DNA from: Magnetospira sp. QH-2 | GTDB taxonomy: Bacteria; Pseudomonadota; Alphaproteobacteria; Rhodospirillales; Magnetospiraceae | Assembly (NCBI RefSeq): GCF_000968135.1 | Contig: NZ_FO538765.1 | Span: 2,864,001 to 2,928,000 of the forward strand | Length of the DNA: 64,000 nucleotides | Direction of reading: 5' to 3' | Made by a program: the position numbers and the translations under genes | The notes under the pieces: model-generated | Told to the model about the DNA's origin: nothing | Databases searched by the model: none | What the model saw: only the letters and a program-made list of their open reading frames with translations | Shown: piece after piece, positions 1-64,000 of the stretch | Layout of the letters: each line of letters opens with the position of its first letter | Position numbering within the stretch: the stretch's first letter is position 1

Positions 1-427
1 CCCCGGGCGCCACACTGAAACGCAGACGCAGGCTGCGCTCTTCCTCGTGGCCAACCGCCAGTCCCATGCCTTTCTCCAGGCTATGGGAGAGGCCGGCCTC
101 GACAATCTTGATCAAGCCCTGTTCCAGAAACACGCCGCTGTCGGTTTCCCGGTCTACGCTGAGCTTGCTCGTGGCGGCGCACCTGAAGGAATGCTCGGAG
201 ACCAAGGTGTCGCTCCCTTGCCGGTTGTCCAACGGAATCTCCTCGCTGGAAATCATGACCCTGTTGGGTTGCTCCAGAGCCCCTATTTCCTGATCCGGGT
301 CATCCATCTCTATCCCTTCGATGACCTCGCGATCAGGCCCCTTGGACTTCAAGCCCAGCAGCAGCAGAACGAGAGAACCGACCAGTGCGGCCAGTCCACT
401 GGCAAGAACAAAAGGAATGATTGGCAT
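1..427 (-). CDS. Membrane-anchored protein of unknown function (partial, runs off the left edge)
   Basis: An open frame begins at an ATG (complement of 425-427) and stays open for 142 codons to the window edge, so the C-terminus is missing. Residues about 3-23 are strongly hydrophobic (alternating Leu/Val/Ala) and form one membrane anchor. An acidic linker (EGIEMDDPDQE) and what looks like a soluble domain follow. A Shine-Dalgarno GGAGGA lies just upstream. The start is only 17 nt after the stop of the cation transporter, so the two genes are probably co-transcribed. I do not recognise the family. The operon position suggests, without proving, a membrane role linked to metal transport. Confidence 0.6.
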   Translation of the reverse strand, partial: MPIIPFVLASGLAALVGSLVLLLLGLKSKGPDREVIEGIEMDDPDQEIGALEQPNRVMISSEEIPLDNRQGSDTLVSEHSFRCAATSKLSVDRETDSGVFLEQGLIKIVEAGLSHSLEKGMGLAVGHEEERSLRLRFSVAPG

Positions 428-444
428 GGCTCAGGTCCTCCAAT

Positions 445-1464
445 TCACTGGGTCGCGTCATGATGACCATCGTGCGCGGAGCGGTGCGACGAACCGCCGC
501 CGCACCAGGAGCGGTCACGGGGCAGACCGACCGGCTCTTGATGAATCTGGGTATCGGCATTGGGAAAGACTCGGGCGACGGCTTCGATAACCGCTTCGGA
601 TATGTCGTGGGCCTGAGCCAAGGTCAGATCGCCGTCCAACTCCAGGTGCAATTGCACGAAGATGTGCGAACCGGAACTGCGCGTGCGCAAGTCATGAACA
701 TTGGCCACCTGCGGGAAAGCGAGCACAAGCTGGCGGATCTTCTTGCGGTCTTCCTCCGGGATTTCCTTGTCTACCAGGATGGCCAAGGCATCGGCGGCGA
801 TGGTGCGGGCATTCCACATGAGGAAAACCGCGATCCCGATGGTGGCCACGGGATCAATCCAAGAGGCGGTCAGCCAATGGGACAAGGCCAATGATGCAAT
901 GATGCTCAGGTGCATCATGACATCGGCCTGATAATGTATGGAATCGGCCCGCACCACCAGCGACCCGGTGCAGCGCACCACATGACGCTGATAGATGATC
1001 ATGCCGATCATCATCACGGTGGCCAGAACCATGGCGCCGATGCCCATGTCGGCATTGACCAGCGCCACCGGGTGCCGCAGGCGGTCGATGGATTCCACGA
1101 TCACCGCCAGCCCGATCCCGAAAATAAAGGCCGCTTGCATCAAACCCGCCAAGGGTTCCAGCTTGCCGAAGCCAAAGCGATAGGACCGGCTGGCCGGTTT
1201 CAGGGCCTGACGCACAGCCATGAAATTGACCACCGCAATCCCGTTATCGAGCACGGAATCCAACGCCGCAGTCAGAATCGACGTGGCCCCGGTCATCATC
1301 CAGGCCGCCCCCTTGAGACCCAGGATGGTCAATCCGACCACCAAGGCCAGCATGGTGGCGCGCTTTTTCAGTCTGCCCTGTTCTTCCGGCGACAGCATTG
1401 CCTCGGCTTTTTGACGAGACCGGGAGAGCGAGGCTAATTCTGAATTGGCGGTGAGAGCTTGCAC
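445..1464 (-). CDS. Cation diffusion facilitator (CDF) metal transporter
   Basis: This is a 339-residue inner-membrane metal/proton antiporter of the FieF/ZitB type. Hydrophobic segments from about residue 38 to 230 make up the usual six-helix core. The family's tetrahedral metal site is visible as D69/D73 (ALDSVLDNG) in helix 2 and H177/D181 (ADSIHYQAD) in helix 5. This D-D-H-D set matches Zn/Fe/Cd transporters of the FieF type. A cytoplasmic ferredoxin-like C-terminal domain follows (about 235-312). The protein ends in a Ser/His-rich tail (HRSAHDGHHD), likely an extra metal-binding appendix. The start is GTG; an upstream in-frame ATG was not found. Exact metal specificity cannot be read from the sequence. 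Confidence 0.93.
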   Translation of the reverse strand: MQALTANSELASLSRSRQKAEAMLSPEEQGRLKKRATMLALVVGLTILGLKGAAWMMTGATSILTAALDSVLDNGIAVVNFMAVRQALKPASRSYRFGFGKLEPLAGLMQAAFIFGIGLAVIVESIDRLRHPVALVNADMGIGAMVLATVMMIGMIIYQRHVVRCTGSLVVRADSIHYQADVMMHLSIIASLALSHWLTASWIDPVATIGIAVFLMWNARTIAADALAILVDKEIPEEDRKKIRQLVLAFPQVANVHDLRTRSSGSHIFVQLHLELDGDLTLAQAHDISEAVIEAVARVFPNADTQIHQEPVGLPRDRSWCGGGSSHRSAHDGHHDATQ

Positions 1465-1484
1465 GACGCACCTGCCTTACAAAA

Positions 1485-1497
1485 GTTATACTATAAC
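1485..1497. promoter_or_regulatory. Perfect AT-rich palindrome upstream of the CDF gene
   Basis: The sequence GTTATA-C-TATAAC is a perfect 6-bp inverted repeat with a 1-bp centre, about 20 bp ahead of the GTG start of the transporter. It could be an operator for a metal-responsive repressor, or simply part of an AT-rich promoter. Related TATACT/AGTATA palindromes occur at 35616-35625 and 62905-62918. Confidence 0.3.
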
Positions 1498-1680
1498 AAT
1501 ACAGGGTCTGGCGCTGAAGCGCAAGGGGCAAGGTCAAAGGCCTGGCGATTTCAACGGAGCGGGCGACCAAATGGGGAAGCGGCGGGTGGAGGGGCGTGGG
1601 ACAGCGGGAACGCGCAGGCCGTGGTCGCTGGCTTTAGCAGACTGCTGAAAACGTCTGATTTCGAGCCTGTGGCGACACAT

Positions 1681-1766
1681 GCTTCGACAAGCTCAGCATG
1701 AGGGCCTTTGAACTTTCAACCTGTTAGCCTCACCCTGAGCTTCCTCATCCCGAGCTTGTCGAGGGA
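1681..1766. repeat. Imperfect inverted repeat of the CTTCGACAAGCTCAG type
   Basis: The arm at 1681-1703 (GCTTCGACAAGCTCAGCATG...) and the arm at 1744-1766 (CCTCATCCCGAGCTTGTCGA...) are complementary with a few mismatches, spaced by about 40 bp. Sequences built on CTTCGACAAGCTCAG are common dispersed intergenic palindromes in proteobacteria. The rest of the 1465-1836 interval shows no coding signal that I trust. Confidence 0.6.
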
Positions 1767-1916
1767 CGAAGGGCGAGGCGGGCCGTAGAACAACACTTTT
1801 TCAGATGGCGGTAATCGAGCAGTCAGGGATTGCCTAGGCTCAGGACCCATAAAAGGGATTCCCAATAGTCGGTGGACATGATTCCCTTCCCTGGAATTTT
1901 AGGGAGGGGAAAGCCG

Positions 1917-2291
1917 ATGCAGAGCCATCATTTCTGGTTGTCCGACAAACAATTCGAACGCCTTCAACCGTTGCTGCCGAACAAAACAAGAGGCGTCCCG
2001 CGCGTCGATGACCGGCGGGTGATCAGCGGCATCATCCATGTTCTTCGCCACGGCTTGATGTGGCGTGACGCGCCCGTCGCCTATGGACCGCACAAGACCC
2101 TGTACAACCGCTTCGTCCGTTGGAGCGAGGCCGGAGTGTTCGACCGGATCTTCGCCACCCTGGCCGCCGAAAGCACGGCCACCCATACGGTGATGATCGA
2201 CGCCACCCATCTCAAGGCCCACAGGACGGCGGCGAGCCTGCTCAAAAAGGGGCTGTTCCCCGCCGTATCGGGCGCACCAAGGGCGGCCTGA
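1917..2291 (+). CDS. IS5-family transposase, N-terminal part (orfA)
   Basis: The first frame of the split transposase. The chosen ATG (MQSHHFWLSD) is preceded by GGAGGGGAAA; a longer frame opens at 1872. It carries the N-terminal DUF4096-like helix-rich region (LSDKQFERLQPLLP) and the first catalytic Asp in MIDATHLKAHRTA. The frame runs out after a CTCAAAAAGGGG stretch (about 2246-2257). The continuation (RRIGRTKGG) lies in the -1 frame. This fits the programmed -1 frameshifting known for this IS group. Confidence 0.85.
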   Translation: MQSHHFWLSDKQFERLQPLLPNKTRGVPRVDDRRVISGIIHVLRHGLMWRDAPVAYGPHKTLYNRFVRWSEAGVFDRIFATLAAESTATHTVMIDATHLKAHRTAASLLKKGLFPAVSGAPRAA

Positions 2292-2677
2292 ATTCGAAAC
2301 TGCATGCCGCCTGCGATGCCGATGGAAAGCCCCTGATCCTGCTGCTGACCGAAGGACAAGTCAGCGACTATCGCGGCGCCGACACCATGCTCCCTGCATT
2401 CCCTGATGCCGACGACCTGATCGCCGACAGGGGATACGACAGCGACCGTTTCCGCCAGGCCCTGCTTGATCTCGGCATCGAGCCCTGCATTCCAGGTCGC
2501 TCGAACCGCAAAGAGGAAATCCTTTACGATAAAGCCCTCTACAAGCAGCGAAACTTGATCGAGCGCATGTTCGGTCGGCTCAAGGACTGGCGGCGTATCG
2601 CCACCCGCTACGACCGTTGCGCCCATACCTTCATGAGCGCAATCTGCATCGCCGCAACCGTCATCTTCTGGTTATGA
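2120..2677 (+). CDS. IS5-family transposase, C-terminal part (orfB)
   Basis: The second frame of the transposase, probably made only as a frameshift fusion with orfA. The meaningful part starts near 2265 (RRIGRTKGGLNSKLH) and ends with the stop close to the right inverted repeat. The second Asp lies in LIADRGYDSD and the catalytic Glu in NLIERMFGRLKDWRR, so the DDE triad is complete across the two frames. Coordinates follow the open frame; I see no convincing independent start site. Confidence 0.8.
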   Translation: MERGRSVRPDLRHPGRRKHGHPYGDDRRHPSQGPQDGGEPAQKGAVPRRIGRTKGGLNSKLHAACDADGKPLILLLTEGQVSDYRGADTMLPAFPDADDLIADRGYDSDRFRQALLDLGIEPCIPGRSNRKEEILYDKALYKQRNLIERMFGRLKDWRRIATRYDRCAHTFMSAICIAATVIFWL

Positions 2678-2768
2678 GTCCTGAGCCTAGACAGTCAGCT
2701 GGTCTCCACACTCGGTCTTGATCAAGGATCCGGGTCAATTCCTGGACATGGAACAGAGGAGACCAGCC

Positions 2769-3800
2769 ATGGAGTATTTTGTTGGAATGGACGTATCGAT
2801 GGCAAGCATTTCGATCTGTGAGATTGATGCAAAGGGAACCGTCATTCGCGAAGGCAAGGTGTCAAGCACACCCGAGGCGGTCGCCACTTGGCTCGAGGAA
2901 AGCGGGCGTGGCTTTGCGCGAATTGGGTTGGAAGCTGGCCCTCTGGCGCCTTGGCTGTACGCAGGACTGTCCAGTCGGGGCCTCCCTGTGATTTGTATCG
3001 AGACCCGGCAAATGAAGGCCTTTGCCAGCGCCAGCCCAGTCAAGACGGACCGTCGCGACGCCCGCTTGATCAGCCAGACGATGCGGACCGGTTTGTACCG
3101 CGCGACCCACGTCAAGACCGCGCGCAGTCAGGAGCTCCGGATGGTGCTGACCCATCGGGAGACCCTGGTTCATCAGGTCCGTCAGTTGTCCAATACGGTA
3201 CGAGGAACATTGAAAGCTTTCGGCCTCAAGGTCGGTATGGCGCGCGGACGCCTTTTCGCGGCGCGGGTTCGGGAATTGACGGCTGATAACCCGCACCTCA
3301 GCGCAGCCGCCGAGCCGCTCTTGCTTGCGCGCCAAGCCTTGCTCGAACAACTCGACAAGCTCGACCGGCAGGTTCATGCCGCTGCGCGCGATGATAGCGT
3401 TTGCCGGCGCCTGATGACCGTTCCCGGCGTCGGCCCGGTTACCGCCCTCGCTTTCAGGACAGGACTCGACGTGCCGGAACGGTTTCAAAAGTCGGTCATG
3501 GTCGGCGCCCACTTCGGGCTTGTCCCACGCAGATACGCCTCGGGAGAGCAGGACCGAAGCGGCCCCATCAGCAAGTGCGGAGATGCCATGGTTCGTTGGC
3601 TTTTGTTCGAGGCCGCCAATGCACTTCTCACTCGAACCCGCCGTTGGTCCTGGCTCAAACACTGGGGGCTCGCGGTCGCCAAAAGGCGCGGGATGAAACG
3701 CGCCAAGGTAGCCGTTGCCCGGCGTCTCGCCGTAATCATGCATCGCATGTGGATCGACGGCACGGACTTCCAGTACCGCAAGGAGGAGACCGCCATCTAA
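2769..3800 (+). CDS. IS110-family transposase
   Basis: A 343-residue DEDD transposase. The N-terminal DEDD_Tnp_IS110 domain shows the first acidic residue in VGMDVSM (Asp8), a Glu in LEAGPLAPWL and the KTDRRDA motif. The C-terminal Transposase_20 domain shows the PGVGPVTAL helix-hairpin-helix-like motif. ATG at 2769 is chosen because GAGGAGACC lies just upstream; a longer frame opens at 2718. The family cuts and joins DNA with a RuvC-like fold and is guided by an element-encoded bridge RNA. The gene looks intact. Confidence 0.92.
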   Translation: MEYFVGMDVSMASISICEIDAKGTVIREGKVSSTPEAVATWLEESGRGFARIGLEAGPLAPWLYAGLSSRGLPVICIETRQMKAFASASPVKTDRRDARLISQTMRTGLYRATHVKTARSQELRMVLTHRETLVHQVRQLSNTVRGTLKAFGLKVGMARGRLFAARVRELTADNPHLSAAAEPLLLARQALLEQLDKLDRQVHAAARDDSVCRRLMTVPGVGPVTALAFRTGLDVPERFQKSVMVGAHFGLVPRRYASGEQDRSGPISKCGDAMVRWLLFEAANALLTRTRRWSWLKHWGLAVAKRRGMKRAKVAVARRLAVIMHRMWIDGTDFQYRKEETAI

Positions 3801-4053
3801 ACACAACGAAAACCGAGATCGCCTGAAGGGCGGCCAGGACGCGTGGCGACGCGCGGGGCTCGGATGACAGCGCGCAGGCTGCAGTGGCGTAAGACCACGC
3901 TTTTCAGATTGCTGCACCCGATCCCCCTTGATCCCCATCATGCGGCGACGACGTCGACCGCGGACAGAAGCAAAGGGCGCCACATAACCCAGGTTCAAAC
4001 CGACGGCTTGGAAATCAGCTTGACTCAAATGACTCGATTACAGAAGCAGCCTG
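3801..4053 (+). other. Non-coding segment after the IS110 transposase (possible bridge RNA region)
   Basis: I see no credible gene here. The stretch is rich in short GC stems, for example GTGG/CCAC around 3882-3897 inside a GCAG/CTGC pair. IS1111-type IS110 elements carry their bridge (seek) RNA at this position. This is inferred from position only; target and donor loops could not be assigned without the element's ends. Confidence 0.3.
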
Positions 4054-5415
4054 TTAGGCCGAACGCCGTGCTTCCGCGCCACCATTCAGATGCCGCTCCG
4101 GGTCCCGCAGGTCGGCCATCATGGTCTTGTGATGGCGGATCACCAGATAGGTCAGCGGCAACAGATGCACCAGCAGCAGCATACCGATCAGAATATCCCC
4201 CAGCGACCAGACGAAGGCCACCGGCAGGAATGGTCCGAGAAAGGAAACGCCGGCGAAGAACCAGCGGTAGGCCTTGACGTTGGTCCCGCCCAGATACTGG
4301 AAACAGCGTTCCGAGAAATAGGCCCAATTGACGATGGTGGTGAAGGCAAAAATGATCAAGGCGATGGTCACGAACAGACGCCCCGGCCCGCCAAGCATTT
4401 CCTCGAATACCGAAACGGTGAGAAAGGCGCCGGTGAGATCCGTCCACATGCCGGTGGTCAGAATCACCAGCCCGGTGGTGGTGCAGACCACCAGGGTATC
4501 CACCAGCGGCACGGCGGCGGCGGTATAGGCCCCCATGGCCGGATGGTCCTTGTTGGCGCCATGCCAGAAAGGCGCGATGCCGATGCCCGATCCGTGCGAG
4601 AACACGCCCCGCGACACACCGTACTGCATAGCCTGCATGACGGCGTAGCCCGCCACGCCGCCCGCCGCTGCATAGGGCTCGAAGGCATAGCGGATGACAT
4701 CCCCGATGGCGGATAGGGTCAGTCCCGGATTGCCCAGCAGGATAAACCAGGCCAGCCCCAAATACCCCAACACCATCCAAGGCGCGGCGGAAATGCTGAA
4801 CTTGAGAATGCTCTTGGCGCCGCCGATGATCACGGCCGCCACGGCGCCGGACAGGGCCAGGGCCACAATCAGGTGCGAGGTCCCCACCTCATCGGCGACC
4901 GCATGGGCCACCGAATTGGCTTGGATCAGATTGGCCGTCACCATGCCCTTGACCATCATCACCGCCGCCAGAACCACGGCGAGGAATCGCCAGGGCTTGG
5001 GCAGCAGGCGTTCCATATAGAGCATGGGGGTGGCGAACAAGTCCGGGCGCTTGCCGTCCCGGGCCAGCTTGACGGCGAAATAGGTCGAGGCGAGACGAAA
5101 GCTCATGCCGAGCAGCGCCGTTACCCACATCCAGAACAAGGCTCCCGGTCCGCCCAGATGCAGCCCGGTGGCCACCCCGGCCAGATTGCCCACGCCAATG
5201 GTTGCCGCCAGGGCGGCCAGGAAGGCCTTGGGGTGGGAGACATGATCGTCGGCGTGATTGGCATCGCCCCGTCCGTGCCAAACCGCGCGCAGACCCCGCT
5301 TCAGATTGCGCAGCACCAAACCACGGGTGACGAACAGGAACAGCAGGCCGATCTCCAGATACAGGAGCGGCAAAAACGGATTCCACAACCAGGTAGAAAT
5401 CGTATCCAACGGCAA
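4054..5415 (-). CDS. Sodium:alanine/glycine symporter (AGCS family)
   Basis: This 453-residue inner-membrane protein has ten or more hydrophobic helices and takes up small neutral amino acids with sodium. Family features are clear: the N-terminal AALAATIGVGNLAGVATG segment, a conserved GPGALFWMWVTALLGM stretch, and SRGVFSHGSGIGIAP, which contains the typical E/H-S-G-x-G-x-AP motif. The apparent start is TTG. It begins 31 nt after the stop of the upstream two-domain APS kinase gene on the same strand, so the two may be co-transcribed. Substrate (Ala, Gly or other) cannot be told. Confidence 0.93.
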   Translation of the reverse strand: MPLDTISTWLWNPFLPLLYLEIGLLFLFVTRGLVLRNLKRGLRAVWHGRGDANHADDHVSHPKAFLAALAATIGVGNLAGVATGLHLGGPGALFWMWVTALLGMSFRLASTYFAVKLARDGKRPDLFATPMLYMERLLPKPWRFLAVVLAAVMMVKGMVTANLIQANSVAHAVADEVGTSHLIVALALSGAVAAVIIGGAKSILKFSISAAPWMVLGYLGLAWFILLGNPGLTLSAIGDVIRYAFEPYAAAGGVAGYAVMQAMQYGVSRGVFSHGSGIGIAPFWHGANKDHPAMGAYTAAAVPLVDTLVVCTTTGLVILTTGMWTDLTGAFLTVSVFEEMLGGPGRLFVTIALIIFAFTTIVNWAYFSERCFQYLGGTNVKAYRWFFAGVSFLGPFLPVAFVWSLGDILIGMLLLVHLLPLTYLVIRHHKTMMADLRDPERHLNGGAEARRSA

Positions 5416-5446
5416 GCACTTCCAGTTCGTTCAATCTCCGCCCGCT

Positions 5447-7159
5447 TCAGCGGACGTTGATGTAGCCCAGGCCCTCGATTTTGAGGATGATATCTTGAGC
5501 CGCCTCTTCCGGCGAGCAGGCCGAGGTGTCGATGGACAGTTCCGGAGCCTCGGGAACCTCATAGGGATCGTCGATGCCGGTGAACCCCTTGATCTTGCCC
5601 GCACGAGCCAAGGCATAAAGACCCTTGCGATCCCGCCCCTCGCAGACATCGATGGGGGTCGCCACATGGACCTCGATAAAGCCGCCACCGGCCCCCTCGA
5701 CGGTTTCGCGGACGCTACGCCGGGTTGCCGTATAAGGCGCGATGGGAGCGCAGATGGCGATACCGCCATTTTTGGTAATCTCGGACGCCACGAAACCGAT
5801 ACGCAGGATGTTCAGGTCACGGTGCTCCTTGGAGAAGGTCAGTTCGCTGGACAGGTTTTTGCGGACAATATCGCCATCCAGCAGTGTCACGCGGCGACCG
5901 CCCTGTTCCAGGAACTTCTGCACCAACGCCTTGGCGATGGTCGACTTTCCCGAGCCGGACAAACCGGTGAAAAAGACGGTAAAACCCCGTTGATCCAAAG
6001 GCCGGATGGCACGGCGCAGTTCGCCCACCACCTCGGGGAAGGAGAACCATTCTGGCACCTCCCGGTCATGCAAGACACGGCGCAGGAATTCCTCGCGGGA
6101 GATGCCCAGCAAGGTATCGCGTTCCCGCACTTCTTCCAGTGCGACGAAGGCCGCCCGTTCTTGCACAAAGACGTATTTCGGGGCCGTGACGATCTCTATG
6201 CCCAAGTCGGATTCCAATTCCCGCGCCAGGGACTGAGCCGCTTGAGGGGCATAATACGGCGTCGCGGAAGGATCTTGATCCGGGCTCGCCTGCTCCAAAC
6301 CAACCACGAAATGGGTGCAGCCGAAATTGCGCCGCACGATGGCCTGTAGCACCGCTTCCCTGGGCCCGGCCCAACGCGGCGCCAATGGCATCAGGCTCAA
6401 GGCCGTGGTCTGTTCCGGAAAATGCTTGTGGGCATGTTCGTAGCAGCGTACCCGGGCGAAGTGTTCAAAGTCATCACTCTCGGACCCGCCCACGGACGGA
6501 TGCAACAGCAAATGCGCCTCGACGCTCTTGGCGGCCCGGAATGCCACTTCAACCTGGGCCTTATGCATCGGCTGGTCGGTGTGATAGCCGACCACCCGCC
6601 GCCACCCCATTTTGCGGAAGCGAGCGCGGGTTTCGGAAGGCAGATCCCGCAAATATTGGAAATCATAATGGGACGGCAGAGAAAGACCGCGCAGGGTCCC
6701 CCCCAGGTAGACCGGGTTGGTCCGCCGCAGGAGATACTCCACGCCCGGATGGGAAAGATCCGTCGTTCCATAGACCTTTTGAGCTTCCCGCTCACGGTCC
6801 GGAGTCCAACGATCGGCCACATCCAGAACCGCCAACGGCACGCCTTCCGGATCGCGCAACGCGACGGAATCCCCATCCTTCAGGGAGTCAGCAAAAGCTT
6901 CGGGCACGTCGAGAACCACCGGCATGGGCCAGACCGTTCCATCCGCAAGACGCATTGTATCGACCACGGCGTCATAATCAGCCTGCCCCAGAAATCCCGT
7001 CAACGGCGTGAAGCCGCCATTGAGCAAAAGCTCCAGATCGCAAGTCTGACGGGGAGTCAGGTCCCAGGAGGGAAAAGGCCCACATTCCTTTTTCAGGCTC
7101 TCCGCCTGATCCGCGGGGAGCATCAAATCGCATAGGTCGCTACGGGTTCCGGTTGTCAT
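5447..7159 (-). CDS. cysC: Two-domain APS kinase with ATP-sulfurylase-like N-terminus
   Basis: A 570-residue protein. Residues 1-385 have the ATP sulfurylase fold (GGFTPLTGFLGQADYDAV near 48-65). The C-terminal 185 residues are adenylylsulfate kinase with P-loop GLSGSGKST (399-407) and DGD (428-430), making PAPS from APS. The sulfurylase active-site motifs are altered: the usual QTRNPxH is HTDQPMH (193-199), and the usual GRDHAG is GLEQAS (287-292). A comparable protein of Thiobacillus denitrificans is known to have APS kinase but no sulfurylase activity. I therefore expect only kinase activity, with the N-terminal half as a structural or regulatory module. A Shine-Dalgarno GAGGG precedes the ATG. 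Confidence 0.9.
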   Translation of the reverse strand: MTTGTRSDLCDLMLPADQAESLKKECGPFPSWDLTPRQTCDLELLLNGGFTPLTGFLGQADYDAVVDTMRLADGTVWPMPVVLDVPEAFADSLKDGDSVALRDPEGVPLAVLDVADRWTPDREREAQKVYGTTDLSHPGVEYLLRRTNPVYLGGTLRGLSLPSHYDFQYLRDLPSETRARFRKMGWRRVVGYHTDQPMHKAQVEVAFRAAKSVEAHLLLHPSVGGSESDDFEHFARVRCYEHAHKHFPEQTTALSLMPLAPRWAGPREAVLQAIVRRNFGCTHFVVGLEQASPDQDPSATPYYAPQAAQSLARELESDLGIEIVTAPKYVFVQERAAFVALEEVRERDTLLGISREEFLRRVLHDREVPEWFSFPEVVGELRRAIRPLDQRGFTVFFTGLSGSGKSTIAKALVQKFLEQGGRRVTLLDGDIVRKNLSSELTFSKEHRDLNILRIGFVASEITKNGGIAICAPIAPYTATRRSVRETVEGAGGGFIEVHVATPIDVCEGRDRKGLYALARAGKIKGFTGIDDPYEVPEAPELSIDTSACSPEEAAQDIILKIEGLGYINVR

Positions 7160-7400
7160 ACTAAGCCCTCAAACATTGGTCGAATCTGGATGTGGATCTG
7201 ACGATCCCGAAGGAACACACCTACTTAGGTCAAGTCCGCTGATATTGCGATGAAAAAACGTTCCATCCAACCCAGAACACGCCCGAATTCAGCCCCGGTA
7301 TCCCCGCCCCTCGCTCCAGGTTGACCGAAACAGCTTGCTTTCCAAGAACACTGTCGCCTATTTCCATAGCTCCCAGGTCCCTCTGTCACGAGAAGATGCG

Positions 7401-8402
7401 ATGAAATCCGAACCGAATAGTACCGCGGCGAACTCAGACCCCATCGATCAAAAAGGCGACATCGATGCGGGCCGCAAGGTCCTGGAAATCGAGGCCGATG
7501 CCCTGCGCAAGATGGCTGAAGAGCTGGACGACACATTCGTCACCGCCCTCAATCTGTTATCGCCGCCTCAGGGCCGGGTCATTGTGACCGGCATGGGCAA
7601 GAGCGGCCACGTGGCGCGCAAAATCGCGGCGACCATGGCTTCCACCGGCATGCCCGCATTCTATGTTCATCCGGGAGAAGCCAGCCATGGCGACCTGGGC
7701 ATGATCACCGAAAAGGACGCGATCCTGGCTTTATCCAATTCCGGGGAAACAGCGGAACTGGCGGACATCATCGCTTATTCGCGACGGTTCAACATTCCCT
7801 TGGTGGCCATCACACGCGAAGCCGACAGCCTGTTGGCCCGTTCCGCCGATGCCACGTTGGTCTTGCCGGAGGTCCCGGAAGCCTGCCCCATGGGTTTGGC
7901 GCCGACCACTTCGACCACCGCCTCTCTGGCTTTGGGGGATGCCATTGCCGTTGCCCTATTGGAACGGATTGGGTTTACCGCTTCGGACTTCCAGCAGCTC
8001 CACCCGGGCGGACGGCTCGGGGACCGGCTCAAGAAGGTGTCCGACCTGATGCACAAGGGCGACGAGATCCCGTTGATCGAGCCCTTTGCCCCCATGAGCG
8101 AGGCCTTGCTGGCCATGACCCAGAAAAGCCTGGGCTGTGTTGGCATTCGGGACAAGGAAGGCTTGCTGTTGGGCATCATCACCGATGGCGACCTGCGCCG
8201 TCACATGTCCGAAGGCTTGCTAGCCAAGACCGCGGGAGAACTGATGACCGTAAACCCCATCACCATCAGTCCCGACATGCTGGCCAGCGAGGCTCTGGGG
8301 ATTATGAACGAGCGCAGCATCACAAATCTGTTTGTCGCCGAAAACGGGCAGCCCGTCGGCGTGGTGCATATTCACGACTTCCTGCGCGCCGGCATCGCCT
8401 GA
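7401..8402 (+). CDS. kdsD: Arabinose-5-phosphate isomerase (KdsD/KpsF family)
   Basis: The 333-residue enzyme converts ribulose 5-phosphate to arabinose 5-phosphate for Kdo synthesis in lipopolysaccharide. An SIS domain (about 30-180) shows VTGMGKSGHVARKIA and the active-site region HPGEASHGDLGMI. Two CBS domains follow (KKVSDLMHKGDEIP and AGELMTVNPITI). ATG 7401 is chosen because AGAAGA precedes it and family members start here; the frame stays open to 7335. It is transcribed divergently from the APS kinase gene. The 7160-7400 interval is a shared promoter region in which I see no other gene. Confidence 0.92.
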   Translation: MKSEPNSTAANSDPIDQKGDIDAGRKVLEIEADALRKMAEELDDTFVTALNLLSPPQGRVIVTGMGKSGHVARKIAATMASTGMPAFYVHPGEASHGDLGMITEKDAILALSNSGETAELADIIAYSRRFNIPLVAITREADSLLARSADATLVLPEVPEACPMGLAPTTSTTASLALGDAIAVALLERIGFTASDFQQLHPGGRLGDRLKKVSDLMHKGDEIPLIEPFAPMSEALLAMTQKSLGCVGIRDKEGLLLGIITDGDLRRHMSEGLLAKTAGELMTVNPITISPDMLASEALGIMNERSITNLFVAENGQPVGVVHIHDFLRAGIA

Positions 8403-8414
8403 AGTCTCTCGCGT

Positions 8415-8432
8415 TTGATCGGATTCGATCAA
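8415..8432. repeat. Palindrome TTGATC-GGATTC-GATCAA between convergent genes
   Basis: A 6-bp stem with a 6-nt loop lies between the kdsD stop and the stop of the convergent membrane-protein gene. The same 18 bases occur inside a longer palindrome at 49699-49716, so this is a dispersed repeat. It may double as a bidirectional transcript end, but there is no T-run. Confidence 0.55.
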
Positions 8433-8959
8433 TCGAATTGGACGGGCTTGCCCACCGCATGCGCAAGGGTCTCGGCCTCTTGGCGCACTTGGGCGTGGGT
8501 TTTCTTGGTGGTGATCAACAAGGGGACCCTCAGTCGTGGCTCCATATGATCCAGTTCCACCCGAAACCCGTTAGCCTCGCGGCGGCAGACGATTCTTTGA
8601 TAGCGGCTCAATGGATAGCGGACGTCGCCAGCGGCGGCGGCGCCAAGCCCCTGCAAGGTGACGAGATCCGCGTCCGGGTCGATGGTCACGATACGGCCCC
8701 GCATCAAACCGCGAACGCCCAATATCAGGATTATCAGACCGGTCACGGCCAACACCGCGGCGAACACAGGGATCCCCGAGGCGGTTTCAGCAAAATAACT
8801 CACGCCGGCCAGACTGATACCCAAGAGCAACGCGATCCCGCCCCCGAAAAAAAGCACCGGGAGGCTTTCGGTGCTACGGACCACCCCTTTCAAGGGGCGT
8901 CGGGCGGGATCCAGGTGAAACTCGGCAACGGTCAGCCAAGGCCGGGAACCGGCCTCCAT
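8429..8959 (-). CDS. Membrane protein of unknown function
   Basis: The 176-residue frame starts at the ATG whose complement is 8957-8959, one base after the TGA of the upstream DUF2189 gene, so the pair is translationally coupled. Two adjacent hydrophobic helices (about residues 33-57 and 60-84) are followed by a cytoplasmic part with a PH-like pattern of short strands (RIVTIDPDADLVTLQG, YQRIVCRREANGFRVELD). I do not recognise a named family. Confidence 0.75.
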   Translation of the reverse strand: MEAGSRPWLTVAEFHLDPARRPLKGVVRSTESLPVLFFGGGIALLLGISLAGVSYFAETASGIPVFAAVLAVTGLIILILGVRGLMRGRIVTIDPDADLVTLQGLGAAAAGDVRYPLSRYQRIVCRREANGFRVELDHMEPRLRVPLLITTKKTHAQVRQEAETLAHAVGKPVQFD

Positions 8960-8960
8960 G

Positions 8961-9749
8961 TCAATCCTCGGCGGATCCCAGCAGCCCGCGATAGGCGTGC
9001 CAGGAGGCATGGGCGGCAATGGGCAGGGTCACCGCCAGGCCGACAAAGAAGACCGCCATGCCACAGAAGGTAAGCAGCGCAATCATCGCCGCCCACCCAC
9101 TCATCACCCGCCAATTGGCGCGAACGGCCTTGACGCTGGCGATCATCGCATCAATGGCCGAGGCATTGCGATCAAGGATCATCGGGATGGACAATGCGCT
9201 GACCGCATAGGCAATGGTGGCGATCACCCCTCCGGCGATGGTGCCGATGATCAAGAAGGGCGCGGTCTGCGGCGCGGTCAGGATATGGCTGAGGAACGGT
9301 TCCATTTCCCAAGGGACCCCGGCGCTGAAGAAGACCGCGAAATCGAGCACCGCCGCCAGCATCCAGAACATGAACAGCATGGCCAGCACCAAACCAACCA
9401 GGGCCAACTGCCCGACACGCCCTTTGCAGCAGGTAAACATGCGCGAGAAATCCATGGCCTCGCCACGCTCGCGGCGTCGGCTGATCTCATGAAAACCAAC
9501 AGTCAGAATCGGCGAAATGATCAAATAGCCGCCAGCCAAAGGAATGAACAGAGCCCCCTGCTCCTTGCTATCAAGCACCAAGAACATGGCCAAGGCCGCC
9601 AAGCCGAAGACCAGCCCATAGCCCAGGCTAATCACGAGATTGGCCCGGAAATCCGCCCAACCGGCCGCCAACCATTGGCCGGAATCATCTACCGAGGGGG
9701 CTTGAGTGGGACTGCTGGGCATTTCATCCAACGTGGCGCTCGCCATCAT
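8961..9749 (-). CDS. DUF2189 family integral membrane protein
   Basis: The 262-residue protein has about six hydrophobic helices and the DUF2189 N-terminal signature WLAAGWADFRANLVISLGYG, with GFHEISRRRERGE in the first cytoplasmic loop. The function of this alphaproteobacterial family is unknown. The start is set at 9749 because GGAGGAACCT immediately precedes the ATG-ATG pair; a further in-frame ATG lies at 9761. It is coupled to the downstream membrane-protein gene by a 1-nt gap. Confidence 0.85.
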   Translation of the reverse strand: MMASATLDEMPSSPTQAPSVDDSGQWLAAGWADFRANLVISLGYGLVFGLAALAMFLVLDSKEQGALFIPLAGGYLIISPILTVGFHEISRRRERGEAMDFSRMFTCCKGRVGQLALVGLVLAMLFMFWMLAAVLDFAVFFSAGVPWEMEPFLSHILTAPQTAPFLIIGTIAGGVIATIAYAVSALSIPMILDRNASAIDAMIASVKAVRANWRVMSGWAAMIALLTFCGMAVFFVGLAVTLPIAAHASWHAYRGLLGSAED

Positions 9750-9867
9750 AGGTTCCTCCATTCGTGCAAAATCGCTCCCATCGCGCCGTGCTCTTTTGGT
9801 TCGGTCGCAATGGGGGCCGCTCTCTGGAACTCACAGTGGCAGGACCGCCTACAAATGCAAAGCAGAA

Positions 9868-9891
9868 TTTTCACATATGAGAAAATGTGAA
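9868..9891. promoter_or_regulatory. Inverted repeat TTCACAT-N8-ATGTGAA in the divergent promoter region
   Basis: The arms are 9870-9876 and 9885-9891, in an AT-rich stretch between the DUF2189 gene (minus) and the oxidase operon (plus). This could be an operator for the divergent promoters; no regulator is identified. The remainder of 9750-10101 holds a GCCGGA/TCCGGC hairpin at 10016-10033 in the likely leader of the oxidase operon, and no gene. Confidence 0.35.
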
Positions 9892-10101
9892 TATACATAT
9901 TTATGAATATAATTTGTGTTCAAATGCTCTAGCAACACACAAACCTAATGAACAACCTTGAAAAGCCCGTTCCGGTCGCGTAATCTCCGGTGGGAATCAG
10001 GTCATCCTGGATGAAGCCGGACGGGAATCCGGCTCATGGAAAACCAACGGGGTGCGACCGATTTGAACGGGGATGCTTTTTTATATATACGGGAGACGTC
10101 G

Positions 10102-10884
10102 ATGAGCACCGATACGGCGCATGCAGTCGCTGGTGAGGAACACCACGAACACCATTGGGAGACTTCAACCGCGCCTTTGATTCTGGTGGCGGGCCTTTTC
10201 TTCATGGTCCCCATGGGCTTCTCGGCCTACTTCGTTTATGAAAGTATGATCCTGACAGCGCTGTTCTGCGGTGTCGGCACGCCGATGGTTGTTTGGGGCG
10301 TCGCCCGCTGGGTCGCGGAAGGCTTGGTCTACAAGCCCCTCAAGGATGGTCTTGCCGGGGTCGCGTTGCCGATCTTTATTGTTTCGGAAGTGTTCATCTT
10401 CCTGGGCCTGTTCGCCGGGTACTGGTCCATGCGCCTGCCCTTCGAGCATTGGCCGCCGGAAGGTACCCCGCATATTGACCTGATGCTGCCGGTGATCATG
10501 ACCTTCTTGCTGTTGGCCTCCTCGGTGACCATCCACATCGGTGAAGAAAAGCTATTCCATAATCGTGACATGGAAGGCTTCCGCAAATGGCTGTTCATCA
10601 CCATCCTCATCGGCTTGGTGTTCCTGATGTGCACCATCTACGAATATTCGCACCTGGCGCAATTGGGCTTTGTGCCTAGCACCAACGCCTTCTCCTCGGC
10701 GTTCTTCTCCATCACCGGCTTCCATGCATCGCATGTGTTCGTGGGTCTGGCGGCCTTTGTTGCCGTGGCGATCCCGGCCATGTCAGGGCGAACCAACGAC
10801 ACCTTCGTCAAATGTGTCTCCATTTACTGGCACTTTGTCGATGTGGTGTGGTTCTTCGTGGTCACGCAGATCTACTTCTGGTGA
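10102..10884 (+). CDS. ctaE: Cytochrome c oxidase subunit III
   Basis: The 260-residue protein has seven predicted helices and is the third core subunit of the aa3-type terminal oxidase in the inner membrane. The conserved helix III acidic residue appears in IVSEVFIFLGLFAGYWSMR, and the C-terminal signature in YWHFVDVVWFFVVTQIYFW. A His-rich N-terminus (EEHHEHHWET) precedes the first helix. GGGAGACGTCG lies just upstream of the ATG. It is unusual that subunit III comes first, ahead of SCO, subunit II and subunit I. Confidence 0.93.
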   Translation: MSTDTAHAVAGEEHHEHHWETSTAPLILVAGLFFMVPMGFSAYFVYESMILTALFCGVGTPMVVWGVARWVAEGLVYKPLKDGLAGVALPIFIVSEVFIFLGLFAGYWSMRLPFEHWPPEGTPHIDLMLPVIMTFLLLASSVTIHIGEEKLFHNRDMEGFRKWLFITILIGLVFLMCTIYEYSHLAQLGFVPSTNAFSSAFFSITGFHASHVFVGLAAFVAVAIPAMSGRTNDTFVKCVSIYWHFVDVVWFFVVTQIYFW

Positions 10885-10892
10885 TCCGGGCC

Positions 10893-11747
10893 ATGGGGGA
10901 AAGAACGGTAAAACGCGGCCTGCTGGCCGTGCTGGTGGCCTGCGTGGCCTGGACCTCGGTCCAGTCCGTCGCGCAGGCCTCGGCGCCGTTCCGCAATCCC
11001 GAGTCCGACATGGACCCCGAAGTCTTCTCCATCGAAGAAAAAGATTTCCTGGGCGTGAAGCCAGACGGCAAGACCGCCTTGATTGATCAAGACGGCAAAA
11101 GCTTTCAACTGGGGGACCTGGTTGGCGAAAAACCCCTGATCCTCGTCTTGTCTTATTACATGTGCGACGGGACCTGTTCGGTTGTGAATCAGGATCTGGC
11201 GCAACAACTTGAGGGCATGGAACGTCTGATACCGGGCAAGGACTTCAACATTCTGACCCTGGCCTTCGACAAGAATGATACCCTCGATACCCTGCGCGAA
11301 TTCCGCAAGCAGACCGGCCTGGCCGCCACCATGGACGGCTGGACTTGGGCTTTGTTCGAAGATCGCCTGGCCATCGAGCCTTTTACCGAAAAGCTCGGTT
11401 ACAAGTTTTTCTGGTCGCCTCGCGACCGAACCTTTTTCCATCCCGGTGTCTATGTGGTGATTTCACCCGAAGGCCGGGTCACCCGCTATCTCTGGGCCTT
11501 GAACGTGGATCCTTCCGACGTGGAACTGGCATTGCTGGAATCCAGTACCGGAAAGATGAAAGCGACACCCCGGGACCTCATTAATTTCGCGGTCAGTCTT
11601 TGCTATTCCTATAACTTCGAGGAAGGCCGCTATACTTATAATCTCCCCCTGTTTATCGCCCTGGGTTCCCTGGGTTTGGGGGTGGGATCTTTCACGGCGG
11701 CGTCGGTGTACTTCGTCCGCCGCCGCAAGAGGGAGGCAACTCAATGA
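10893..11747 (+). CDS. SCO1/SenC copper chaperone for cytochrome oxidase
   Basis: A 284-residue thioredoxin-fold protein that delivers copper to, or reduces, the CuA site of subunit II in the periplasm. The CxxxC motif is C91/C95 (MCDGTC) and the distal copper ligand is H183 (FFHPGVYVV). An N-terminal signal segment (about 9-30) and a C-terminal hydrophobic helix with RRRKRE at the end suggest anchoring at both ends; the C-terminal helix is not usual for SCO. The start is 8 nt after subunit III, and the TGA overlaps the ATG of subunit II by 4 nt. Confidence 0.92.
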   Translation: MGERTVKRGLLAVLVACVAWTSVQSVAQASAPFRNPESDMDPEVFSIEEKDFLGVKPDGKTALIDQDGKSFQLGDLVGEKPLILVLSYYMCDGTCSVVNQDLAQQLEGMERLIPGKDFNILTLAFDKNDTLDTLREFRKQTGLAATMDGWTWALFEDRLAIEPFTEKLGYKFFWSPRDRTFFHPGVYVVISPEGRVTRYLWALNVDPSDVELALLESSTGKMKATPRDLINFAVSLCYSYNFEEGRYTYNLPLFIALGSLGLGVGSFTAASVYFVRRRKREATQ

Positions 11748-12556
11748 AACTAAGAAATTTGTGTAACTGGGGGTTCCAAGGGATGCTCATGCTCGGGGCG
11801 ATGGCCGTCTCGGGGGCCGCATTGGCCAACGACGCCGCGGGCGAATTGCCCGATCCGGTCGGTGACTGGGATATTCTTTGGTTCAAGGTCTTGGCCGATA
11901 TCGTGATCATCGGCGTGATCTTTGGCGTTGTCGCCCTGTATTGGCTGGTCAAGTACCGGGCCAAGAGCCCCGACGATGTGGGTCGGCTTCCCAAGCTTTC
12001 CCGGGCGCAGGCCATTTCCTGGGCCTTGATCCCGGCAGCGGTCTTCATGGCCGATGACTTCTTCCTCGCCGCCAAAGGCTGGACCGTTTGGAACACCTTC
12101 CGCCGGGTCCCCGCCGATGCGGTGGAGATCAAGGTGATCGGTTACCAGTGGTATTGGGAGTTCGAATACGAGAACGGCGTGGTCAGCGACGAGTTGCACG
12201 TCCCCATCGGCAAGCCGGTGGTGCTGCGCATGACCTCCGAGGATGTCATCCATTCCTTCTACATGCCCGACTATCGGGTGAAGGAAGACGTGATGCCGGG
12301 CCGCACGACCTATGTCTGGTTCCTGCCACGCTCCACCGAGGAAGTGGTGGCATTGCGCGACATCAAAACCACGCCGAATATCGAAGATATGTCGGACGAG
12401 GAAAAGATGGTCAATATCGTCTGTACCGAATACTGCGGCATCTCCCATTCGGAGATGAACGGCGAGGTGCTGGCCGAATCCTTTGAGGAATTCCAGAAGT
12501 GGCTTGAGGAAGAGAAAGCCTCGGCCATGCTGGAATCCCAAACCAACAATAGCTAA
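11744..12556 (+). CDS. ctaC: Cytochrome c oxidase subunit II (CuA)
   Basis: The 270-residue protein has a signal/helix (about 9-28), a second helix pair region (48-68 and 92-110) and a periplasmic cupredoxin domain. All CuA ligands are present: H170, C227, E229, C231, H235 and M238 (CTEYCGISHSEM). The aromatic electron-entry patch is GYQWYWEFEY. No CxxCH heme motif is fused, so it is not a caa3 type. It overlaps the SCO gene by 4 nt and precedes subunit I by 15 nt. Confidence 0.95.
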   Translation: MKLRNLCNWGFQGMLMLGAMAVSGAALANDAAGELPDPVGDWDILWFKVLADIVIIGVIFGVVALYWLVKYRAKSPDDVGRLPKLSRAQAISWALIPAAVFMADDFFLAAKGWTVWNTFRRVPADAVEIKVIGYQWYWEFEYENGVVSDELHVPIGKPVVLRMTSEDVIHSFYMPDYRVKEDVMPGRTTYVWFLPRSTEEVVALRDIKTTPNIEDMSDEEKMVNIVCTEYCGISHSEMNGEVLAESFEEFQKWLEEEKASAMLESQTNNS

Positions 12557-12571
12557 CGGAGGACGCTGAAC

Positions 12572-14188
12572 ATGTCCGCTTCACATTCCGCGGCCGCCGA
12601 AGGCGGTCTGGGTGGGGTCTTCAAAGAATGGCTCTTTACCACTGATCACAAGCGCATTGGCGTATTGTACCTGGTCGGCTCTTTTGCCGCCTTTGCCGTG
12701 GCCGGGTTCTCGGCCATGGTGCTGCGCCTGGAACAGCATTCCATCGGTGCTCAGGTGATCGAAACCGGCATGGATTATAACCATGCTCTGTATTTCCACG
12801 GCACGGCGATGATCCTGGCCTTCCTGATCCCGGGATTGACCGGCTTTTTCGCCAACTATTTCCTGCCGTTGATGATCGGCGCTAACGACGTGGCCTTTCC
12901 GCGGGTCAACGCCCTGTCGGTGTGGCTGTTTTATGCCGCCATCGTGTTGGCGCTGCTGACCTACGTCGTGCCCGACGGCCCGGACGTCATGTGGACCGGT
13001 TATCCGCCCTACTCGGTGACCACGGAATCCAACACCGCCTTCTATGTGTTCGCGGTCCATCTGTTGGGCTTCTCGTCCATCTTGGGCGCGGTGAACTTCC
13101 TGGTGACCGTGATCTTCCTCCGCGCACCGGGCATGGGTTGGAACCAACTCAACATCTTCACCTGGACCACGGTGGCTGCCTTTGTCATGCAGCTGGTATT
13201 CATTCCGGTGCTGGCCGCCGCGGTGACCATGGTGCTGTTCGACAAGTACCTGGGCACCCACTTCTTCGACCCAGCAGCGGGCGGTGACGTACTGCTCTAT
13301 CAGAACCTGTTCTGGTTCTACTCCCATCCGGCGGTGTACGTGATCCTGCTGCCGGCCGTTGGGATCCTGTTCGAGATCCTGGCGACCATGGGCAAGAACC
13401 GGGTGTTCAACTACAAGGTCTGTGTCTATGGCGGCATCTGGGGCATCGTCTTGATCTCCGGCGAGGTTTGGGTTCACCACCTCTATGTGGCGGGTATGCC
13501 GGACTGGCTGCGCATTGGCATGATGGTCAGCACCCTGCTGATCTCGGTGCCGGTAGGCCTGTTGCTGATGTCTCTTTGGGGCACTCTGTACAAGGCGGCC
13601 ATCACCTTCAACGTCGCCATGTGGTATGCGGCGGCCTGTCTGTTCCTGCTGCTGGTGGGCGGCCTGACCGGTATTCCGCTGGCCCTGCCGGTGATTACCG
13701 TGAACCTGTCGGAAACCAGCTTCGTGCACGCCCACTTCCACTTCGTGATGGCCTTGTTCTCGACCTTTGCCATCATCGGCGGCGTCTACTACTGGTTCCC
13801 GAAGATGACCGGGCGCATTGCCGACGGCAAATATGCCATGGTGGGCTTTTGGCTCAATACCATCGGGGTGAACGTTACCTTCTGGCCGTTGTTCATCATC
13901 GGCATGGAAGGCATGCCTCGTCGCTATTGGGACTACGCCATGTTCCCGCAGTTCGAGCCCTATCACAATGTCGCCACCTACGGCGCATTGATGATCGGTG
14001 CGGGCATGCTGATCACCCTGACCAACTGGATCCGGGCGGCCTTTGCCGGGCCGATCTCACCCGCGAACCCCTGGAACTCCCAGTCCCTGGAATGGACCCA
14101 TTGTCCGAACCCGCCGGGACCGGGTAACTTCCCGGAAAATGTGGTCCTGGATTCAGAGTGGGGCCCCTACGAATACGACAAGCGCTGA
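12572..14188 (+). CDS. ctaD: Cytochrome c oxidase subunit I, A2-like
   Basis: The 538-residue, roughly 12-helix catalytic subunit reduces O2 to water and pumps protons. Low-spin heme ligands are H76 and H390, the high-spin heme ligand is H388 (HAHFH), and CuB ligands are H252, H302 and H303, with the cross-linked Tyr at 256 (SHPAVY). D-channel residues N95, D106 and N113 are conserved. The helix VI Glu of A1 oxidases is Ala254, preceded by Tyr250-Ser251, the YSHPxV hallmark of A2 enzymes. The position normally holding the K-channel Lys appears to be Leu331 (SVPVGLLL), which is unexpected. Confidence 0.95.
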   Translation: MSASHSAAAEGGLGGVFKEWLFTTDHKRIGVLYLVGSFAAFAVAGFSAMVLRLEQHSIGAQVIETGMDYNHALYFHGTAMILAFLIPGLTGFFANYFLPLMIGANDVAFPRVNALSVWLFYAAIVLALLTYVVPDGPDVMWTGYPPYSVTTESNTAFYVFAVHLLGFSSILGAVNFLVTVIFLRAPGMGWNQLNIFTWTTVAAFVMQLVFIPVLAAAVTMVLFDKYLGTHFFDPAAGGDVLLYQNLFWFYSHPAVYVILLPAVGILFEILATMGKNRVFNYKVCVYGGIWGIVLISGEVWVHHLYVAGMPDWLRIGMMVSTLLISVPVGLLLMSLWGTLYKAAITFNVAMWYAAACLFLLLVGGLTGIPLALPVITVNLSETSFVHAHFHFVMALFSTFAIIGGVYYWFPKMTGRIADGKYAMVGFWLNTIGVNVTFWPLFIIGMEGMPRRYWDYAMFPQFEPYHNVATYGALMIGAGMLITLTNWIRAAFAGPISPANPWNSQSLEWTHCPNPPGPGNFPENVVLDSEWGPYEYDKR

Positions 14189-14210
14189 TCCTTGCGGATC
14201 ACCAATGAAC

Positions 14211-14240
14211 AAGGGAGGCCGTGACGGCCTCCCTTTTTTT
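14211..14240 (+). terminator. Rho-independent terminator after subunit I
   Basis: A near-perfect stem AAGGGAGGCC / GGCCTCCCTT with a short loop runs into seven T's. It separates the oxidase core genes from the small membrane-protein and DUF420 genes, so the downstream genes may be expressed at a lower level or from their own promoter. Confidence 0.92.
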
Positions 14241-14256
14241 GGTTATAGAAAGACCC

Positions 14257-14388
14257 ATGATGAACAACGATTCCAACAAACCCCGCGTGCCGAGCGCGGC
14301 AAAATGGTGGGCGGCGGGCGGCCTGATCCTTGTCGCGGTGCTGCTTTATGCCAGCATCATGTACAAGATCGCCCACTACGGTCCTTGA
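14257..14388 (+). CDS. Small single-helix membrane protein (43 residues)
   Basis: A short frame with an ATG-ATG start follows the terminator. It encodes a polar N-terminus (NNDSNKPRVPSAAK), one hydrophobic helix (WWAAGGLILVAVLLYASIMY) and a short tail, and ends 7 nt before DUF420. The position resembles that of small oxidase-assembly or accessory subunits found in cox operons. I do not recognise a family. Confidence 0.6.
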   Translation: MMNNDSNKPRVPSAAKWWAAGGLILVAVLLYASIMYKIAHYGP

Positions 14389-14395
14389 TCCAATC

Positions 14396-14827
14396 ATGAC
14401 CACGGCAACCCTCCTTCCCCATGTGAATGCCGGGCTGAATGCCCTCAGCACCCTGCTGTTGATCACCGGCTTTTTCCTGATCAAGACGGGACGCCAGGAG
14501 ACCCACAAGAAGGTGATGATTGGTGCGCTGACCGTGTCGGCGATCTTTCTCGCCAGCTACCTGATTTATCACTTCACCGCGCCGATCTTCGTATTCCGCG
14601 GCGAAGGCTGGATCCGCCCTGTCTACTACGGGATGCTGATCAGCCATGTGGTGCTCTCGGCGCTGGTGGTGCCGATGATTGCCATGCTGGTCTGGAACGC
14701 CCTCAAGGGCCGCTTTGACCGGCACAGGAAATGGGCCCGTTGGACCTTTCCCACCTGGATCTATGTCTGCGTCACAGGCGTGCTTATTTACGCCATGCTC
14801 TATCACCTGTATCCGAGCAACGCATGA
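14396..14827 (+). CDS. DUF420 (CtaM-like) membrane protein, oxidase biogenesis
   Basis: The 143-residue protein has four helices and family signatures LPHVNAGLNALST, KTGRQETHKKVM and SYLIYHFTAP. DUF420 proteins related to CtaM are needed for maturation of some heme-copper oxidases in Gram-positive bacteria. The ATG is at 14396; the frame opens earlier but overlaps the small upstream gene. Its TGA overlaps the ATG of the next gene by 4 nt, showing tight coupling with the divergent subunit-I-like protein. Confidence 0.88.
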   Translation: MTTATLLPHVNAGLNALSTLLLITGFFLIKTGRQETHKKVMIGALTVSAIFLASYLIYHFTAPIFVFRGEGWIRPVYYGMLISHVVLSALVVPMIAMLVWNALKGRFDRHRKWARWTFPTWIYVCVTGVLIYAMLYHLYPSNA

Positions 14828-16152
14828 CCGCCGGTCGCGAGACCCGGTCCTGGGCGCTGATTGCCGTCGCCACCCTCGGGCTGGCCGGGCTTTTGGCGTT
14901 GCTCTTGGTGCTGTCGCGGGTTCCCTATGCGGACCAAGTCCTGCCCTGGGATCTGGAGACCTTCTTCTATCGGGCCCTAATCACCCATGTGGTGTTTTCC
15001 ACCGTCGCCTGGTTCCTGTCTCTGCTTGCGCTGTTGTCGGCGGAACAGATCCCGGATTCATCGGGCAGCTTGCCCCGCCGCGCCGGACCGGCACTGGCTG
15101 TTGTCGGTAGCCTGTTGCTGCTGGCCCCCGCCTTGTTGGACCTGGGCGAGGCCTCGATCAATGACTACGTGCCGTTGGTGGATCATCCCCTGTTTCTGGC
15201 TGGTTTGGGGTTGTTCGTGGCCGGGGTCGCCGTGCCGGTGATTCGATTGTTCCTGCAACCCCGCATTCTGCGCAGGCCGCAAGGGACCGGACTGGCGGCC
15301 CTGGGCCTGATTTTCCTGCTCGCATTGGTGACTACCGCTATTGTCTTTGTCCGCCTGCATCGGGGCATGGACGAAGCCATGGGCCAGGCCCTGTATCGGG
15401 ATCGGCTGTTCTGGGGCGGCGGGCATCTGTTGCAGGTGGTCAATACCGGGCTGCTGCTGTTGGCCTGGGACCGGCTATGCCAGGGTACCACGGGGCAACC
15501 GCCCCTGGGCCCCCTCAGCTTCAAGAGCGTCTTTCTCGTCTTGTTGGCCGTTTCCCTTGCCGGGCCGATTTATGCGCTGGTCTTCGACCCGTTGGGATTG
15601 GCCTACAAGGAAGCCTTCACGAATCTGCTTTGGACCGGCTTGGTGCTACCGCCCTCGGTGGTCCTGATCGGCCTGCTGGTCCGCCTGAAACAGTCAGCCG
15701 CCTGGCAAGGAGCACCGGAAGGGCCGGGGCTGGCCCTGTCGCTGGTCTTGTTTGCCGTTGGCGGATTGCTGGGTTATGCCCTGGGTGTCGCCGATACCCG
15801 CACCCCGGCCCATTACCACGCGGTGATCGGCGCGGTGAATTTGGCCTTCATGGTTTGGTTCCTGGTCGGTCTGCCGCCGTTGCTCAACCGACCGGCGCCG
15901 CGCCGCAAGAGTGTCCGGGCCATGGGCTGGCTCTATGGGATCGGTCAATTGGTTCATGCCCTGGGGTTATTCGCCGCCGGGTCCACCGGCGTGCCACGCA
16001 AGACTGCCGGAATGGAACAGGGCCTCGATACCATCGCCAAGAAGGTTTCCATGGGCGTCGCCGGTGTCGGTGGACTGCTGGCGGTGATCGGCGGGATTCT
16101 GTTCATCTGGCTGGCCGCCAAAATGCTGCTCAAGCGGGATCCAAGCCCATGA
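14824..16152 (+). CDS. Divergent heme-copper oxidase subunit-I-like membrane protein
   Basis: The 442-residue protein has about 12 hydrophobic helices. Subunit-I-type landmarks remain: H55 in helix II (ALITHVVFSTVAW), H201 where the first CuB His would be (FWGGGHLLQVVNTG), the HxH pair H330/H332 (TPAHYHAVIG) and the GVPRK stretch (389-393). About 50 residues after H201, where subunit I has the CuB His-His pair, it has Ile-Tyr (AGPIYALVF, 249-250). CuB is therefore probably absent or changed. It overlaps DUF420 upstream and a CuA protein downstream by 4 nt each. This suggests a distinct oxidoreductase or electron-transfer complex; the activity is unknown. Confidence 0.75.
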   Translation: MTAGRETRSWALIAVATLGLAGLLALLLVLSRVPYADQVLPWDLETFFYRALITHVVFSTVAWFLSLLALLSAEQIPDSSGSLPRRAGPALAVVGSLLLLAPALLDLGEASINDYVPLVDHPLFLAGLGLFVAGVAVPVIRLFLQPRILRRPQGTGLAALGLIFLLALVTTAIVFVRLHRGMDEAMGQALYRDRLFWGGGHLLQVVNTGLLLLAWDRLCQGTTGQPPLGPLSFKSVFLVLLAVSLAGPIYALVFDPLGLAYKEAFTNLLWTGLVLPPSVVLIGLLVRLKQSAAWQGAPEGPGLALSLVLFAVGGLLGYALGVADTRTPAHYHAVIGAVNLAFMVWFLVGLPPLLNRPAPRRKSVRAMGWLYGIGQLVHALGLFAAGSTGVPRKTAGMEQGLDTIAKKVSMGVAGVGGLLAVIGGILFIWLAAKMLLKRDPSP

Positions 16153-16649
16153 CCCGCCGCTTGGATAAAAGTGTTGCCACCCTAATGGTGGTCATGACCC
16201 TGGCCCTGTTCGGGCTGTCCCAGCCGGGCCTGTGGTCACTGCCCGACAGCCCCCCCATTCCCGCCATGGACGCCGTGGCCGCCTTCATCGACCTAAGGAC
16301 GGCCCAGGAAGCGGCCCACAAGACCGGCGAAACCGACGACGGCATCGCCATCGTCCGTCCCCCTGCCGGAGATGTGTATCTCCAGGCCGAGCGTTTCCGC
16401 TTCCTGCCGAAACTGGAATTGGAGCAAGGCCAGACTTACACCCTGCACGTCATGAGCGCCGATGTCCCCCACGGCTTGACCCTGCCCGATCTGGGCATCG
16501 CGGAACTACTCATTCCCGGTGTGCCGGTCACCGTCACGGTGACTCCCGGCGATGGTAACCGTCTCGCTATCCGTTGTAGTGAGTATTGCGGTCTGGACCA
16601 TTCCCGCATGGAAAGCTGGATCAGAATCCTCCCGCCCCGGGGCAAATAA
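16149..16649 (+). CDS. CuA-containing cupredoxin (subunit-II-like)
   Basis: The 166-residue protein has one N-terminal membrane anchor (about 9-27) and a periplasmic cupredoxin domain. All CuA ligands are present: H108 (ADVPHGL), C143, E145, C147, H151 and M154 (CSEYCGLDHSRM). It lacks the second membrane helix of normal subunit II. It is translationally coupled to the divergent subunit-I-like protein (ATGA overlap), so the two likely form one complex that takes electrons from a cytochrome c or similar donor. Confidence 0.85.
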   Translation: MTRRLDKSVATLMVVMTLALFGLSQPGLWSLPDSPPIPAMDAVAAFIDLRTAQEAAHKTGETDDGIAIVRPPAGDVYLQAERFRFLPKLELEQGQTYTLHVMSADVPHGLTLPDLGIAELLIPGVPVTVTVTPGDGNRLAIRCSEYCGLDHSRMESWIRILPPRGK

Positions 16650-16731
16650 GATAAATCGAATGTAAAACTCTTGAGTATTCACCAGTTTTGGGGCATTATT
16701 CCGGACAAAATACACACAGGGAGTATGGGAA

Positions 16732-17601
16732 ATGACGTTTCGGGGATACCTGGAGCTCTGCAAGCCGCGCATTGCCTTCATGATCGCGTTGACCGCGGTC
16801 ACCGGCTATGCCGCTGTCGCACCCACCGTCGATCCCATGCAGGCCCTACCGCTGTTCCTGGCCATGGTACTGGGCTCTTCGGGCGGTGCCGTGTTCAATC
16901 ATTTTTGGGACCGGGACCTGGACAGCCAGATGGCCCGGACCGCCAATCGTCCGCTGGTCAATGGCGCCATGGCCGATCCGCGCCATGCCTTGTGGTTTGC
17001 CGCGATTCTCGTGACCGCCGGATGCGCCCTGGCCGTGACGGCCCTCAACTGGGCGGTGGCGGCCCATTTGTTCCTCGGTGCCTTTGTCTATGCCATTGTC
17101 TATACGGTCTGGCTGAAGCGCCGCACTTGGCTGAATATCGTATTCGGCGGCGCTGCCGGGAGCTTCGCCATTCTGGCCGGGGCCGCCGCCTCGGATCCGT
17201 CCTTGTGGCTGCTGCCCATGCTGATGGCCATCACCTTGTTCCTATGGACCCCGTCGCATTTTTGGGCGTTGGCCATCCTGCTCAAGGATGACTATGCTAA
17301 AGCCGGCGTGCCCATGCTGCCGGTGCTGGTGGGCGATGCCCGCTGCGCCAAGTATATTCTCTGGAACAGCTTGGCGCTGGTCGCTTCGACCCTGCTGCCC
17401 TGGGCTTTCGGCGCGCTGGGCGCGGTCTACGGCCTGCTGGCCACCGCCGCCGGAGGCTGGTTCCTGATGCGCAATTGGGCCTTGGTCCAAGAGCCGAGCC
17501 GCGACAACGCGCGCAGCACCTTCCTGGGCTCCATGTTTTACCTGCTGGCCATCTTCATCGCCGTGGTGGTGGACAAGCACGTGGCCTCTCTTCTGTTCTG
17601 A
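16732..17601 (+). CDS. ctaB: Heme O synthase (protoheme IX farnesyltransferase)
   Basis: A 289-residue UbiA-superfamily membrane enzyme that farnesylates heme B to heme O. The first Asp-rich motif is NHFWDRDLDSQMARTANRP and the second lies around LLKDDYAKAGVPMLP. It has nine helices. CAGGGAGTATGGGA precedes the ATG. It begins after an 82-nt gap that may hold its own promoter and is followed 9 nt later by heme A synthase. Confidence 0.95.
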   Translation: MTFRGYLELCKPRIAFMIALTAVTGYAAVAPTVDPMQALPLFLAMVLGSSGGAVFNHFWDRDLDSQMARTANRPLVNGAMADPRHALWFAAILVTAGCALAVTALNWAVAAHLFLGAFVYAIVYTVWLKRRTWLNIVFGGAAGSFAILAGAAASDPSLWLLPMLMAITLFLWTPSHFWALAILLKDDYAKAGVPMLPVLVGDARCAKYILWNSLALVASTLLPWAFGALGAVYGLLATAAGGWFLMRNWALVQEPSRDNARSTFLGSMFYLLAIFIAVVVDKHVASLLF

Positions 17602-17610
17602 TCGACGATC

Positions 17611-18666
17611 ATGGTCGGGGATTCCTCATCGCCCCGCGCCGTGGGCATCTGGCTGCTGGTCTGTTGTGCCCTGGTCGCGATCATGGTTTGCGTCGGCGGA
17701 CTGACCCGTCTGACTCACTCCGGCCTTTCCATGGTCGAATGGAAGCCTCTGACCGGCTTTCTGCCGCCCCTGAACCAAGCCGACTGGGAAAGCCTGTTTG
17801 CGGCCTACCGTACCTCGCCGGAATTCCTTGAGATCAATCGGAACATGACCTTGGAGAGCTTCAAGGGCATATTCTGGCTGGAATTCATCCATCGGGTGAT
17901 CGGACGGCTGGTCGGCCTGGCCTTTGCCCTGCCGTTTCTGTGGTTCCTGATTCGCGGTCAACTGGCCCGTTGCCTGGTTTGGCGGCTTGTCGGCTTTTTC
18001 ATCCTCGGCGGCCTGCAAGGGGTCATGGGTTGGTACATGGTGATGAGCGGTCTGGTGGATCGTCCCGACGTCAGTCATTATCGTCTGGCGGCCCATCTTG
18101 GACTGGCCTTCCTGATCTTCGCCTTGATGTTCCGTCAGGCCCTGGCCCTGCTCGACCCTTTTGCCCGCCACGCGGAAGTGACCGCCGGGCCGCTCCGCCT
18201 GCCAACGCGCCTTCTATTGGGTTTGGTATCAGTCACGGTCATCGCCGGGGCCTTTGTGGCAGGGCTGGATGCGGGGCTCAGCTACAATACCTTCCCGCTC
18301 ATGGGCGGGCAGTTGATCCCCGACAATCTCGGGCATCTGGATCCCTGGTACCTGAATCCGTTGGAGAACACCGTGATGGTCCAGTTCGATCATCGGGTCC
18401 TGGCCCTGACCACCACCAGCTTGGCCTTGTGGCTCGGCTGGCAGGGGCGTAACGAGATCGCGTTTCCGGTGCTGGCCCTGGTGGCCGTTGTCCAGTTAAG
18501 CCTGGGCATTCTGACCTTGTTGCTGGAGGTACCAGTCGCTCTGGGCTCGCTGCACCAGATGGGAGCCCTGGCCCTCTTCACCGCCACCCTTTGGGCGCTG
18601 CACCGCATACGTCCCATTCCAATTTCCACATTTCTCGACAAAGGTGTTCCATGCCCCGTCCGGTAA
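17611..18666 (+). CDS. ctaA: Heme A synthase (COX15/CtaA)
   Basis: The 351-residue, eight-helix enzyme oxidises the C8 methyl of heme O to give heme A for the aa3 oxidase. Family motifs are VGGLTRLTHSGLSMVEWKP, EFIHRVIGR, HLGLAF, VAGLDAGLSYNTFPLMGG, QFDHR and LHQMGALALF, with the four heme-ligand His residues in place. It directly follows heme O synthase. The next frame starts inside its last codons (16-nt overlap). Confidence 0.95.
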   Translation: MVGDSSSPRAVGIWLLVCCALVAIMVCVGGLTRLTHSGLSMVEWKPLTGFLPPLNQADWESLFAAYRTSPEFLEINRNMTLESFKGIFWLEFIHRVIGRLVGLAFALPFLWFLIRGQLARCLVWRLVGFFILGGLQGVMGWYMVMSGLVDRPDVSHYRLAAHLGLAFLIFALMFRQALALLDPFARHAEVTAGPLRLPTRLLLGLVSVTVIAGAFVAGLDAGLSYNTFPLMGGQLIPDNLGHLDPWYLNPLENTVMVQFDHRVLALTTTSLALWLGWQGRNEIAFPVLALVAVVQLSLGILTLLLEVPVALGSLHQMGALALFTATLWALHRIRPIPISTFLDKGVPCPVR

Positions 18667-19232
18667 AATGGGTGCTCTGGCTGCTGCTTGCCGCCGTTGT
18701 GCTGCCCCTGCCCTTGCTGATGTACAAGCAGATCGCTTCGAACATGATCGGCGGGGTGACCGAGATCGAACACCTGGCCAATCTGCCAGAGACCCAGCGC
18801 AAGGCCCTTGAAGCGGATATGATGGCGCAGGTGGATGCCGGGCAGGCCCATTTGTTGGCGCTCTCCACCCAAGGGAAGTCGGTGATCGAGGTCGATAAAC
18901 GGGGCGCTTATGCGGTGGTCCAGGCCTTCATCCGTGAATTGGTGGGGCGCACCAAGATATTGCGTTTTCCTTCGTTGGAATCATCGCTGGTGGTGCCAGG
19001 CAAACCGGGGGTGTTCTCCATCCGCTCGGCGGTCATCTGGTGGGAGGGCAGGGAATACCGACCCGCCCCGTTCGAATCCGTGGTGATTTATGAAGGGGAC
19101 GGCAAGTGGCGGTTGGACTGGCTCAATATCCAACGCCGCAAAGGCAAGATCAGGGTTGGGCAAAAGTTCGTCATGCCAGGATTCGAGGGGGGTGGCGCCA
19201 TGATCAAAACCGGCGTCGGCCCCGGCCAATAG
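18651..19232 (+). CDS. Membrane-anchored protein of unknown function
   Basis: This 193-residue protein starts at ATG 18651, overlapping the end of the heme A synthase gene. One N-terminal helix (about 5-25, WVLWLLLAAVVLPLPLLMY) is followed by a soluble domain, probably periplasmic, with predicted helices and a C-terminal strand-rich part (SAVIWWEGREYRPAPFESVVIYEGDGKWRLDW). No family is recognised. It closes the respiratory locus and could be an accessory factor, but that is only from position. Confidence 0.7.
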   Translation: MPRPVKWVLWLLLAAVVLPLPLLMYKQIASNMIGGVTEIEHLANLPETQRKALEADMMAQVDAGQAHLLALSTQGKSVIEVDKRGAYAVVQAFIRELVGRTKILRFPSLESSLVVPGKPGVFSIRSAVIWWEGREYRPAPFESVVIYEGDGKWRLDWLNIQRRKGKIRVGQKFVMPGFEGGGAMIKTGVGPGQ

Positions 19233-19282
19233 ACGATCTCTCCTTGGTTGCCACTGTCTTTGCCGAATTCAGCTTCCTCGTT

Positions 19283-19834
19283 TTAGATCACCGCTTCCAA
19301 GGTGAAGAAAGCCATGTCTTCGTCAATGTCCTGGAAGCGAAAATCAATGGGCCGAGTGGCGCGCAGGGCGATATCCATGAAACCCACACCGGCGCCCTTG
19401 GAGCCTTTCGGCACCGCGCCACGCAATACTGCCTTGAAGCGTTTCTTGATTTCATCGCGGGTCATGCCTTGGATTTCGCTCAAGGCCGTATTCAGGCGCT
19501 GGACTTCGCTTGAGCGGATCATATTGCCGCAGACCACGAAATAGGCATCATCCCGGCGCCCGACCACCAAAACCCCATGACGCAGTTCCCCGCTGAGACC
19601 GTCCTGTTCGGGTTCGGCTTCTTCGGAGTATCGAATGATGTTCTGCATCTGCTCGACGAACACGGAAAACACCCCCCGGGCCGACCGGGTATCCGCGCCA
19701 TCCATGGACATCTTGCGCTTCAGGGCGTCACCGATCCCTGTCAGGACCTTTTCGTTCACGGCCCCGCTGTAGCAGAAAAGCACTTCATGTCCTCTCAGAT
19801 AGGTTCTGAGATCGTATATGGAATCCCCGATCAT
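19283..19834 (-). CDS. SiaB-family protein kinase-like (DUF6272)
   Basis: The 183-residue protein has the layout of SiaB-type proteins, which phosphorylate small STAS-domain antagonists in switches that control biofilm or second-messenger enzymes. Matching segments are LRGHEVLFCYSGAVNEKVLTG near the N-terminus, FSVFVEQMQNIIRYS in the middle, and a GHKL-related core ending KGAGVGFMDIALRATRPI. ATG 19834 is chosen because AAGGAG lies 6 nt upstream; the frame also has a GTG at 19858. No SiaA or SiaC partner is adjacent. Confidence 0.75.
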   Translation of the reverse strand: MIGDSIYDLRTYLRGHEVLFCYSGAVNEKVLTGIGDALKRKMSMDGADTRSARGVFSVFVEQMQNIIRYSEEAEPEQDGLSGELRHGVLVVGRRDDAYFVVCGNMIRSSEVQRLNTALSEIQGMTRDEIKKRFKAVLRGAVPKGSKGAGVGFMDIALRATRPIDFRFQDIDEDMAFFTLEAVI

Positions 19835-19952
19835 CACCGCTCCTTCGGTGCGGTCCACCCCGCCCCGGGGAACCTGCTTGAAGATGTTAAGGGATACATC
19901 CTTGCTTGACCACCCGCAACTTCTCCAATTTGCTCAGTGATGGATATCCCGA

Positions 19953-19970
19953 CTCCACCTTTTGGTGGAG
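19953..19970. other. Hairpin CTCCACC-TTTT-GGTGGAG in an intergenic region
   Basis: A perfect 7-bp stem with a 4-nt loop lies between the divergently transcribed SiaB-like gene and the DUF2336 gene. There is no T-run, so it is more likely an operator or leader element than a terminator. Confidence 0.4.
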
Positions 19971-20063
19971 GCCGTGATTGATTCATCGAGACGGTTATGG
20001 TGAACTGTGAATCGGGGCGGCGTGGCGCGATCCACGTATTGTGTGATGGGACGGATGATAGGC

Positions 20064-21221
20064 ATGGCGGACAAGCCTGCAGACGACGCGGCGGTCGACA
20101 GCAATTATCTGTTGGCCCTGGCGCGCAAAAAATCCAAACAGTCCCGTTCCGAACTGGCCAAGATGGTCGCCGCCTTCTTCAATACAGGCAGCGACGAGCT
20201 GAATGACCGGGCCCGGTCATTGATCTACGATATCCTGCATCAGGTCATCGCCGACGTGGAAAACTCGGTGCGCCATAACCTGAGCGAGGTGTTATCGGAA
20301 CAGGACACGGCGCCGCGTGATCTATTGCGGTTTTTGGGCAACGACGAGTTCGCCGTCGCCGAACCAATCCTTCTGCACAGTCAGGTGCTGATGGACGAAG
20401 ACCTGATCGAGATCATCCGCCACCGGACCCTCGAACACCAAATGGCCATCGCGGCACGCCGCAATATCAGTTCTGATCTGTCCCATGAACTGGCGCTGAC
20501 CGGCGAGGAAAGCGTGATCCTGCGGCTGCTGCACAATGGCGATTCGGATATTTCCCGCCAGACCATGGAATATCTGGTCGAAAAATCCCGCACCATGAGC
20601 TCCATCCAGGAACCCATCGTCCGGCGCAATGATCTGGACGAGGACCTGGCGCGCAAGATGGTGTTTTGGGTCAGCGCCGCCTTGCGCAGCTATATCTTGG
20701 AAACCTGGCGCCTGGACCCGGCGCTGGTGGACGAGGCTCTGGAAAAAACCATCATCAAGGAACGCCGCCTTTACGAACTGGCCGGACGCAAATTCGTCCC
20801 TGGACAGGATCTTATCTCCACCCTCATGGCGACGCAGGAAGACCGCATGCAGTTGCTTGTTGCCGCCTTGCACGAGGGCGAGGTGCCCTTGTTCATCAGC
20901 ATGTTCCGTCAGGTTAGTGGCCTGCGTGCGCGGTTGGTCCGACGGATTTTGTTTGAACCGGGCGGCGAAGGCCTTGCCATCGCCTGTCGTGCCATCGGTC
21001 TGAATCGGGATGCCTACGGCGACATCTACGTGCTTTCGCGCATGGCCCGGGCCGGTGCCGGGGAGGACATCGCCACCGATCCTGAACCCAAAACCGCCTT
21101 GGACTTCTTTGATTCCGTCACCCATGAGGCCGCCGAACGGGTGGTCAAACTCTGGTCCAGAGGCACGGATTTCCTGTCTGCGGTTCGAGAACTACAGCTG
21201 TCAGGTGATCGGGGCAAATGA
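20064..21221 (+). CDS. DUF2336 domain protein
   Basis: The protein has about 385 residues and is almost entirely alpha-helical, as expected for the HEAT-like DUF2336 family of alphaproteobacteria, whose role is unknown. Typical segments are ELAKMVAAFF, RDLLRFLGNDEFAVAEPIL and HRTLEHQMAIAARRNIS. The start is uncertain: in-frame ATGs occur at 20046, 20055 and 20064. 20064 is preferred because GGACGG lies 9 nt upstream. It ends 1 nt before the PAS-LuxR gene, so both are likely in one regulatory operon. Confidence 0.85.
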   Translation: MADKPADDAAVDSNYLLALARKKSKQSRSELAKMVAAFFNTGSDELNDRARSLIYDILHQVIADVENSVRHNLSEVLSEQDTAPRDLLRFLGNDEFAVAEPILLHSQVLMDEDLIEIIRHRTLEHQMAIAARRNISSDLSHELALTGEESVILRLLHNGDSDISRQTMEYLVEKSRTMSSIQEPIVRRNDLDEDLARKMVFWVSAALRSYILETWRLDPALVDEALEKTIIKERRLYELAGRKFVPGQDLISTLMATQEDRMQLLVAALHEGEVPLFISMFRQVSGLRARLVRRILFEPGGEGLAIACRAIGLNRDAYGDIYVLSRMARAGAGEDIATDPEPKTALDFFDSVTHEAAERVVKLWSRGTDFLSAVRELQLSGDRGK

Positions 21222-21222
21222 C

Positions 21223-22416
21223 ATGGGCGATCGCAAGGGCACCACGCTTGACGACCTTGATCAAAGCCTGACTCTCGACGAGGAACGCCGGGCCCGCCGT
21301 CATGCGCTCTTGCGCCGCGAGCAGTTGGTTGGATTGCTGGACGACTGCATCTTTGAAACCGATGCCCATCTGCGACTTACCTCGATCTCCGACCCATCGG
21401 TGCGGCACTTGGGATACTACCCGGTGGAACTGGTGGGCTGTTTGCTTGATGACATCATCCGGCCTGTTCTGCACCGGCCCAATGCCACTCCGGAACAAAA
21501 GCGCCAGCCATTCCGCGACCTGATCCATCGCTATGAGAATCGGGATGGAAAGCTGGGCTTGGTCCGGGTGAGCACAACGCCGCTCTACGATCCAGCCGAC
21601 GGCAGCTTTCTTGGTCTCCTTGGCAAGCTTGCCGATGCCAGCGAAAGCGTGCTGGCCTGGCAAACCCTGAAAAAGGTATCCCAGGTGCTGGATGCCGAGT
21701 TCGTGCCCTTGACCATCACCGGCCCCGATCACGGAATTCTGTTCAGCAATCCTCGATTCCGGGAAATCACGGGATATGGAGAAGGCGAACTTCGCCGTCT
21801 GTCGCGGAGTAATCTGGTCTTTCTTTCCCCCGACGATCCGACTCCGGACCAGATCGAGGATCGCCTGACGCGCCACGGCGCATGCCGGGGGCAGTCTTTT
21901 TATCGCAATCGGCGGAGCGATCTGTTCGAGGTGGAGGAAATCGGTTTCCGCTTTGTCGCGGGGCCCGAACGCACCCCCATGACCCTGTGGTTGCTATTCG
22001 ACGAACAGGCCCGGCGCATGGCCGTTTCCATTCCAGCATTTGGCGAGCAGGCGGGGGTGGAAAAGACCCTCGGTCATGCCAGTCGCATTCTCGGCATGAT
22101 CTCGGTGCTTGCCGCTCTGGTGCCTGGATTCCCCACGGCTCAGGCCGCCCCGTCGTTAGGCACCGGCACCAAATTAGCGGCGGCGGCAACGGTGGACTCC
22201 AACGCCGGAGAGATCTTGAAGAACCTCCCCCGTCGTCAGCGGGAGGTCTTGTCATTGATGATGAAAGGCTATTCCAACAAGCATATCGCCCGTCAACTGG
22301 GCATTTCCGAGGCCACGGTCAAAAGCCACGTGCGGGCGGTCTGCGACCGGTTGGGCGCCGAGAATCGGACCCAAGCCGTGGTGCTCGCCACCAACCTGGG
22401 CGTCAAGGTCTCATGA
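21223..22416 (+). CDS. PAS-PAS-LuxR transcriptional regulator
   Basis: The 397-residue protein has two PAS-like domains (about 30-145 and 150-270; the second has GILFSNPRFREITGYGEGEL). A hydrophobic stretch (about 295-315) follows, then a C-terminal LuxR/GerE helix-turn-helix (LPRRQREVLSLMMKG, SNKHIARQLGISEATVKSHV). It probably senses a small ligand or redox signal and controls transcription directly. The ATG is 1 nt after the DUF2336 stop. Its last codons overlap the convergent TerB gene by 6 nt. Confidence 0.88.
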   Translation: MGDRKGTTLDDLDQSLTLDEERRARRHALLRREQLVGLLDDCIFETDAHLRLTSISDPSVRHLGYYPVELVGCLLDDIIRPVLHRPNATPEQKRQPFRDLIHRYENRDGKLGLVRVSTTPLYDPADGSFLGLLGKLADASESVLAWQTLKKVSQVLDAEFVPLTITGPDHGILFSNPRFREITGYGEGELRRLSRSNLVFLSPDDPTPDQIEDRLTRHGACRGQSFYRNRRSDLFEVEEIGFRFVAGPERTPMTLWLLFDEQARRMAVSIPAFGEQAGVEKTLGHASRILGMISVLAALVPGFPTAQAAPSLGTGTKLAAAATVDSNAGEILKNLPRRQREVLSLMMKGYSNKHIARQLGISEATVKSHVRAVCDRLGAENRTQAVVLATNLGVKVS

Positions 22417-22890
22417 ATGCTTGGCGGATTCTTCGACCAGGGAATCGGGGGTATAGAGGCCAACTGTTTCCGGGTCGATCCCCATCTGGCTGCACAAACT
22501 GACGATCTCGATTTGGTCCGCCAGGTTTTTTTCGCCGTTGGCTTCACTCACCGCCAGGCAAACCCGTATCAACAGGTGGGCCGTGGTCGGTTCCCCTTCA
22601 ACAAAATCCAATACCAACTGTAAAGCCGATGCGTGCCCCTCCTTGGGGTGCTGGAGAATGGCATCCGAAAACCCATTGAACAGATCCACGCCTTCATGAG
22701 GATCGAAAACGCGGAGCGATTCCAGGGTTTCCAGGATCTGGTCCACCCGTACCCGTTCGCCTAACGAAACCTCGCCGTCCGCCGCGGCAACCAGCGCACA
22801 GGCGGCCATGGATGCACGCAAAAACGGTCGATTGCGCTGCCGCTCCAACTCTGCTTGGAATCGTTCGGTCAGGACGCTCAAAAAACCCAT
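22411..22890 (-). CDS. TerB-family protein
   Basis: The 159-residue helical protein has the TerB core: ASMAACALVAAADGEVSLGER followed later by LLIRVCLAVSEANGEKNLADQIEIV, with the paired acidic metal-binding positions (ADGEV, ANGEK). TerB domains are linked to tellurite or phage responses and membrane-associated metal sensing. ATG 22890 is chosen for the upstream GAGGAGG; the frame opens at 22914. No other ter genes are nearby. Confidence 0.85.
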   Translation of the reverse strand: MGFLSVLTERFQAELERQRNRPFLRASMAACALVAAADGEVSLGERVRVDQILETLESLRVFDPHEGVDLFNGFSDAILQHPKEGHASALQLVLDFVEGEPTTAHLLIRVCLAVSEANGEKNLADQIEIVSLCSQMGIDPETVGLYTPDSLVEESAKHS

Positions 22891-23242
22891 GAATCCCCCC
22901 TCCTCTCGGATCAATGGCTAGTTCACCATGCCGGAACGCTCTTCGCAAGACTTCCATTTGCCCAAGAATCCAGCACACCGTTGGATCCACCAGCCTATAT
23001 TGCACCGCACCACTCCTTACGGATAGGAGGACCTTTTTTAAGTCCATGATTTGAGCGAATAAATCCTCTTATGCGCATAAATTACTCGCGAACTGCGATC
23101 AAACGATGTAGACAGAAAGCGTTCCGGTGAGGTAACATTCCCTACGCTTTGGTATAGTTCTGTGACTTATTGGAACGACTTGATTGTTGCCAGCACCACC
23201 AGTTGATGAATCGACAAAAAAGCCGACGAACGGATTGAGCCG
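22891..23242. promoter_or_regulatory. Intergenic region with palindrome TTATGCGCATAA
   Basis: There is no credible gene in this 350-bp gap. It carries the divergent promoters of the TerB gene and the NarL-type regulator. A perfect 12-bp palindrome, TTATGCGCATAA, is at 23069-23080 and is a candidate operator. Confidence 0.35.
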
Positions 23243-23860
23243 ATGCGTATTATTCTCGCCGACGACCATGCCTTGATCAGGGAAACGCTCTCTTTGTATC
23301 TGACTCGTTTGGCCGACGATGTCACGGTACTCGAAGCGTCCAGTTTCAACGAAGCCCATGCCGAGATGAAAAACGGTGGCGGCGCGGATTTGGTCATCCT
23401 GGATCTGGTAATGCCGGGAATGAAGGACTTTGCCGGTCTGATTACGCTGAAGGATGAATATCCCGAATTGCCCGTGGTCATCCTGTCCGCCGCCGTTGAA
23501 TCCCATCAGGCGAAACGGAGTCTGGAACTGGGTGCGCGAGGCTATATCCCCAAGACCATTCGCGGCCCGCAATTGATCGACGCGCTGAAAAAGGTTCTCG
23601 ATGGAGAACGCTTCGTGCCCGACGACCTGTTGGTTGATATCGAATCCCAACCGGAAGTTTCGGCCCTGACTCAGCGCGAACGGGAAGTCCTGGTTCTGCT
23701 CACCCAGGGTCATTCCAACCGGGACATCGCCGAGCGTCTGGGGATCAAGGAAATTACCGTCAAGGTTCATCTTAAATCGGTGTTCCGCAAGTTCCAGGTC
23801 AGCAACCGCACCCAGGCGGTGCGCAAGGCCATGGACCTGGGACTGGCCAGCCCGGGCTGA
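23243..23860 (+). CDS. NarL/FixJ-type response regulator
   Basis: The 205-residue protein has a receiver domain (1-120) with acidic pocket DD at 7-8 (LADDHALI), the phospho-acceptor Asp in LVILDLVMPGM, and the conserved Lys in YIPKTIRG. The C-terminal LuxR-type helix-turn-helix is LTQREREVLVLLTQGHSNRD with IKEITVKVHLKSVF. It is followed 8 nt later by a short histidine kinase, its probable partner. Confidence 0.93.
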   Translation: MRIILADDHALIRETLSLYLTRLADDVTVLEASSFNEAHAEMKNGGGADLVILDLVMPGMKDFAGLITLKDEYPELPVVILSAAVESHQAKRSLELGARGYIPKTIRGPQLIDALKKVLDGERFVPDDLLVDIESQPEVSALTQREREVLVLLTQGHSNRDIAERLGIKEITVKVHLKSVFRKFQVSNRTQAVRKAMDLGLASPG

Positions 23861-23868
23861 GCCGGGCG

Positions 23869-24549
23869 GTGCCCCCCTCCTCGCTTCCCATTGTTTTACG
23901 AATCGACCCGGATGCCTCTATGGCCGTTGATCCGGCGATGGTGCTGTCGCGGGTTCGTCACGACCTTCGCCAGCCATTGCAGGCCATGATTTTGTTGCTG
24001 GACGTCCTCAAGACCGAAGAGCTCGCCGAGAGTTCGGTCCGGTTGGTGGAAAAGCTGGAACGAGCCGCTGGCAATCTGGGAGTCCTGCTGGATCAGGTGC
24101 TTGATTACGCCTGGCTCACCTCAGGCGAGATCTCTGTCGTCACCACCACCATTCCTTTGGCGCCGCTTGTGCATCGACTGTGGCAGGGGGATGTGACGAT
24201 GGAAATCGACAACCTTTCGCTCGCCAGCGACCCCAAGCTGCTCGAAATGGCCTTGCGCCCAGTTATGGACAACGCCATCCGACAGGGTTCCGCGTCTTTT
24301 CACTGCCGTCGCGAGAATGGAAGGCTCAGGATCGAGATACGCGATGAAGGCCCTGGCATTCCGAGCGAGGAGGTCGCGCGGATCTTCGATCCCTTTTTCC
24401 AAGGAGAGTCCGGCACGGCCGGTCCTGGACCAGGCCTGGGACTGGCCACGACCCGGCAGGCGACAGCATTGCTCGGCGGCTCCATTGAAGTTGCCTCGGC
24501 CCCGGGGAAAGGCTCGTGCTTCTGCCTGGACTTTCCCCTCGCCAAATAG
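23869..24549 (+). CDS. Short histidine kinase without sensor domain
   Basis: The 226-residue protein consists of a HisKA dimerisation segment with phospho-acceptor His in VRHDLRQPLQAMIL and a HATPase_c domain (MDNAIRQ N-box, RDEGPGIP, PGPGLGLATTR). No transmembrane or sensor module is present, so the input must come from a partner protein. The assumed start is GTG 23869; an internal ATG at 23920 is an alternative. It is probably co-transcribed with the upstream response regulator. Confidence 0.85.
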   Translation: MPPSSLPIVLRIDPDASMAVDPAMVLSRVRHDLRQPLQAMILLLDVLKTEELAESSVRLVEKLERAAGNLGVLLDQVLDYAWLTSGEISVVTTTIPLAPLVHRLWQGDVTMEIDNLSLASDPKLLEMALRPVMDNAIRQGSASFHCRRENGRLRIEIRDEGPGIPSEEVARIFDPFFQGESGTAGPGPGLGLATTRQATALLGGSIEVASAPGKGSCFCLDFPLAK

Positions 24550-24628
24550 AATCGGCGGCAACCATATCTTGGCATCACCGCAGAGTTCGTCTACACCCAT
24601 CGGGTCGCAAGCCTGAGGAGAACCGCCC

Positions 24629-26023
24629 ATGATTCCCCGTTATTCCCGTCCCGAGATGACCGCCATTTGGGAGGCCGCTAATAAGTTCCGCATCTGGTTC
24701 GAGATTGAGGCCCATGCCTGCGACGCCCAAGCGGAATTGGGCGTTATACCCAAGGCGGCAGCCAAAGCCGTTTGGGACCGTGGCGATCTCCCTTATACAC
24801 CCGAGCGCATCGCCCGCATTGATGCCATCGAGATGGAAACCAAGCATGACGTCATCGCCTTTCTGACCGAGTTGGCCGAACATGTGGGCGAGGATGCGCG
24901 CTTCGTGCATCAGGGCATGACCTCGTCGGATGTGCTGGATACCTGTTTTTCAGTGCAGCTCAGTCAAGCCGCCGACATTTTGCTGGCCGACCTGGACAGG
25001 GTCCTGGCGGCGCTGAAAAAGCGCGCCATGGAAACCAAGATGATGGTCTGCATGGGCCGCTCCCATGGCATCCATGCCGAGCCTTCCACCATGGGCTTGA
25101 AGTTCGCCCGCTTCTATGCCGAGTTCGCCCGCAACAAGGAACGCCTGCAATGGGCCCGCGAGGAAGTGGCCACCTGCGCCATCTCCGGCGCCGTTGGCAC
25201 CTTTGCCAACATCGACCCGGCGGTCGAGGAATACGTGGCCCAGAAGCTGGACCTGCAAGTGGAGCCGGTCTCCACCCAGGTGATTCCGCGTGATCGCCAC
25301 GCCATGTTCTTTGCCACTCTCGGCGTCATTGCCAGCTCCATGGAAAACCTTGCCACCGAGGTCCGCCACCTGCAACGCACCGAGGTGCGCGAGGCTCAGG
25401 AATACTTCGCCCCGGGGCAAAAGGGCTCGTCGGCCATGCCCCATAAGCGCAATCCGATCCTCACGGAGAATCTGACCGGGCTGGCACGCATCGTCCGTTC
25501 GGCGGTGGTCCCGGCGCTGGAAAACGTCACTTTGTGGCATGAGCGCGATATTTCCCATTCCTCGGTGGAACGGATGATCGGCCCGGATGCCACCATCACC
25601 CTGGACTTTGCCCTCAACCGTCTGGTCGGGCTGGTGGATAAGTTGGTGGTCTATCCGGAAAACATGCTGGATCATCTGAATGCCTTTGGCGGTATCCATG
25701 ATGCCCAACGGGTGCTGCTATTCCTGACCCAGAATGATGTATCCCGCGAGGACGCCTATAAGATCGTTCAACGCAATGCCATGCGAGTGTGGAAGAGCTT
25801 CGGCATCGACCCGGACGACCCCAGCAAGGCCGCCGAACTGGATGAACTGGACCGACTGGCCGCCGAACACGACAATCGGTTGTTCTTCTTCCTGTCCCAC
25901 GACGAAGATCTGGCGCGGGTGCTTGATGTAACCAAACTGAGCAGCCTGCTGGATGAAGACTCACTAAGCTATCACACCAAGCGAGTGAACGAGATCTTCC
26001 GACGTATCTTCGGCGAAAACTGA
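24629..26023 (+). CDS. purB: Adenylosuccinate lyase
   Basis: The 464-residue fumarase-superfamily enzyme acts twice in purine synthesis (SAICAR to AICAR and adenylosuccinate to AMP). The signature GSSAMPHKRNP is at about 267-277. Other conserved blocks are MTSSDVLDTCFS and GRSHGIHAEPST. It is slightly longer than the usual 430-435 residues owing to a charged insert near the C-terminus (DPDDPSKAAELDELDRLAAE). GAGGAGAACCGCCC precedes the ATG. Confidence 0.96.
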   Translation: MIPRYSRPEMTAIWEAANKFRIWFEIEAHACDAQAELGVIPKAAAKAVWDRGDLPYTPERIARIDAIEMETKHDVIAFLTELAEHVGEDARFVHQGMTSSDVLDTCFSVQLSQAADILLADLDRVLAALKKRAMETKMMVCMGRSHGIHAEPSTMGLKFARFYAEFARNKERLQWAREEVATCAISGAVGTFANIDPAVEEYVAQKLDLQVEPVSTQVIPRDRHAMFFATLGVIASSMENLATEVRHLQRTEVREAQEYFAPGQKGSSAMPHKRNPILTENLTGLARIVRSAVVPALENVTLWHERDISHSSVERMIGPDATITLDFALNRLVGLVDKLVVYPENMLDHLNAFGGIHDAQRVLLFLTQNDVSREDAYKIVQRNAMRVWKSFGIDPDDPSKAAELDELDRLAAEHDNRLFFFLSHDEDLARVLDVTKLSSLLDEDSLSYHTKRVNEIFRRIFGEN

Positions 26024-26034
26024 TCGAGGTTCCC

Positions 26035-26421
26035 ATGAGCTATCATTTCACCACCACTCTTTCCACCTCCATGGATGCCGCCATCGAGACGGTCACCGCG
26101 GCCCTTCAGGCCAAGGGGTTTGGTGTCTTGACCACCATCGACGTGGGAGCGACGCTGAAAAAGAAGCTGGACGTGGATTTCCGGCCCTACGTGATCCTCG
26201 GTGCCTGCAATCCGGGCTTCGCCCACAAGGCGTTGCAGGCCGAGGACAAGATCGGTGTCATGCTGCCTTGCAATGTGATCTTGCAGGAATCCGAAGCCGG
26301 GACCATCGAGGTTTCGGCGGTGGACCCGATTGCCTCCATGCAGGCCATCGAGAACCAAGCCCTGGGCGATATCGCGACACAGGTCCAAGGACTGCTCAAG
26401 TCCGTCATCGACGAACTCTGA
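26035..26421 (+). CDS. DUF302 family protein
   Basis: The 128-residue protein matches the DUF302 pattern: YHFTTTLSTSMDAAIETVTAALQAKGFGVL, then YVILGACNPGFAHKAL and IGVMLPCNVIL. The fold is a small alpha/beta domain with two conserved Cys. It often lies next to redox or copper proteins. Here it sits between purB and a multicopper oxidase (12 nt before the latter), so a link to copper or redox stress is plausible. Function is unknown. Confidence 0.9.
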   Translation: MSYHFTTTLSTSMDAAIETVTAALQAKGFGVLTTIDVGATLKKKLDVDFRPYVILGACNPGFAHKALQAEDKIGVMLPCNVILQESEAGTIEVSAVDPIASMQAIENQALGDIATQVQGLLKSVIDEL

Positions 26422-26433
26422 AGGATTGGCCCC

Positions 26434-27846
26434 TTGGATCGTCGACAATTCCTCATCGGCGGTAGCGCCCTGGTGGCAAGCACCGCGCTCCCGCGCCTCC
26501 CTGCCGAGGCCATGGAATCCCGTCGACTGACCGCCAAACCGGCGACCGTCGCCTTTTTTGGTCCCGAGGAACCGGCCACGCCGGTCTGGGCCTATGACGG
26601 GGCCGTTCCGGGGCCGGTCCTGCGTGCCAAGCAAGGGGAATCACTGAAGGCTACCCTGGAGAACGGTCTGGCTGACCCGACGACCATCCATTGGCACGGG
26701 TTGCGGACACCCAACGCCATGGACGGCGTGCCCTTTCTGACCCAACCGCCCGTCCTGCCCGGAGAAGACTTCCTGTACGATATTCCGCTCCAGGATGCCG
26801 GAACCTTCTGGTACCACCCCCACGTCAACAGTGCCGAGCAGGTGGGGCGCGGGCTGTCCGGTGCCCTGGTGGTGGAGGAAAAGGACCCGCCCCGCGTGGA
26901 CCGGGACCTGGTCTGGCAGATCGATGATTGGCGGCTCCAGGAGGATGGCAATTTGGCTCCCTTCGGGGGCTTTCATGACAAAGCCCATGGGGGTCGACTG
27001 GGTAACGTCGCCACCATCAACGGCAAGGTGGGCGAATCGTTACGGGTCAGAGCAGGCGAGCGCATCCGATTGCGGCTCGTCAACAGCGCTAATGCCCGCA
27101 CATTCGGGCTTTCCTTCGGCGATTTGGATCCCTGGCTCATGGCCCGTGACGGCCATCCGGTCGAACCGCGACGCATGGGCACCGGCCTGGTGGTCCTGCC
27201 TCCCGGCGGACGGAGTGATCTGATCATCGATCTGAACGGCAAGCCGGCAGACAAGATCAAGGTCGTGGACAGCTACTATTCCCGGTCGGTCTACACCCTC
27301 GCAGAGATTCACTATTCGGACGAGTCCCCCTTGCGACGCGCCCCCCTGCCCACCCCCAATCCTTTTCCCGCCAATCCGGTGGCCCTCCCCGATCCCAAGA
27401 TCACCGAAATCCATGAAATGGTGTTCCAGGGCGGCGCCATGGGCGGCCTGCGCAGCGCCGACTACAAAGGCACCGAAATGGGCCTGCGCGAGATCGCCCA
27501 AATGGGTCTGGTCTGGGCAGTGAACGGCAAGGTCCTGCCGCCGATGGAAGAAGGGGACCTGGGCGACCCGATGCTGGACATGAAACTAGGCCGTACCTAT
27601 CGTTTGCGCTGGCGCAACGATACGGCTTTCGACCACCCCATCCACATGCATGGCCATTCGTTCCACCTGCTGTCCCGCAACGGCAAGAATCTGGAAAGGC
27701 CGGTGATTCTGGATACAGTTCTGATTCAGCCAGACCAATATGTGGACGTGGCTTTCGTCGCCGACAATCCGGGTGACTGGGCGCTGCATTGCCATATTCT
27801 TGAACATGCCGCCGCCGGGATGATGGGATTCCTGCGGGTAAGCTAA
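26434..27846 (+). CDS. Tat-exported multicopper oxidase (CueO/laccase type)
   Basis: The 470-residue periplasmic enzyme oxidises Cu(I) or phenolic substrates at a type 1 copper and reduces O2 at a trinuclear centre. The N-terminus DRRQFLIGGSALVAS is a twin-arginine signal. All four copper-binding blocks are present: HWHG, WYHPHV, HPIHMHGHSF and HCHILEHAAAGMM. It starts with TTG at 26434; no ATG lies in a suitable place. It lacks the long Met-rich insert of E. coli CueO. Confidence 0.94.
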   Translation: MDRRQFLIGGSALVASTALPRLPAEAMESRRLTAKPATVAFFGPEEPATPVWAYDGAVPGPVLRAKQGESLKATLENGLADPTTIHWHGLRTPNAMDGVPFLTQPPVLPGEDFLYDIPLQDAGTFWYHPHVNSAEQVGRGLSGALVVEEKDPPRVDRDLVWQIDDWRLQEDGNLAPFGGFHDKAHGGRLGNVATINGKVGESLRVRAGERIRLRLVNSANARTFGLSFGDLDPWLMARDGHPVEPRRMGTGLVVLPPGGRSDLIIDLNGKPADKIKVVDSYYSRSVYTLAEIHYSDESPLRRAPLPTPNPFPANPVALPDPKITEIHEMVFQGGAMGGLRSADYKGTEMGLREIAQMGLVWAVNGKVLPPMEEGDLGDPMLDMKLGRTYRLRWRNDTAFDHPIHMHGHSFHLLSRNGKNLERPVILDTVLIQPDQYVDVAFVADNPGDWALHCHILEHAAAGMMGFLRVS

Positions 27847-27879
27847 AGTATCCGTCTTGATCAAGGACTGATACTTTAG
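27843..27879 (+). terminator. Stem-loop at the end of the multicopper oxidase gene
   Basis: A perfect 10-bp stem (CTAAAGTATC / GATACTTTAG) begins within the stop codon of the oxidase gene. Its 17-nt loop contains the palindrome CTTGATCAAG. No T-run follows, so it may stabilise the transcript end or act as a weak terminator. The remaining 27880-27988 interval is presumably the promoter of the ABC transporter. Confidence 0.5.
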
Positions 27880-27988
27880 GGCCTGGAGACTGTCAAATCC
27901 TAGTGGTTCAAACCAGATGTGCATTGCAAAATTGACAGCGATGTGACACACCATCGGCAGTCGCGTCAGCCACCCAGGACCCTGGTTC

Positions 27989-29551
27989 ATGGCCTCAGCA
28001 AGTCCATCGGAAACGCCGCCCCGCCTCGAATTGATCGGTGTCAGCAAACGCTTTCCCGGCTGCCTTGCCAACGACGACATTTTCCTGACCATCGCCCCCG
28101 GTGAGATCCATGCTCTGCTGGGTGAGAACGGCGCCGGGAAGAGCACGCTGGTTAAGTACGTTTATGGTGTCCAAAAGGCCGATTCCGGCCATATGCGCTG
28201 GGAAGGCCGGGAATGCCATCCGGATTCGCCACAGCGAGCTCGGGCCATGGGAATCGGCATGGTGTTCCAGCATTTCTCCCTGTTCGAAGCCATGACCGTG
28301 CGGGAGAACATCGCCCTCGCCCTGCCCGCCGAGGAAGCGGGCACCGGCAGCGGCCTGCGCAAGCGAATCGTATCGGTCTCGGAGTCCTATGGCCTGCCCC
28401 TGGATCCGGACCGCTACGTTCATAGCCTGTCGGCGGGGGAACGGCAGCGCATCGAGATCGTCCGTTGTCTGTTGCAGAATCCCAAATTGCTGATCATGGA
28501 CGAACCCACGTCGGTGTTGACCCCACAGGAAGCAGACCGGCTGTTCGAGACCCTGCGGCGGCTGTCAACGGAGGGGGTCTCCATTCTCTATATTTCCCAT
28601 CGATTGGCGGAAATCCGTTCCCTGTGTCACCGGGCGACCATTTTGCGCAATGGCCGAGTAGTGGACCATTGCGACCCGAGACAGGAAACCGCCCGCACCC
28701 TGGCCGAAAAAATGATGGGCGAATCCGCCGCCGTGGCCCGCGAACGGGCGGCGGTGCAATTGACCGCCGAGCGTCTGTCCTTGACCTGCTCCCATTTGGA
28801 ATCCGACGAGCCCCATGGCACCGATCTGAAAGATGTCAGCCTGTCGGTGCGCGGCGGCGAGATCTTGGGCATTGCCGGAATCGCCGGAAACGGCCAGGCG
28901 GAACTGATGGCGGTGATCAGCGGCGAACGGAAGATGGACGATGCCAAGGCCATCCTCATAGACGGTACCGCCGCCGGTCACATGGGCCCGCGCCATCGGC
29001 GGCGCCTGGGCCTTTTTTATGTGCCCGAGGAACGCCTGGGCCATGGCACCGTGCCGGATATGCCCTTGTGGGAGAATGCCTTGCTCAGTGCCCGGGGCAG
29101 CGGCATGGTGGGGCTGGGCGGCTTCATTCGCCGAAGCACGGCCAAAAGCTTTGCCGGGTCGGTGGTTGATCGCTTCCGGGTCAAGACCGCCGGAATCGGC
29201 CATGCGGCCACCAGCCTATCAGGCGGCAATCTGCAGAAATTCATCATCGGTCGCGAGATCCATCAAACGCCCAACGTGCTGGTGGCCATGCAGCCCACTT
29301 GGGGGGTCGATGCCGGATCGGCCCTGGCCATCCGCCAGGCCCTGCTGGATCTGGCCTCAGGCGGCGCGGCGGTGGTGGTGGTCACTCAGGATCTGGACGA
29401 ATTGCTGGAAATCAGTACCCGCGTATCGGTGATGTGCGAAGGCAAGCTGATTGATGCCGGGCCGGTGGATACGGTCAGCGTCGAACATGTGGGCCTGTTG
29501 ATGGGTGGTCTGCATGGCAATATCAGTGACGCGGAGGTCCTTTCCGTATGA
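27989..29551 (+). CDS. ABC transporter ATPase, BMP/nucleoside type
   Basis: The 520-residue protein has two fused ATP-binding cassettes, as in RbsA/NupO/YufO proteins. The first has Walker A GENGAGKST (45-53), signature LSAGERQRIEI and Walker B LLIMDEPTSVL. The second has a degenerate Walker A (GIAGNGQAEL) and signature LSGGNLQKFIIGRE. This asymmetry is normal for the family. It energises uptake through the two permeases that follow; its end overlaps the first permease start by 4 nt. Confidence 0.94.
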   Translation: MASASPSETPPRLELIGVSKRFPGCLANDDIFLTIAPGEIHALLGENGAGKSTLVKYVYGVQKADSGHMRWEGRECHPDSPQRARAMGIGMVFQHFSLFEAMTVRENIALALPAEEAGTGSGLRKRIVSVSESYGLPLDPDRYVHSLSAGERQRIEIVRCLLQNPKLLIMDEPTSVLTPQEADRLFETLRRLSTEGVSILYISHRLAEIRSLCHRATILRNGRVVDHCDPRQETARTLAEKMMGESAAVARERAAVQLTAERLSLTCSHLESDEPHGTDLKDVSLSVRGGEILGIAGIAGNGQAELMAVISGERKMDDAKAILIDGTAAGHMGPRHRRRLGLFYVPEERLGHGTVPDMPLWENALLSARGSGMVGLGGFIRRSTAKSFAGSVVDRFRVKTAGIGHAATSLSGGNLQKFIIGREIHQTPNVLVAMQPTWGVDAGSALAIRQALLDLASGGAAVVVVTQDLDELLEISTRVSVMCEGKLIDAGPVDTVSVEHVGLLMGGLHGNISDAEVLSV

Positions 29552-30621
29552 TGTCCCTGGAAGCTCGTCCGGAACTCTCTCGCGCCTGGGTCTATTTGAG
29601 CCCGGTGCTGGCGGTGGTTCTGACCATGCTCTCGGGCGCTTTGCTGTTCGGCCTGTTGGGTTATGCCCCGCTGGCCGCTTTGTCGGCCTATTTCATTGAG
29701 CCCGTCTCGTCGCTGTATGGCTTGGCCGAGTTGGGGGTCAAGGCGACACCCATTGTACTTTGTGCCGTGGGCCTGGCCCTCGGGTTCCGGGCCGGGGTAT
29801 GGAACATCGGGGCCGAGGGACAACTGACCCTGGGGGCTCTGGGTGGCGGTGGCATGGCCTTGGTGCTCTATGAAGTCGAGGGCTTCTGGGTGCTTCCCGT
29901 GATGGCCTTGGGCGCCATGGTGGCGGGCATGGCCTGGGCCTCCATCACCGCCCTGCTGCGCACCCGCTTCAATACCAACGAGATCTTGACCAGCCTGATG
30001 TTGGTTTATGTGTCCCTGGAACTGTTGAAGTATCTGGTGCATGGCCCCTGGCGTGACCCGGACGGTATGAACTTCCCGGAATCGCGCTTGTTCCACGATG
30101 CGGCGTTGCTGCCGGTAATGCTGGATGATACCCGCCTGCACCTGGGGGCCCTGGTCGCCCTGGTGGCTGTCGGGCTGGCTTGGCTGGCCTTTGGACGCCA
30201 CATGCTTGGTTTCCAATTGCGGGTCATCGGACAGGCCCCGCGCGCCGCCCGGTTTGCCGGGTTCAGCGAAAAAGGCACGGTGTGGTTCGCCATGCTGCTC
30301 ACCGGCGCATTGGCCGGTCTGGCCGGTATGTTCGAGGTCGCCGGGCCGGTGGGACAGTTGATGCCAACCATCTCGCCTGGCTATGGTTTCACCGCCATTA
30401 TCGTCGCCTTTCTCGGGCGCCTGCATCCCATCGGTGTTTTGCTGGCCGGGCTGCTCATGGCTCTGACCTATCTGGGCGGCGAGAACGCGCAGATCGTGCT
30501 CAACATGCCCAACGCGGTCACCGGTGTGTTTCAGGGGCTGCTGCTGTTTTATCTTCTGGCTTGCGATCTGCTGGTGCGGTATCGCCTCCGCTGGCATCGC
30601 AGCGAGGAGGCACGCCCATGA
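29548..30621 (+). CDS. ABC transporter permease, BMP/nucleoside type (first)
   Basis: The 357-residue permease has about nine helices and BPD_transp_2 signatures GVWNIGAEGQLTLGALGG and FNTNEILTSLMLVYVSLELL. It corresponds to the larger permease (NupP/YufP) of nucleoside-type ABC systems. It overlaps its neighbours by 4 nt at both ends, so the transporter is made as a coupled unit. Confidence 0.94.
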   Translation: MMSLEARPELSRAWVYLSPVLAVVLTMLSGALLFGLLGYAPLAALSAYFIEPVSSLYGLAELGVKATPIVLCAVGLALGFRAGVWNIGAEGQLTLGALGGGGMALVLYEVEGFWVLPVMALGAMVAGMAWASITALLRTRFNTNEILTSLMLVYVSLELLKYLVHGPWRDPDGMNFPESRLFHDAALLPVMLDDTRLHLGALVALVAVGLAWLAFGRHMLGFQLRVIGQAPRAARFAGFSEKGTVWFAMLLTGALAGLAGMFEVAGPVGQLMPTISPGYGFTAIIVAFLGRLHPIGVLLAGLLMALTYLGGENAQIVLNMPNAVTGVFQGLLLFYLLACDLLVRYRLRWHRSEEARP

Positions 30622-31550
30622 GCGGTGACTCCATCCTCGTCGTCTCGGCCCTGTTGACCATTGTCACCGCCGCCACGCCGCTGATCCTGGCCGCCACCGG
30701 GGAACTGGTGACCGAGAAATCCGGGGTGCTGAATCTGGGTGTCGAAGGCATGATGGTGGTCGGCGCGGTCACCGCCTTCATGACCGGCATCACCACAGAC
30801 AACAGCCTGCTCGCGGTCGTTGCCGGGGCTGCCGGAGGCGCGGCCATGGCCCTGCTGTTCGCCGTGCTCACCCTCACCTTGATGGCCAACCAGGTGGCCA
30901 CCGGCCTGGCCCTGACCCTGTTCGGCCTCGGGCTTAGTGCGCTGCTTGGCCATGACTTTGTCGGCGAGAGCTTCCATGGCCTCGACCGAATCCATATTCA
31001 CGGCCTGACCGAGATCCCCGTGATCGGCCCTTTGCTGTTCGGCCTCGATCCGTTGGTCTATGTCTCCATGCTCCTGGTCGCTATGGTCTGGTGGTTTTTG
31101 CAAAAGACCCGCGGCGGAATGATCCTGCGCGCGGTGGGCGAAAATCACGAGGCGGCACACCTGATCGGCTATCGTGTTGTCGCCATCCGCTATGCCGCCG
31201 TGACCTTTGGTGGCGCTCTTTCGGGGTTGGGCGGGGCCTACCTATCCTTGGTCTACACCCCCCTGTGGGTGGAGAACATGACCGCCGGGCGCGGCTGGAT
31301 CGCGCTGGCCTTGGTGGTGTTTGCCTCCTGGCGGCCCTGGCGGGTGATCCTCGGCGCCTACCTGTTCGGCGGCATCACCATCATTCAATTGCATGTGCAG
31401 GGCGCGGGCATCGACATCGCGCCACAGTTCCTGGCCATGCTGCCCTATCTGGCCACCATTTTGGTGCTGGCCGTCATTTCCTCACGGGCGGGTCGACACC
31501 GCCTCAGCGCTCCGGCCTGCCTCGGTCGGCAATTTCACGCGTCCGGTTGA
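30618..31550 (+). CDS. ABC transporter permease, BMP/nucleoside type (second)
   Basis: The 310-residue permease has about eight helices. Family features are SGVLNLGVEGMMVVGAV and RAVGENHEAAHLIGYRV, with the EAA-like loop in GGALSGLGGAYLSLVYTP. It corresponds to NupQ/YufQ. ATG 30618 overlaps the stop of the first permease. Together with the first permease it forms the channel for the substrate delivered by the lipoprotein/BMP binding protein downstream. Confidence 0.94.
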   Translation: MSGDSILVVSALLTIVTAATPLILAATGELVTEKSGVLNLGVEGMMVVGAVTAFMTGITTDNSLLAVVAGAAGGAAMALLFAVLTLTLMANQVATGLALTLFGLGLSALLGHDFVGESFHGLDRIHIHGLTEIPVIGPLLFGLDPLVYVSMLLVAMVWWFLQKTRGGMILRAVGENHEAAHLIGYRVVAIRYAAVTFGGALSGLGGAYLSLVYTPLWVENMTAGRGWIALALVVFASWRPWRVILGAYLFGGITIIQLHVQGAGIDIAPQFLAMLPYLATILVLAVISSRAGRHRLSAPACLGRQFHASG

Positions 31551-31597
31551 CGGACCTGTTGGTTAATCGTCTTTCAGAGAACAAGGAGATCCAATCC

Positions 31598-32674
31598 ATG
31601 ATGTCATTACGCAAAACCCTGACGGCCGCCGCCGTCGTCCTCGGCCTCGCGGCGGGCTCCGCCCAGGCCGCCGATCCGACCAAGATCGGCTTCGTCTATG
31701 TGGGTCCCATTGGGGATCACGGCTGGAGCTATCAGCATGACCAGGGCCGCTTGGCCGTGGAGAAGGCCTTTGGTGACAAGGTCAAGACCACCTATGTGGA
31801 GAAGGTCCCCGAAGGCGCAGATGCCCAGCGGGTGATCAATCAACTGGCCTCGACGGGCCATGACTTGATCTTCACCACCTCGTTTGGCTTCATGAACCCG
31901 ACCCTGAAAGTGGCCAAGCGCTTTCCCAAGGTAAAGTTCGAGCATGCCACCGGCTTCAAGCGCTCGAACAATGTCGCCACCTATTCCTCGCGCTTCTACG
32001 AGGGCCGCTATGTGGTCGGCCATATTGCCGGCAAAATGACCAAGAGCAACGTACTGGGCTATGTGGCCTCGTTCCCGATCCCCGAAGTGGTGCGCGGCAT
32101 CAACGCCACCATCCTTGGTGCCCGGCAGGTCAATCCCGATGTCACCATCAAGGTCATCTGGGTCAACTCCTGGTTCGATCCGGGCAAGGAAGCCGATGCC
32201 GCCCGGGCGCTAATCGACCAGGGTGTCGACGTGATCTTGCAACATACGGACTCCCCGGCGCCGGTGCAGGTGGCCGAGGAGCGCGGCGTCTGGGCCGTGG
32301 GCCAGGCGTCCGATATGAAGCGTTTCGGCGAGAAGGTACACCTGACCGCCATCGTCGATGACTGGGCTCCCTATTACGTTCAGCAGACCAAGGCGCTCAT
32401 GGACGGCACCTGGAAGTCCATGGATACCTGGGGTGGCCTGAATACCGGCATGGTCAAGTTGACCGAGTATAATCCCGCCATTCCCGCTGACGTGGTGGCC
32501 TTGGCCGAGAAAATCCGCATGGGCATCGAGGATGGTTCCGTGCATCCCTTCGCCGGACCGATCAAGGGCCAGGACGGCAAGATCGTGGTCAAGGATGGAG
32601 AAACCCTTGACGATGGCGCGCTGGCCGGGATGAAGTTCTATGTGGAAGGCGTACAAGGCAAACTGCCCCAGTAG
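31598..32674 (+). CDS. BMP-family substrate-binding protein
   Basis: The 358-residue periplasmic protein has a cleavable signal (AAAVVLGLAAGSAQAADP; no lipobox Cys) and a type I periplasmic-binding fold of the BMP/PnrA family. Typical motifs are VGPIGDHGWSYQHDQG, FTTSFGFMNPTLKVAKRFP and YVASFPIPEVVRGINA. Such proteins bind purine nucleosides or related bases. AAGGAG lies 9 nt before the ATG. The substrate of this one cannot be read from the sequence; nearby purB hints at purine metabolism only weakly. Confidence 0.93.
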   Translation: MMSLRKTLTAAAVVLGLAAGSAQAADPTKIGFVYVGPIGDHGWSYQHDQGRLAVEKAFGDKVKTTYVEKVPEGADAQRVINQLASTGHDLIFTTSFGFMNPTLKVAKRFPKVKFEHATGFKRSNNVATYSSRFYEGRYVVGHIAGKMTKSNVLGYVASFPIPEVVRGINATILGARQVNPDVTIKVIWVNSWFDPGKEADAARALIDQGVDVILQHTDSPAPVQVAEERGVWAVGQASDMKRFGEKVHLTAIVDDWAPYYVQQTKALMDGTWKSMDTWGGLNTGMVKLTEYNPAIPADVVALAEKIRMGIEDGSVHPFAGPIKGQDGKIVVKDGETLDDGALAGMKFYVEGVQGKLPQ

Positions 32675-32694
32675 TCAGGCCTTCCCACACGACA

Positions 32695-32722
32695 AAGCCC
32701 CCGCCCTGCCCGGCGGGGGCTT
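32695..32722 (+). terminator. Strong GC-rich terminator hairpin after the BMP gene
   Basis: A perfect 11-bp stem, AAGCCCCCGCC / GGCGGGGGCTT, with a 6-nt loop follows 20 nt after the stop. The T tail is short (CTTCTCC), but the A-rich start and stem strength fit an intrinsic terminator for the transporter operon. It can also serve the opposite strand. Confidence 0.85.
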
Positions 32723-32744
32723 CTCCGTCCGCCCACCCAAAGGG

Positions 32745-33179
32745 TCAGTTGCCGTCGATGCGTCCGCGCAGCCAAGCGCAAAGCTCGAAGGCCATGTCAC
32801 GCCGGTCGCCGCTTTCAGACGTTTGCAATTCGCCTAGCTTGCCCGCCACCTCGTCCAACAGCATCCGATACCGGGCGGCTTGATTATTGGCCACCATGAC
32901 CTCGGTGGTCAGATGCCGCACGTCATCGGCCAGTTCCCGTTGCGACGGCAGCGTCTTGTTGTCGTTGATCCCCTTGCTGGGATTGGCGCGGATATGGGCC
33001 ACCCGCTCCACCATCAAGGAATCAGCCATATCCAGGGACGGCGCGATGCATTTGACCCGTTCCAGGTCCACATGCCCCTCGAAGGTCGGAATGCCCGCCG
33101 CCAGAAGACGCTTGTTGAGGTCGGAGCGGCTGACGCCCATCATGCGCGCGGCCTTGGAAACGGCAATCGGTTTACCCAT
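32745..33179 (-). CDS. Small helix-turn-helix protein of unknown function
   Basis: The 144-residue protein begins MGKPIAVSKAARMMGVSRSD, an excisionase/MerR-like helix-turn-helix (residues about 5-30), followed by a short wing (TFEGHVDLERV). The C-terminal part is helical and may be a coiled coil (RELADDVRHLTTEVMVANNQ). ATG 33179 is chosen because translation of the longer frame (to 33248) would add an unrelated hydrophobic leader. It is probably a DNA-binding regulator; the target is unknown. A 122-bp AT-rich gap separates it from the GNAT gene. Confidence 0.7.
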   Translation of the reverse strand: MGKPIAVSKAARMMGVSRSDLNKRLLAAGIPTFEGHVDLERVKCIAPSLDMADSLMVERVAHIRANPSKGINDNKTLPSQRELADDVRHLTTEVMVANNQAARYRMLLDEVAGKLGELQTSESGDRRDMAFELCAWLRGRIDGN

Positions 33180-33301
33180 GGAGACATTCCCTGGTATCAA
33201 GAAAACAAGGTTCAACAAACATATTGGACTGTTGAAAATATTATACAAGGCCTCTATGCATAAATTAGACGCTTGTCATATATCCAAGGAGTCGCGCCGC
33301 T

Positions 33302-33886
33302 GTGAGCCCCATCCCGCAACTGCATGAGACCGTGACCTATCTGGAAATGACCCAGCCACCGGGACAATGGGCAATGCCGCCGCGCCCGGCGGATTGGAAT
33401 CTGGTGCGTTTGGATCAGGCCACGCCGGCCTACTACAGGGATCTGCAGCGGATCATTGGAGAGCCTTGGCTGTGGCGGGAACGGTTGATGATGGATGACA
33501 CGACCCTTTCGGCAATCCTGGAGAAGCCGGAAACGGAACTCTCCGTGCTGCACCTTTCCGATGGGCTGGCAGGCATGTTGGAACTGGACTGGTCGCGACC
33601 GAACGAGGTGGAAATCGCCTTTCTCGGTCTGGCCCCCGACCGCATCGGCCAAGGCCTGGGTGCTCCATTGATGGCCGAAGCCCAGGAACGGGCCTGGAGC
33701 GATCCTCGCACCAAACGGGTCTGGCTGCATACCTGCACCTATGACCATCCGGGTGCGCTGGATTTCTACCGCGCCTGGGGTTTCACGCCCTATCTGCGCG
33801 AGGAAAACTGGTTCGAAGATCCAAGGCTCACAGGGGTGCTACCGCGCCACGCGGCGCCCCATGTGCCTTTGGCAGGGTCGGACTAA
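33302..33886 (+). CDS. GNAT-family N-acetyltransferase
   Basis: The 194-residue protein has an acetyl-CoA-binding region recognisable as EIAFLGLAPDRIGQGLGAPL (motif A, R/Q-x-x-G-x-G/A) and the later YDHPGALDFYRAWGF motif. The start is GTG, preceded by CAAGGAGTCG. The substrate is unknown. Its stop overlaps the stop of a small convergent gene by 3-4 nt. Confidence 0.9.
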   Translation: MSPIPQLHETVTYLEMTQPPGQWAMPPRPADWNLVRLDQATPAYYRDLQRIIGEPWLWRERLMMDDTTLSAILEKPETELSVLHLSDGLAGMLELDWSRPNEVEIAFLGLAPDRIGQGLGAPLMAEAQERAWSDPRTKRVWLHTCTYDHPGALDFYRAWGFTPYLREENWFEDPRLTGVLPRHAAPHVPLAGSD

Positions 33887-34026
33887 GCCTGCGCCCCGCC
33901 ATCATGGCGACCGGCTTCATAGCCGCTGTGATAGAGCTCGAACAGGGCGGCAATCGCCAGGATCACCGGCACCGCCAGGACCAAGGCAACAATCAACGCC
34001 ACGAGAATAGTTAGGATGGAACCCAT
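33883..34026 (-). CDS. Small single-helix membrane protein (47 residues)
   Basis: A short frame starts at the ATG complementary to 34024-34026, with a good Shine-Dalgarno (GGAGGCGC) upstream. The product is almost entirely one long hydrophobic helix (about residues 3-30) followed by a polar tail with YHSGYEAGRHDGG. No family is recognised. The upstream 34027-34159 interval is AT-rich and probably carries its promoter. Confidence 0.55.
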   Translation of the reverse strand: MGSILTILVALIVALVLAVPVILAIAALFELYHSGYEAGRHDGGAQA

Positions 34027-34159
34027 GATGCGCCTCCGTTTGTGTTTCTGTATGAGGCCTAATTTATAAGAACATTCTAATATAATTGGACAAAAATGTC
34101 AATGGGAATCTAAAAAACAACTATCTATCAATTGACTATCGTGGGATCGAATGAGGATA

Positions 34160-35536
34160 TCAGGCCTGTTCCGACAAGGTAAAATAGAAGCTTGTACCCG
34201 AGTCCCGATCCGGGCCGACCCAGATCTCCCCGCCGTGCCGCTCAACGATTTTCTTGCACAGTGCCAGGCCGATGCCCGTTCCTTCGTACTTGCCCCGATC
34301 ATGCAAGCGCTGGAAAACTTCGAAGATCCTTTTCCGGTCGGCGCTCTTGATGCCGATCCCATTGTCCTGGATCACGAAGCGCCAAGAGTCATTGACGCGT
34401 TCCGCCGACACATGAATTCGTGGTGGCGTTCCCGGTGTGCAGTACTTCAAGGCATTGCCCAGCAGATTCTCCAGCAGCCGCATCAACTGAACCTTCTCAC
34501 CATGGACCACCGGGAGCGGATCATGGGTGACCACCGCATTGCTTTCGGCGATACGGACCCGCTAGTCGGCTTCGACAATGGATAAAATGATATTCATGTC
34601 GCACTGCTCGACGAGCATGTCCCTTCGATTGATACGCGACAGTTCCAGCAGGCCTTGAATAAGATCGTGCATCCGCGTCGATCCCTCGAGGGCAAATCCG
34701 ATGAACTCATCGGCCTCCTCGTCCAACTGGCCCTTGTAGCGCTTTTCCAGGAGTTGCACATAGCTGCTGACCATGCGCAACGGTTCTTGAAGATCGTGGG
34801 ACACCGCATAGGCGAACTGCTCCAATTCCGTATTGGAACGCAGCAGCTCTTGATTGAGGTCCTCCATTTGGTCCGCGTGGTCATCCAATTTTTGAATAAT
34901 CGGTCTGGTCAGGTGCCGGGCCCAGAAAAACGCCACGAAGGTGATAGCCAGGACCAGGGCGCCCCCTAACAGACCGACTCGGATATAGGGAGCCCGGAGT
35001 TCGGCAACATCGATCTTGGCCACCAGCCCCATTCCCAGATGCTCGATAGGCGCGTAGGCCGCCAGAACCTCGGTGGCGCGATAATCCAAGCCGATGACCG
35101 TGCCCGCCATCCCCTTCAAGGCGCGCCGCATGGGCTCAGCTTGATCCGACGAGACGGCAATAGGATCCGGAATTTGTCCCTGGGAATGGCGCTGCGGGAT
35201 CATGAAAAGGATCTGATCCCCCTGTCGCCGCCCCAGCACGTATTCACCGGTCTGGCCCAATTCCGCGCTTTCCAGATGGGCATCCAGAATTTGCGACAGG
35301 GTCAGTGCCGCCGGGCTGATGTCTTCATCGGAATGGTGAATCTGATCGAACCGGGCAACGGAATTCATCATCCGGACCTGGGCCTGGACCATCTCTTGAA
35401 GCATATGTTGTTGTTGAATGGTCGCCGCCTGATAAAGGGCCCAGGAAGAGATCGCCGCTCCAACGACAACCACGGTTACCATGACTACGGCAGCCACCCA
35501 TAACCGATGGCTGTCTGCCAGCCTTTGAAGAGACAT
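34160..35536 (-). pseudogene. Sensor histidine kinase interrupted by an in-frame TAG
   Basis: A membrane sensor kinase of about 458 codons. It has helix 1 (about 11-40), a periplasmic Cache-like domain (about 45-185), helix 2 (about 186-207), HisKA with H247 (AVSHDLQEPLRMV) and HATPase_c (NLLGNALKYC, DNGIGI, EGTGIGLALCKKIVERHGG). A TAG at 34562-34564 (codon 325) falls between HisKA and the ATPase domain. The frame continues with RVRIAESNAVVTHDPLPVV in perfect family register. A single-base change from Leu TTG would explain it. The reading is a recent nonsense mutation or a sequencing error. ATG 35536 follows AGAGGT. Confidence 0.85.
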
Positions 35537-35615
35537 GCTCCACACCTCTTACTTAACTGCCCGAACAAACCGGTTCGGGGCGCTCTCACGCCTCCCCGCA
35601 GCCAAGTTTTGTGCG

Positions 35616-35625
35616 TAGTATACTA
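35616..35625. promoter_or_regulatory. Palindrome TAGTATACTA upstream of the interrupted histidine kinase
   Basis: A perfect 10-bp palindrome about 80 bp ahead of the kinase start, in an AT-rich stretch with another near-palindrome (CCTATAAGTATAGG, 35634-35647). It is a possible operator or promoter. I see no gene in the rest of the 35537-35868 interval. Confidence 0.25.
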
Positions 35626-35868
35626 TTACATTACCTATAAGTATAGGGAAATATCTATCACCTCGACCCCACAACAACTTTGACGGGCCATTTCATAGAA
35701 AAACTTTCTTTATTGTCTTGCTGAAATTCTTCACGCTTACTGGCAAATTGAACGGACCCTTCGTATTTGTCGTATCGGATATGGGATGCCAAAGCCACGG
35801 ACTTGCCATTGAATCGCACTGGTGGTGCGGACACCCGCCGTCGGCAGAATCAAGACGATGCCACAACG

Positions 35869-35900
35869 AAAAAGCCGCCCGGACGTACCGGGCGGCTTTT
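35869..35900 (-). terminator. Intrinsic terminator of rpsD
   Basis: The stem AAAAGCCGCCCGG / CCGGGCGGCTTTT with a 5-nt loop lies 26 nt after the rpsD stop. Read on the minus strand it ends in TTTTT. It is nearly symmetric and could also stop plus-strand transcripts. Confidence 0.92.
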
Positions 35901-35925
35901 CGAAAACGCGCTACTTTGATCGCCC

Positions 35926-36540
35926 TTACCGGGAATAGAACTCGATCACCAGGTTCGGCTCCATCTGGACCGGATAGGGAATATCGATCAGGGTCGGGAT
36001 ACGGACAAAGGTGCCCTTCATCTTTTTCAGATCCACATCCAAGTATTCTGGGATGTCGCGCTCGTTGCTCACGGTGGCTTCCATGACCATGGGGATCTCG
36101 CGGGAAGAAGCCTTGACCTCGACAACGTCGCCTTCGCGGACCTTGTAGGACGGAATGGTAACCTTCTTGCCATTGACCATGATGTGGCCGTGGCTGACGA
36201 ACTGGCGGGCCGAAAACACGGTCGGCACGAACTTCATGCGATAGACCACCGCGTCCAGGCGCTGTTCCAGAATGCCCACCAAGTTCTCGGAGGTATCACC
36301 CTTCCGGCTGGTGGCGTCGACGTAGTACTTGTGGAACTGCTTCTCGCTGATGTTGCCGTAGTAGCCCTTGAGCTTCTGCTTGGCCATCAGCTGGGTGCCA
36401 AAATCGGACGGCTTGCGACGGCGCTGGCCATGCTGTCCGGGACCGTATTCCCGCTTGTTGACCGGGCTCTTGGGGCGGCCCCAGAGGTTCTCGCCCAGAC
36501 GGCGATTGATCTTGTACTTGGCTTGAATGCGCTTACTCAT
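35926..36540 (-). CDS. rpsD: 30S ribosomal protein S4
   Basis: The 204-residue primary 16S rRNA-binding protein of the small subunit. The N-terminal S4 domain ([21 protein letters not shown]) is followed by the S4 RNA-binding domain ([31 protein letters not shown]). It belongs to the zinc-free type, because the N-terminal Cys cluster is absent. It is a single-gene unit with its own terminator, as is common in alphaproteobacteria. Confidence 0.98.
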
Positions 36541-36664
36541 CGCTTTATTTCCTATCGGTTTTGTGTCCCAGTAGTCCTTGGATCAAGGCGGAGACGTACG
36601 AACAGGCGCACACCCCACGTTCCCGGGAATGAGGGGCGGGATTATAGGCAGATCGCCGGGGATG

Positions 36665-39600
36665 TCAAACGCCTGTTTCCACCCCGGCTTCTTCCAAGGT
36701 GCGAGCGATCCAGGCGCGGGTCAATTTCTCGGCCACGCCATTCTGCATCAGCCGTTGATGCAGGCAGTCGAAGTCCACCCGATCCAGTTCCTGATCCTGG
36801 TTGAAACAGGAGAACACCACCGACCGCTCACCGCTGTCCGGGTCGTGATGGGCCTGCAGGCACTGGGCACAAATTTCCTTCATCATGCATTGCATGGGCG
36901 AGTTGATGGAGCCGAAGGCCACATGGTCGCCCTTGAGGAACGGCTTGAGTTGGTCGTGCCGGGCCTGCCCCACGGCGTTCATCATGCGGTCCGAGCCGAT
37001 GGCGATGATTCGGTCCACGTCACTCATGGGAATGGGGATGTCGCCCAGGGATCCATCGGCATAGGCCACCATGGCCTGCACGATGTTGCCGACGACGTTC
37101 TTGTCCTGCGGCCGTCCGGGTTCGAAGCCGGGGGCCTCGTCGCAGGTCCAGACAATCACGTCGGCGGCCTTTTCGATGTTTTCAATGTGGTAGCGGTCGT
37201 TGACGCCCTTGTATCCGGCGAAGTAGAGCACCTTCGACCCCGCCGCCCGCAAGGCCTGCCCGACGGAGAACAGCACGGCGTTGCCCAGCCCCCCTCCGCA
37301 AAGCATCACCGTTTCTCCGCCCGGCGTTTCCGTCGGAGCCCCGGTGGGACCCATGAGCACCACCGGCTCGCCCGGCTTCAAGTGAATGCAGAGGTTCGAC
37401 GAACCCCCCATCTCCAGCACGATCACCGACACCAGGCCCTGGTCCACATCCACCCAGGCCCCGGTCAGGGCAATGCCTTCCATGGCCAGTCTTGTATCCA
37501 TGGAGGCGATGGCATGGGCCTCGAAGTTCTGTAGCCGGAAGAACTGCCCCGGCTTAAAGCGCCGGGCGGCGCCGGGAGCCTTGAGAATCACTTCGATGAT
37601 GGTCGGGGTCAGGCGTTTGACTTCGTGCACCGTGGCCCGCAGTTCATCGTTCAGCTTGCCCACGAGTTGGCCCCAGGGTTCCGAGGACGACGGCGGGCGC
37701 TTGGCCAGAACCCGGTCAATCACCGGATAGCCCAGCTTGGCGCTGGCCATGGCCTTGACCACGTTGCCGGCCCAGGTGGGATGCTGGTCACCAAAGAAGC
37801 TCACCGCCCGGCCATCGTCTTCTTGGCGCATGAGGATGGCGGGATTTTCCGGCTTGGGCGCCCATTCGGGGGAGACCAGATCACCTTCCTCGCTCAGCGC
37901 CTGATAGTACTTGCCGTCCATGGCGGCAAAGCCCGGAAGCTCGCGGGCCAGGGTGGTGTTGGGCTGAGTCCCGGCAGCGATCAACACCGCACCGGCGGGC
38001 AAACCCAACTCCTCTGCCGTCGCCTTGGGCCGTCCATCAACCATTTCCATGCGATTGACCCGAAGGCCCGTGCAGTGGCCCCGGTCGTCCACCTCCACCG
38101 CGACCGGCCCCAAAAGTTCGGCGAAGCGGATGCCCTCTTCCAGGGCTTTGTTGATTTCTTCGTGGTTGAGACGGTAGGCCGGGGAATCCACCATGCGGCG
38201 GCGATAGGCGACCGTCGCGCCGCCCCAGGCATCCAGCATGGGGGCGAAATCGGGGATCCGCCCTTCGGCATGGGCCTGCATGCGCTCCTGCCGCAGAGCC
38301 CGGCCATGGTCGAGGAACTCCTTGGCGATGTCGGCTTCCTCGCCTTGCCACATGGCATCGGTCTCGGCCTCGCCGTTTTCCGCCACCAGCACCTCGTAGC
38401 GATGCAGGAACTTTTCCACCTGACGCACGTAGTAGGCCAAAGATTCCGTCGCCGTGTCGATGGCCGTCAGGCCGCCGCCGACCACCACCACCGGCAGCCG
38501 CAATTGCAGATTGGCCACCGAGTCCATTTTCGCCGCCCCGGTCAATTGCAGGGCCATGAGGAAGTCCGACGCCTGCCGCACGCCACGGGCCAGATTATTG
38601 GGAATATCCAAGACCGTCGGCTTGCCTGCCCCGGCGCAGAGGGCGATATGGTCGAAGCCCAGGGCGAAGGCATCGGCGTCGGTCATGGTTGAACCAAACC
38701 GTACGCCGCCATACATGGCGAAGCGGTCGCGGCGCTCCAAAAGCAAGCGGATGGCCTTGAGGAAGTTCTTGTCCCACCGCACGGTGATGCCGTATTCCGC
38801 CACCCCGCCAAACCCGGCCATGGCGCGGCTGTCCAGGTCCTCCCAAAGCTCGTGGTAGTCCTCCACCGGATGGAAATCCACCGCATTGCCGCCCTCGTCC
38901 CGTCCGGACAGGGCCGGATCCAACGGCTCGATCTTCAGGCCATCGACAGCGACCACCGAATGGCCTTCGTTCATCAAATGATGGGCCAGGCTATAGCCCG
39001 CCGGGCCCAGGCCAACCACCAGCACCCGATAGCCCGTGTCGGGCCTGGGCAGCGGACGGCGGACGTTGAGAGGGTTCCAGCGGCTGAGCAGGGAATAGAT
39101 CTCGAATCCATAGGGCAAGGTCAGCAGGTTCTTCAGCGCCCGGGTTTCCACCTGAGGGATGTTCACCGGTTCCTGCTTCTGGAAAATGCAGGACTTCATG
39201 CAGTCATTGCAGATGCGGTGACCGGTTCCCGCCATCAGCGGATTGTCAACCATGGCCGTGGCCACGGCAGCCAGCGGATGGCCCCGATTCATCAGCAAAT
39301 GCATTTCGGATATTTTTTCTTCCAGCGGGCAGCCCCAGAGCTCCACGCCCAGGGGATTCTTTTCGATTTCGCCGGTCTTGCGGTCGCGCAGGCCGTGGGA
39401 GCAGGCATCGCGGCCGCGCTCATGGCAGATGACGCAGTAATGAGACTGGTCCAGGGCCTCCAGCAGGCTGCTTCCCCGGTCGGTTAGGTTAAATCCGTCC
39501 CGGTGGCGCCGGTCATTGGGATCCAGGCACAAGGCGTCCACGCCTTTGACCGGAACTGTCCCGCCCTCCACCAAATTCTCGTAGTCCACATGCACCACTT

Positions 39601-40162
39601 TGTGAAACAGCACGTCATCATGATGCTGGGCTTGCCCATCGATGGTATGCACCGCCCAGGCGGCGTAACGTTTGGCGGCGTCCAGGCCTTCGGCATGGAC
39701 TTCCGGGTCTTTCTCCCATTCCGAGACCACGCGGGCGAAGGAAGCCTGGTTGAGCGGCTTGCCCGCATGGGCCACCACCTTCTTCCACAGGGCCGGACCG
39801 TCGAAGGACTCGGCTTCTTCCGCCTTAAAGGTCTTTGCCGCGAGCCGTTGGACGAAATTCCGTTTGGATTTAAAGAAAAATTCCAGCCCGGTCTGCACAT
39901 CAATCAACTCGCCCAGGGCTTCGTCCATATGGAACAGCGCGGCAGCGAAATTTTCCAAATGAGGCGACAGGTCCAAGATCAACTGGGACTCATCGGCCTT
40001 TTCCAGATCACCCGGTACGGCACGGGCGGCGATCAGCCGGTCATGGAGGTCGGAGTCAGCGCCTTTCAGGTCCTGTAGGAACAGTTGGTCGATTTTGACC
40101 AAGCCATCACGGTTGTACAGATCCTCGAAGCCCAGGCCATGAGCCAGCGCAAGGTGAGACAT
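36665..40162 (-). CDS. Fused NfnAB-like flavoprotein oxidoreductase with extra N-terminal domain
   Basis: The protein has 1165 residues. The N-terminal ~370 residues are of unrecognised fold with clustered Cys (C243, C246, C254, C278; then C318, C321, C325, a GltD-like Fe-S site). Residues about 375-800 form a GltD/NfnB-type pyridine-nucleotide oxidoreductase (VVGLGPAGYSLAHHL at 382-396; second Rossmann motif VVVGGGLTAIDTATE). The C-terminal ~300 form a PyrK/NfnA-type FAD/NAD module (FKPGQFFRLQ, CGGGLGNAVLFSVGQAL) ending in a [2Fe-2S] motif (C1092, C1098, C1101, C1119). The order suggests NAD(P)H/ferredoxin electron transfer, possibly bifurcating. It starts 45 nt after the metZ stop on the same strand. 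Confidence 0.85.
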   Translation of the reverse strand: MSHLALAHGLGFEDLYNRDGLVKIDQLFLQDLKGADSDLHDRLIAARAVPGDLEKADESQLILDLSPHLENFAAALFHMDEALGELIDVQTGLEFFFKSKRNFVQRLAAKTFKAEEAESFDGPALWKKVVAHAGKPLNQASFARVVSEWEKDPEVHAEGLDAAKRYAAWAVHTIDGQAQHHDDVLFHKVVHVDYENLVEGGTVPVKGVDALCLDPNDRRHRDGFNLTDRGSSLLEALDQSHYCVICHERGRDACSHGLRDRKTGEIEKNPLGVELWGCPLEEKISEMHLLMNRGHPLAAVATAMVDNPLMAGTGHRICNDCMKSCIFQKQEPVNIPQVETRALKNLLTLPYGFEIYSLLSRWNPLNVRRPLPRPDTGYRVLVVGLGPAGYSLAHHLMNEGHSVVAVDGLKIEPLDPALSGRDEGGNAVDFHPVEDYHELWEDLDSRAMAGFGGVAEYGITVRWDKNFLKAIRLLLERRDRFAMYGGVRFGSTMTDADAFALGFDHIALCAGAGKPTVLDIPNNLARGVRQASDFLMALQLTGAAKMDSVANLQLRLPVVVVGGGLTAIDTATESLAYYVRQVEKFLHRYEVLVAENGEAETDAMWQGEEADIAKEFLDHGRALRQERMQAHAEGRIPDFAPMLDAWGGATVAYRRRMVDSPAYRLNHEEINKALEEGIRFAELLGPVAVEVDDRGHCTGLRVNRMEMVDGRPKATAEELGLPAGAVLIAAGTQPNTTLARELPGFAAMDGKYYQALSEEGDLVSPEWAPKPENPAILMRQEDDGRAVSFFGDQHPTWAGNVVKAMASAKLGYPVIDRVLAKRPPSSSEPWGQLVGKLNDELRATVHEVKRLTPTIIEVILKAPGAARRFKPGQFFRLQNFEAHAIASMDTRLAMEGIALTGAWVDVDQGLVSVIVLEMGGSSNLCIHLKPGEPVVLMGPTGAPTETPGGETVMLCGGGLGNAVLFSVGQALRAAGSKVLYFAGYKGVNDRYHIENIEKAADVIVWTCDEAPGFEPGRPQDKNVVGNIVQAMVAYADGSLGDIPIPMSDVDRIIAIGSDRMMNAVGQARHDQLKPFLKGDHVAFGSINSPMQCMMKEICAQCLQAHHDPDSGERSVVFSCFNQDQELDRVDFDCLHQRLMQNGVAEKLTRAWIARTLEEAGVETGV

Positions 40163-40207
40163 GAAACCCCCCAGTAATAAAGCGACTCGTACTCTTGGGG
40201 GCAGAGT

Positions 40208-41401
40208 CTATGCCTGTTTCAATGCCTGTTCCAGGTCCGCCTTGAGGTCATTCACGTCTTCCAATCCCACCGACAAACGGACCAGCCCGCCCGTGATCCC
40301 CACCGCCGCCCGTTCTTCGTCACTGAGCCGCTGATGGGTGGTGGTGGCCGGGTGGGTAGCGAGACTTTTGGCATCCCCCAAATTGTTCGAAATATCTATT
40401 AATTTCAACCCATTGAGAAATCTGAACGCGGCCTCTTTGCCACCAGCCAAATCCAGCGCCAACATGCCGCCGCCATTACTCATTTGATCCATAGCAAGAG
40501 CGTGCTGAGGATGACTGGGCAGCCCTGGATAGAGCACCTTGGTTATTCTAGACTGACCTTCCAAGAACTGCGCCAAGGCCAAGGCATTGTCGCAGTGGCG
40601 GGCCATGCGTAATTCCAGGTGTTCAAGACCCTTCAACTGAACCCAGGCATTGAACGGACTCATGGTCGGACCGGTGTTGCGCATGAAGGGCCCAAGCTCG
40701 TCGTTGAAAAAGGCTTCGTCATTGGTCATCACACATCCACCCATGGTGCGCCCCTGACCATCGATGTACTTGGTCGAAGAATGGAAGATGATGTCGGCGC
40801 CCATCTCCAAGGGCCGTTGCAGGATCGGCGTGGCGAATGCGTTGTCCACCACCAGCTTGCCTCCGGCGGCATGGGTCAATTCCGCCACCCGGCGAATATC
40901 GACAATTTGCACGCCGGGATTGGAGGGCGATTCCACCAGCACGGCCTGGGTCGGCTTGGACAGGGCGCGTTCCCATTCGGCCAGATCGGTCCCATCAATG
41001 ACTTCCGTCTCCACCCCATAGCGGGGCAAAAGGTCGGTTAGGAGATAGAGACAGGAGCCAAACAGGGCCCGTGAGCCGACCACCCGGTCACCGGCGCGCA
41101 CGCAAGGCATCAAGGATGCCGTGGCGGCCGCCATGCCGGTGGCGGCGGCTCGGCAAAAAGCCGCCCCTTCGAGCATCGCCACGCGCTGCTCGAACATGGT
41201 CACGGTAGGATTGCTGAACCGCGAATAGATGGCATGCTCGACCTCCCCCTGGAATGCCGCCTCCGCCTGCTCCGCCGAGTCGTAGACATAGCCCGCCGTC
41301 AGAAACAGCGCTTCCGAGGTTTCCTGCATCTCGCTACGCCGGGTCCCGCCGCGCACGGCTTGGGTTGCCGGGCGCCAGTTTTTGGGGTCTTGGTCTTTCA
41401 T
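40208..41401 (-). CDS. metZ: O-succinylhomoserine sulfhydrylase
   Basis: The 397-residue PLP enzyme of the Cys/Met metabolism family makes homocysteine directly from an acylhomoserine and sulfide. The PLP-Lys lies in HSSTKYIDGQGR. Other family blocks are YSRFSNPTVTMFEQR and SPSNPGVQIVDI. Start M at 41401 is chosen for AAGGAG upstream; the frame opens at 41428. Its start is 32 bp from the divergent channel gene. Confidence 0.93.
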   Translation of the reverse strand: MKDQDPKNWRPATQAVRGGTRRSEMQETSEALFLTAGYVYDSAEQAEAAFQGEVEHAIYSRFSNPTVTMFEQRVAMLEGAAFCRAAATGMAAATASLMPCVRAGDRVVGSRALFGSCLYLLTDLLPRYGVETEVIDGTDLAEWERALSKPTQAVLVESPSNPGVQIVDIRRVAELTHAAGGKLVVDNAFATPILQRPLEMGADIIFHSSTKYIDGQGRTMGGCVMTNDEAFFNDELGPFMRNTGPTMSPFNAWVQLKGLEHLELRMARHCDNALALAQFLEGQSRITKVLYPGLPSHPQHALAMDQMSNGGGMLALDLAGGKEAAFRFLNGLKLIDISNNLGDAKSLATHPATTTHQRLSDEERAAVGITGGLVRLSVGLEDVNDLKADLEQALKQA

Positions 41402-41433
41402 ATCCGCGCTCCTTGGTTCGGCGTCCATATGGC

Positions 41434-42255
41434 ATGGCCAAAGGTCGCTGGCAAGATTATGAGGATCGGCTAAAATCTCCGACCATGGCTATTCGCACGC
41501 AACTAAACGCGCTGTATCACGGCGCTTCCGACCGGGGGCGGCGTTTCCGGTATGCGCTGCTGACCTTCGATATCGTCACCGTGACGTTTTTCATCCTGTC
41601 GTCCATGGTTTCCCTGGAACGCTGGGTGATCATGGCCGATTACGCCATCGCCTCGGTGCTGGCGTTAGATTTTCTGGCGCAATTGTGGATTGCCCGAAAG
41701 CCCTGGCGGCACCTGTTCAGGCCGCTGATTCTTGCCGATTTGGTGGTGATCCTGTCGTTGATGGCGCCGCTGTTCTTGGAAAACCTCGCTTTCTTGCGCG
41801 TGGTACGCATGCTCCGGCTGTTGCGCAGCTATCATGTGCTGCGGGAACTACGCGACAACATCGCCTTCTTCCGCCAGTACGAAGACACCATCCAGAGCGC
41901 TTTGAACCTGTTTGTGTTCATCTTTTTCGTCACCGCCCTGGTCTTTGTCATGCAGGTGCGGGACAACCCGCAGATCAACAATTACATCGACGCGCTCTAT
42001 TTCACCGTCACCACCCTGACCACCACAGGCTTTGGGGATATCACCTTGGAAGGCAGCCATGGTCGCTTGCTGGCGGTGATCATTATGGTGGTCGGCGTGG
42101 CGCTTTTCCTTCGATTGGTGCAAACTATCTTTCGGCCGCAGAAGGTTCAGTACAAATGCCCCGATTGCGGCCTGACAAGACATGACCCGGATGCAATCCA
42201 TTGCAAGCATTGCGGACGGGTCTTGAACATCGAAACGGACGGCGACTGGGAGTAA
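41434..42255 (+). CDS. Voltage-gated-type ion channel with C-terminal zinc ribbon
   Basis: The ~273-residue protein has a four-helix voltage-sensor-like part (about 38-145) with an S4-like RVVRMLRLLR stretch (122-131), then pore helix and filter TTTGFGD (196-202) between two helices. This fits a Kv-like potassium channel. After the pore it carries a zinc-ribbon-like tail with C242, C245, C257 and C260 (CPDC ... CKHC), which is unusual and suggests cytoplasmic regulation by metal or redox. The start is uncertain: ATG 41434 or ATG 41485. It is followed 6 nt later by a histidine kinase. Confidence 0.85.
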   Translation: MAKGRWQDYEDRLKSPTMAIRTQLNALYHGASDRGRRFRYALLTFDIVTVTFFILSSMVSLERWVIMADYAIASVLALDFLAQLWIARKPWRHLFRPLILADLVVILSLMAPLFLENLAFLRVVRMLRLLRSYHVLRELRDNIAFFRQYEDTIQSALNLFVFIFFVTALVFVMQVRDNPQINNYIDALYFTVTTLTTTGFGDITLEGSHGRLLAVIIMVVGVALFLRLVQTIFRPQKVQYKCPDCGLTRHDPDAIHCKHCGRVLNIETDGDWE

Positions 42256-42261
42256 CTCCCG

Positions 42262-44274
42262 ATGAGAAGGGTCCATGATTTCAGCAAGGGCGGATACATC
42301 GCGCTGGCCTTGGTGCTCGCCATCGCTTTGCTGTCGGTGGGCACCATTCTCGATGACAAGCACCAGCGGACCGTCAACAGCGAGCGGCGGGTCTCGACTC
42401 TCAAATCGGCGGTCATTTTCAGCGGCCATATCAAGCATGTGCTGGGCACCAATACTTCGTTGATCCGGGGTCTGTCGGCGGTGATCGCCACCAACCCGCA
42501 AATCACGCAACAAGACTATGCCGCGCTGGGACGGGAATTGCTCAAGCGATCCAAGATCATTCGCAACCTCGGCAGCGCACCAGATCTTGTGGTTCGATTG
42601 ATGTACCCCATGGAAGGCAACGAGGCCGTGATCGGGCTCGACTATAGTCAGCATCCTGTGCAGAAAGCCGCTGCCTTGCGTGCCCGCGATGCCGGTGACG
42701 TGGTCATTGCCGGACCCTTGGAGTTGGTCCAAGGCGGTCAGGCCTTCATTGGCCGATCGCCGGTTTTCATACCTGGGCCGAACGATACTCAGCGGTTCTG
42801 GGGCCTGGTTTCCGCCGTGATCATGGTCGACCAGTTTTTGCAAGCCGTGGGCCTGAGCACGCAACCGGACGACATCTGGGTCTCCCTCCGTGGCACCGAT
42901 GCCCTGGGGGCCGAGGGATCGGTTTTCTACGGCGACGCGAGCCTATTCGACAGAGCGGATATCCTGCTCGATATCGACCTGCCGGTGGGATCGTGGCAGA
43001 TGGCGGCAGCCTCTCGGGTCACGCCGGGATTGCCCTTTGCGGAAGAATGGCAGTATCGGATCATCGGCGGGCTCTTGGGTCTCCTATCGGCCTTGATCAT
43101 TGTTTTGCTCTACCGCCGTGCCTCGGACCGGGAAAGGGCGGTGCGGGATCAAGCGGAAACCGCCACGCTGCTGCATCAAGCGACACTACTCGGCAACATG
43201 GGCAGTTGGCGCTATGACATCCGGACCCGGCGGGCGATTTGGTCGGAGGAAGCCTACGCAATCATGGGAATTCCCCGCAACCTGCCCCCCGGCCCGCAAA
43301 CCTTGATGGCGTTTTTGGTGGAGGAAGATCAGGGTCTTCCGCAGCAGACCATGAACGCCGCCGCCCTCGGCGAAATCGAGTACAACATCAATTATCGGGT
43401 ACGACATTCTTCGGGCGAAATTCGTTGGGTCCATTCCCGGGCCAGCCTGATTCGGGACAAGGACGGGCAGCCGGAAAGCCTGTTGGGCATGGTCCAAGAC
43501 ATTACCTCCTATAAGACCATCGAAGCAGGCTTGGTGGCCGCGCGCGACGAAGCGCAGATGGCCAACCGCAGCAAATCCGAATTCCTGGCCAATATGAGCC
43601 ACGAACTGCGGACGCCGCTGAATGCCGTCATCGGTTTGGCCGAGATGATGAACATGGGAGTCTATGGGGACCTGGGAACCGACAAGTACCGGGAGTATGT
43701 CCAAGATATTCGAACCAGTGGCCAGCATCTGCTGAACCTGATCAATGACATCTTGGATCTTTCCCGCATTGAATCCAGTTATATGGAGTTGCACGAGGAA
43801 TCCCTCGATCTCTTGGAACAATCAGAAGAGGCGCTGCATTTGTTGCGCCTGCGCATGGAAGAGAAAGGAAAGACCGTCGAATTGTTGGTGCCGGCAGACC
43901 TGCCCCATCTTCGGGCTGACCGGGTGGCTTTGCGTTCCATGCTGCTCAATTTAATCTCCAATAGTGAAAAATTTACCGGCGACAGCGGCCGCATCACCCT
44001 TTCAGGATCTCTGCGGGCGGATGGTGGCCTGGATCTGTGGGTGGCCGACAATGGCATTGGCATTCCGCCGGACCATATTGACTCCATTGCGCAACCGTTC
44101 CGGCAGGTGGAGCGTGCCTGGACCCGGTCCCATGAAGGCAGCGGTCTCGGCCTGGCCATTACCCGTTCCTTGCTGGAATTGCATGGTGGCCGCTTGATCA
44201 TCGACAGTGATCTGGGGCGGGGCACCAAGGTCACCCTGTCATTTCCCAAACATCGAACCGTCGGCCCCCGCTGA
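42262..44274 (+). CDS. CHASE-PAS hybrid-less sensor histidine kinase
   Basis: The 670-residue protein has helix 1 (about 12-30), an extracytoplasmic CHASE domain (about 60-265, with RNLGSAPDLVVRLMYPMEGNEA), helix 2 (about 273-290), a PAS domain with PAC motif (about 315-425, VRHSSGEIRWVHSRASLI), HisKA with phospho-His near residue 446 (MSHELRTPLNAVIGL) and HATPase_c (LINLISNSEKF-like N-box, DNGIGIP, GSGLGLAITRSL). It lacks a receiver domain, so it needs a separate response regulator. It follows the channel gene by 6 nt, possibly one operon. Confidence 0.93.
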   Translation: MRRVHDFSKGGYIALALVLAIALLSVGTILDDKHQRTVNSERRVSTLKSAVIFSGHIKHVLGTNTSLIRGLSAVIATNPQITQQDYAALGRELLKRSKIIRNLGSAPDLVVRLMYPMEGNEAVIGLDYSQHPVQKAAALRARDAGDVVIAGPLELVQGGQAFIGRSPVFIPGPNDTQRFWGLVSAVIMVDQFLQAVGLSTQPDDIWVSLRGTDALGAEGSVFYGDASLFDRADILLDIDLPVGSWQMAAASRVTPGLPFAEEWQYRIIGGLLGLLSALIIVLLYRRASDRERAVRDQAETATLLHQATLLGNMGSWRYDIRTRRAIWSEEAYAIMGIPRNLPPGPQTLMAFLVEEDQGLPQQTMNAAALGEIEYNINYRVRHSSGEIRWVHSRASLIRDKDGQPESLLGMVQDITSYKTIEAGLVAARDEAQMANRSKSEFLANMSHELRTPLNAVIGLAEMMNMGVYGDLGTDKYREYVQDIRTSGQHLLNLINDILDLSRIESSYMELHEESLDLLEQSEEALHLLRLRMEEKGKTVELLVPADLPHLRADRVALRSMLLNLISNSEKFTGDSGRITLSGSLRADGGLDLWVADNGIGIPPDHIDSIAQPFRQVERAWTRSHEGSGLGLAITRSLLELHGGRLIIDSDLGRGTKVTLSFPKHRTVGPR

Positions 44275-44321
44275 AAAGTCCCCAAGGACACCCCATATGT
44301 GCGAGACCCCCTTGCCAGCGC

Positions 44322-44371
44322 CCCGATGCTCTGGCATCACCGGGGGCCCGATGCCCTGGCATCACTGGGGG
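44322..44371. repeat. Two tandem 25-bp repeats, each with an internal palindrome
   Basis: Units 44322-44346 and 44347-44371 share 23 of 25 bases (CCCGATGCYCTGGCATCAC...). Each contains GATGC/GCATC arms. They lie between the histidine kinase stop and the tldD Shine-Dalgarno and could form alternative RNA hairpins ahead of tldD. Confidence 0.65.
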
Positions 44372-44388
44372 AACGCGAAGGAGATTTC

Positions 44389-45822
44389 ATGAGCCATCTC
44401 ACCACCACCGACGACCTTTTCTATGGTCGCACCGGCATGGACCAGACCCGGGTCGGGGACTTGGTCGGCACCGCCCTGCAAGGGGCCGACGACGGCGAAC
44501 TGTTCCTAGAATACCGACAATCGGAAACCTTTGCCTTCGATGACGGACGCCTGAAAGCCGCCACCTTTGACACCGCGCAGGGATTCGGCCTGCGCAGCGT
44601 CTCCGGCGAGGCCACCGGCTATGCCCATGCCTCGGAAATGAGCGAAGCCGCCATCCGACGTGCCGGGGATACGGTTGCCGCCGTGCGCAGCGGTCGAGGG
44701 GGCACCATGGCCGCGCCACCCGCAGGCACCAACACGCTCCTCTACGACGATATCAACCCGCTCGGTCTGGTGCCCTTTGAGGCCAAGGTCAAGCTGTTGG
44801 CCGAAATCGACGCCTATGGGCGCGATAAGGACCCTCGGGTCAAGCAGGTCATGGCCTCGCTGGCCGGGACCTGGCAGGCGGTGGAAATCGTCCGTGCCGA
44901 TGGCAGCCGTGCCGCGGATATCCGCCCCCTGGTCCGCCTCAATGTGGCGGTGGTGGTGGAACAGGACGGACGCATGGAAACCGGTTCCAATGGCACCGGC
45001 GCGCGCACCGGCTATACCCACTACATGGAACCGGGTACCTGGAAAGCGGTCACGGACGAGGCTCTGCGCCAGGCCTTGGTCAGTCTGGAAAGCCTGCCCT
45101 GCCCATCAGGAGAAATGGACGTGGTGCTCGGCCCCGGTTGGCCCGGCATCCTGCTCCACGAAGCCATTGGTCATGGACTCGAAGGCGACTTCAATCGCAA
45201 GAAAACCTCCGCCTTCGCGGGGCTCATGGGTGAGCGCATCGCCGCACCGGGTGTGACCGTGGTCGATGACGGCACCATTGCCGATCGCCGCGGATCGCTG
45301 ACCATCGACGATGAAGGCACGCCGAGCCGCAACACGGTGCTGATCGAAGACGGTATTCTCAAAGGCTTCATGCAAGATCGCCTGAACGCCCGACTGATGG
45401 GGGTCGAACCCACGGGCAACGGGCGTCGCCAGTCCCATGGCCACGCCCCCATCCCGCGCATGACCAATACTTACATGCTGTCCGGCAAGTACGACCCGAA
45501 TGAAATGATCCAATCGGTCAAGAATGGAATCTTCGCGGTGAATTTCGGCGGTGGGCAGGTGGATATCACCTCGGGCAAGTTCGTGTTTTCCTGCACCGAG
45601 GCCTATCGCATCGAAGACGGCAAGATCGGTGCCCCGGTCAAGGACGCCACGCTGATCGGCAACGGTCCGGACGTGCTGACCCGGGTCTCCATGATCGGCA
45701 ACGACATGGCCCTGGACCCGGGTGTCGGCACCTGCGGCAAGGATGGTCAGGGCGTGCCGGTGGGCGTCGGCCAACCGACCTTGCGTATTGATGGACTGAC
45801 GGTGGGCGGCACGGGGGGATGA
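44389..45822 (+). CDS. tldD: Metalloprotease TldD
   Basis: The 477-residue protein is one half of the TldD/TldE (PmbA) protease, which trims unfolded or ribosomal peptides such as modified peptide precursors and the CcdA antitoxin. The zinc-binding motif HEAIGHGLEGD starts at H257, with the third ligand in the conserved C-terminal segment (SGKFVFSCTEAYRIEDG). GAAGGAGATTTC precedes ATG 44389. The last 18 bases are duplicated at 49823-49840, on the far side of the accessory island. The tldE partner is not in the window. Confidence 0.95.
   Translation: MSHLTTTDDLFYGRTGMDQTRVGDLVGTALQGADDGELFLEYRQSETFAFDDGRLKAATFDTAQGFGLRSVSGEATGYAHASEMSEAAIRRAGDTVAAVRSGRGGTMAAPPAGTNTLLYDDINPLGLVPFEAKVKLLAEIDAYGRDKDPRVKQVMASLAGTWQAVEIVRADGSRAADIRPLVRLNVAVVVEQDGRMETGSNGTGARTGYTHYMEPGTWKAVTDEALRQALVSLESLPCPSGEMDVVLGPGWPGILLHEAIGHGLEGDFNRKKTSAFAGLMGERIAAPGVTVVDDGTIADRRGSLTIDDEGTPSRNTVLIEDGILKGFMQDRLNARLMGVEPTGNGRRQSHGHAPIPRMTNTYMLSGKYDPNEMIQSVKNGIFAVNFGGGQVDITSGKFVFSCTEAYRIEDGKIGAPVKDATLIGNGPDVLTRVSMIGNDMALDPGVGTCGKDGQGVPVGVGQPTLRIDGLTVGGTGG
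45805..45822 (+). repeat. Left copy of 18-bp direct repeat (tldD 3' end)
   Basis: The bases GGCGGCACGGGGGGATGA are the end of tldD including its stop codon and recur exactly at 49823-49840. Allowing one gap, similarity extends a few bases further left. The copies bracket the RHS/RAYT/reverse-transcriptase island, about 4.0 kb apart, as attachment sites or duplicated insertion targets would. Confidence 0.6.
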
Positions 45823-45914
45823 CGGTCGGCCCGAAACACGATACCCTTGCCTCGCCCTTGGAAAATCGCGCATAACGTGACGATGATGGCACCAAGGGCG
45901 GGAGGGACACTGGA

Positions 45915-46403
45915 ATGGGATCCCTGCGGGCCTGGGCCGAGCAATACCACCCCCATGCGGTCTTCGAGCCCAACACGTCGGCTGTAGGGCCGAGCGCTCG
46001 AAGGCTCTACACCTTCGACCTGACGGCACACCCGACGGCGGCCAACGACACCACCTCCTTCGGCGCGCCGAACAACCTCAACCAGTTGGCGGTGTTTGGG
46101 CCGCGTAGCCTGACCTACGGGACCAATGGCAACCTGACCGGCATCGGCGCCAACGACAATCTGGCCTACGACGTGGAAAACCGCCTGACGCAGTATGCCG
46201 TTACCGGCGGCGTGACCATCGACTATGCCTACGATCCCGCCGGGCGGCGGGCCAGTCGCACCATCGATGGGGTGACGACCCGGTTCCTCTGGTCCGGCGA
46301 GCAGCAGATCGCCGAATACGACGGGTCCGGCACATTGTTGCGCCGCTTCATTCCCGGTCCGGGGCTGGATCAATGGGGTCAGGGATCAATGGGGTCAGAG
46401 TAA
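45915..46403 (+). pseudogene. RHS-repeat protein fragment (C-terminal core part)
   Basis: The frame from about 46005 to 46370 encodes YD/RHS repeats (SLTYGTNGNLTGIGANDNLAYDVENR in part, DYAYDPAGRRASR, GEQQIAEYDGSGTLLRRFIPGPG). It stops being RHS-like at GLDQ, where the repeat motif GGGGTCAG begins. The first ~30 codons (45915-46005) are not RHS-like. It has no intact N- or C-terminus, so it is a remnant of an RHS/toxin gene cut by the island's repeats. Confidence 0.75.
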
Positions 46404-46413
46404 TTTGATTTTT
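46375..46413 (+). repeat. RAYT-associated repeat motif, left copies
   Basis: A partial GGGGTCAGGG (46375-46384) is followed by GGGGTCAGAGTAATTTGATT (46391-46410, then TTT). The same core GGGGTCAGAGTAA recurs in inverted orientation after the transposase (47189-47274) and in direct orientation at 49336-49359. Such sequences accompany REP-associated tyrosine transposases. Confidence 0.75.
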
Positions 46414-46480
46414 CGGAGCTTGGAATGCGAAGGCCAATTTGGCTGAACTCATGTGAAGCGGAGAGGTTTGGAGATATTTG

Positions 46481-47194
46481 ATGGCGAGGCTCTTACGGTT
46501 GAATATTGCGGGAGTACCGCAACACGCCATCCAGCGCGGGAATAACCGGCAGGCGACTTTTTTTCATGATGATGATTATTCAGTCTACCTTGATAAATTG
46601 AAGGACTATGGCGAAAAATATGATGTTGCCATACATGCCTATGTATTGATGACCAACCACGTTCACCTTCTCATGACGCCCGCCCGGGAGACCGGCATCA
46701 GTAAATTGATGCAATCCTTGGGGCGTTATTATGTTCGTTATATCAATCAAACATATCGGCGCTCAGGCACGTTGTGGGAGGGCCGATATAGATCAACATT
46801 GGTTGATAAGGAGGACTATTTCCTGACCGTTAGTCGTTATATCGAACTCAATCCCGTCCGAGCAAACATGGTGCAAGATCCGAAAGATTATCCGTGGTCC
46901 AGCTATCATCACAATGCACTTGATGCTGAAATCGAATTGATAACCGGGCACCCCTGTTACGACGCCCTTGGCCATACTGGCGGGCAAAGACGAAAGGCGT
47001 ATCAGGGACTTTTTAAGGAAGGCATTCCGGATCCAGCGCTGGAGGAGATCCGGTTGAACACCAACAAAGCCTGGGTACTCGGCGGTGATCGCTTCAAGGG
47101 TGAAATCAAAAAAATGACGGACAGGCGTATAGAACCTATTCCCAGAGGTGGGGATCGGAGGTCAAAAAAATATCGGGAGGCGGCAAATGCCTAA
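46481..47194 (+). CDS. REP-associated tyrosine transposase (RAYT, Y1/HUH type)
   Basis: The 237-residue protein is a single-strand DNA nuclease of the IS200/IS605-like Y1 fold that moves or maintains REP-type palindromes. The HUH motif is HVH in MTNHVHLLMTPA. RAYT-typical blocks are QHAIQRGNNRQATFF, RRSGTLWEGRYRST and YIELNPVRANMV, which carries the catalytic Tyr. ATG 46481 is preferred over TTG 46478. Both sides carry its likely repeat substrate. The gene is more AT-rich than the chromosome around it. Confidence 0.92.
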   Translation: MARLLRLNIAGVPQHAIQRGNNRQATFFHDDDYSVYLDKLKDYGEKYDVAIHAYVLMTNHVHLLMTPARETGISKLMQSLGRYYVRYINQTYRRSGTLWEGRYRSTLVDKEDYFLTVSRYIELNPVRANMVQDPKDYPWSSYHHNALDAEIELITGHPCYDALGHTGGQRRKAYQGLFKEGIPDPALEEIRLNTNKAWVLGGDRFKGEIKKMTDRRIEPIPRGGDRRSKKYREAANA

Positions 47195-47274
47195 ATCGAT
47201 TTACTCTGACCCCTTTGATCACTCTGACCCCTTTGATCAGCAAACGCCTAAATCGATTTACTCTGACCCCTTTG
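47189..47274 (-). repeat. RAYT-associated repeats, inverted copies after the transposase
   Basis: Two identical 29-bp units (47189-47217 and 47246-47274; they begin GCCTAAATCGATTTACTCTG) frame a shorter ACTCTGACCCCTTTGATC copy at 47221-47238. They are reverse-complement matches to the GGGGTCAGAGTAA motif at 46391. The first unit begins inside the last codons of the transposase gene. The 47275-47518 stretch that follows has no recognised gene. Confidence 0.8.
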
Positions 47275-47518
47275 GTCCAAACCGGGCCTTCAAAGCTCTT
47301 CAAAGCCGGAATGGGCCGGTTAATGCGGGTGTCCATCTCGCAGAGAGACAGTTGCCGATAGAATAATGGCGGAGGGAAGGCAACTGGGATTTAAGCGTCT
47401 CTGTTCTAAAATTGAGGTGCCGGAACGAGTTAGTGATTTTTCCACATACCACACGGCAGTTTCAACGGACGAACACACCTAAAACAGTGCTCTGGAAGGT
47501 GCCTTTGAAACCAGTTCC

Positions 47519-49066
47519 TCAATATTCAAACAGTGCTTTAAGGTCACTGTAAAATAAGTAATTTGGTGCTTCCACGTGTTCCAGTCCGAAAGTGAAATAG
47601 TGCTTTCTTGCTGCCCGCCATCCCCGAACTAAACTAGGCATGCGTGCTTCGGGAAGAGGTCCATCTCGCCATGCAGCAGTATCCAGCCACTTCCCCGTCG
47701 CGAGTTCAGCATTTGTGGGCGTAGGACAATCTCTTGAAAAGTTCGATGCCAAAATATTGTTCCGCTTAACCATTGCACGCCTGACAATACTGAGCATCCA
47801 ACCATCCAATTGGCGTAGTGTGTCAGGACAATCAAGGAGACAATAGAACCCCATAAGGCCCTTCATACGATTAAGCCTCTTCCCATCATGAATAAAGCTC
47901 GAAAGTTCCTGCTCGGACAATCCGCCATAGAGAGAGCGGCGCAATTCATAAATTAGTCCAAGCAAATCCCAGTCAAAACGGTGGGGGCTTGTTGCCGCTC
48001 TTTCGGAATTGTAGCCATCTTTCAAATAATGAAGCAGATAGAGATTAGTTAGCCGCGAAACTCGGGTCATAATTCTTCGCTCCACTTTTTTTGGTACTGA
48101 CAATCCATCCGGCGAAAAACGATAACCAAGGAAATCAAAATGCGAATAGGTTCTCACCTCCTGTTTTTCGGAGGAGATTATTGCAATCCCTGGTGACTTG
48201 GCTTTGTTAATCTTCAGGCCGCTGTTCTGGCAGTGTTCAATAAAGCAATTTTCGAGTCTTTGAGCCTGTGAATATTCGCTGCAAAGTGCGACAACATCAT
48301 CGGCAAAACGGACAAATTCACCAGCTTCAACAGATAGGGCCACATCAAGGTCGTGGTTGGCCAAATTTGCAAGTAGTAGAGATACAGATGACCCTTGAGG
48401 CGTGCCATTTACCCGCCGTAGAAATATTCCTGCGCTGTATACATCGTACTGGGCAAAACGATGGTGCAGGAACCTATCGAAGATGTGTCGTTCATGCGGC
48501 GTGAGGCTGACTTTCTTTGAATCATTGATCTTATTAGAAAGGTACCAAGAGGGGATGTTATCAAAATACTTCTCAAAATCAATTTGAACCCCAAACAGTT
48601 TGCCATCATGTTCGAAAGCTTTTAGCGCCAATACCGCGTCGAACACGTTTTTATCTGGATGATATGCGTATGATGACGGCGATAGTCTCTTTAGATTTCT
48701 TTCTCTGGTCCGACGTAAAACAACATTTGCGAGTGCAGCGTCAGGAATGGAAAACGCCATAATGCTGCGTTTGCCGCCATCTGGTTTATCGATCAAATAA
48801 TTGATGGCCGGTACCGGTTCATACTCTATGGATTGAACTTTGTGCCATATGGTTTTCGCTAAAAAGTTTGCGTTACGAGCACAATAAGCTGGGTCGAAAT
48901 GCTTGGGTTTAGCAGACGCAGGTTTAGGCTTGGGTATCCCTGCAGGCTTTCCTGTTCGTTTCTTAAACTTCTTCCTATATTTTTCTTCGGCTTTCTCGAT
49001 ACGCGCACGCTTTGCAAACGCTTTTTGAGCGAGTCGTTTAATCTCATTTTTTATGGCATTCTGCAT
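47519..49066 (-). CDS. Reverse transcriptase, unassigned group (defence-type candidate)
   Basis: The 515-residue protein has a Lys-rich N-terminus (1-55). RT motifs follow: KPDGGKRSIMAFSIPDAAL (94-112), motif A QIDFEKYFDNIPSWYL (161-176), motif B GTPQGSSVSLLLANL (221-235), catalytic RFADDVVAL (253-261), GLKINKAKS (283-291) and DFLGYRF (311-317). A ~185-residue helical C-terminal part has no maturase X or HNH domain. It is not a DGR RT (no SQ motif) and not group II-like (no YADD, no intron domain V seen). It is closest in style to the unknown-group/DRT and Abi RTs linked to phage defence. GGGAGGGATTC precedes the ATG. It is AT-rich relative to its surroundings, suggesting transfer. Confidence 0.9.
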   Translation of the reverse strand: MQNAIKNEIKRLAQKAFAKRARIEKAEEKYRKKFKKRTGKPAGIPKPKPASAKPKHFDPAYCARNANFLAKTIWHKVQSIEYEPVPAINYLIDKPDGGKRSIMAFSIPDAALANVVLRRTRERNLKRLSPSSYAYHPDKNVFDAVLALKAFEHDGKLFGVQIDFEKYFDNIPSWYLSNKINDSKKVSLTPHERHIFDRFLHHRFAQYDVYSAGIFLRRVNGTPQGSSVSLLLANLANHDLDVALSVEAGEFVRFADDVVALCSEYSQAQRLENCFIEHCQNSGLKINKAKSPGIAIISSEKQEVRTYSHFDFLGYRFSPDGLSVPKKVERRIMTRVSRLTNLYLLHYLKDGYNSERAATSPHRFDWDLLGLIYELRRSLYGGLSEQELSSFIHDGKRLNRMKGLMGFYCLLDCPDTLRQLDGWMLSIVRRAMVKRNNILASNFSRDCPTPTNAELATGKWLDTAAWRDGPLPEARMPSLVRGWRAARKHYFTFGLEHVEAPNYLFYSDLKALFEY

Positions 49067-49074
49067 GAATCCCT

Positions 49075-49229
49075 CCCAGTGAGAGGAACGGCAGCGGAAC
49101 TTAAAGTCAGGGATTCCAATAGGTGTAAACCACCCATCGTCGCACTTGTCGTTTCCAATAAATGCGCCATCGGTGCCATGAGCACCCGGTACTTCGCCCC
49201 GCTGCCTCGGCTACTTCGCCTCTGCGCTA
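49075..49229 (-). ncRNA. Predicted structured RNA upstream of the reverse transcriptase
   Basis: On the RT-coding strand, GGCAGCGGGG (complement of 49197-49206) pairs with TTCCGCTGCC (complement of 49090-49099): eight Watson-Crick and two G-U pairs. The closing stem encloses about 97 nt. Inside are three hairpins: GGTGC/GCACC (49172-49186), CGCATTT/AAGTGCG (49141-49166, one G-U) and GGTG/CACC (49122-49134). The structure ends just before the RT Shine-Dalgarno. Retrons and several DRT systems keep their partner RNA at this place. Found by eye; extents are approximate. Confidence 0.5.
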
Positions 49230-49258
49230 TTTTTAGCAATACTCGAATGACACGTCAA
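49230..49258 (-). promoter_or_regulatory. Putative sigma70 promoter for the RT/ncRNA unit
   Basis: On the minus strand, a -35 box TTGACG (complement of 49253-49258) and a -10-like TAAAAA (complement of 49230-49235) are separated by 17 bp. Transcription would start near 49222, just ahead of the predicted RNA structure. Confidence 0.45.
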
Positions 49259-49335
49259 TCAAGCCGCATGGAATATCAAGCGGGCTTTACATTTCATCAT
49301 TTTCAATTTTTTTATAACGCTAGCGATCAATCAAA

Positions 49336-49359
49336 GGGGTCAGAGTAAGTTGATTTTTT
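49336..49359 (+). repeat. RAYT-associated repeat motif, right copy
   Basis: GGGGTCAGAGTAAGTTGATT plus a short T-run matches the motif at 46391-46413 in the same orientation. It marks the right edge of the RAYT/RT segment: RHS coding sequence resumes immediately after it. Confidence 0.75.
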
Positions 49360-49636
49360 GCGCCACGGGTCTGTGGGTCGGATTGGGGCTGGCGACGACG
49401 GCGCCGGCATCCGCCGCGACCACGCTGAGTTATACCTATGACGAGCTGGGGCGATTAGTGACCGTTACCCACGACGATGGCACGGCGATTACCAACACCT
49501 ATGACCCGGCGGACAACCGCACTTTGCTATCGGTGGGGGGCATGCCGACCCATTTCACCGTATCGGCGTCTGAAACCCCGGCCGTGGAAGGCGGCGACGT
49601 AACCTTCACCGTCACCCGCACCGGCGACATCAGCTA
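49350..49636 (+). pseudogene. RHS-repeat protein fragment (N-terminal part with signal peptide)
   Basis: The frame encodes a signal-like segment (GLWVGLGLATTAPASAA), YD repeats (LSYTYDELGRLVTVTHDDGT, NTYDPADNRTLL) and the start of a Calx-beta-type domain (TPAVEGGDVTFTVTRTGD). It then stops at a TAG inside a palindromic repeat array. The original start codon was probably lost to the repeat at 49336-49359. It lies downstream of the C-terminal RHS fragment although it encodes an N-terminus, so the two pieces come from different copies or from a rearrangement. Confidence 0.75.
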
Positions 49637-49790
49637 GATCACGTCGCGTGTGTCTAATGGGTCCAATTGGACCCGACACGCGCTAGATCACGTCGGGCTT
49701 GATCGGATTCGATCAAGCCCGAAAAACGTGATCGATTCCAATAGATTCGCGTGTGTCCAATGGGTCCAATTGGACCCGACACACGCTAGG
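49634..49790. repeat. Array of three palindromes within an RHS remnant
   Basis: Two near-identical ~37-bp palindromes (49646-49682 and 49749-49785) have arms GCGTGTGTC...GACACACGC around GGGTCCAATTGGACCC. Between them lies CGGGCTTGATC-GGATTC-GATCAAGCCCG (49694-49721), with an 11-bp stem. GCTAGATCACGTCG recurs at 49634 and 49682. The inner 18 bases also occur at 8415-8432. They resemble REP/BIME-like intergenic repeats rather than CRISPR, since units are palindromic and there are no equal spacers. Confidence 0.7.
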
Positions 49791-49822
49791 CGCAGACCAT
49801 CCATATCGCCACTGTTCCCGGT

Positions 49823-49840
49823 GGCGGCACGGGGGGATGA
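49823..49840 (+). repeat. Right copy of 18-bp direct repeat (tldD 3' end)
   Basis: This is an exact copy of the last 18 bases of tldD (45805-45822). It sits between the palindrome array and the chorismate mutase gene and marks the right border of the accessory island. Confidence 0.6.
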
Positions 49841-49845
49841 GAAAC

Positions 49846-50148
49846 CTAGCTTTCGGCGATTTCGTCCCAGCGCCGCTCTTCGAAGCGGATGAAGGTATCG
49901 ATCATGCTCCGGTAGATTTCCTCGGCCAGGTCCTTATCCATGCCATGGTGTTCCGCTATGTCACGGATGTGGGCGATGATCTCTTCAATCCGTCGCGGCA
50001 CCACCACGTCGGCCCGCTCTGCCTTGAAGGCTGCCGCTTGGGCCACGTATTGAGACCGCTCGGCCAGCAGCGGCAGAATATGGCGGTCGAGGCGGTCGAT
50101 TTCCGCCCGGACTTGGCTCATGTTTTTACAGTGGCGTACTCTCGACAT
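49846..50148 (-). CDS. Chorismate mutase, AroQ type
   Basis: The 100-residue all-helical enzyme converts chorismate to prephenate for Phe/Tyr synthesis. The AroQ pattern is visible as RAEIDRLDRHILPLLAERSQYV, with the catalytic Arg and Lys in helix 1-2 (QAAAFKAERADV) and MIDTFIRFEE at the end. The start at 50148 has GGGGGAAACGGGG upstream. It follows gshA by 12 nt on the same strand. Confidence 0.9.
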   Translation of the reverse strand: MSRVRHCKNMSQVRAEIDRLDRHILPLLAERSQYVAQAAAFKAERADVVVPRRIEEIIAHIRDIAEHHGMDKDLAEEIYRSMIDTFIRFEERRWDEIAES

Positions 50149-50160
50149 CCCCGTTTCCCC

Positions 50161-51513
50161 CTAGTAGGCATATTCCTGGAACAGCGGATCCACTTGCCGT
50201 TCCCACCGACGTTCATAGGCACAGAGCAACTCCTCCGCTGCCGTGAAACCGGAATCCGCTATTGTGAACAAATCATTCAAAAAGTGAGTCTCGTTCAGCC
50301 CCACCACATCCAAGCGTTCCCGTCGACGCAGGCCGTCATGGGAGATCTTCAGCATGTCGATGGCGATTTCCTTGACCGAGCGATTCCCGAACGGGGTTTT
50401 CAGGGCCTGCTTGGGTGTTTCATCGCGTAAGTAGGCCTGATCCTCCACGGTCCAATCCTTGATCAGTTCCCAGGCGTCATCCAGCGCAGTGGAATCATAA
50501 AGCAGCCCGACCCAAAGGGCCGACAGGGCACAAATCCGCCCCCAAGGACCACCGTCCGCGCCGCGCATCTCCAGGTACTTCTTCAATCTTACCTCGGGGA
50601 ACGATACGGTCAGGTGATCGCTCCAGTCGGCCATGGTCGGCACTTCGCCCGGCAGCGCCGGGAGACGGCCATTCATGAAGTCGCGAAAGGATTGTCCGGC
50701 GGCATCGATGTAGCGCCCGTCCCGATAGACGAAGTACATGGGCACATCAAGCAGGTAATCCACATACTGCTCGAAGCCGAACCCATCCTCGAATACGAAG
50801 GGCAGCATGCCGCTTCGATCCGGATCCACGTCGGTCCAGATATGGCTGCGATAGCTTAGAAACCCCGTGGGCTTGCCGTTTTTGAACGGTGAGTTGGCAA
50901 ATAACGCCGTGGCGATGGGCTGCAGGGCCAGAGAGACCCGGAACATGCGGGCCATGGTGGCCTCGCTGTCGAAGTCCAGGTTTACCTGCACGGTGCAGGT
51001 ATTGAGCATCATATCCAGGCCCAAGCCGCCTCGTGTCGGCATATAGTCGCGCATGATTTTGTAACGCCCCTTGGGCATCCAAGGGACATCGGCCACCGGA
51101 ATTTTGGGATTATAGCCCAATCCCAAAAAAGCGATATTGAGATCCGCCGCAACCGCTTTGACCTGTTTCAGGTGGGTATTCACCTCGGTGCAGGTCTGAT
51201 GAATATTGTCCAACGGGGCGCCGGAAAGCTCCAGTTGCCCCCCCGGCTCCAGGGTAATGGACCCCTTACCCTCGGCCTGCAAGGCGATGGGATTGCCGCC
51301 TTCGTAGACCAGGTCCCAGCCAAACTGCTGAAGACGTTCCAAGACCGCCCTGACACCACGCGGCCCCTCATATTCCAAAGGCTTGAGAGTCTCCAGGTCA
51401 TAGGCGAATTTTTCGTGTTCCGTGCCGATCTTCCATTGATCCCGGGGTTTACAGCCCGAAGCCAGGTATTCGACCAGTTGCCGTCGGTCAGTGATCGGTT
51501 CGGATGCGGCCAT
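50161..51513 (-). CDS. gshA: Glutamate-cysteine ligase (plant/alphaproteobacterial type)
   Basis: The 450-residue enzyme performs the first step of glutathione synthesis. Family blocks are WKIGTEHEKFAY near residue 30, LEPGGQLELSGAPL, MPTRGGLGLDMMLNTCTVQVNLD and YLEMRGADGGPW. It lies 16 nt downstream of rsmE and 12 nt upstream of the chorismate mutase gene, so rsmE-gshA-mutase likely form one operon. Confidence 0.95.
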   Translation of the reverse strand: MAASEPITDRRQLVEYLASGCKPRDQWKIGTEHEKFAYDLETLKPLEYEGPRGVRAVLERLQQFGWDLVYEGGNPIALQAEGKGSITLEPGGQLELSGAPLDNIHQTCTEVNTHLKQVKAVAADLNIAFLGLGYNPKIPVADVPWMPKGRYKIMRDYMPTRGGLGLDMMLNTCTVQVNLDFDSEATMARMFRVSLALQPIATALFANSPFKNGKPTGFLSYRSHIWTDVDPDRSGMLPFVFEDGFGFEQYVDYLLDVPMYFVYRDGRYIDAAGQSFRDFMNGRLPALPGEVPTMADWSDHLTVSFPEVRLKKYLEMRGADGGPWGRICALSALWVGLLYDSTALDDAWELIKDWTVEDQAYLRDETPKQALKTPFGNRSVKEIAIDMLKISHDGLRRRERLDVVGLNETHFLNDLFTIADSGFTAAEELLCAYERRWERQVDPLFQEYAY

Positions 51514-51529
51514 GAGCGTATTCCTTGGT

Positions 51530-52246
51530 TCAGGTATCGGTCAGCGCCTGCCAACCGGCCAGGGCCGCCACCGCCGCCGTCTCGGCGCGCAGGAGTCGCG
51601 GTCCCAGCGAAACGCGCACAGCAAACGGCAGACGCCCCATCAGGTCAAGCTCCGCTTCCGCGAAACCGCCCTCGGGCCCGATCAGGAGGCCGGGGGGCAC
51701 GGACAAATCCTGTTGAACCAAAGAGCTGCCGGTCCGTGCCTCATCGGCAATCCACAAAGGACGAGAACCATCCCACCGGCTTTCCAGATCCATCAAGTCC
51801 ATCGGTTCGCGGATCTCCGGCAGGGTCAGGCGCCCGCACTGTTCGGCGGCCTCGGTTGCCTGGGCCCGCAGCCGCTCCAGGTTGACCCGGCGGGTCATGG
51901 TATGGCGGGTGAAGAGGGGCCAGAGCACCGCCGCGCCCAATTCGGTCGCCTTTTCCACCAAAAAGTCGGTGCGGTCCTTCTTCAGTGGCGCGAACAGCAG
52001 CCAGGGGCCGGGCTCCGGCGCCTGGGGTCGGGTTTGCACGGTGAGCGCCAGGGTCGCCTGTCTCTTGCCCAGGTCACGCAGATCGGCCCGCCATTCGCCG
52101 TCCCGGCCATTGAACAGGAATAGGGCATCGCCCACCGCCAGCCGCAGCACGTTGCGCAGGTAGTGCGCCTGGGCCTGGGGCAGGATGATTTCCGCCGCTT
52201 CGGACAAGGGTTCCGTCACATGGAGTCGGGTGGGGGTGCGAGACAT
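51530..52246 (-). CDS. rsmE: 16S rRNA (uracil1498-N3)-methyltransferase
   Basis: A 238-residue SPOUT-class methyltransferase with N-terminal PUA-like strand domain (HYLRNVLRLAVGDALFLFNG) and C-terminal knotted SAM domain (KDRTDFLVEKATELG, LLIGPEGGFAEAELDL, LGPRLLRAETAAVAAL). Start M at 52246 is preferred to the longer frame at 52279. It is transcribed divergently from ubiA. Confidence 0.95.
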   Translation of the reverse strand: MSRTPTRLHVTEPLSEAAEIILPQAQAHYLRNVLRLAVGDALFLFNGRDGEWRADLRDLGKRQATLALTVQTRPQAPEPGPWLLFAPLKKDRTDFLVEKATELGAAVLWPLFTRHTMTRRVNLERLRAQATEAAEQCGRLTLPEIREPMDLMDLESRWDGSRPLWIADEARTGSSLVQQDLSVPPGLLIGPEGGFAEAELDLMGRLPFAVRVSLGPRLLRAETAAVAALAGWQALTDT

Positions 52247-52317
52247 GCCGCATGATAGCCGCGCCTCCATTTCGCCCAAGCCTTTTTTTCGTCACCCAGC
52301 GGTGATAAAACCGCCCC

Positions 52318-53226
52318 ATGAACACCCTGGCCACCGATATCCCGCGCGGCAACTGGATCGACCGATGGACACCCTCGGCGGCCCGGCCCTATTTGCGGTT
52401 GATGCGCCTGGACCGGCCCATCGGCACCTGGCTTTTGCTGTTGCCATGCTGGTGGAGCGCGGCACTGGCCGCCGAAGGCTGGCCGGACCTGCGGCTGTTG
52501 CTGCTGTTCGGGGCCGGAGCCTTGATCATGCGCGGGGCCGGATGCACCTTTAACGACTTCGTCGACCGGGAATTTGATTCCCAGGTGGCCCGCACCGCCG
52601 ACCGGCCCATCGCCAGCGGCGTGGTCTCGCCCTTCCGGGCCCTGCTGTTCCTGGGATTCCAGTTGTTGTTGGGGCTGGCCATCTTGCTGCAATTCAATTG
52701 GTACGCCGTGATCGTGGGCACCGCCTCACTGGCCTTGGTGTTCACCTATCCTTTCATGAAGCGCATTACCTATTGGCCGCAGGCCTTTCTCGGGCTGACC
52801 TTCAACTGGGGCGCCTTGATGGGCTGGGCGGCGGTCACCGGCGATCTGGCCCCGGCGGCGCTGGTGCTTTATGCCGCCGGGTTTTTCTGGACCCTGGGCT
52901 ACGACACCATCTATGCCCACCAGGACAAGGCCGATGACCTGATTGTCGGGGTCAAGTCCACCGCCCTGCGCCTGGGGGATGCCACCCGCCCCTGGCTGGT
53001 CGGTTTTTACGTCGTGACGGTGGTCCTCATCGCCGGGGCGGGCTATCTCGTGCAGATGGGCTGGCCGTTCTGGACCGCCTTGGCTCTGGGCGCGCTGCAT
53101 CTGGCTTGGCAGGCCCGTGATGTGGATATCAATGATCCCACCGACTGCCTGCGCAAGTTCAAATCCAACCGGGATTTCGGGTTGGTCCTGTTCGTGGGCA
53201 TCGTGGCCGGAAAATTGATCGGATAA
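52318..53226 (+). CDS. ubiA: 4-hydroxybenzoate polyprenyltransferase
   Basis: The 302-residue, nine-helix membrane enzyme attaches the isoprenoid tail to 4-hydroxybenzoate in ubiquinone synthesis. Both Asp-rich motifs are clear: NDFVDREFDSQVARTADRP and DTIYAHQDKADD. It also has RLDRPIGTWLLLLPCWW near the N-terminus. It is followed 5 nt later by a small Gly-rich gene. Confidence 0.96.
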   Translation: MNTLATDIPRGNWIDRWTPSAARPYLRLMRLDRPIGTWLLLLPCWWSAALAAEGWPDLRLLLLFGAGALIMRGAGCTFNDFVDREFDSQVARTADRPIASGVVSPFRALLFLGFQLLLGLAILLQFNWYAVIVGTASLALVFTYPFMKRITYWPQAFLGLTFNWGALMGWAAVTGDLAPAALVLYAAGFFWTLGYDTIYAHQDKADDLIVGVKSTALRLGDATRPWLVGFYVVTVVLIAGAGYLVQMGWPFWTALALGALHLAWQARDVDINDPTDCLRKFKSNRDFGLVLFVGIVAGKLIG

Positions 53227-53231
53227 TATCC

Positions 53232-53573
53232 ATGACCATCACAAACGATGATAAATCCCCTGGTCTTGAAACAGCGAAAAAAGCCACGGGCGCCGTGAAC
53301 CAGGTTGCCAATATGGCCCAAACCGCCGCCAAGGGCGCCGCCGGAAAAGCCATCGGTGCGGGAGCCGGAAAACTTGGCCTGGGCCTGGGTGCTCAACATG
53401 CCGCCCTGGGCGCGGGCGCGGCCGGAGGCGCCTATATGGGGGGTAAATCCCTGGCCGTTGGCGCGGGAGCTGGGCTCGCCGGATGGTTCCCGATGTTGAT
53501 GGCGGCCTGCATTGGCACCGCCGCCTATTTCGTTTTACGTGGACGGCACGCGCGCAAGAAACACGATCGTTAA
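53232..53573 (+). CDS. Small Gly/Ala/Leu-rich membrane protein, Mms6/MamG-like pattern
   Basis: The 113-residue protein has a polar helix (1-35), a Gly/Ala/Leu-rich region (about 37-84, with KLGLGLG and KSLAVGAGAGLAGW), one hydrophobic helix (about 85-102, FPMLMAACIGTAAYFVL) and a basic His-containing tail (RGRHARKKHDR). The order GK, GL-type repeat, AW/GW, P, hydrophobic helix, charged tail is shared with magnetosome proteins Mms6, MamD and MamG. The tail is basic here but acidic in Mms6. Relationship is suggested by pattern only. It overlaps the next convergent gene by 4 nt. Confidence 0.7.
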   Translation: MTITNDDKSPGLETAKKATGAVNQVANMAQTAAKGAAGKAIGAGAGKLGLGLGAQHAALGAGAAGGAYMGGKSLAVGAGAGLAGWFPMLMAACIGTAAYFVLRGRHARKKHDR

Positions 53574-53863
53574 TCCCGTTCCCGGCCCAAGCTCATCACC
53601 CCGATCCCCATGCCGACGCTGCCGAAAGTCACCGTCAGGCCAAAAAACAGCAAGAATAGCCAGATAAACCAGTCCTCCGAGCGGCTGATCATGCTCCAGA
53701 TTCCACCCATATCGGCCACCAGCATGCAGATCCCCAGGGTCCATCCGGCGGCCAGTCCGTACAACAGGTGCCGCCCCAGAAAACGCAGCGCATGCTCATG
53801 GGGGCGACTGAGCCGATCCCAGGGCGAGGCCGATGGCCCCGGTTTACGGCCCCACGGGCTCAT
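53570..53863 (-). CDS. Small two-helix membrane protein
   Basis: The 97-residue protein has two hydrophobic helices (about 33-53, LLYGLAAGWTLGICMLVADMG, and 63-88). The N-terminus is Pro/Arg-rich (SPWGRKPGPSASPWDRL). Its ATG overlaps the TGA of the CinA-like gene by 4 nt, so they are co-translated. The middle (ADMGGIWSMISRSEDWFIW) resembles the AtpI/Atp1-type small membrane family loosely, but I am not sure. Confidence 0.65.
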   Translation of the reverse strand: MSPWGRKPGPSASPWDRLSRPHEHALRFLGRHLLYGLAAGWTLGICMLVADMGGIWSMISRSEDWFIWLFLLFFGLTVTFGSVGMGIGVMSLGRERD

Positions 53864-54648
53864 GGATTGCCTCGCGGATCGAAGTTGCTGCGCGGATCCG
53901 TATCCATCAAGGGTTCGCCGCCCAGCGAACGGATCACCTCGCATAGGCCATTCACCACCGCGTCCAGTTCCACCGGATCCATCGACCGGGCGACCAGCGC
54001 CGCGCCCAGCTTGCCGTCGCGGACAAAAGGATAGCTGCCGATCTCGGTTCCCGGAAACTTGTTTTGCAAGGCGGCCAGGGGCCCGGCCAGGTGCCCCTCG
54101 GGCAGGTAGGCGGCCACGGTGCGGGATTGGCGGGGCATACCGCCAGGCAGGGTCGGCAGAAGACCATCCAGCATGGCTTCGAAAATACGCGGCACCCCGG
54201 CCATCACATGGACATTTTCCAGGCTGAAACCCGGCGCCTGGCTCACCGGGTTGGCGATCAGACCCGCCCCCGCCGGAATATGGGCCATTTTCAGCCGGGC
54301 CGCGTTGATGTCCTCGGGTTTGTAGTGTTTGCGCAAAAGCGCTTCGGCCCGGGGGTCCAAGCGCAGCTCGACGCCAAAGGCCTTGGCCACGGCGACAGCG
54401 GTGATGTCGTCATGGGTCGGTCCGATTCCACCGCTGGTAAAGACCACATCATGGCGCTGTCGGCAGTCCTTGATCGTCTCGATGATCACCCCTTCCACGT
54501 CGGGAATCACCCGCGCCTCCACCAGATCAATGCCCTGTTCGCTCAGGCGCTGTCCCAAGATCTGAATATTGGCATCGCGGGTGCGCCCGGAAAGCACTTC
54601 ATTTCCGATAACGATCAAGCAGGCGGTCAGGCGGTCGGATTGGGTCAT
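53860..54648 (-). CDS. CinA-like molybdopterin-binding domain protein
   Basis: The 262-residue protein has an N-terminal MoCF_biosynth/MogA-like domain (CLIVIGNEVLSGRTRDANI, VVFTSGGIGPTHDDITA), as in competence/damage-inducible protein A. The C-terminal nicotinamide-nucleotide amidase domain of full CinA is absent, which is common in alphaproteobacteria. Start M at 54648 (MTQSDRL) is preferred over 54669. Confidence 0.9.
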   Translation of the reverse strand: MTQSDRLTACLIVIGNEVLSGRTRDANIQILGQRLSEQGIDLVEARVIPDVEGVIIETIKDCRQRHDVVFTSGGIGPTHDDITAVAVAKAFGVELRLDPRAEALLRKHYKPEDINAARLKMAHIPAGAGLIANPVSQAPGFSLENVHVMAGVPRIFEAMLDGLLPTLPGGMPRQSRTVAAYLPEGHLAGPLAALQNKFPGTEIGSYPFVRDGKLGAALVARSMDPVELDAVVNGLCEVIRSLGGEPLMDTDPRSNFDPRGNP

Positions 54649-54776
54649 GGGCCCAAGACTAGCAACCATGGACCCTCGCGTGAAGTTACATTATACGGCC
54701 ACTGAAATGAGGCCGCTCACCCTTCGTTAACGTCCCTGGATATAGGCTAACGGGTCCGTTCAACCCGGTGACCGCC

Positions 54777-55283
54777 ATGACCGACCCCACCCCCCAGGAA
54801 CGCGCCGATTTCGTCGTGCGATTGTTGGAAGACCAGATTCGCGATGCCAAACAGGCCTCGGTGAAAGGCATGTCGTTTCGCAAGTGGCAACAGATCGCTC
54901 GCGTCGAAATCGCCAACGCCGTCATGGATGCGGAACACCAACTGCGCACTGGCGAAAAAATCAAACTCTACCTGGTCGTCACCCTGGCCACGGCCATGGT
55001 GACCATTGGCTTTTGGGGCGTGGTGGTATCGCGCTCGGACATGCTCAACACCTTTGCCGCCGTCTCCATGGGGCTGGCAGGGCTGGTGGTGATCGCCGTG
55101 GTGTTGGGCATGATGACCAACGCAGCGGTCAAAAACTGGGAAACCCGCAACCGTTATACGGATTGGAACCGGGTATTGGACCTTTCCAAGCGCATTCAGA
55201 TTCTGCGTATCAAGCTGGAAAAGGAAGAGGAAGCCTTGGAAGAAGAACTCAATAACGCCGTCATCCGCCCCAAGGGGTCCTGA
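54777..55283 (+). CDS. Two-helix membrane protein with coiled-coil tail, unknown function
   Basis: The 168-residue protein has an N-terminal helical cytoplasmic part (about 5-60), two hydrophobic helices (about 64-85 and 93-115) and a C-terminal charged segment (SKRIQILRIKLEKEEEALEE) likely to form a coiled coil. ATG 54777 is preferred over GTG 54768. No family is recognised. Its stop is 67 nt before the cyclase-like gene. Confidence 0.7.
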   Translation: MTDPTPQERADFVVRLLEDQIRDAKQASVKGMSFRKWQQIARVEIANAVMDAEHQLRTGEKIKLYLVVTLATAMVTIGFWGVVVSRSDMLNTFAAVSMGLAGLVVIAVVLGMMTNAAVKNWETRNRYTDWNRVLDLSKRIQILRIKLEKEEEALEEELNNAVIRPKGS

Positions 55284-55350
55284 GCCTTGCCCGAATCAGC
55301 CCGGGGTGCGACACTCCGCGCGCAACGAACAACAATCCGGGAGACAGATC

Positions 55351-56616
55351 GTGGGCGAAGGCGGCCTCCTCAAACGGGGATCATGGCTGGATCTTTTTCG
55401 TGACAAGAACGCTGGGCAAGCCGCCACCGAAGAGCTCAAAAATCAACGGGCGGCCCAGCTTGACGAGCTGATCTATGGCCAATGGAACCTGGGGCACAAT
55501 ATGGTCATCGCCTGGTGCCCGGCGCCCAAAGCCCTGGATATGGTGGTCGTTCCCCACTATCGCATTGCCGAGGTCGTGGCCGGCATGGGCGATCCCATCG
55601 CCGACGCCATGGGGGATGGCGCGACCAGCGCCCTGGAACGCATTTTGTCGGGGGCCAAGCAGGCTGAAAAGGGGCGGCTGGAGGCGATCGCGGAGCTCTT
55701 CGAATCCCGTGTGATGCGGCTGGACCTGCCCTTCACTCCCGGCGAGGATCTACCGCTGGATACCGTCGATTCCCTGGTGCGACGCTATTCCATCTCCTTG
55801 GTGGAAGACCGGGCGGTGGCGCTGTTCGATGCGGTGGGATTCTCGCTGGTGTCGCCCTTCGAGCAGGTGACCCAGCTCAACAGCCTGTCTTATTCGGTCA
55901 ATGCGGCCTATTCCAAGCTGCTCGAAAAAAATATTGAGATCAAGTTTGCCCGCTCCACCACCGGTGACGGCTACTACATCTGGAACCGGATATCCAGTAT
56001 GCGGGCCAATCTGGACCTGTATCACTTCATGCATCTGGTAATGGCCGACAATGCCATTGCCCGGGTCAAATCCAGCGGCAAGACGGTGCCCTATCTGCGC
56101 ACTTGTTTTCATGTGGGATCGCACTACGAATTCTATCAGGCTGAGGGACTCAACCCGACAGCAGTCAGCTACATCGTTGGCGACGTGACCATTGTGCTGG
56201 CACGCATGATCTCCAGCGCCCTGCCCGGTCAGGTCCTGATCGGTGATTTCCTGGCACCAATGACAGACAAGACCACCGGCCGCACTCACCGCATTGATGC
56301 CTTGGAGTTTATCCAAAAAGCCGAGGCGACCATTTCCAATCTTGAGGGTCTGGTGCTTTCGGGGGACGAGGTGGAATCCATTCGTTGTTACCTAACTGGT
56401 CCAAAATATGATGATGGCTCTTTCGGCATCAGCCGATTCACCATCCACGACAAGCACGGACAGGCCCATCAGGTCTTCAATGCCAAGGTCAATATCCACC
56501 GCCGCAACGCCCCGCCCATTTTTTTGGGCCTGCAACATGGCGATTTGGAAGAGTTTCGCGAGCGGGCGGACGAAGAAATCATCCATTTCTCCAGCAATGG
56601 AGAACGGTTGGACTAA
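55351..56616 (+). CDS. Protein with a class III nucleotide-cyclase-like domain
   Basis: The ~421-residue protein has in its central part the class III cyclase layout: ALFDAVGFSLVSPFEQVTQL with the first metal Asp, then FARSTTGDGYYIWNR with the GDG second Asp, then SYIVGDVTIVLARMISSALPGQVLIGD resembling the ...G..VN.A.R....A..G.I..... region. The usual substrate-specifying Lys/Asp pair could not be placed. No membrane helix is seen. GTG 55351 is chosen because CGGGAGA lies 7 nt upstream. It may be an active cyclase or a sensor-like relative. Confidence 0.6.
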   Translation: MGEGGLLKRGSWLDLFRDKNAGQAATEELKNQRAAQLDELIYGQWNLGHNMVIAWCPAPKALDMVVVPHYRIAEVVAGMGDPIADAMGDGATSALERILSGAKQAEKGRLEAIAELFESRVMRLDLPFTPGEDLPLDTVDSLVRRYSISLVEDRAVALFDAVGFSLVSPFEQVTQLNSLSYSVNAAYSKLLEKNIEIKFARSTTGDGYYIWNRISSMRANLDLYHFMHLVMADNAIARVKSSGKTVPYLRTCFHVGSHYEFYQAEGLNPTAVSYIVGDVTIVLARMISSALPGQVLIGDFLAPMTDKTTGRTHRIDALEFIQKAEATISNLEGLVLSGDEVESIRCYLTGPKYDDGSFGISRFTIHDKHGQAHQVFNAKVNIHRRNAPPIFLGLQHGDLEEFRERADEEIIHFSSNGERLD

Positions 56617-56645
56617 AGTCTTTAGGTCGAAAACGGGAGTTGAAC

Positions 56646-57539
56646 ATGGTACGCGTGAAAAACTGTCTCGCTTTCCTTGGCATGACCGCCTTGTTGTTTT
56701 CAGCACCCCAATCCACCGCTGATTTTCAGGAGCCCATCGGAAGCGGAGCCGACGCGCTTCCTCTTTTCGATGCCCATATCCACTACAAAAAACCCGCATG
56801 GAAACCGTATCCGCCCGAAGCGGTACTCAACCTGATGGACCGGACCGGCGTGGCCATGGGGTTGGTCTCGTCCACACCCGACCAGGGCACCATCATGCTG
56901 TGGGAGCATGCGCCGAAACGGGTTGTTCCGGAAGTGCGGCCCTATCATGATAACGTTGGATCAAGCAATTGGACCAAGGCGGAAGGCATCGGCGACTACA
57001 TCGAAAACCGCCTCGACAGGTATCCTCATGAGGGCATCGGCGAGTTCCACCTCCATGACACGGATCCCACCGACCGGCCCCTGCTGAGTCAGATCGCCCG
57101 CATGGCCAAAGAGCGCGATCTCTATATCCATGTCCATTCAGATCATCTGCCGGTGGAACAGCTTTTCGACATCGAGCCCGCTTCAAAGATCATTTGGGCC
57201 CATGCCGGGATGACCGAGCCGCCGGAAGTTATCGCCAAAATGATGGCCCGATATCCTTTCTTGACCGCCGATACTTCGTACCGGGAAAGCGATATTCTGC
57301 TGTCACATGACCGCCTGCATCCAGACTGGGAAGCGCTTTTTCACCGCTTCCCCGAGCGCTTCATGGTCGGGACGGACACCTGGGTGACCATGCAATGGGA
57401 CGATTACGAGACCCTGATCGCGATGAACCGCCGGTGGCTGTCTCTCCTGCCCCGCTCCATTGCTGAGAAAATTGCCTACAAAAATGCCGAGCGCCTGTTC
57501 GGTCGCAAGGTGAGCAAAGATCTTCTGGGGCAGCGATAG
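56646..57539 (+). CDS. Exported amidohydrolase-family protein (Amidohydro_2)
   Basis: The 297-residue protein has a short N-terminal signal (LAFLGMTALLFSAPQSTA). The TIM-barrel metal-dependent hydrolase fold shows LFDAHIHY (HxH), a helix-strand pair ending IHVHSDHLP, the metal His in IIWAHAGM, and the catalytic Asp in FMVGTDTW. Substrate is unknown. ATG 56646 is used, with GGGAGTTGAAC upstream. Confidence 0.88.
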   Translation: MVRVKNCLAFLGMTALLFSAPQSTADFQEPIGSGADALPLFDAHIHYKKPAWKPYPPEAVLNLMDRTGVAMGLVSSTPDQGTIMLWEHAPKRVVPEVRPYHDNVGSSNWTKAEGIGDYIENRLDRYPHEGIGEFHLHDTDPTDRPLLSQIARMAKERDLYIHVHSDHLPVEQLFDIEPASKIIWAHAGMTEPPEVIAKMMARYPFLTADTSYRESDILLSHDRLHPDWEALFHRFPERFMVGTDTWVTMQWDDYETLIAMNRRWLSLLPRSIAEKIAYKNAERLFGRKVSKDLLGQR

Positions 57540-57673
57540 CGATCCAAAGGACGGCGGAAGATCTTGAATATTGCCATCTCTGTCCTTGGCTTTTTCCGCG
57601 GGGAACGAAACGTATTACCTCCTTTTCAGCCATCGGCTATAACGACGGACCATGAGCATACAGGGGGCCCGGT

Positions 57674-58816
57674 TTGGAATCGGATAGATTGGATCTGAGC
57701 GTCATCCAGACGTCGGAGGAACTCGACGCGCTGGAAAAGGATTGGCGGGACCTTTTTCAACGGGCCTTTCATCCACATTTCTTCCAAAGCTTTGACTGGC
57801 TGTCCCGGGTATGGAAGCACGTTGCCTCGGAACAGGGACACAAGCTGTTTCTGGTCGTTGGCAAACGGGGGGAAAGGGTCGAACTGATATGGCCGCTGCA
57901 AAAGGAAGGACGCCGTGTCCGCCTGCTATGCTCGGACAAGATGGAATATCGCGGGCCCTTGGTAACGGACAGGCCGCAAGCCATGGACTGGCTGGAACAA
58001 GCCTGGGAATTTCTGAGAAAGAGCCCTGCTCTTTCGGCTGACCTGTTTGTATTTCAGCAAGTGCTTTCGAATTCTCTCCTGGGCCAATTCCTGAAGAATA
58101 GAATTCCGGATCACAGGCAGATTGAGCAGGTCTCCCGCTTTGTGAACTTCAGCCGTTTTTCGACCTGGGACGACTACCTAAAGACCTTGCCCAAAAAGAT
58201 GCTTAGCGACCAGCGGCGGCAATGGCGGCGTCTCGGAGAACTGGGCGACCCGGTCAATTTTGAGCTTATCCCTCAAAAAGCCTCAGAGGTGAAAAAAGAA
58301 ATCGACTGGTTGTTGCAGCAAAAATCCGTATGGCTGACGCGAAAAGGAAAAAGGGAAGACCATTTTGTATCAGAACAATACAATAAATTTATTAACTCCG
58401 CCGTAAAAGAAACTTCAAGCGAACAATTTGATGTACTTCTATGCCGCATAAATATAGGAGATAGAACTATTTCCGCAGGATACGGATTTAATAACAATGG
58501 CAATTTTACCTTTCATATGTTTTCTTATGATTATGAATTCGAAAAATACTCACCTGGAAGACTTCTTCTTGAAAAATTGCTGCTCTGGTGCTTCGAAAAT
58601 GGCGTCCACCATTTTGACTTCATGCCTGGTCCAGAGGGATACAAGAAAATATGGACCAATGATACCTTCACTATGAATAGCTATATGATACCAAACACCT
58701 TTTACGGTCTCCTATATATTAAACTCATGAAAATGAGGAAGGTTAAAAGCATTAAACAGAAACTGGTCGGAAGAATACATGAAAGACTTCATAAAACTCG
58801 CCCATTCAACCGCTAA
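57674..58816 (+). CDS. FemAB/BioF2-like acyltransferase (CelD family)
   Basis: The 380-residue protein matches the BioF2/CelD GNAT-like fold: FHPHFFQSFDWLSRVWKH at the N-terminus and YSPGRLLLEKLLLWCFENG with HHFDFMPGPEGYKKIWTND near the C-terminus, as in polysaccharide-linked acyltransferases. TTG 57674 is used, with AGGGGG upstream. From about 58260 the gene is noticeably more AT-rich than the first half, which suggests a foreign or recombined 3' part. Confidence 0.82.
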   Translation: MESDRLDLSVIQTSEELDALEKDWRDLFQRAFHPHFFQSFDWLSRVWKHVASEQGHKLFLVVGKRGERVELIWPLQKEGRRVRLLCSDKMEYRGPLVTDRPQAMDWLEQAWEFLRKSPALSADLFVFQQVLSNSLLGQFLKNRIPDHRQIEQVSRFVNFSRFSTWDDYLKTLPKKMLSDQRRQWRRLGELGDPVNFELIPQKASEVKKEIDWLLQQKSVWLTRKGKREDHFVSEQYNKFINSAVKETSSEQFDVLLCRINIGDRTISAGYGFNNNGNFTFHMFSYDYEFEKYSPGRLLLEKLLLWCFENGVHHFDFMPGPEGYKKIWTNDTFTMNSYMIPNTFYGLLYIKLMKMRKVKSIKQKLVGRIHERLHKTRPFNR

Positions 58817-58845
58817 AGTTCATTCATGGATTGGAAGACACTGAT

Positions 58846-60096
58846 TCACGCTGTCTCCAGGCGCACTCTCGGTGTCTCGCGCACTGGCAGATGGACCAGG
58901 GCGCTAAAGGCACCGACGCCCACCCCGACCCACCAGACCACGTCATAGGAACCGAACCGGTCATATAAATTACCGCCCAGCCATACGCCGAGGAACGAAC
59001 CCAACTGGTGGGAGAAGAACACGATTCCGTAGAGCGTGCCCATGTATCGCAATCCGTAGATCTGCGCCACCAACCCCGATGTCAGGGGCACGGTCGCCAG
59101 CCACAGAGCCCCCATGGTGACGGAAAAAACCACCACCGTGGTTGGCGTCATGGGCAGCAGGATGAATCCGGCGGCAATTATGGTCCGTCCGGTATAGATC
59201 AACGCCAACAGGTACTTCTTGGAGAAGTGCTTTCCCAATGCCCCGGCGGCGATGGTGCCCGCAATATTGGCGGCGCCGATGAGAGCGATGGAAAAGGCGC
59301 CCAAGCCGGAGGTGGTATTGACTCCCAGGCTACGAATGACGCTATTGGGCGGGATGGCGGCGCATACTTCGGTCACATAGGCCGGAAAATGGGCAGTAAT
59401 AAAGGCCAGTTGAAAGCCACAGGAAAAGAACCCGAGAAAGATCAAAGTGAAAGTCGGATCCTTCAGGGCCGTCCTCAGGACCTCGCTCAAGCTCTCTTCT
59501 TGGGGATTGGGGGCAACTTTGATTTCCTTGCCCAGCATCGGCAGCACCAGCAGTACCGCCAGAATTCCCCCGGCAAACACGATGAATACCGATGACCAGG
59601 GCATCACCTGTAACAGGCTATCGGCCAGGGGCGGCCCGACGATCTGTCCGGCGGACCCGGCGGCCGTCGCGATGCCCAAGGCAAGGGAGCGGTTCTCGTC
59701 CGACGCCGCCCGCCCGACCACAGCCAGAATGACCCCGAAACCTGTCCCGGCGATGCCGAATCCAACCAGGACCTCATAGAATTGGTGGGCTTGCGGCGTC
59801 ACGGCGAAACTGCTCAACACCAACCCCAGGGCATAGACCAGAGCCCCCAGGACAATGGCTTTCTTGTCTCCCACCTTTTCCGCCAATGCACCGAACAACG
59901 GCTGACCGACCCCCCAGGCCAGATTCTGAATGGCGATGGCAAAGGAAAACTCGGCCCGTAGCCAGCCGAATTGTTCGGCGATGGGAATCTGAAAAATGCC
60001 AAAACTGGCCCGAATGGCGAAGCCGGTCATCAAGATCAAGCAACCGGCTATCAACACCGGCGAGAATAGGCGTGTGTCGGAACGGTCGGCCATCAT
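58846..60096 (-). CDS. MFS transporter (OFA/monocarboxylate-like)
   Basis: The 416-residue carrier has 12 helices. It has RASFGIFQIPIAEQFGW in helix 1 and the A-motif-like loop GALAEKVGDKKAIVLGALVY. The second half has FSKKYLLALIYTGRTII and GTLYGIVFFSHQLGSFLGVWLGG. The pattern is that of the oxalate/formate and monocarboxylate antiporter group. The substrate cannot be told. It is convergent with the preceding acyltransferase gene. Confidence 0.9.
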   Translation of the reverse strand: MMADRSDTRLFSPVLIAGCLILMTGFAIRASFGIFQIPIAEQFGWLRAEFSFAIAIQNLAWGVGQPLFGALAEKVGDKKAIVLGALVYALGLVLSSFAVTPQAHQFYEVLVGFGIAGTGFGVILAVVGRAASDENRSLALGIATAAGSAGQIVGPPLADSLLQVMPWSSVFIVFAGGILAVLLVLPMLGKEIKVAPNPQEESLSEVLRTALKDPTFTLIFLGFFSCGFQLAFITAHFPAYVTEVCAAIPPNSVIRSLGVNTTSGLGAFSIALIGAANIAGTIAAGALGKHFSKKYLLALIYTGRTIIAAGFILLPMTPTTVVVFSVTMGALWLATVPLTSGLVAQIYGLRYMGTLYGIVFFSHQLGSFLGVWLGGNLYDRFGSYDVVWWVGVGVGAFSALVHLPVRETPRVRLETA

Positions 60097-60214
60097 TCCG
60101 GGTCTTTCGAATTATTGAATGCTCTTTCTTATATCAGGATTGGGCGACAGGCGAACCCGCGGAATTCGCATGCCTGCTCTAAGACAGCGGAATCTGTGCG
60201 GGAAACAGCCCGGA

Positions 60215-61411
60215 TCAAGAGCCGTAGGGCAGTTCGAACCAGAAGTTGGAGCCTTCGCCCACGGTGCTCTTGAAGCCCAACTCCCCCCCATGGGCCTCGA
60301 TGATATTCTTGCAGATATTCAGCCCCAGGCCGGTGCTTTTCTCCCCGGCGGTACCGCGCACGCTGGTGGTGGAAAAGGCCTTGAACAGCTTGCCTTGTTC
60401 CATTTCCGGGATCCCTGGCCCCTGATCAATCACCTGGACAGAGAAATGATCGATCTTCTCGCTTACCCTGATAGCAATTGCCGAATTGGCGGGGGAGTAC
60501 TTGACCGCGTTCCCAATGAGATTATTGAGAGTCTGACGCACCTTATTCTCATCCAGGCGTGCCGGTGGCAGAGCCTCGGGCATCCGCAGTTCAAGAGAGA
60601 TATCCTTGATCCCGGCCACCGTGCGGTTCATATCCACGGCACTGCCGATCAACTTGGTCAGGTTCACTGTTGCCAGGTTGAGTTCCTGTTTGCCCAAGGT
60701 GATCTTTGCGGTATCGAGCAAGTCCTCGACCATCTGGAGCATGAAAGTGCTGCTGGTCATAATGTTCTCGGTCATCCGCGATGCCTTCTCATCGCTGTCA
60801 CCGATGCGGCGGGTCAGCAACTGGGCATAGCCGGAAATCACTCCCAACGGATTGCGCAGATCATGGGCTACCACTCCCATGAGCTTGTCCTTTTCGGCAT
60901 TGAGCCGTTCCAACTGCAGATTTTTTTTTGCCAGCTCCCGGCGGGCATTGGCCAGTTCATTGTTCAGCCGGGTGATCTGTTCGAAAATCTCATTGTCCGA
61001 ATGCTGGGAGGGGCGGCGCAACTCCTTGCTCAAAGAGCGGATGAAATTGGCCTGCTCATTGTTGATTTGAATCAGTTCCGCATAGAGATCGAACAACTCC
61101 TCTGGGGCCGGGGAAAGGAGAAAGACCAGATGATCATCCTCTTTGAAGCCAGATACAAACACGGTCTGAACCCGGCCCTCTCCGACCACGAGATTGAGTT
61201 CGTGAGAAAAAACCGGCGCCTCGTGACGCAAGTCGAACACCACCTGCAAGGCTCGCTCCACCGATTTGGAATCGAACAAGGTACTGAACAAATGCCCCTG
61301 CAAAGCGGTCTCGTCATCAAACAAGTCGCAATTGTCGGCAATGAGAATCATGCCGTCTTCGTCACAACGCAAGACCGCGCCACAGACGCTTGGTGAAATT
61401 CTTGACTCCAT
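60215..61411 (-). CDS. Cytoplasmic histidine kinase paired with a B12-binding protein
   Basis: The ~398-residue protein has an N-terminal PAS-like sensor (about 10-105), a coiled coil (about 145-175), HisKA with H185 (MGVVAHDLRNPLGVISGYAQ) and HATPase_c (NLIGNAVKYS, DQGPGIPEME, STGLGLNICKNIIEAHGG). No membrane helix is seen. ATG 61411 lies 2 nt after the stop of the B12-binding gene; a TTG at 61417 overlaps it. The coupling implies the two proteins act in one signal path. Confidence 0.9.
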   Translation of the reverse strand: MESRISPSVCGAVLRCDEDGMILIADNCDLFDDETALQGHLFSTLFDSKSVERALQVVFDLRHEAPVFSHELNLVVGEGRVQTVFVSGFKEDDHLVFLLSPAPEELFDLYAELIQINNEQANFIRSLSKELRRPSQHSDNEIFEQITRLNNELANARRELAKKNLQLERLNAEKDKLMGVVAHDLRNPLGVISGYAQLLTRRIGDSDEKASRMTENIMTSSTFMLQMVEDLLDTAKITLGKQELNLATVNLTKLIGSAVDMNRTVAGIKDISLELRMPEALPPARLDENKVRQTLNNLIGNAVKYSPANSAIAIRVSEKIDHFSVQVIDQGPGIPEMEQGKLFKAFSTTSVRGTAGEKSTGLGLNICKNIIEAHGGELGFKSTVGEGSNFWFELPYGS

Positions 61412-61413
61412 GA

Positions 61414-62463
61414 TCAAGATCCATCCATCTTCAATGTGCGCACCGCGCCGGCGGCATCGGCGGCATAGGCGTTTGCACCGGTAATGCGCCAGTCGCCGCC
61501 GCCCTCGCCAAAGGCATACCCGCCCACGATCACCAAGACGTCACGCGCAGAGGGGTCGGCCCGTACCGCGGTGACGATGTCGCGCACCCGCCCCACATGG
61601 AACGGCAGGGTTGCCGAAAGGCCCAAGGCGTCGGCCTTATTCTCGACCACGGCACCCACGATCTCCTCCATGGGCATATTGGCCCCCAGATAGACCGTGT
61701 CCCAGCCTTCCATTTCCATGAAATCCGCAACCATGCGCATTCCCAGTTCATGCAGTTCATCGCCCACACAGGCGGCCACGAAGGTCTTGCCCACCCGCTC
61801 GCCGGAGAAAATATAGGAATAGAGCTGTGACATGACCAATTGAGTGACCGCGCTGCCATAGTGTTCCTGAGCGACACTGATTTCGCCCAGTTGCCAAAGG
61901 CGCCCGACCTCCCTTTGCACTGGCTGGAATACGTGAATGTAAATGTCTCGGACGGTGACCGTATCGGAAATTGCCCCTTTGATCAGGGTCATGGCCTGAT
62001 CTCGTTGCCGGTTAATCAATGCGGCCAGATAGTCACGGGCCAAACCCGCCAAAGGATTGTCGTCGCGCAGGTAGGACTGTGGCTCGTCCGGCATATGGGG
62101 AAGTTGGCGAATGGCCGCGTCCAGGGCTGCCAAGGCGCAGGTGCGTTGGTCCCCGGCCAATCGGTCCGCAACCACCTCGCGCATGATGGCAAAGTGATCC
62201 GCAAGATCAGGATGCCCCACACCGAAGCGCCCCAAGACGGCTTTAACCCAGGCAGCATAGGAAAGGAAAACATCGGGCCGATCCTGGTCCGCCGCTTCCA
62301 ACAGGTAGCCCACATGGAAGCGTGAATCCTGAATGCATTTGGACCGACCGGTCTTTCCGTATCGCCCTTCCAAGCTCGGGTCTCGCTCATATTGCAAATC
62401 AACCACGGCGGCGGCGATGGCTTCACCGATGGAACCATATCCACTAAGAGGCTGAACGAGCAT
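61414..62463 (-). CDS. Cobalamin-binding, CarH-like photoreceptor-type protein
   Basis: The 349-residue protein has three parts. The N-terminal helical domain (about 1-120) has pattern RYGKTGRSKCIQDSRFHVGYL. A four-helix B12 cap follows with W190 and E200-H201 (GRLWQLGEISVAQEHYGS), the Wx9EH motif known from adenosylcobalamin light sensors. The Rossmann-like B12 domain has lower ligand H238 (GDELHELGMRM), YLGANMP and the VIVGGYAFGEGG loop. There is no DNA-binding domain, so output likely passes to the co-transcribed histidine kinase. Confidence 0.88.
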   Translation of the reverse strand: MLVQPLSGYGSIGEAIAAAVVDLQYERDPSLEGRYGKTGRSKCIQDSRFHVGYLLEAADQDRPDVFLSYAAWVKAVLGRFGVGHPDLADHFAIMREVVADRLAGDQRTCALAALDAAIRQLPHMPDEPQSYLRDDNPLAGLARDYLAALINRQRDQAMTLIKGAISDTVTVRDIYIHVFQPVQREVGRLWQLGEISVAQEHYGSAVTQLVMSQLYSYIFSGERVGKTFVAACVGDELHELGMRMVADFMEMEGWDTVYLGANMPMEEIVGAVVENKADALGLSATLPFHVGRVRDIVTAVRADPSARDVLVIVGGYAFGEGGGDWRITGANAYAADAAGAVRTLKMDGS

Positions 62464-62489
62464 GGGGATTCCCCCTTTTCACTTGGGTA

Positions 62490-62789
62490 TCAGGAAACAA
62501 CGTGTTCGTAGGCGCGTATTTTTGTCTTTTTCGGATTGAGCTTCAATCCTTTGGGGATCCCGGCATGGGAGTCGGAATAAGCATGGCTGTGGTACCAGGT
62601 CTCGTAGCTGGCCTCGTCTTCCCAAAAGGTAATCAATTGAATCTCGGCGGGATTGTCGAGCGGGCTGACCACATCGATCCGAATAAACCCGGGGGCGCCA
62701 TCAACCATATGGGGGCGTTCGCGGAAGGCTTTTTTGACTTCCGCTTCCAGGCCATTGGCCACTTCAAACCGACTGATAACGATATGCAC
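62490..62789 (-). CDS. ABM-domain monooxygenase (heme-degrading IsdG-like)
   Basis: The 99-residue dimeric ferredoxin-like protein has IVISRFEVANGLEAEVKKAF and the family's conserved FWEDEASYETWYHSHAYSD followed by IPKGLKL. Members include heme-degrading IsdG/LmoHde-type enzymes and quinone monooxygenases. The start is taken as GTG 62789, because the longer frame adds an implausible hydrophobic leader. It lies 26 nt upstream of the B12-binding gene on the same strand. Confidence 0.85.
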   Translation of the reverse strand: MHIVISRFEVANGLEAEVKKAFRERPHMVDGAPGFIRIDVVSPLDNPAEIQLITFWEDEASYETWYHSHAYSDSHAGIPKGLKLNPKKTKIRAYEHVVS

Positions 62790-62904
62790 TGGTGGGGGCC
62801 TCGAGATAATTACCGCCAAAGAATAACAAATGAGGATCAGCGGAGAAACCGCTTTCCCAAACAATCTTTGCGCTTAGGCAACGGTCGGCAGCATCGACAA
62901 GAAA

Positions 62905-62918
62905 TATACTTTAGTATA
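62905..62918. promoter_or_regulatory. Palindrome TATACT-TT-AGTATA
   Basis: A perfect 6-bp inverted repeat with a 2-bp centre lies between the ABM gene start and the greB stop, in the likely ABM promoter. It resembles the palindromes at 1485-1497 and 35616-35625. Confidence 0.3.
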
Positions 62919-62958
62919 AATTCATTGACCAATCAAAAGGGTGCAATGGGTATTCACA

Positions 62959-63504
62959 TCAATCTGGATTATCGCCGTATCGAATCTCCAACACCTCGAC
63001 CGGTACCCGGCCCGCCGGGGTATGAACCTTGACCACATCGCCTTCGCCAGCCTTGAACAGGGCCCGGCCAATGGGAGAACGCCAGGAGATACGCCCGCGC
63101 TCCAGGTCCGTTTCGTCGATCCCCACCAGGGTCACGGTATGTTCTTGGTCGTCGTCACCGACATAGGTGACGGTGGCCCCGAAATAGACTTTCTCCAAAT
63201 GGGTTTGGCGGGCCGGATCAACGACCTCGGCATTTTCCAATCGCTTGGTGAGAAAGCGGATGCGGCGGTCGATCTCGCGCAGCTTCTTTTTGCCATAAAT
63301 GTAATCGCCGTTTTCCGAACGATCACCGTTCCCCGCGGCCCAGGAGACGATCTCAACGATCTTCGGACGCTCGTCGCGCATCAGGCCGTGCATCTCCTTC
63401 TCCATGCTCCGGAACCCTTGCGGAGTCATGTAGTTCTTCACACCCGACGGCAGGGCGGGCGCGTCTTCGTCGTCATCGGTATCCGTCTTGGGGTCAGCTT
63501 TCAC
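62959..63504 (-). CDS. greB: Transcription elongation factor GreB
   Basis: The 181-residue protein rescues backtracked RNA polymerase by stimulating transcript cleavage. The N-terminal coiled coil carries the acidic tip in AAGNGDRSENGDYIYGKKKLREID. The C-terminal FKBP-like domain has ISWRSPIGRALFKAGEGD. An acidic N-terminal extension (KTDTDDDEDAP) is unusual but harmless. The start is GTG 63504, overlapping the end of the hemerythrin gene by 11 nt. Confidence 0.93.
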   Translation of the reverse strand: MKADPKTDTDDDEDAPALPSGVKNYMTPQGFRSMEKEMHGLMRDERPKIVEIVSWAAGNGDRSENGDYIYGKKKLREIDRRIRFLTKRLENAEVVDPARQTHLEKVYFGATVTYVGDDDQEHTVTLVGIDETDLERGRISWRSPIGRALFKAGEGDVVKVHTPAGRVPVEVLEIRYGDNPD

Positions 63505-63907
63505 CGGCGAGATAGGGCTTGTATTTCATGTCCTCGCGCAGGATGTGGCGGATCAACCAGTCGGAAAGGAAGTTCATCAATTCCAAGCTGCCCTTTTCAT
63601 CCAGGCCACTTTCCACCAGTTCGGCATGCTTCTCGGCCACCTTGGCGCCCATGGTCTTGTGCAGTTCCTGATGCGCCTCGATATTGGGGTAGTCCGCCAG
63701 CTTCATCAGCCTTTCCTCGGCCTCGAAGTGATAGCGAACATAATCCAGCAGTTCATCCAGGGTCTTGGCAAGAACGCCCTGATCACCGCCGCCGCCTTCA
63801 CCGGCCACCGAATGCACCCGGTTAAGCAAATCGATCAGGATTTTATGGTCGTTGTCGAGAGTTTCCACTCCGACACTCATCTTGTCGTTCCAAACGATCA
63901 TCGCCAT
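63494..63907 (-). CDS. Bacteriohemerythrin
   Basis: The 137-residue protein has the four-helix di-iron O2-binding fold, with ligands visible in TLDNDHKILIDLLNRVH, YHFEAEERLM, EAHQELH and HILREDMKY. ATG 63907 (MAMIVWNDK) is chosen because GGGG lies 7 nt upstream. It overlaps greB by 11 nt, so the two are translationally coupled. It probably binds or senses oxygen for redox adaptation. The remaining 63929-64000 shows nothing I can assign. Confidence 0.93.
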   Translation of the reverse strand: MAMIVWNDKMSVGVETLDNDHKILIDLLNRVHSVAGEGGGGDQGVLAKTLDELLDYVRYHFEAEERLMKLADYPNIEAHQELHKTMGAKVAEKHAELVESGLDEKGSLELMNFLSDWLIRHILREDMKYKPYLAGES

Positions 63908-64000
63908 GGGAAAACCCCTGTCTATCAATACAAAGCACGCCCTATCGCGAGCGTTTCAATGTCTTGAGCCTATACGCGTGACCGCGCACGCACAAGATCA

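What the first reader, a model, noticed from the sequence alone, without database searches (positions are those of the whole stretch)
47519..49229. Reverse transcriptase with an upstream structured RNA: candidate RT-based defence system
Seen: a 515-residue RT with FADD and GTPQGSSVSLLLANL motifs and a ~185-residue C-terminal extension of unknown type. Directly upstream on the transcribed strand, a 10-bp closing stem (49197-49206 with 49090-49099) encloses three hairpins and is preceded by TTGACG-N17-TAAAAA. Known: retrons and several defence-associated RTs (DRT2, DRT9) use an adjacent non-coding RNA as template. Inference: this is an RT plus template-RNA unit, possibly of an undescribed group, on a mobile island.
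Basis: partly seen in the sequence, partly recalled or inferred. Interest (0 to 1): 0.85.

Follow-up and report, generated by a model that had tools for sequence, protein, structure and literature searches.

The report
DRT9-family reverse transcriptase, altered RNA template
This is a bacterial anti-virus enzyme of the known DRT9 family with its own guide RNA, but the short RNA stretch it is expected to copy no longer has the four-U run reported as universal for the family, so its relatives probably write a different repetitive DNA.

Summary
In detail: a 515-residue RT (47519-49066, minus strand) preceded by a promoter and a structured RNA (49089-49221). It is not an undescribed RT group. The RT is UG28/DRT9 over its full length (PADLOC Drt9 E 7e-161; AF2 model matches the DRT9 cryo-EM structures at TM 0.79-0.87). 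The RNA is real: 20 relatives keep it directly upstream of the RT, with 92.8% of pair cells paired and 155 double-sided changes (0/500 shuffles). What is new is the RNA type. It belongs to an alphaproteobacterial clade (support 100/99). A covariance model of it does not find E. coli-type DRT9 RNAs, nor the reverse. At the template position the published 'universally conserved' UUUU is absent in 20/20; it is present in 6/6 E. coli-clade loci. The window reads CUUUAA. Twelve of 18 alignable relatives read CUCU; Zymomonas reads GAUUAGAUUAG. Best reading: a protein-primed, RNA-templated DRT9-like abortive system whose template was rewritten. The window itself may still make dA-rich DNA; most relatives are predicted to make (AG)n or other short repeats. 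The product was not tested. Prophage carriage and RT-associated SbcB (ExoI) neighbours in two relatives support a defence role. New variant of a known kind.

The parts
47519..49066 (-). UG28/DRT9-family reverse transcriptase, 515 aa
48296..48307 (-). catalytic FADD motif, residues 254-257
47558..47560 (-). Tyr503, the nearly invariant C-terminal tyrosine (PxYxxY; Tyr506 at 47549-47551, terminal Tyr515 at 47522-47524): candidate primer by analogy with Y496/Y498 of E. coli DRT9
   Evidence: role inferred from PMC12483538 and PMC12489045
49089..49221 (-). structured non-coding RNA, 133 nt modelled
49196..49206 (-). closing stem, 5' arm (pairs with 49090-49100)
49090..49100 (-). closing stem, 3' arm
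49209..49220 (-). 5' hairpin SL1
49167..49189 (-). hairpin SL2
49141..49166 (-). hairpin SL3
49117..49139 (-). hairpin SL4, just upstream of the template loop
49101..49112 (-). putative template loop CCCUGACUUUAA (UUU at 49105-49103)
   Evidence: template role inferred from position equivalent to CUUAC-UUUU of E. coli DRT9
49230..49258 (-). promoter-like TTGACG-N17-TAAAAA
49330..49358 (.). copy of a 29-nt repeat next to the unit (other copies at 46385-46413 and, inverted, 47193-47223 and 47250-47278)
46478..47194 (+). REP-associated tyrosine (Y1) transposase flanked by the same repeats; possible mover, not shown

Best explanation
The locus encodes a two-part defence system of the UG28/DRT9 family. 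Shown here: a full-length DRT9-type RT with C-terminal tyrosines, and directly upstream a covariation-supported RNA with its own promoter, of a clade-specific type lacking the UUUU template. Inferred: the RNA scaffolds the RT complex and offers the loop CCCU(G/U)AC-U-N-U-N to the active site. DNA synthesis starts on a C-terminal tyrosine, copies the few bases after 'AC' and resets again and again, giving long single-stranded repetitive DNA attached to the protein. Because the tract is rewritten in this clade, most members should make (AG)n or other short repeats; the window copy (CUUUAA) should make dA-rich or poly-dA DNA. In infected cells the DNA builds up and the cell dies (abortive infection). 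In uninfected cells a 3'-to-5' single-strand exonuclease should remove it; the window host has no ExoI, so another nuclease would have to.
For: UG28/DRT9: PADLOC Drt9 534 bits over residues 1-506 versus 74 for UG17 and 109 for the general RT model; AF2 model pLDDT 85.8, top six PDB hits all DRT9, TM 0.79-0.87, DRT2 0.45/0.53. RNA: 9 sequences, 95.3% paired, 46 double changes; 20 sequences, 155 double changes, 0/500 shuffles, slid versions 33-52%. The model finds the RNA just upstream of the RT in all 20 loci searched, 11 of them not used in training, and adds no further strong match in 80 viral contigs chosen by a 16-nt seed of its 5' end. Template tract: UUUU absent at the aligned place in 20/20 and absent from the whole RNA in 15/20, versus UUUU in six E. 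coli-clade loci. On the RT tree the first U never changes while position 2 changes 4 times and position 4 changes 6 times in the window clade. Tyr503 is at least 90% conserved. Published mechanism of DRT9, DRT10 and DRT3a: PMC12483538, PMC12489045, PMC12632851, PMC13174585. RT-associated SbcB next to the RT in two relatives.
Against: No RNA, cDNA or phage data. The window's own tract keeps UUU, so its product may not differ from poly-dA. A-B-A' repeats of at least 2 nt were found in 14 of 18 tracts but not in the window, L060, L011 or L071, and with loops this short such repeats are not strong evidence. The A7 alignment was fitted to the model, which favours the structure. Y25, which stacks on the template loop in E. 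coli DRT9, is not kept at the aligned position.
Confidence: 0.72

Rival explanations
1. Ordinary DRT9: the clade still makes poly-dA, the window from UUU and the relatives from the single conserved U's or by misincorporation; the template change has no effect on the product class.
For: The window, L060, L011 and L007 keep UUU; first U invariant and third U nearly so; the fold is DRT9.
Against: In E. coli/Salmonella DRT9 deleting one U of four abolished defence and U4>A4 switched the product to poly-dT (PMC12483538), so the tract dictates the product; most relatives have a C between the two U's.
Confidence: 0.25
2. The RNA is only a scaffold and the RT makes untemplated DNA, as AbiK and other class 1 RTs do.
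For: The bases after the conserved ACU vary freely.
Against: The loop sits at the place of the DRT9 and DRT10 templates, and the flanking CCCU(G/U)AC is invariant in 18 aligned members; the RT is class 2 by profile and fold.
Confidence: 0.08
3. The upstream RNA is a cis-acting control element (attenuator or riboswitch) of the RT mRNA and not a partner of the RT.
For: It lies in the 5' leader of the RT with one promoter; in the window the RT start is only 22 nt downstream of the modelled RNA and no terminator hairpin separates them.
Against: All characterised DRT9 RTs bind such an RNA; the RNA and RT occur together in every RNA found with confidence.
Confidence: 0.05
4. Retron, group II intron or DGR RT.
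For: Weak profile similarity to the group II intron RT model, 124.6 bits against a cut-off of 300.
Against: No Rfam hit to an intron or retron RNA, no maturase domain in Pfam, placement with DRT9.
Confidence: 0.01

Closest known systems
DRT9 (UG28) of E. coli and Salmonella (PDB 9ioa, 9nlv, 9vma; PMC12483538, PMC12489045)
   Same: Full-length RT fold including the N-terminal helix, ADD catalytic core, C-terminal tyrosines, single RT gene with the RNA directly upstream, closing stem with internal hairpins, CU(U/G)AC before the template site
   Different: About 31% RT identity; RNA not recognised by the other clade's model in either direction; no UUUU; no terminator hairpin SL6 after the RNA; Y25 not kept
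DRT10 (UG17; PMC12632851)
   Same: Short RNA template read repeatedly; tracts with repeat units in many relatives (CUCU; GAUUAGAUUAG in Zymomonas)
   Different: RT is not UG17 by profile; no conserved SLATT neighbour in the window clade
DRT3a (PMC13174585)
   Same: Dinucleotide template (ACACAC) giving a dinucleotide repeat, as predicted here for CUCU
   Different: Two-RT system; profile score far lower
RTasSbcB and RTasSLATT of PADLOC's DRT set
   Same: Found beside L011 and L028 (SbcB) and beside L036 (SLATT)
   Different: Not present beside the window RT; association itself was already catalogued

Membership tests
DRT9 / UG28 | RT belongs to UG28 by profile and tree | tested here: met
   PADLOC Drt9 E 7e-161 full length; groups with DRT9 rows, 100/100 against group II-like outgroups
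DRT9 / UG28 | DRT9 fold with N-terminal helical extension and C-terminal extension | tested here: met
   AF2 plus Foldseek, TM 0.79-0.87 over 510-522 columns; the alignment contained one E. coli-clade sequence (L029)
DRT9 / UG28 | structured RNA immediately upstream of the RT | tested here: met
DRT9 / UG28 | RNA of the E. coli/Salmonella type | tested here: not met
   Model R2 from five such RNAs finds none in the window clade at E<=0.5; R1 does not find theirs. The published model itself was not available
DRT9 / UG28 | universally conserved poly-U (UUUU) template | tested here: not met
   0 of 20 in the window clade set; window has UUU
DRT9 / UG28 | C-terminal priming tyrosines | tested here: met
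   Tyr503 and Tyr506, terminal Tyr515; priming itself not tested
DRT9 / UG28 | Y25 of the N-terminal helix stacking on the template loop | tested here: not met
   Aligned residue is Ile23; a conserved Tyr30 lies nearby and may serve
DRT9 / UG28 | product removed by ExoI in uninfected cells | tested here: inconclusive
   Host genome has no ExoI; 2 of 23 other host genomes do, both next to the RT; base rate 3 of 36
DRT9 / UG28 | poly-dA product, hexamer, phage-triggered abortive infection | not testable with these tools
   needs experiments
DRT10 / UG17 | UG17 RT | tested here: not met
   74 bits versus 534 for Drt9
DRT10 / UG17 | SLATT partner gene | tested here: not met
   no conserved neighbour in the window clade
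DRT10 / UG17 | A-B-A' template repeat | tested here: inconclusive
   not in the window; present in 14 of 18 tracts, loops too short for a strong test
Group II intron RT / retron / DGR | intron RNA, maturase domain, msr-msd RNA or template repeats | tested here: not met

The most novel reading that the evidence does not exclude
Within one RT family the template tract has been rewritten several times, so that homopolymer synthesis is only one option: the alphaproteobacterial DRT9 clade writes dinucleotide (AG)n or other tandem-repeat DNA by telomerase-like resetting, and poly-dA is not the conserved working principle of DRT9 immunity.
Probability: 0.45. Interest if true: 0.75.

Novelty: new variant of a known kind. 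Interest (0 to 1): 0.57.

Why it matters
The DRT9 papers rest on a template called universally conserved, yet the published RNA model covered 201 systems while 438 homologues were counted (PMC12483538). Here a well-supported clade with a different RNA and a rewritten template is described. If its members make other repeats, the toxic principle is repetitive single-stranded DNA in general and not poly-dA, and nature has already run the template-swap experiment. It also gives a link between DRT9 and the tandem-repeat systems DRT10 and DRT3a.

Tried and rejected
Rfam scan of the locus: nothing relevant. Phage records: no relative. Plasmids: only Thioclava and Hymenobacter UG28 relatives. Viral scan for the deep SLATT group: none. 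A DNA seed of the RNA's 5' end in viral contigs gave mostly chance matches; only two strong covariance-model hits, both contigs already known. Idea that the closing-stem region is a transcription terminator: rejected, no U run and the RT starts 22 nt downstream. Idea that the window is DRT10: rejected by profile. Thioclava L036 was first taken for DRT10 because of its SLATT gene; the profile shows UG28. Mestre 2022 (the UG classification) is not held in the library, so whether the authors noted this sub-clade could not be checked.

Full report
OBSERVATION. The RT ORF, its motifs, the upstream promoter-like sequence and the closing stem are at the stated coordinates. The RNA folds better than all 200 shuffles (z -3.57).

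WHAT THE RT IS. PADLOC's Drt9 model (UG28) covers residues 1-506 with 534 bits; the next UG model is UG17 with 74 bits. The best PDB sequence hit is the DRT9 RT. An AlphaFold2 model from 13 aligned sequences (pLDDT 85.8, pTM 0.78) matches all six DRT9 entries first (TM 0.79-0.87 over the whole length) and then group II intron RTs and DRT2 at clearly lower scores. The C-terminal part called 'unknown' is the DRT9 thumb and C-terminal extension. So the RT is a family member, about 31% identical to the E. coli protein.

ITS CLADE. Homologues came from GTDB genomes, viral contigs, plasmids and E. coli genomes. In the tree the E. coli-type RTs form one clade (100/100, seven rows). The window falls in another (100/99, 22 rows), which is mostly Rhodobacterales with Mesorhizobium, Sandarakinorhabdus and Zymomonas. 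Bradyrhizobium L019 is its weakly supported neighbour (89/44). Rows L017, L068, L036, L076 and L020 lie apart; L017, L036 and L068 share a downstream gene, which in L036 is a SLATT_5 gene.

THE RNA. A covariance model of nine window-clade RNAs (133 positions, 42 pairs) finds the RNA just upstream of the RT in all 20 loci searched (19 clade loci and L019), eleven of them not used for building. On the 20-sequence alignment 92.8% of cells pair, 34 of 42 pairs show a change on both sides, and none of 500 shuffles or six slid versions comes near; the unfitted nine-sequence MAFFT alignment gives the same picture. The alignment was fitted to the model and leans towards it. A TTGAC box lies 35-38 nt upstream of the RNA in 18 of 20. 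The model does not find the E. coli-type RNAs, and a model of five E. coli-type RNAs does not find this clade. The published 201-system model could not be run here.

THE TEMPLATE. In E. coli/Salmonella DRT9 the RNA carries CUUAC-UUUU; UUUU templates poly-dA, deletion of one U abolishes defence, and U4>A4 switches the product to poly-dT (PMC12483538, PMC12489045). All six E. coli-clade RNAs fetched here have UUUU at that place. In the window clade the same place, between the last hairpin and the 3' arm of the closing stem, reads CCCU(G/U)AC-U-N-U-N-N|stem. In 18 aligned members CCCU, A, C and the first U are invariant; position 2 is C in 12, U in 5, A in 1; position 3 is U in 17; positions 4 and 5 vary. 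On the RT tree position 1 never changes, position 2 changes four times, position 3 once, position 4 six times. UUUU is absent from the tract in 20/20 and from the entire RNA in 15/20; in the other five the U run lies elsewhere in the RNA, away from the tract. The window has UUU. Zymomonas L016 has GAUUAGAUUAG; Thioclava L036, outside the clade, has CUUAGAUUAUC; both hold UUA-GA-UUA, an A-B-A' repeat as in DRT10 (PMC12632851).

MECHANISM (inferred). By family knowledge: RT-RNA complex, tyrosine-primed synthesis from C-terminal tyrosines (Tyr503 nearly invariant), repeated copying of the few bases after AC, long protein-linked single-stranded DNA, abortive infection. For CUCU members the copy can reset by two bases, giving (AG)n; for UUU members such as the window, dA-rich DNA. 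The conserved first and third U with a free base between them fits a two-base reset, but a protein contact would look the same. Shown: family, RNA, conservation, tract change. Not shown: RNA binding, product, priming, defence.

SILENCER. ExoI keeps DRT9 harmless in E. coli (PMC12483538). The window genome has no ExoI. Of 23 other DRT9-bearing alphaproteobacterial genomes two have one, and in both it lies beside the RT: 37 nt downstream on the same strand in L011/L084, and about 1.7 kb away on the opposite strand in L028/L083. Both score as PADLOC's RTasSbcB (467 and 392 bits), so the association was catalogued before; the published ExoI result suggests its meaning. Base rate of ExoI in the class: 3 of 36. 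Most hosts, the window's included, must use another nuclease, which is an open question.

CONTEXT. In L030 (with L002, L034 as near copies) the RT sits between phage tail genes (tail terminator, minor tail, tape measure), and in L009 next to a terminase-like gene, so several relatives are prophage cargo. In the window the unit is bracketed by copies of ACTCTGACCCCTTTG, five in 64 kb and all here (chance 0.11), the same repeat that flanks a REP-associated tyrosine transposase. Movement by that transposase is possible, not shown.

VERDICT. Ordinary in family, unusual in template. It fails one published defining feature of DRT9 (UUUU) and the E. coli-type RNA model, so it is filed as a divergent subtype of UG28/DRT9, working like DRT9 with a product to be determined.

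Noticed in passing
L084:8657-10027 and L083:9119-10528: SbcB/ExoI genes (PADLOC RTasSbcB) beside window-clade DRT9 in the only two of 23 other host genomes that have ExoI at all.
   Followed up: partly
L030:1-7545 (also L002, L034): DRT9 inserted in the tail gene module of a prophage, a likely anti-competitor cargo gene.
   Followed up: partly
L015:4914-5043 and L010:4909-5027: In two Rhodobacterales MAGs (DOLJORAL78, DOLZORAL124) the RNA is fused to the RT coding region with the template loop and start codon missing, at different junctions; assembly error or real deletion.
   Followed up: no
L016:4871-4993 with RT from 5001: Zymomonas copy has a frameshifted RT but a template loop GAUUAGAUUAG, a clean 5-nt tandem repeat.
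   Followed up: partly
window 46385-46413, 47193-47278, 49330-49358: Repeat ACTCTGACCCCTTTG brackets both a REP-associated tyrosine transposase and the DRT9 unit; YD-repeat (RHS) fragments lie on both sides.
   Followed up: partly
L036:3399-5526 (Thioclava plasmid p3): UG28 RT with an adjoining SLATT_5 gene and an RNA whose loop holds UUAGAUUA; RNA not found by either model.
   Followed up: partly
L003:2866-4716: KAP-type NTPase matching PADLOC candidate PDC-S49 upstream of a window-clade DRT9 in Ruegeria.
   Followed up: no
L083:10699-13695 and 3012-4961: DrmD/SNF2-like helicase and a PDC-M33A-like protein around DRT9 in G240, a probable defence island.
   Followed up: no
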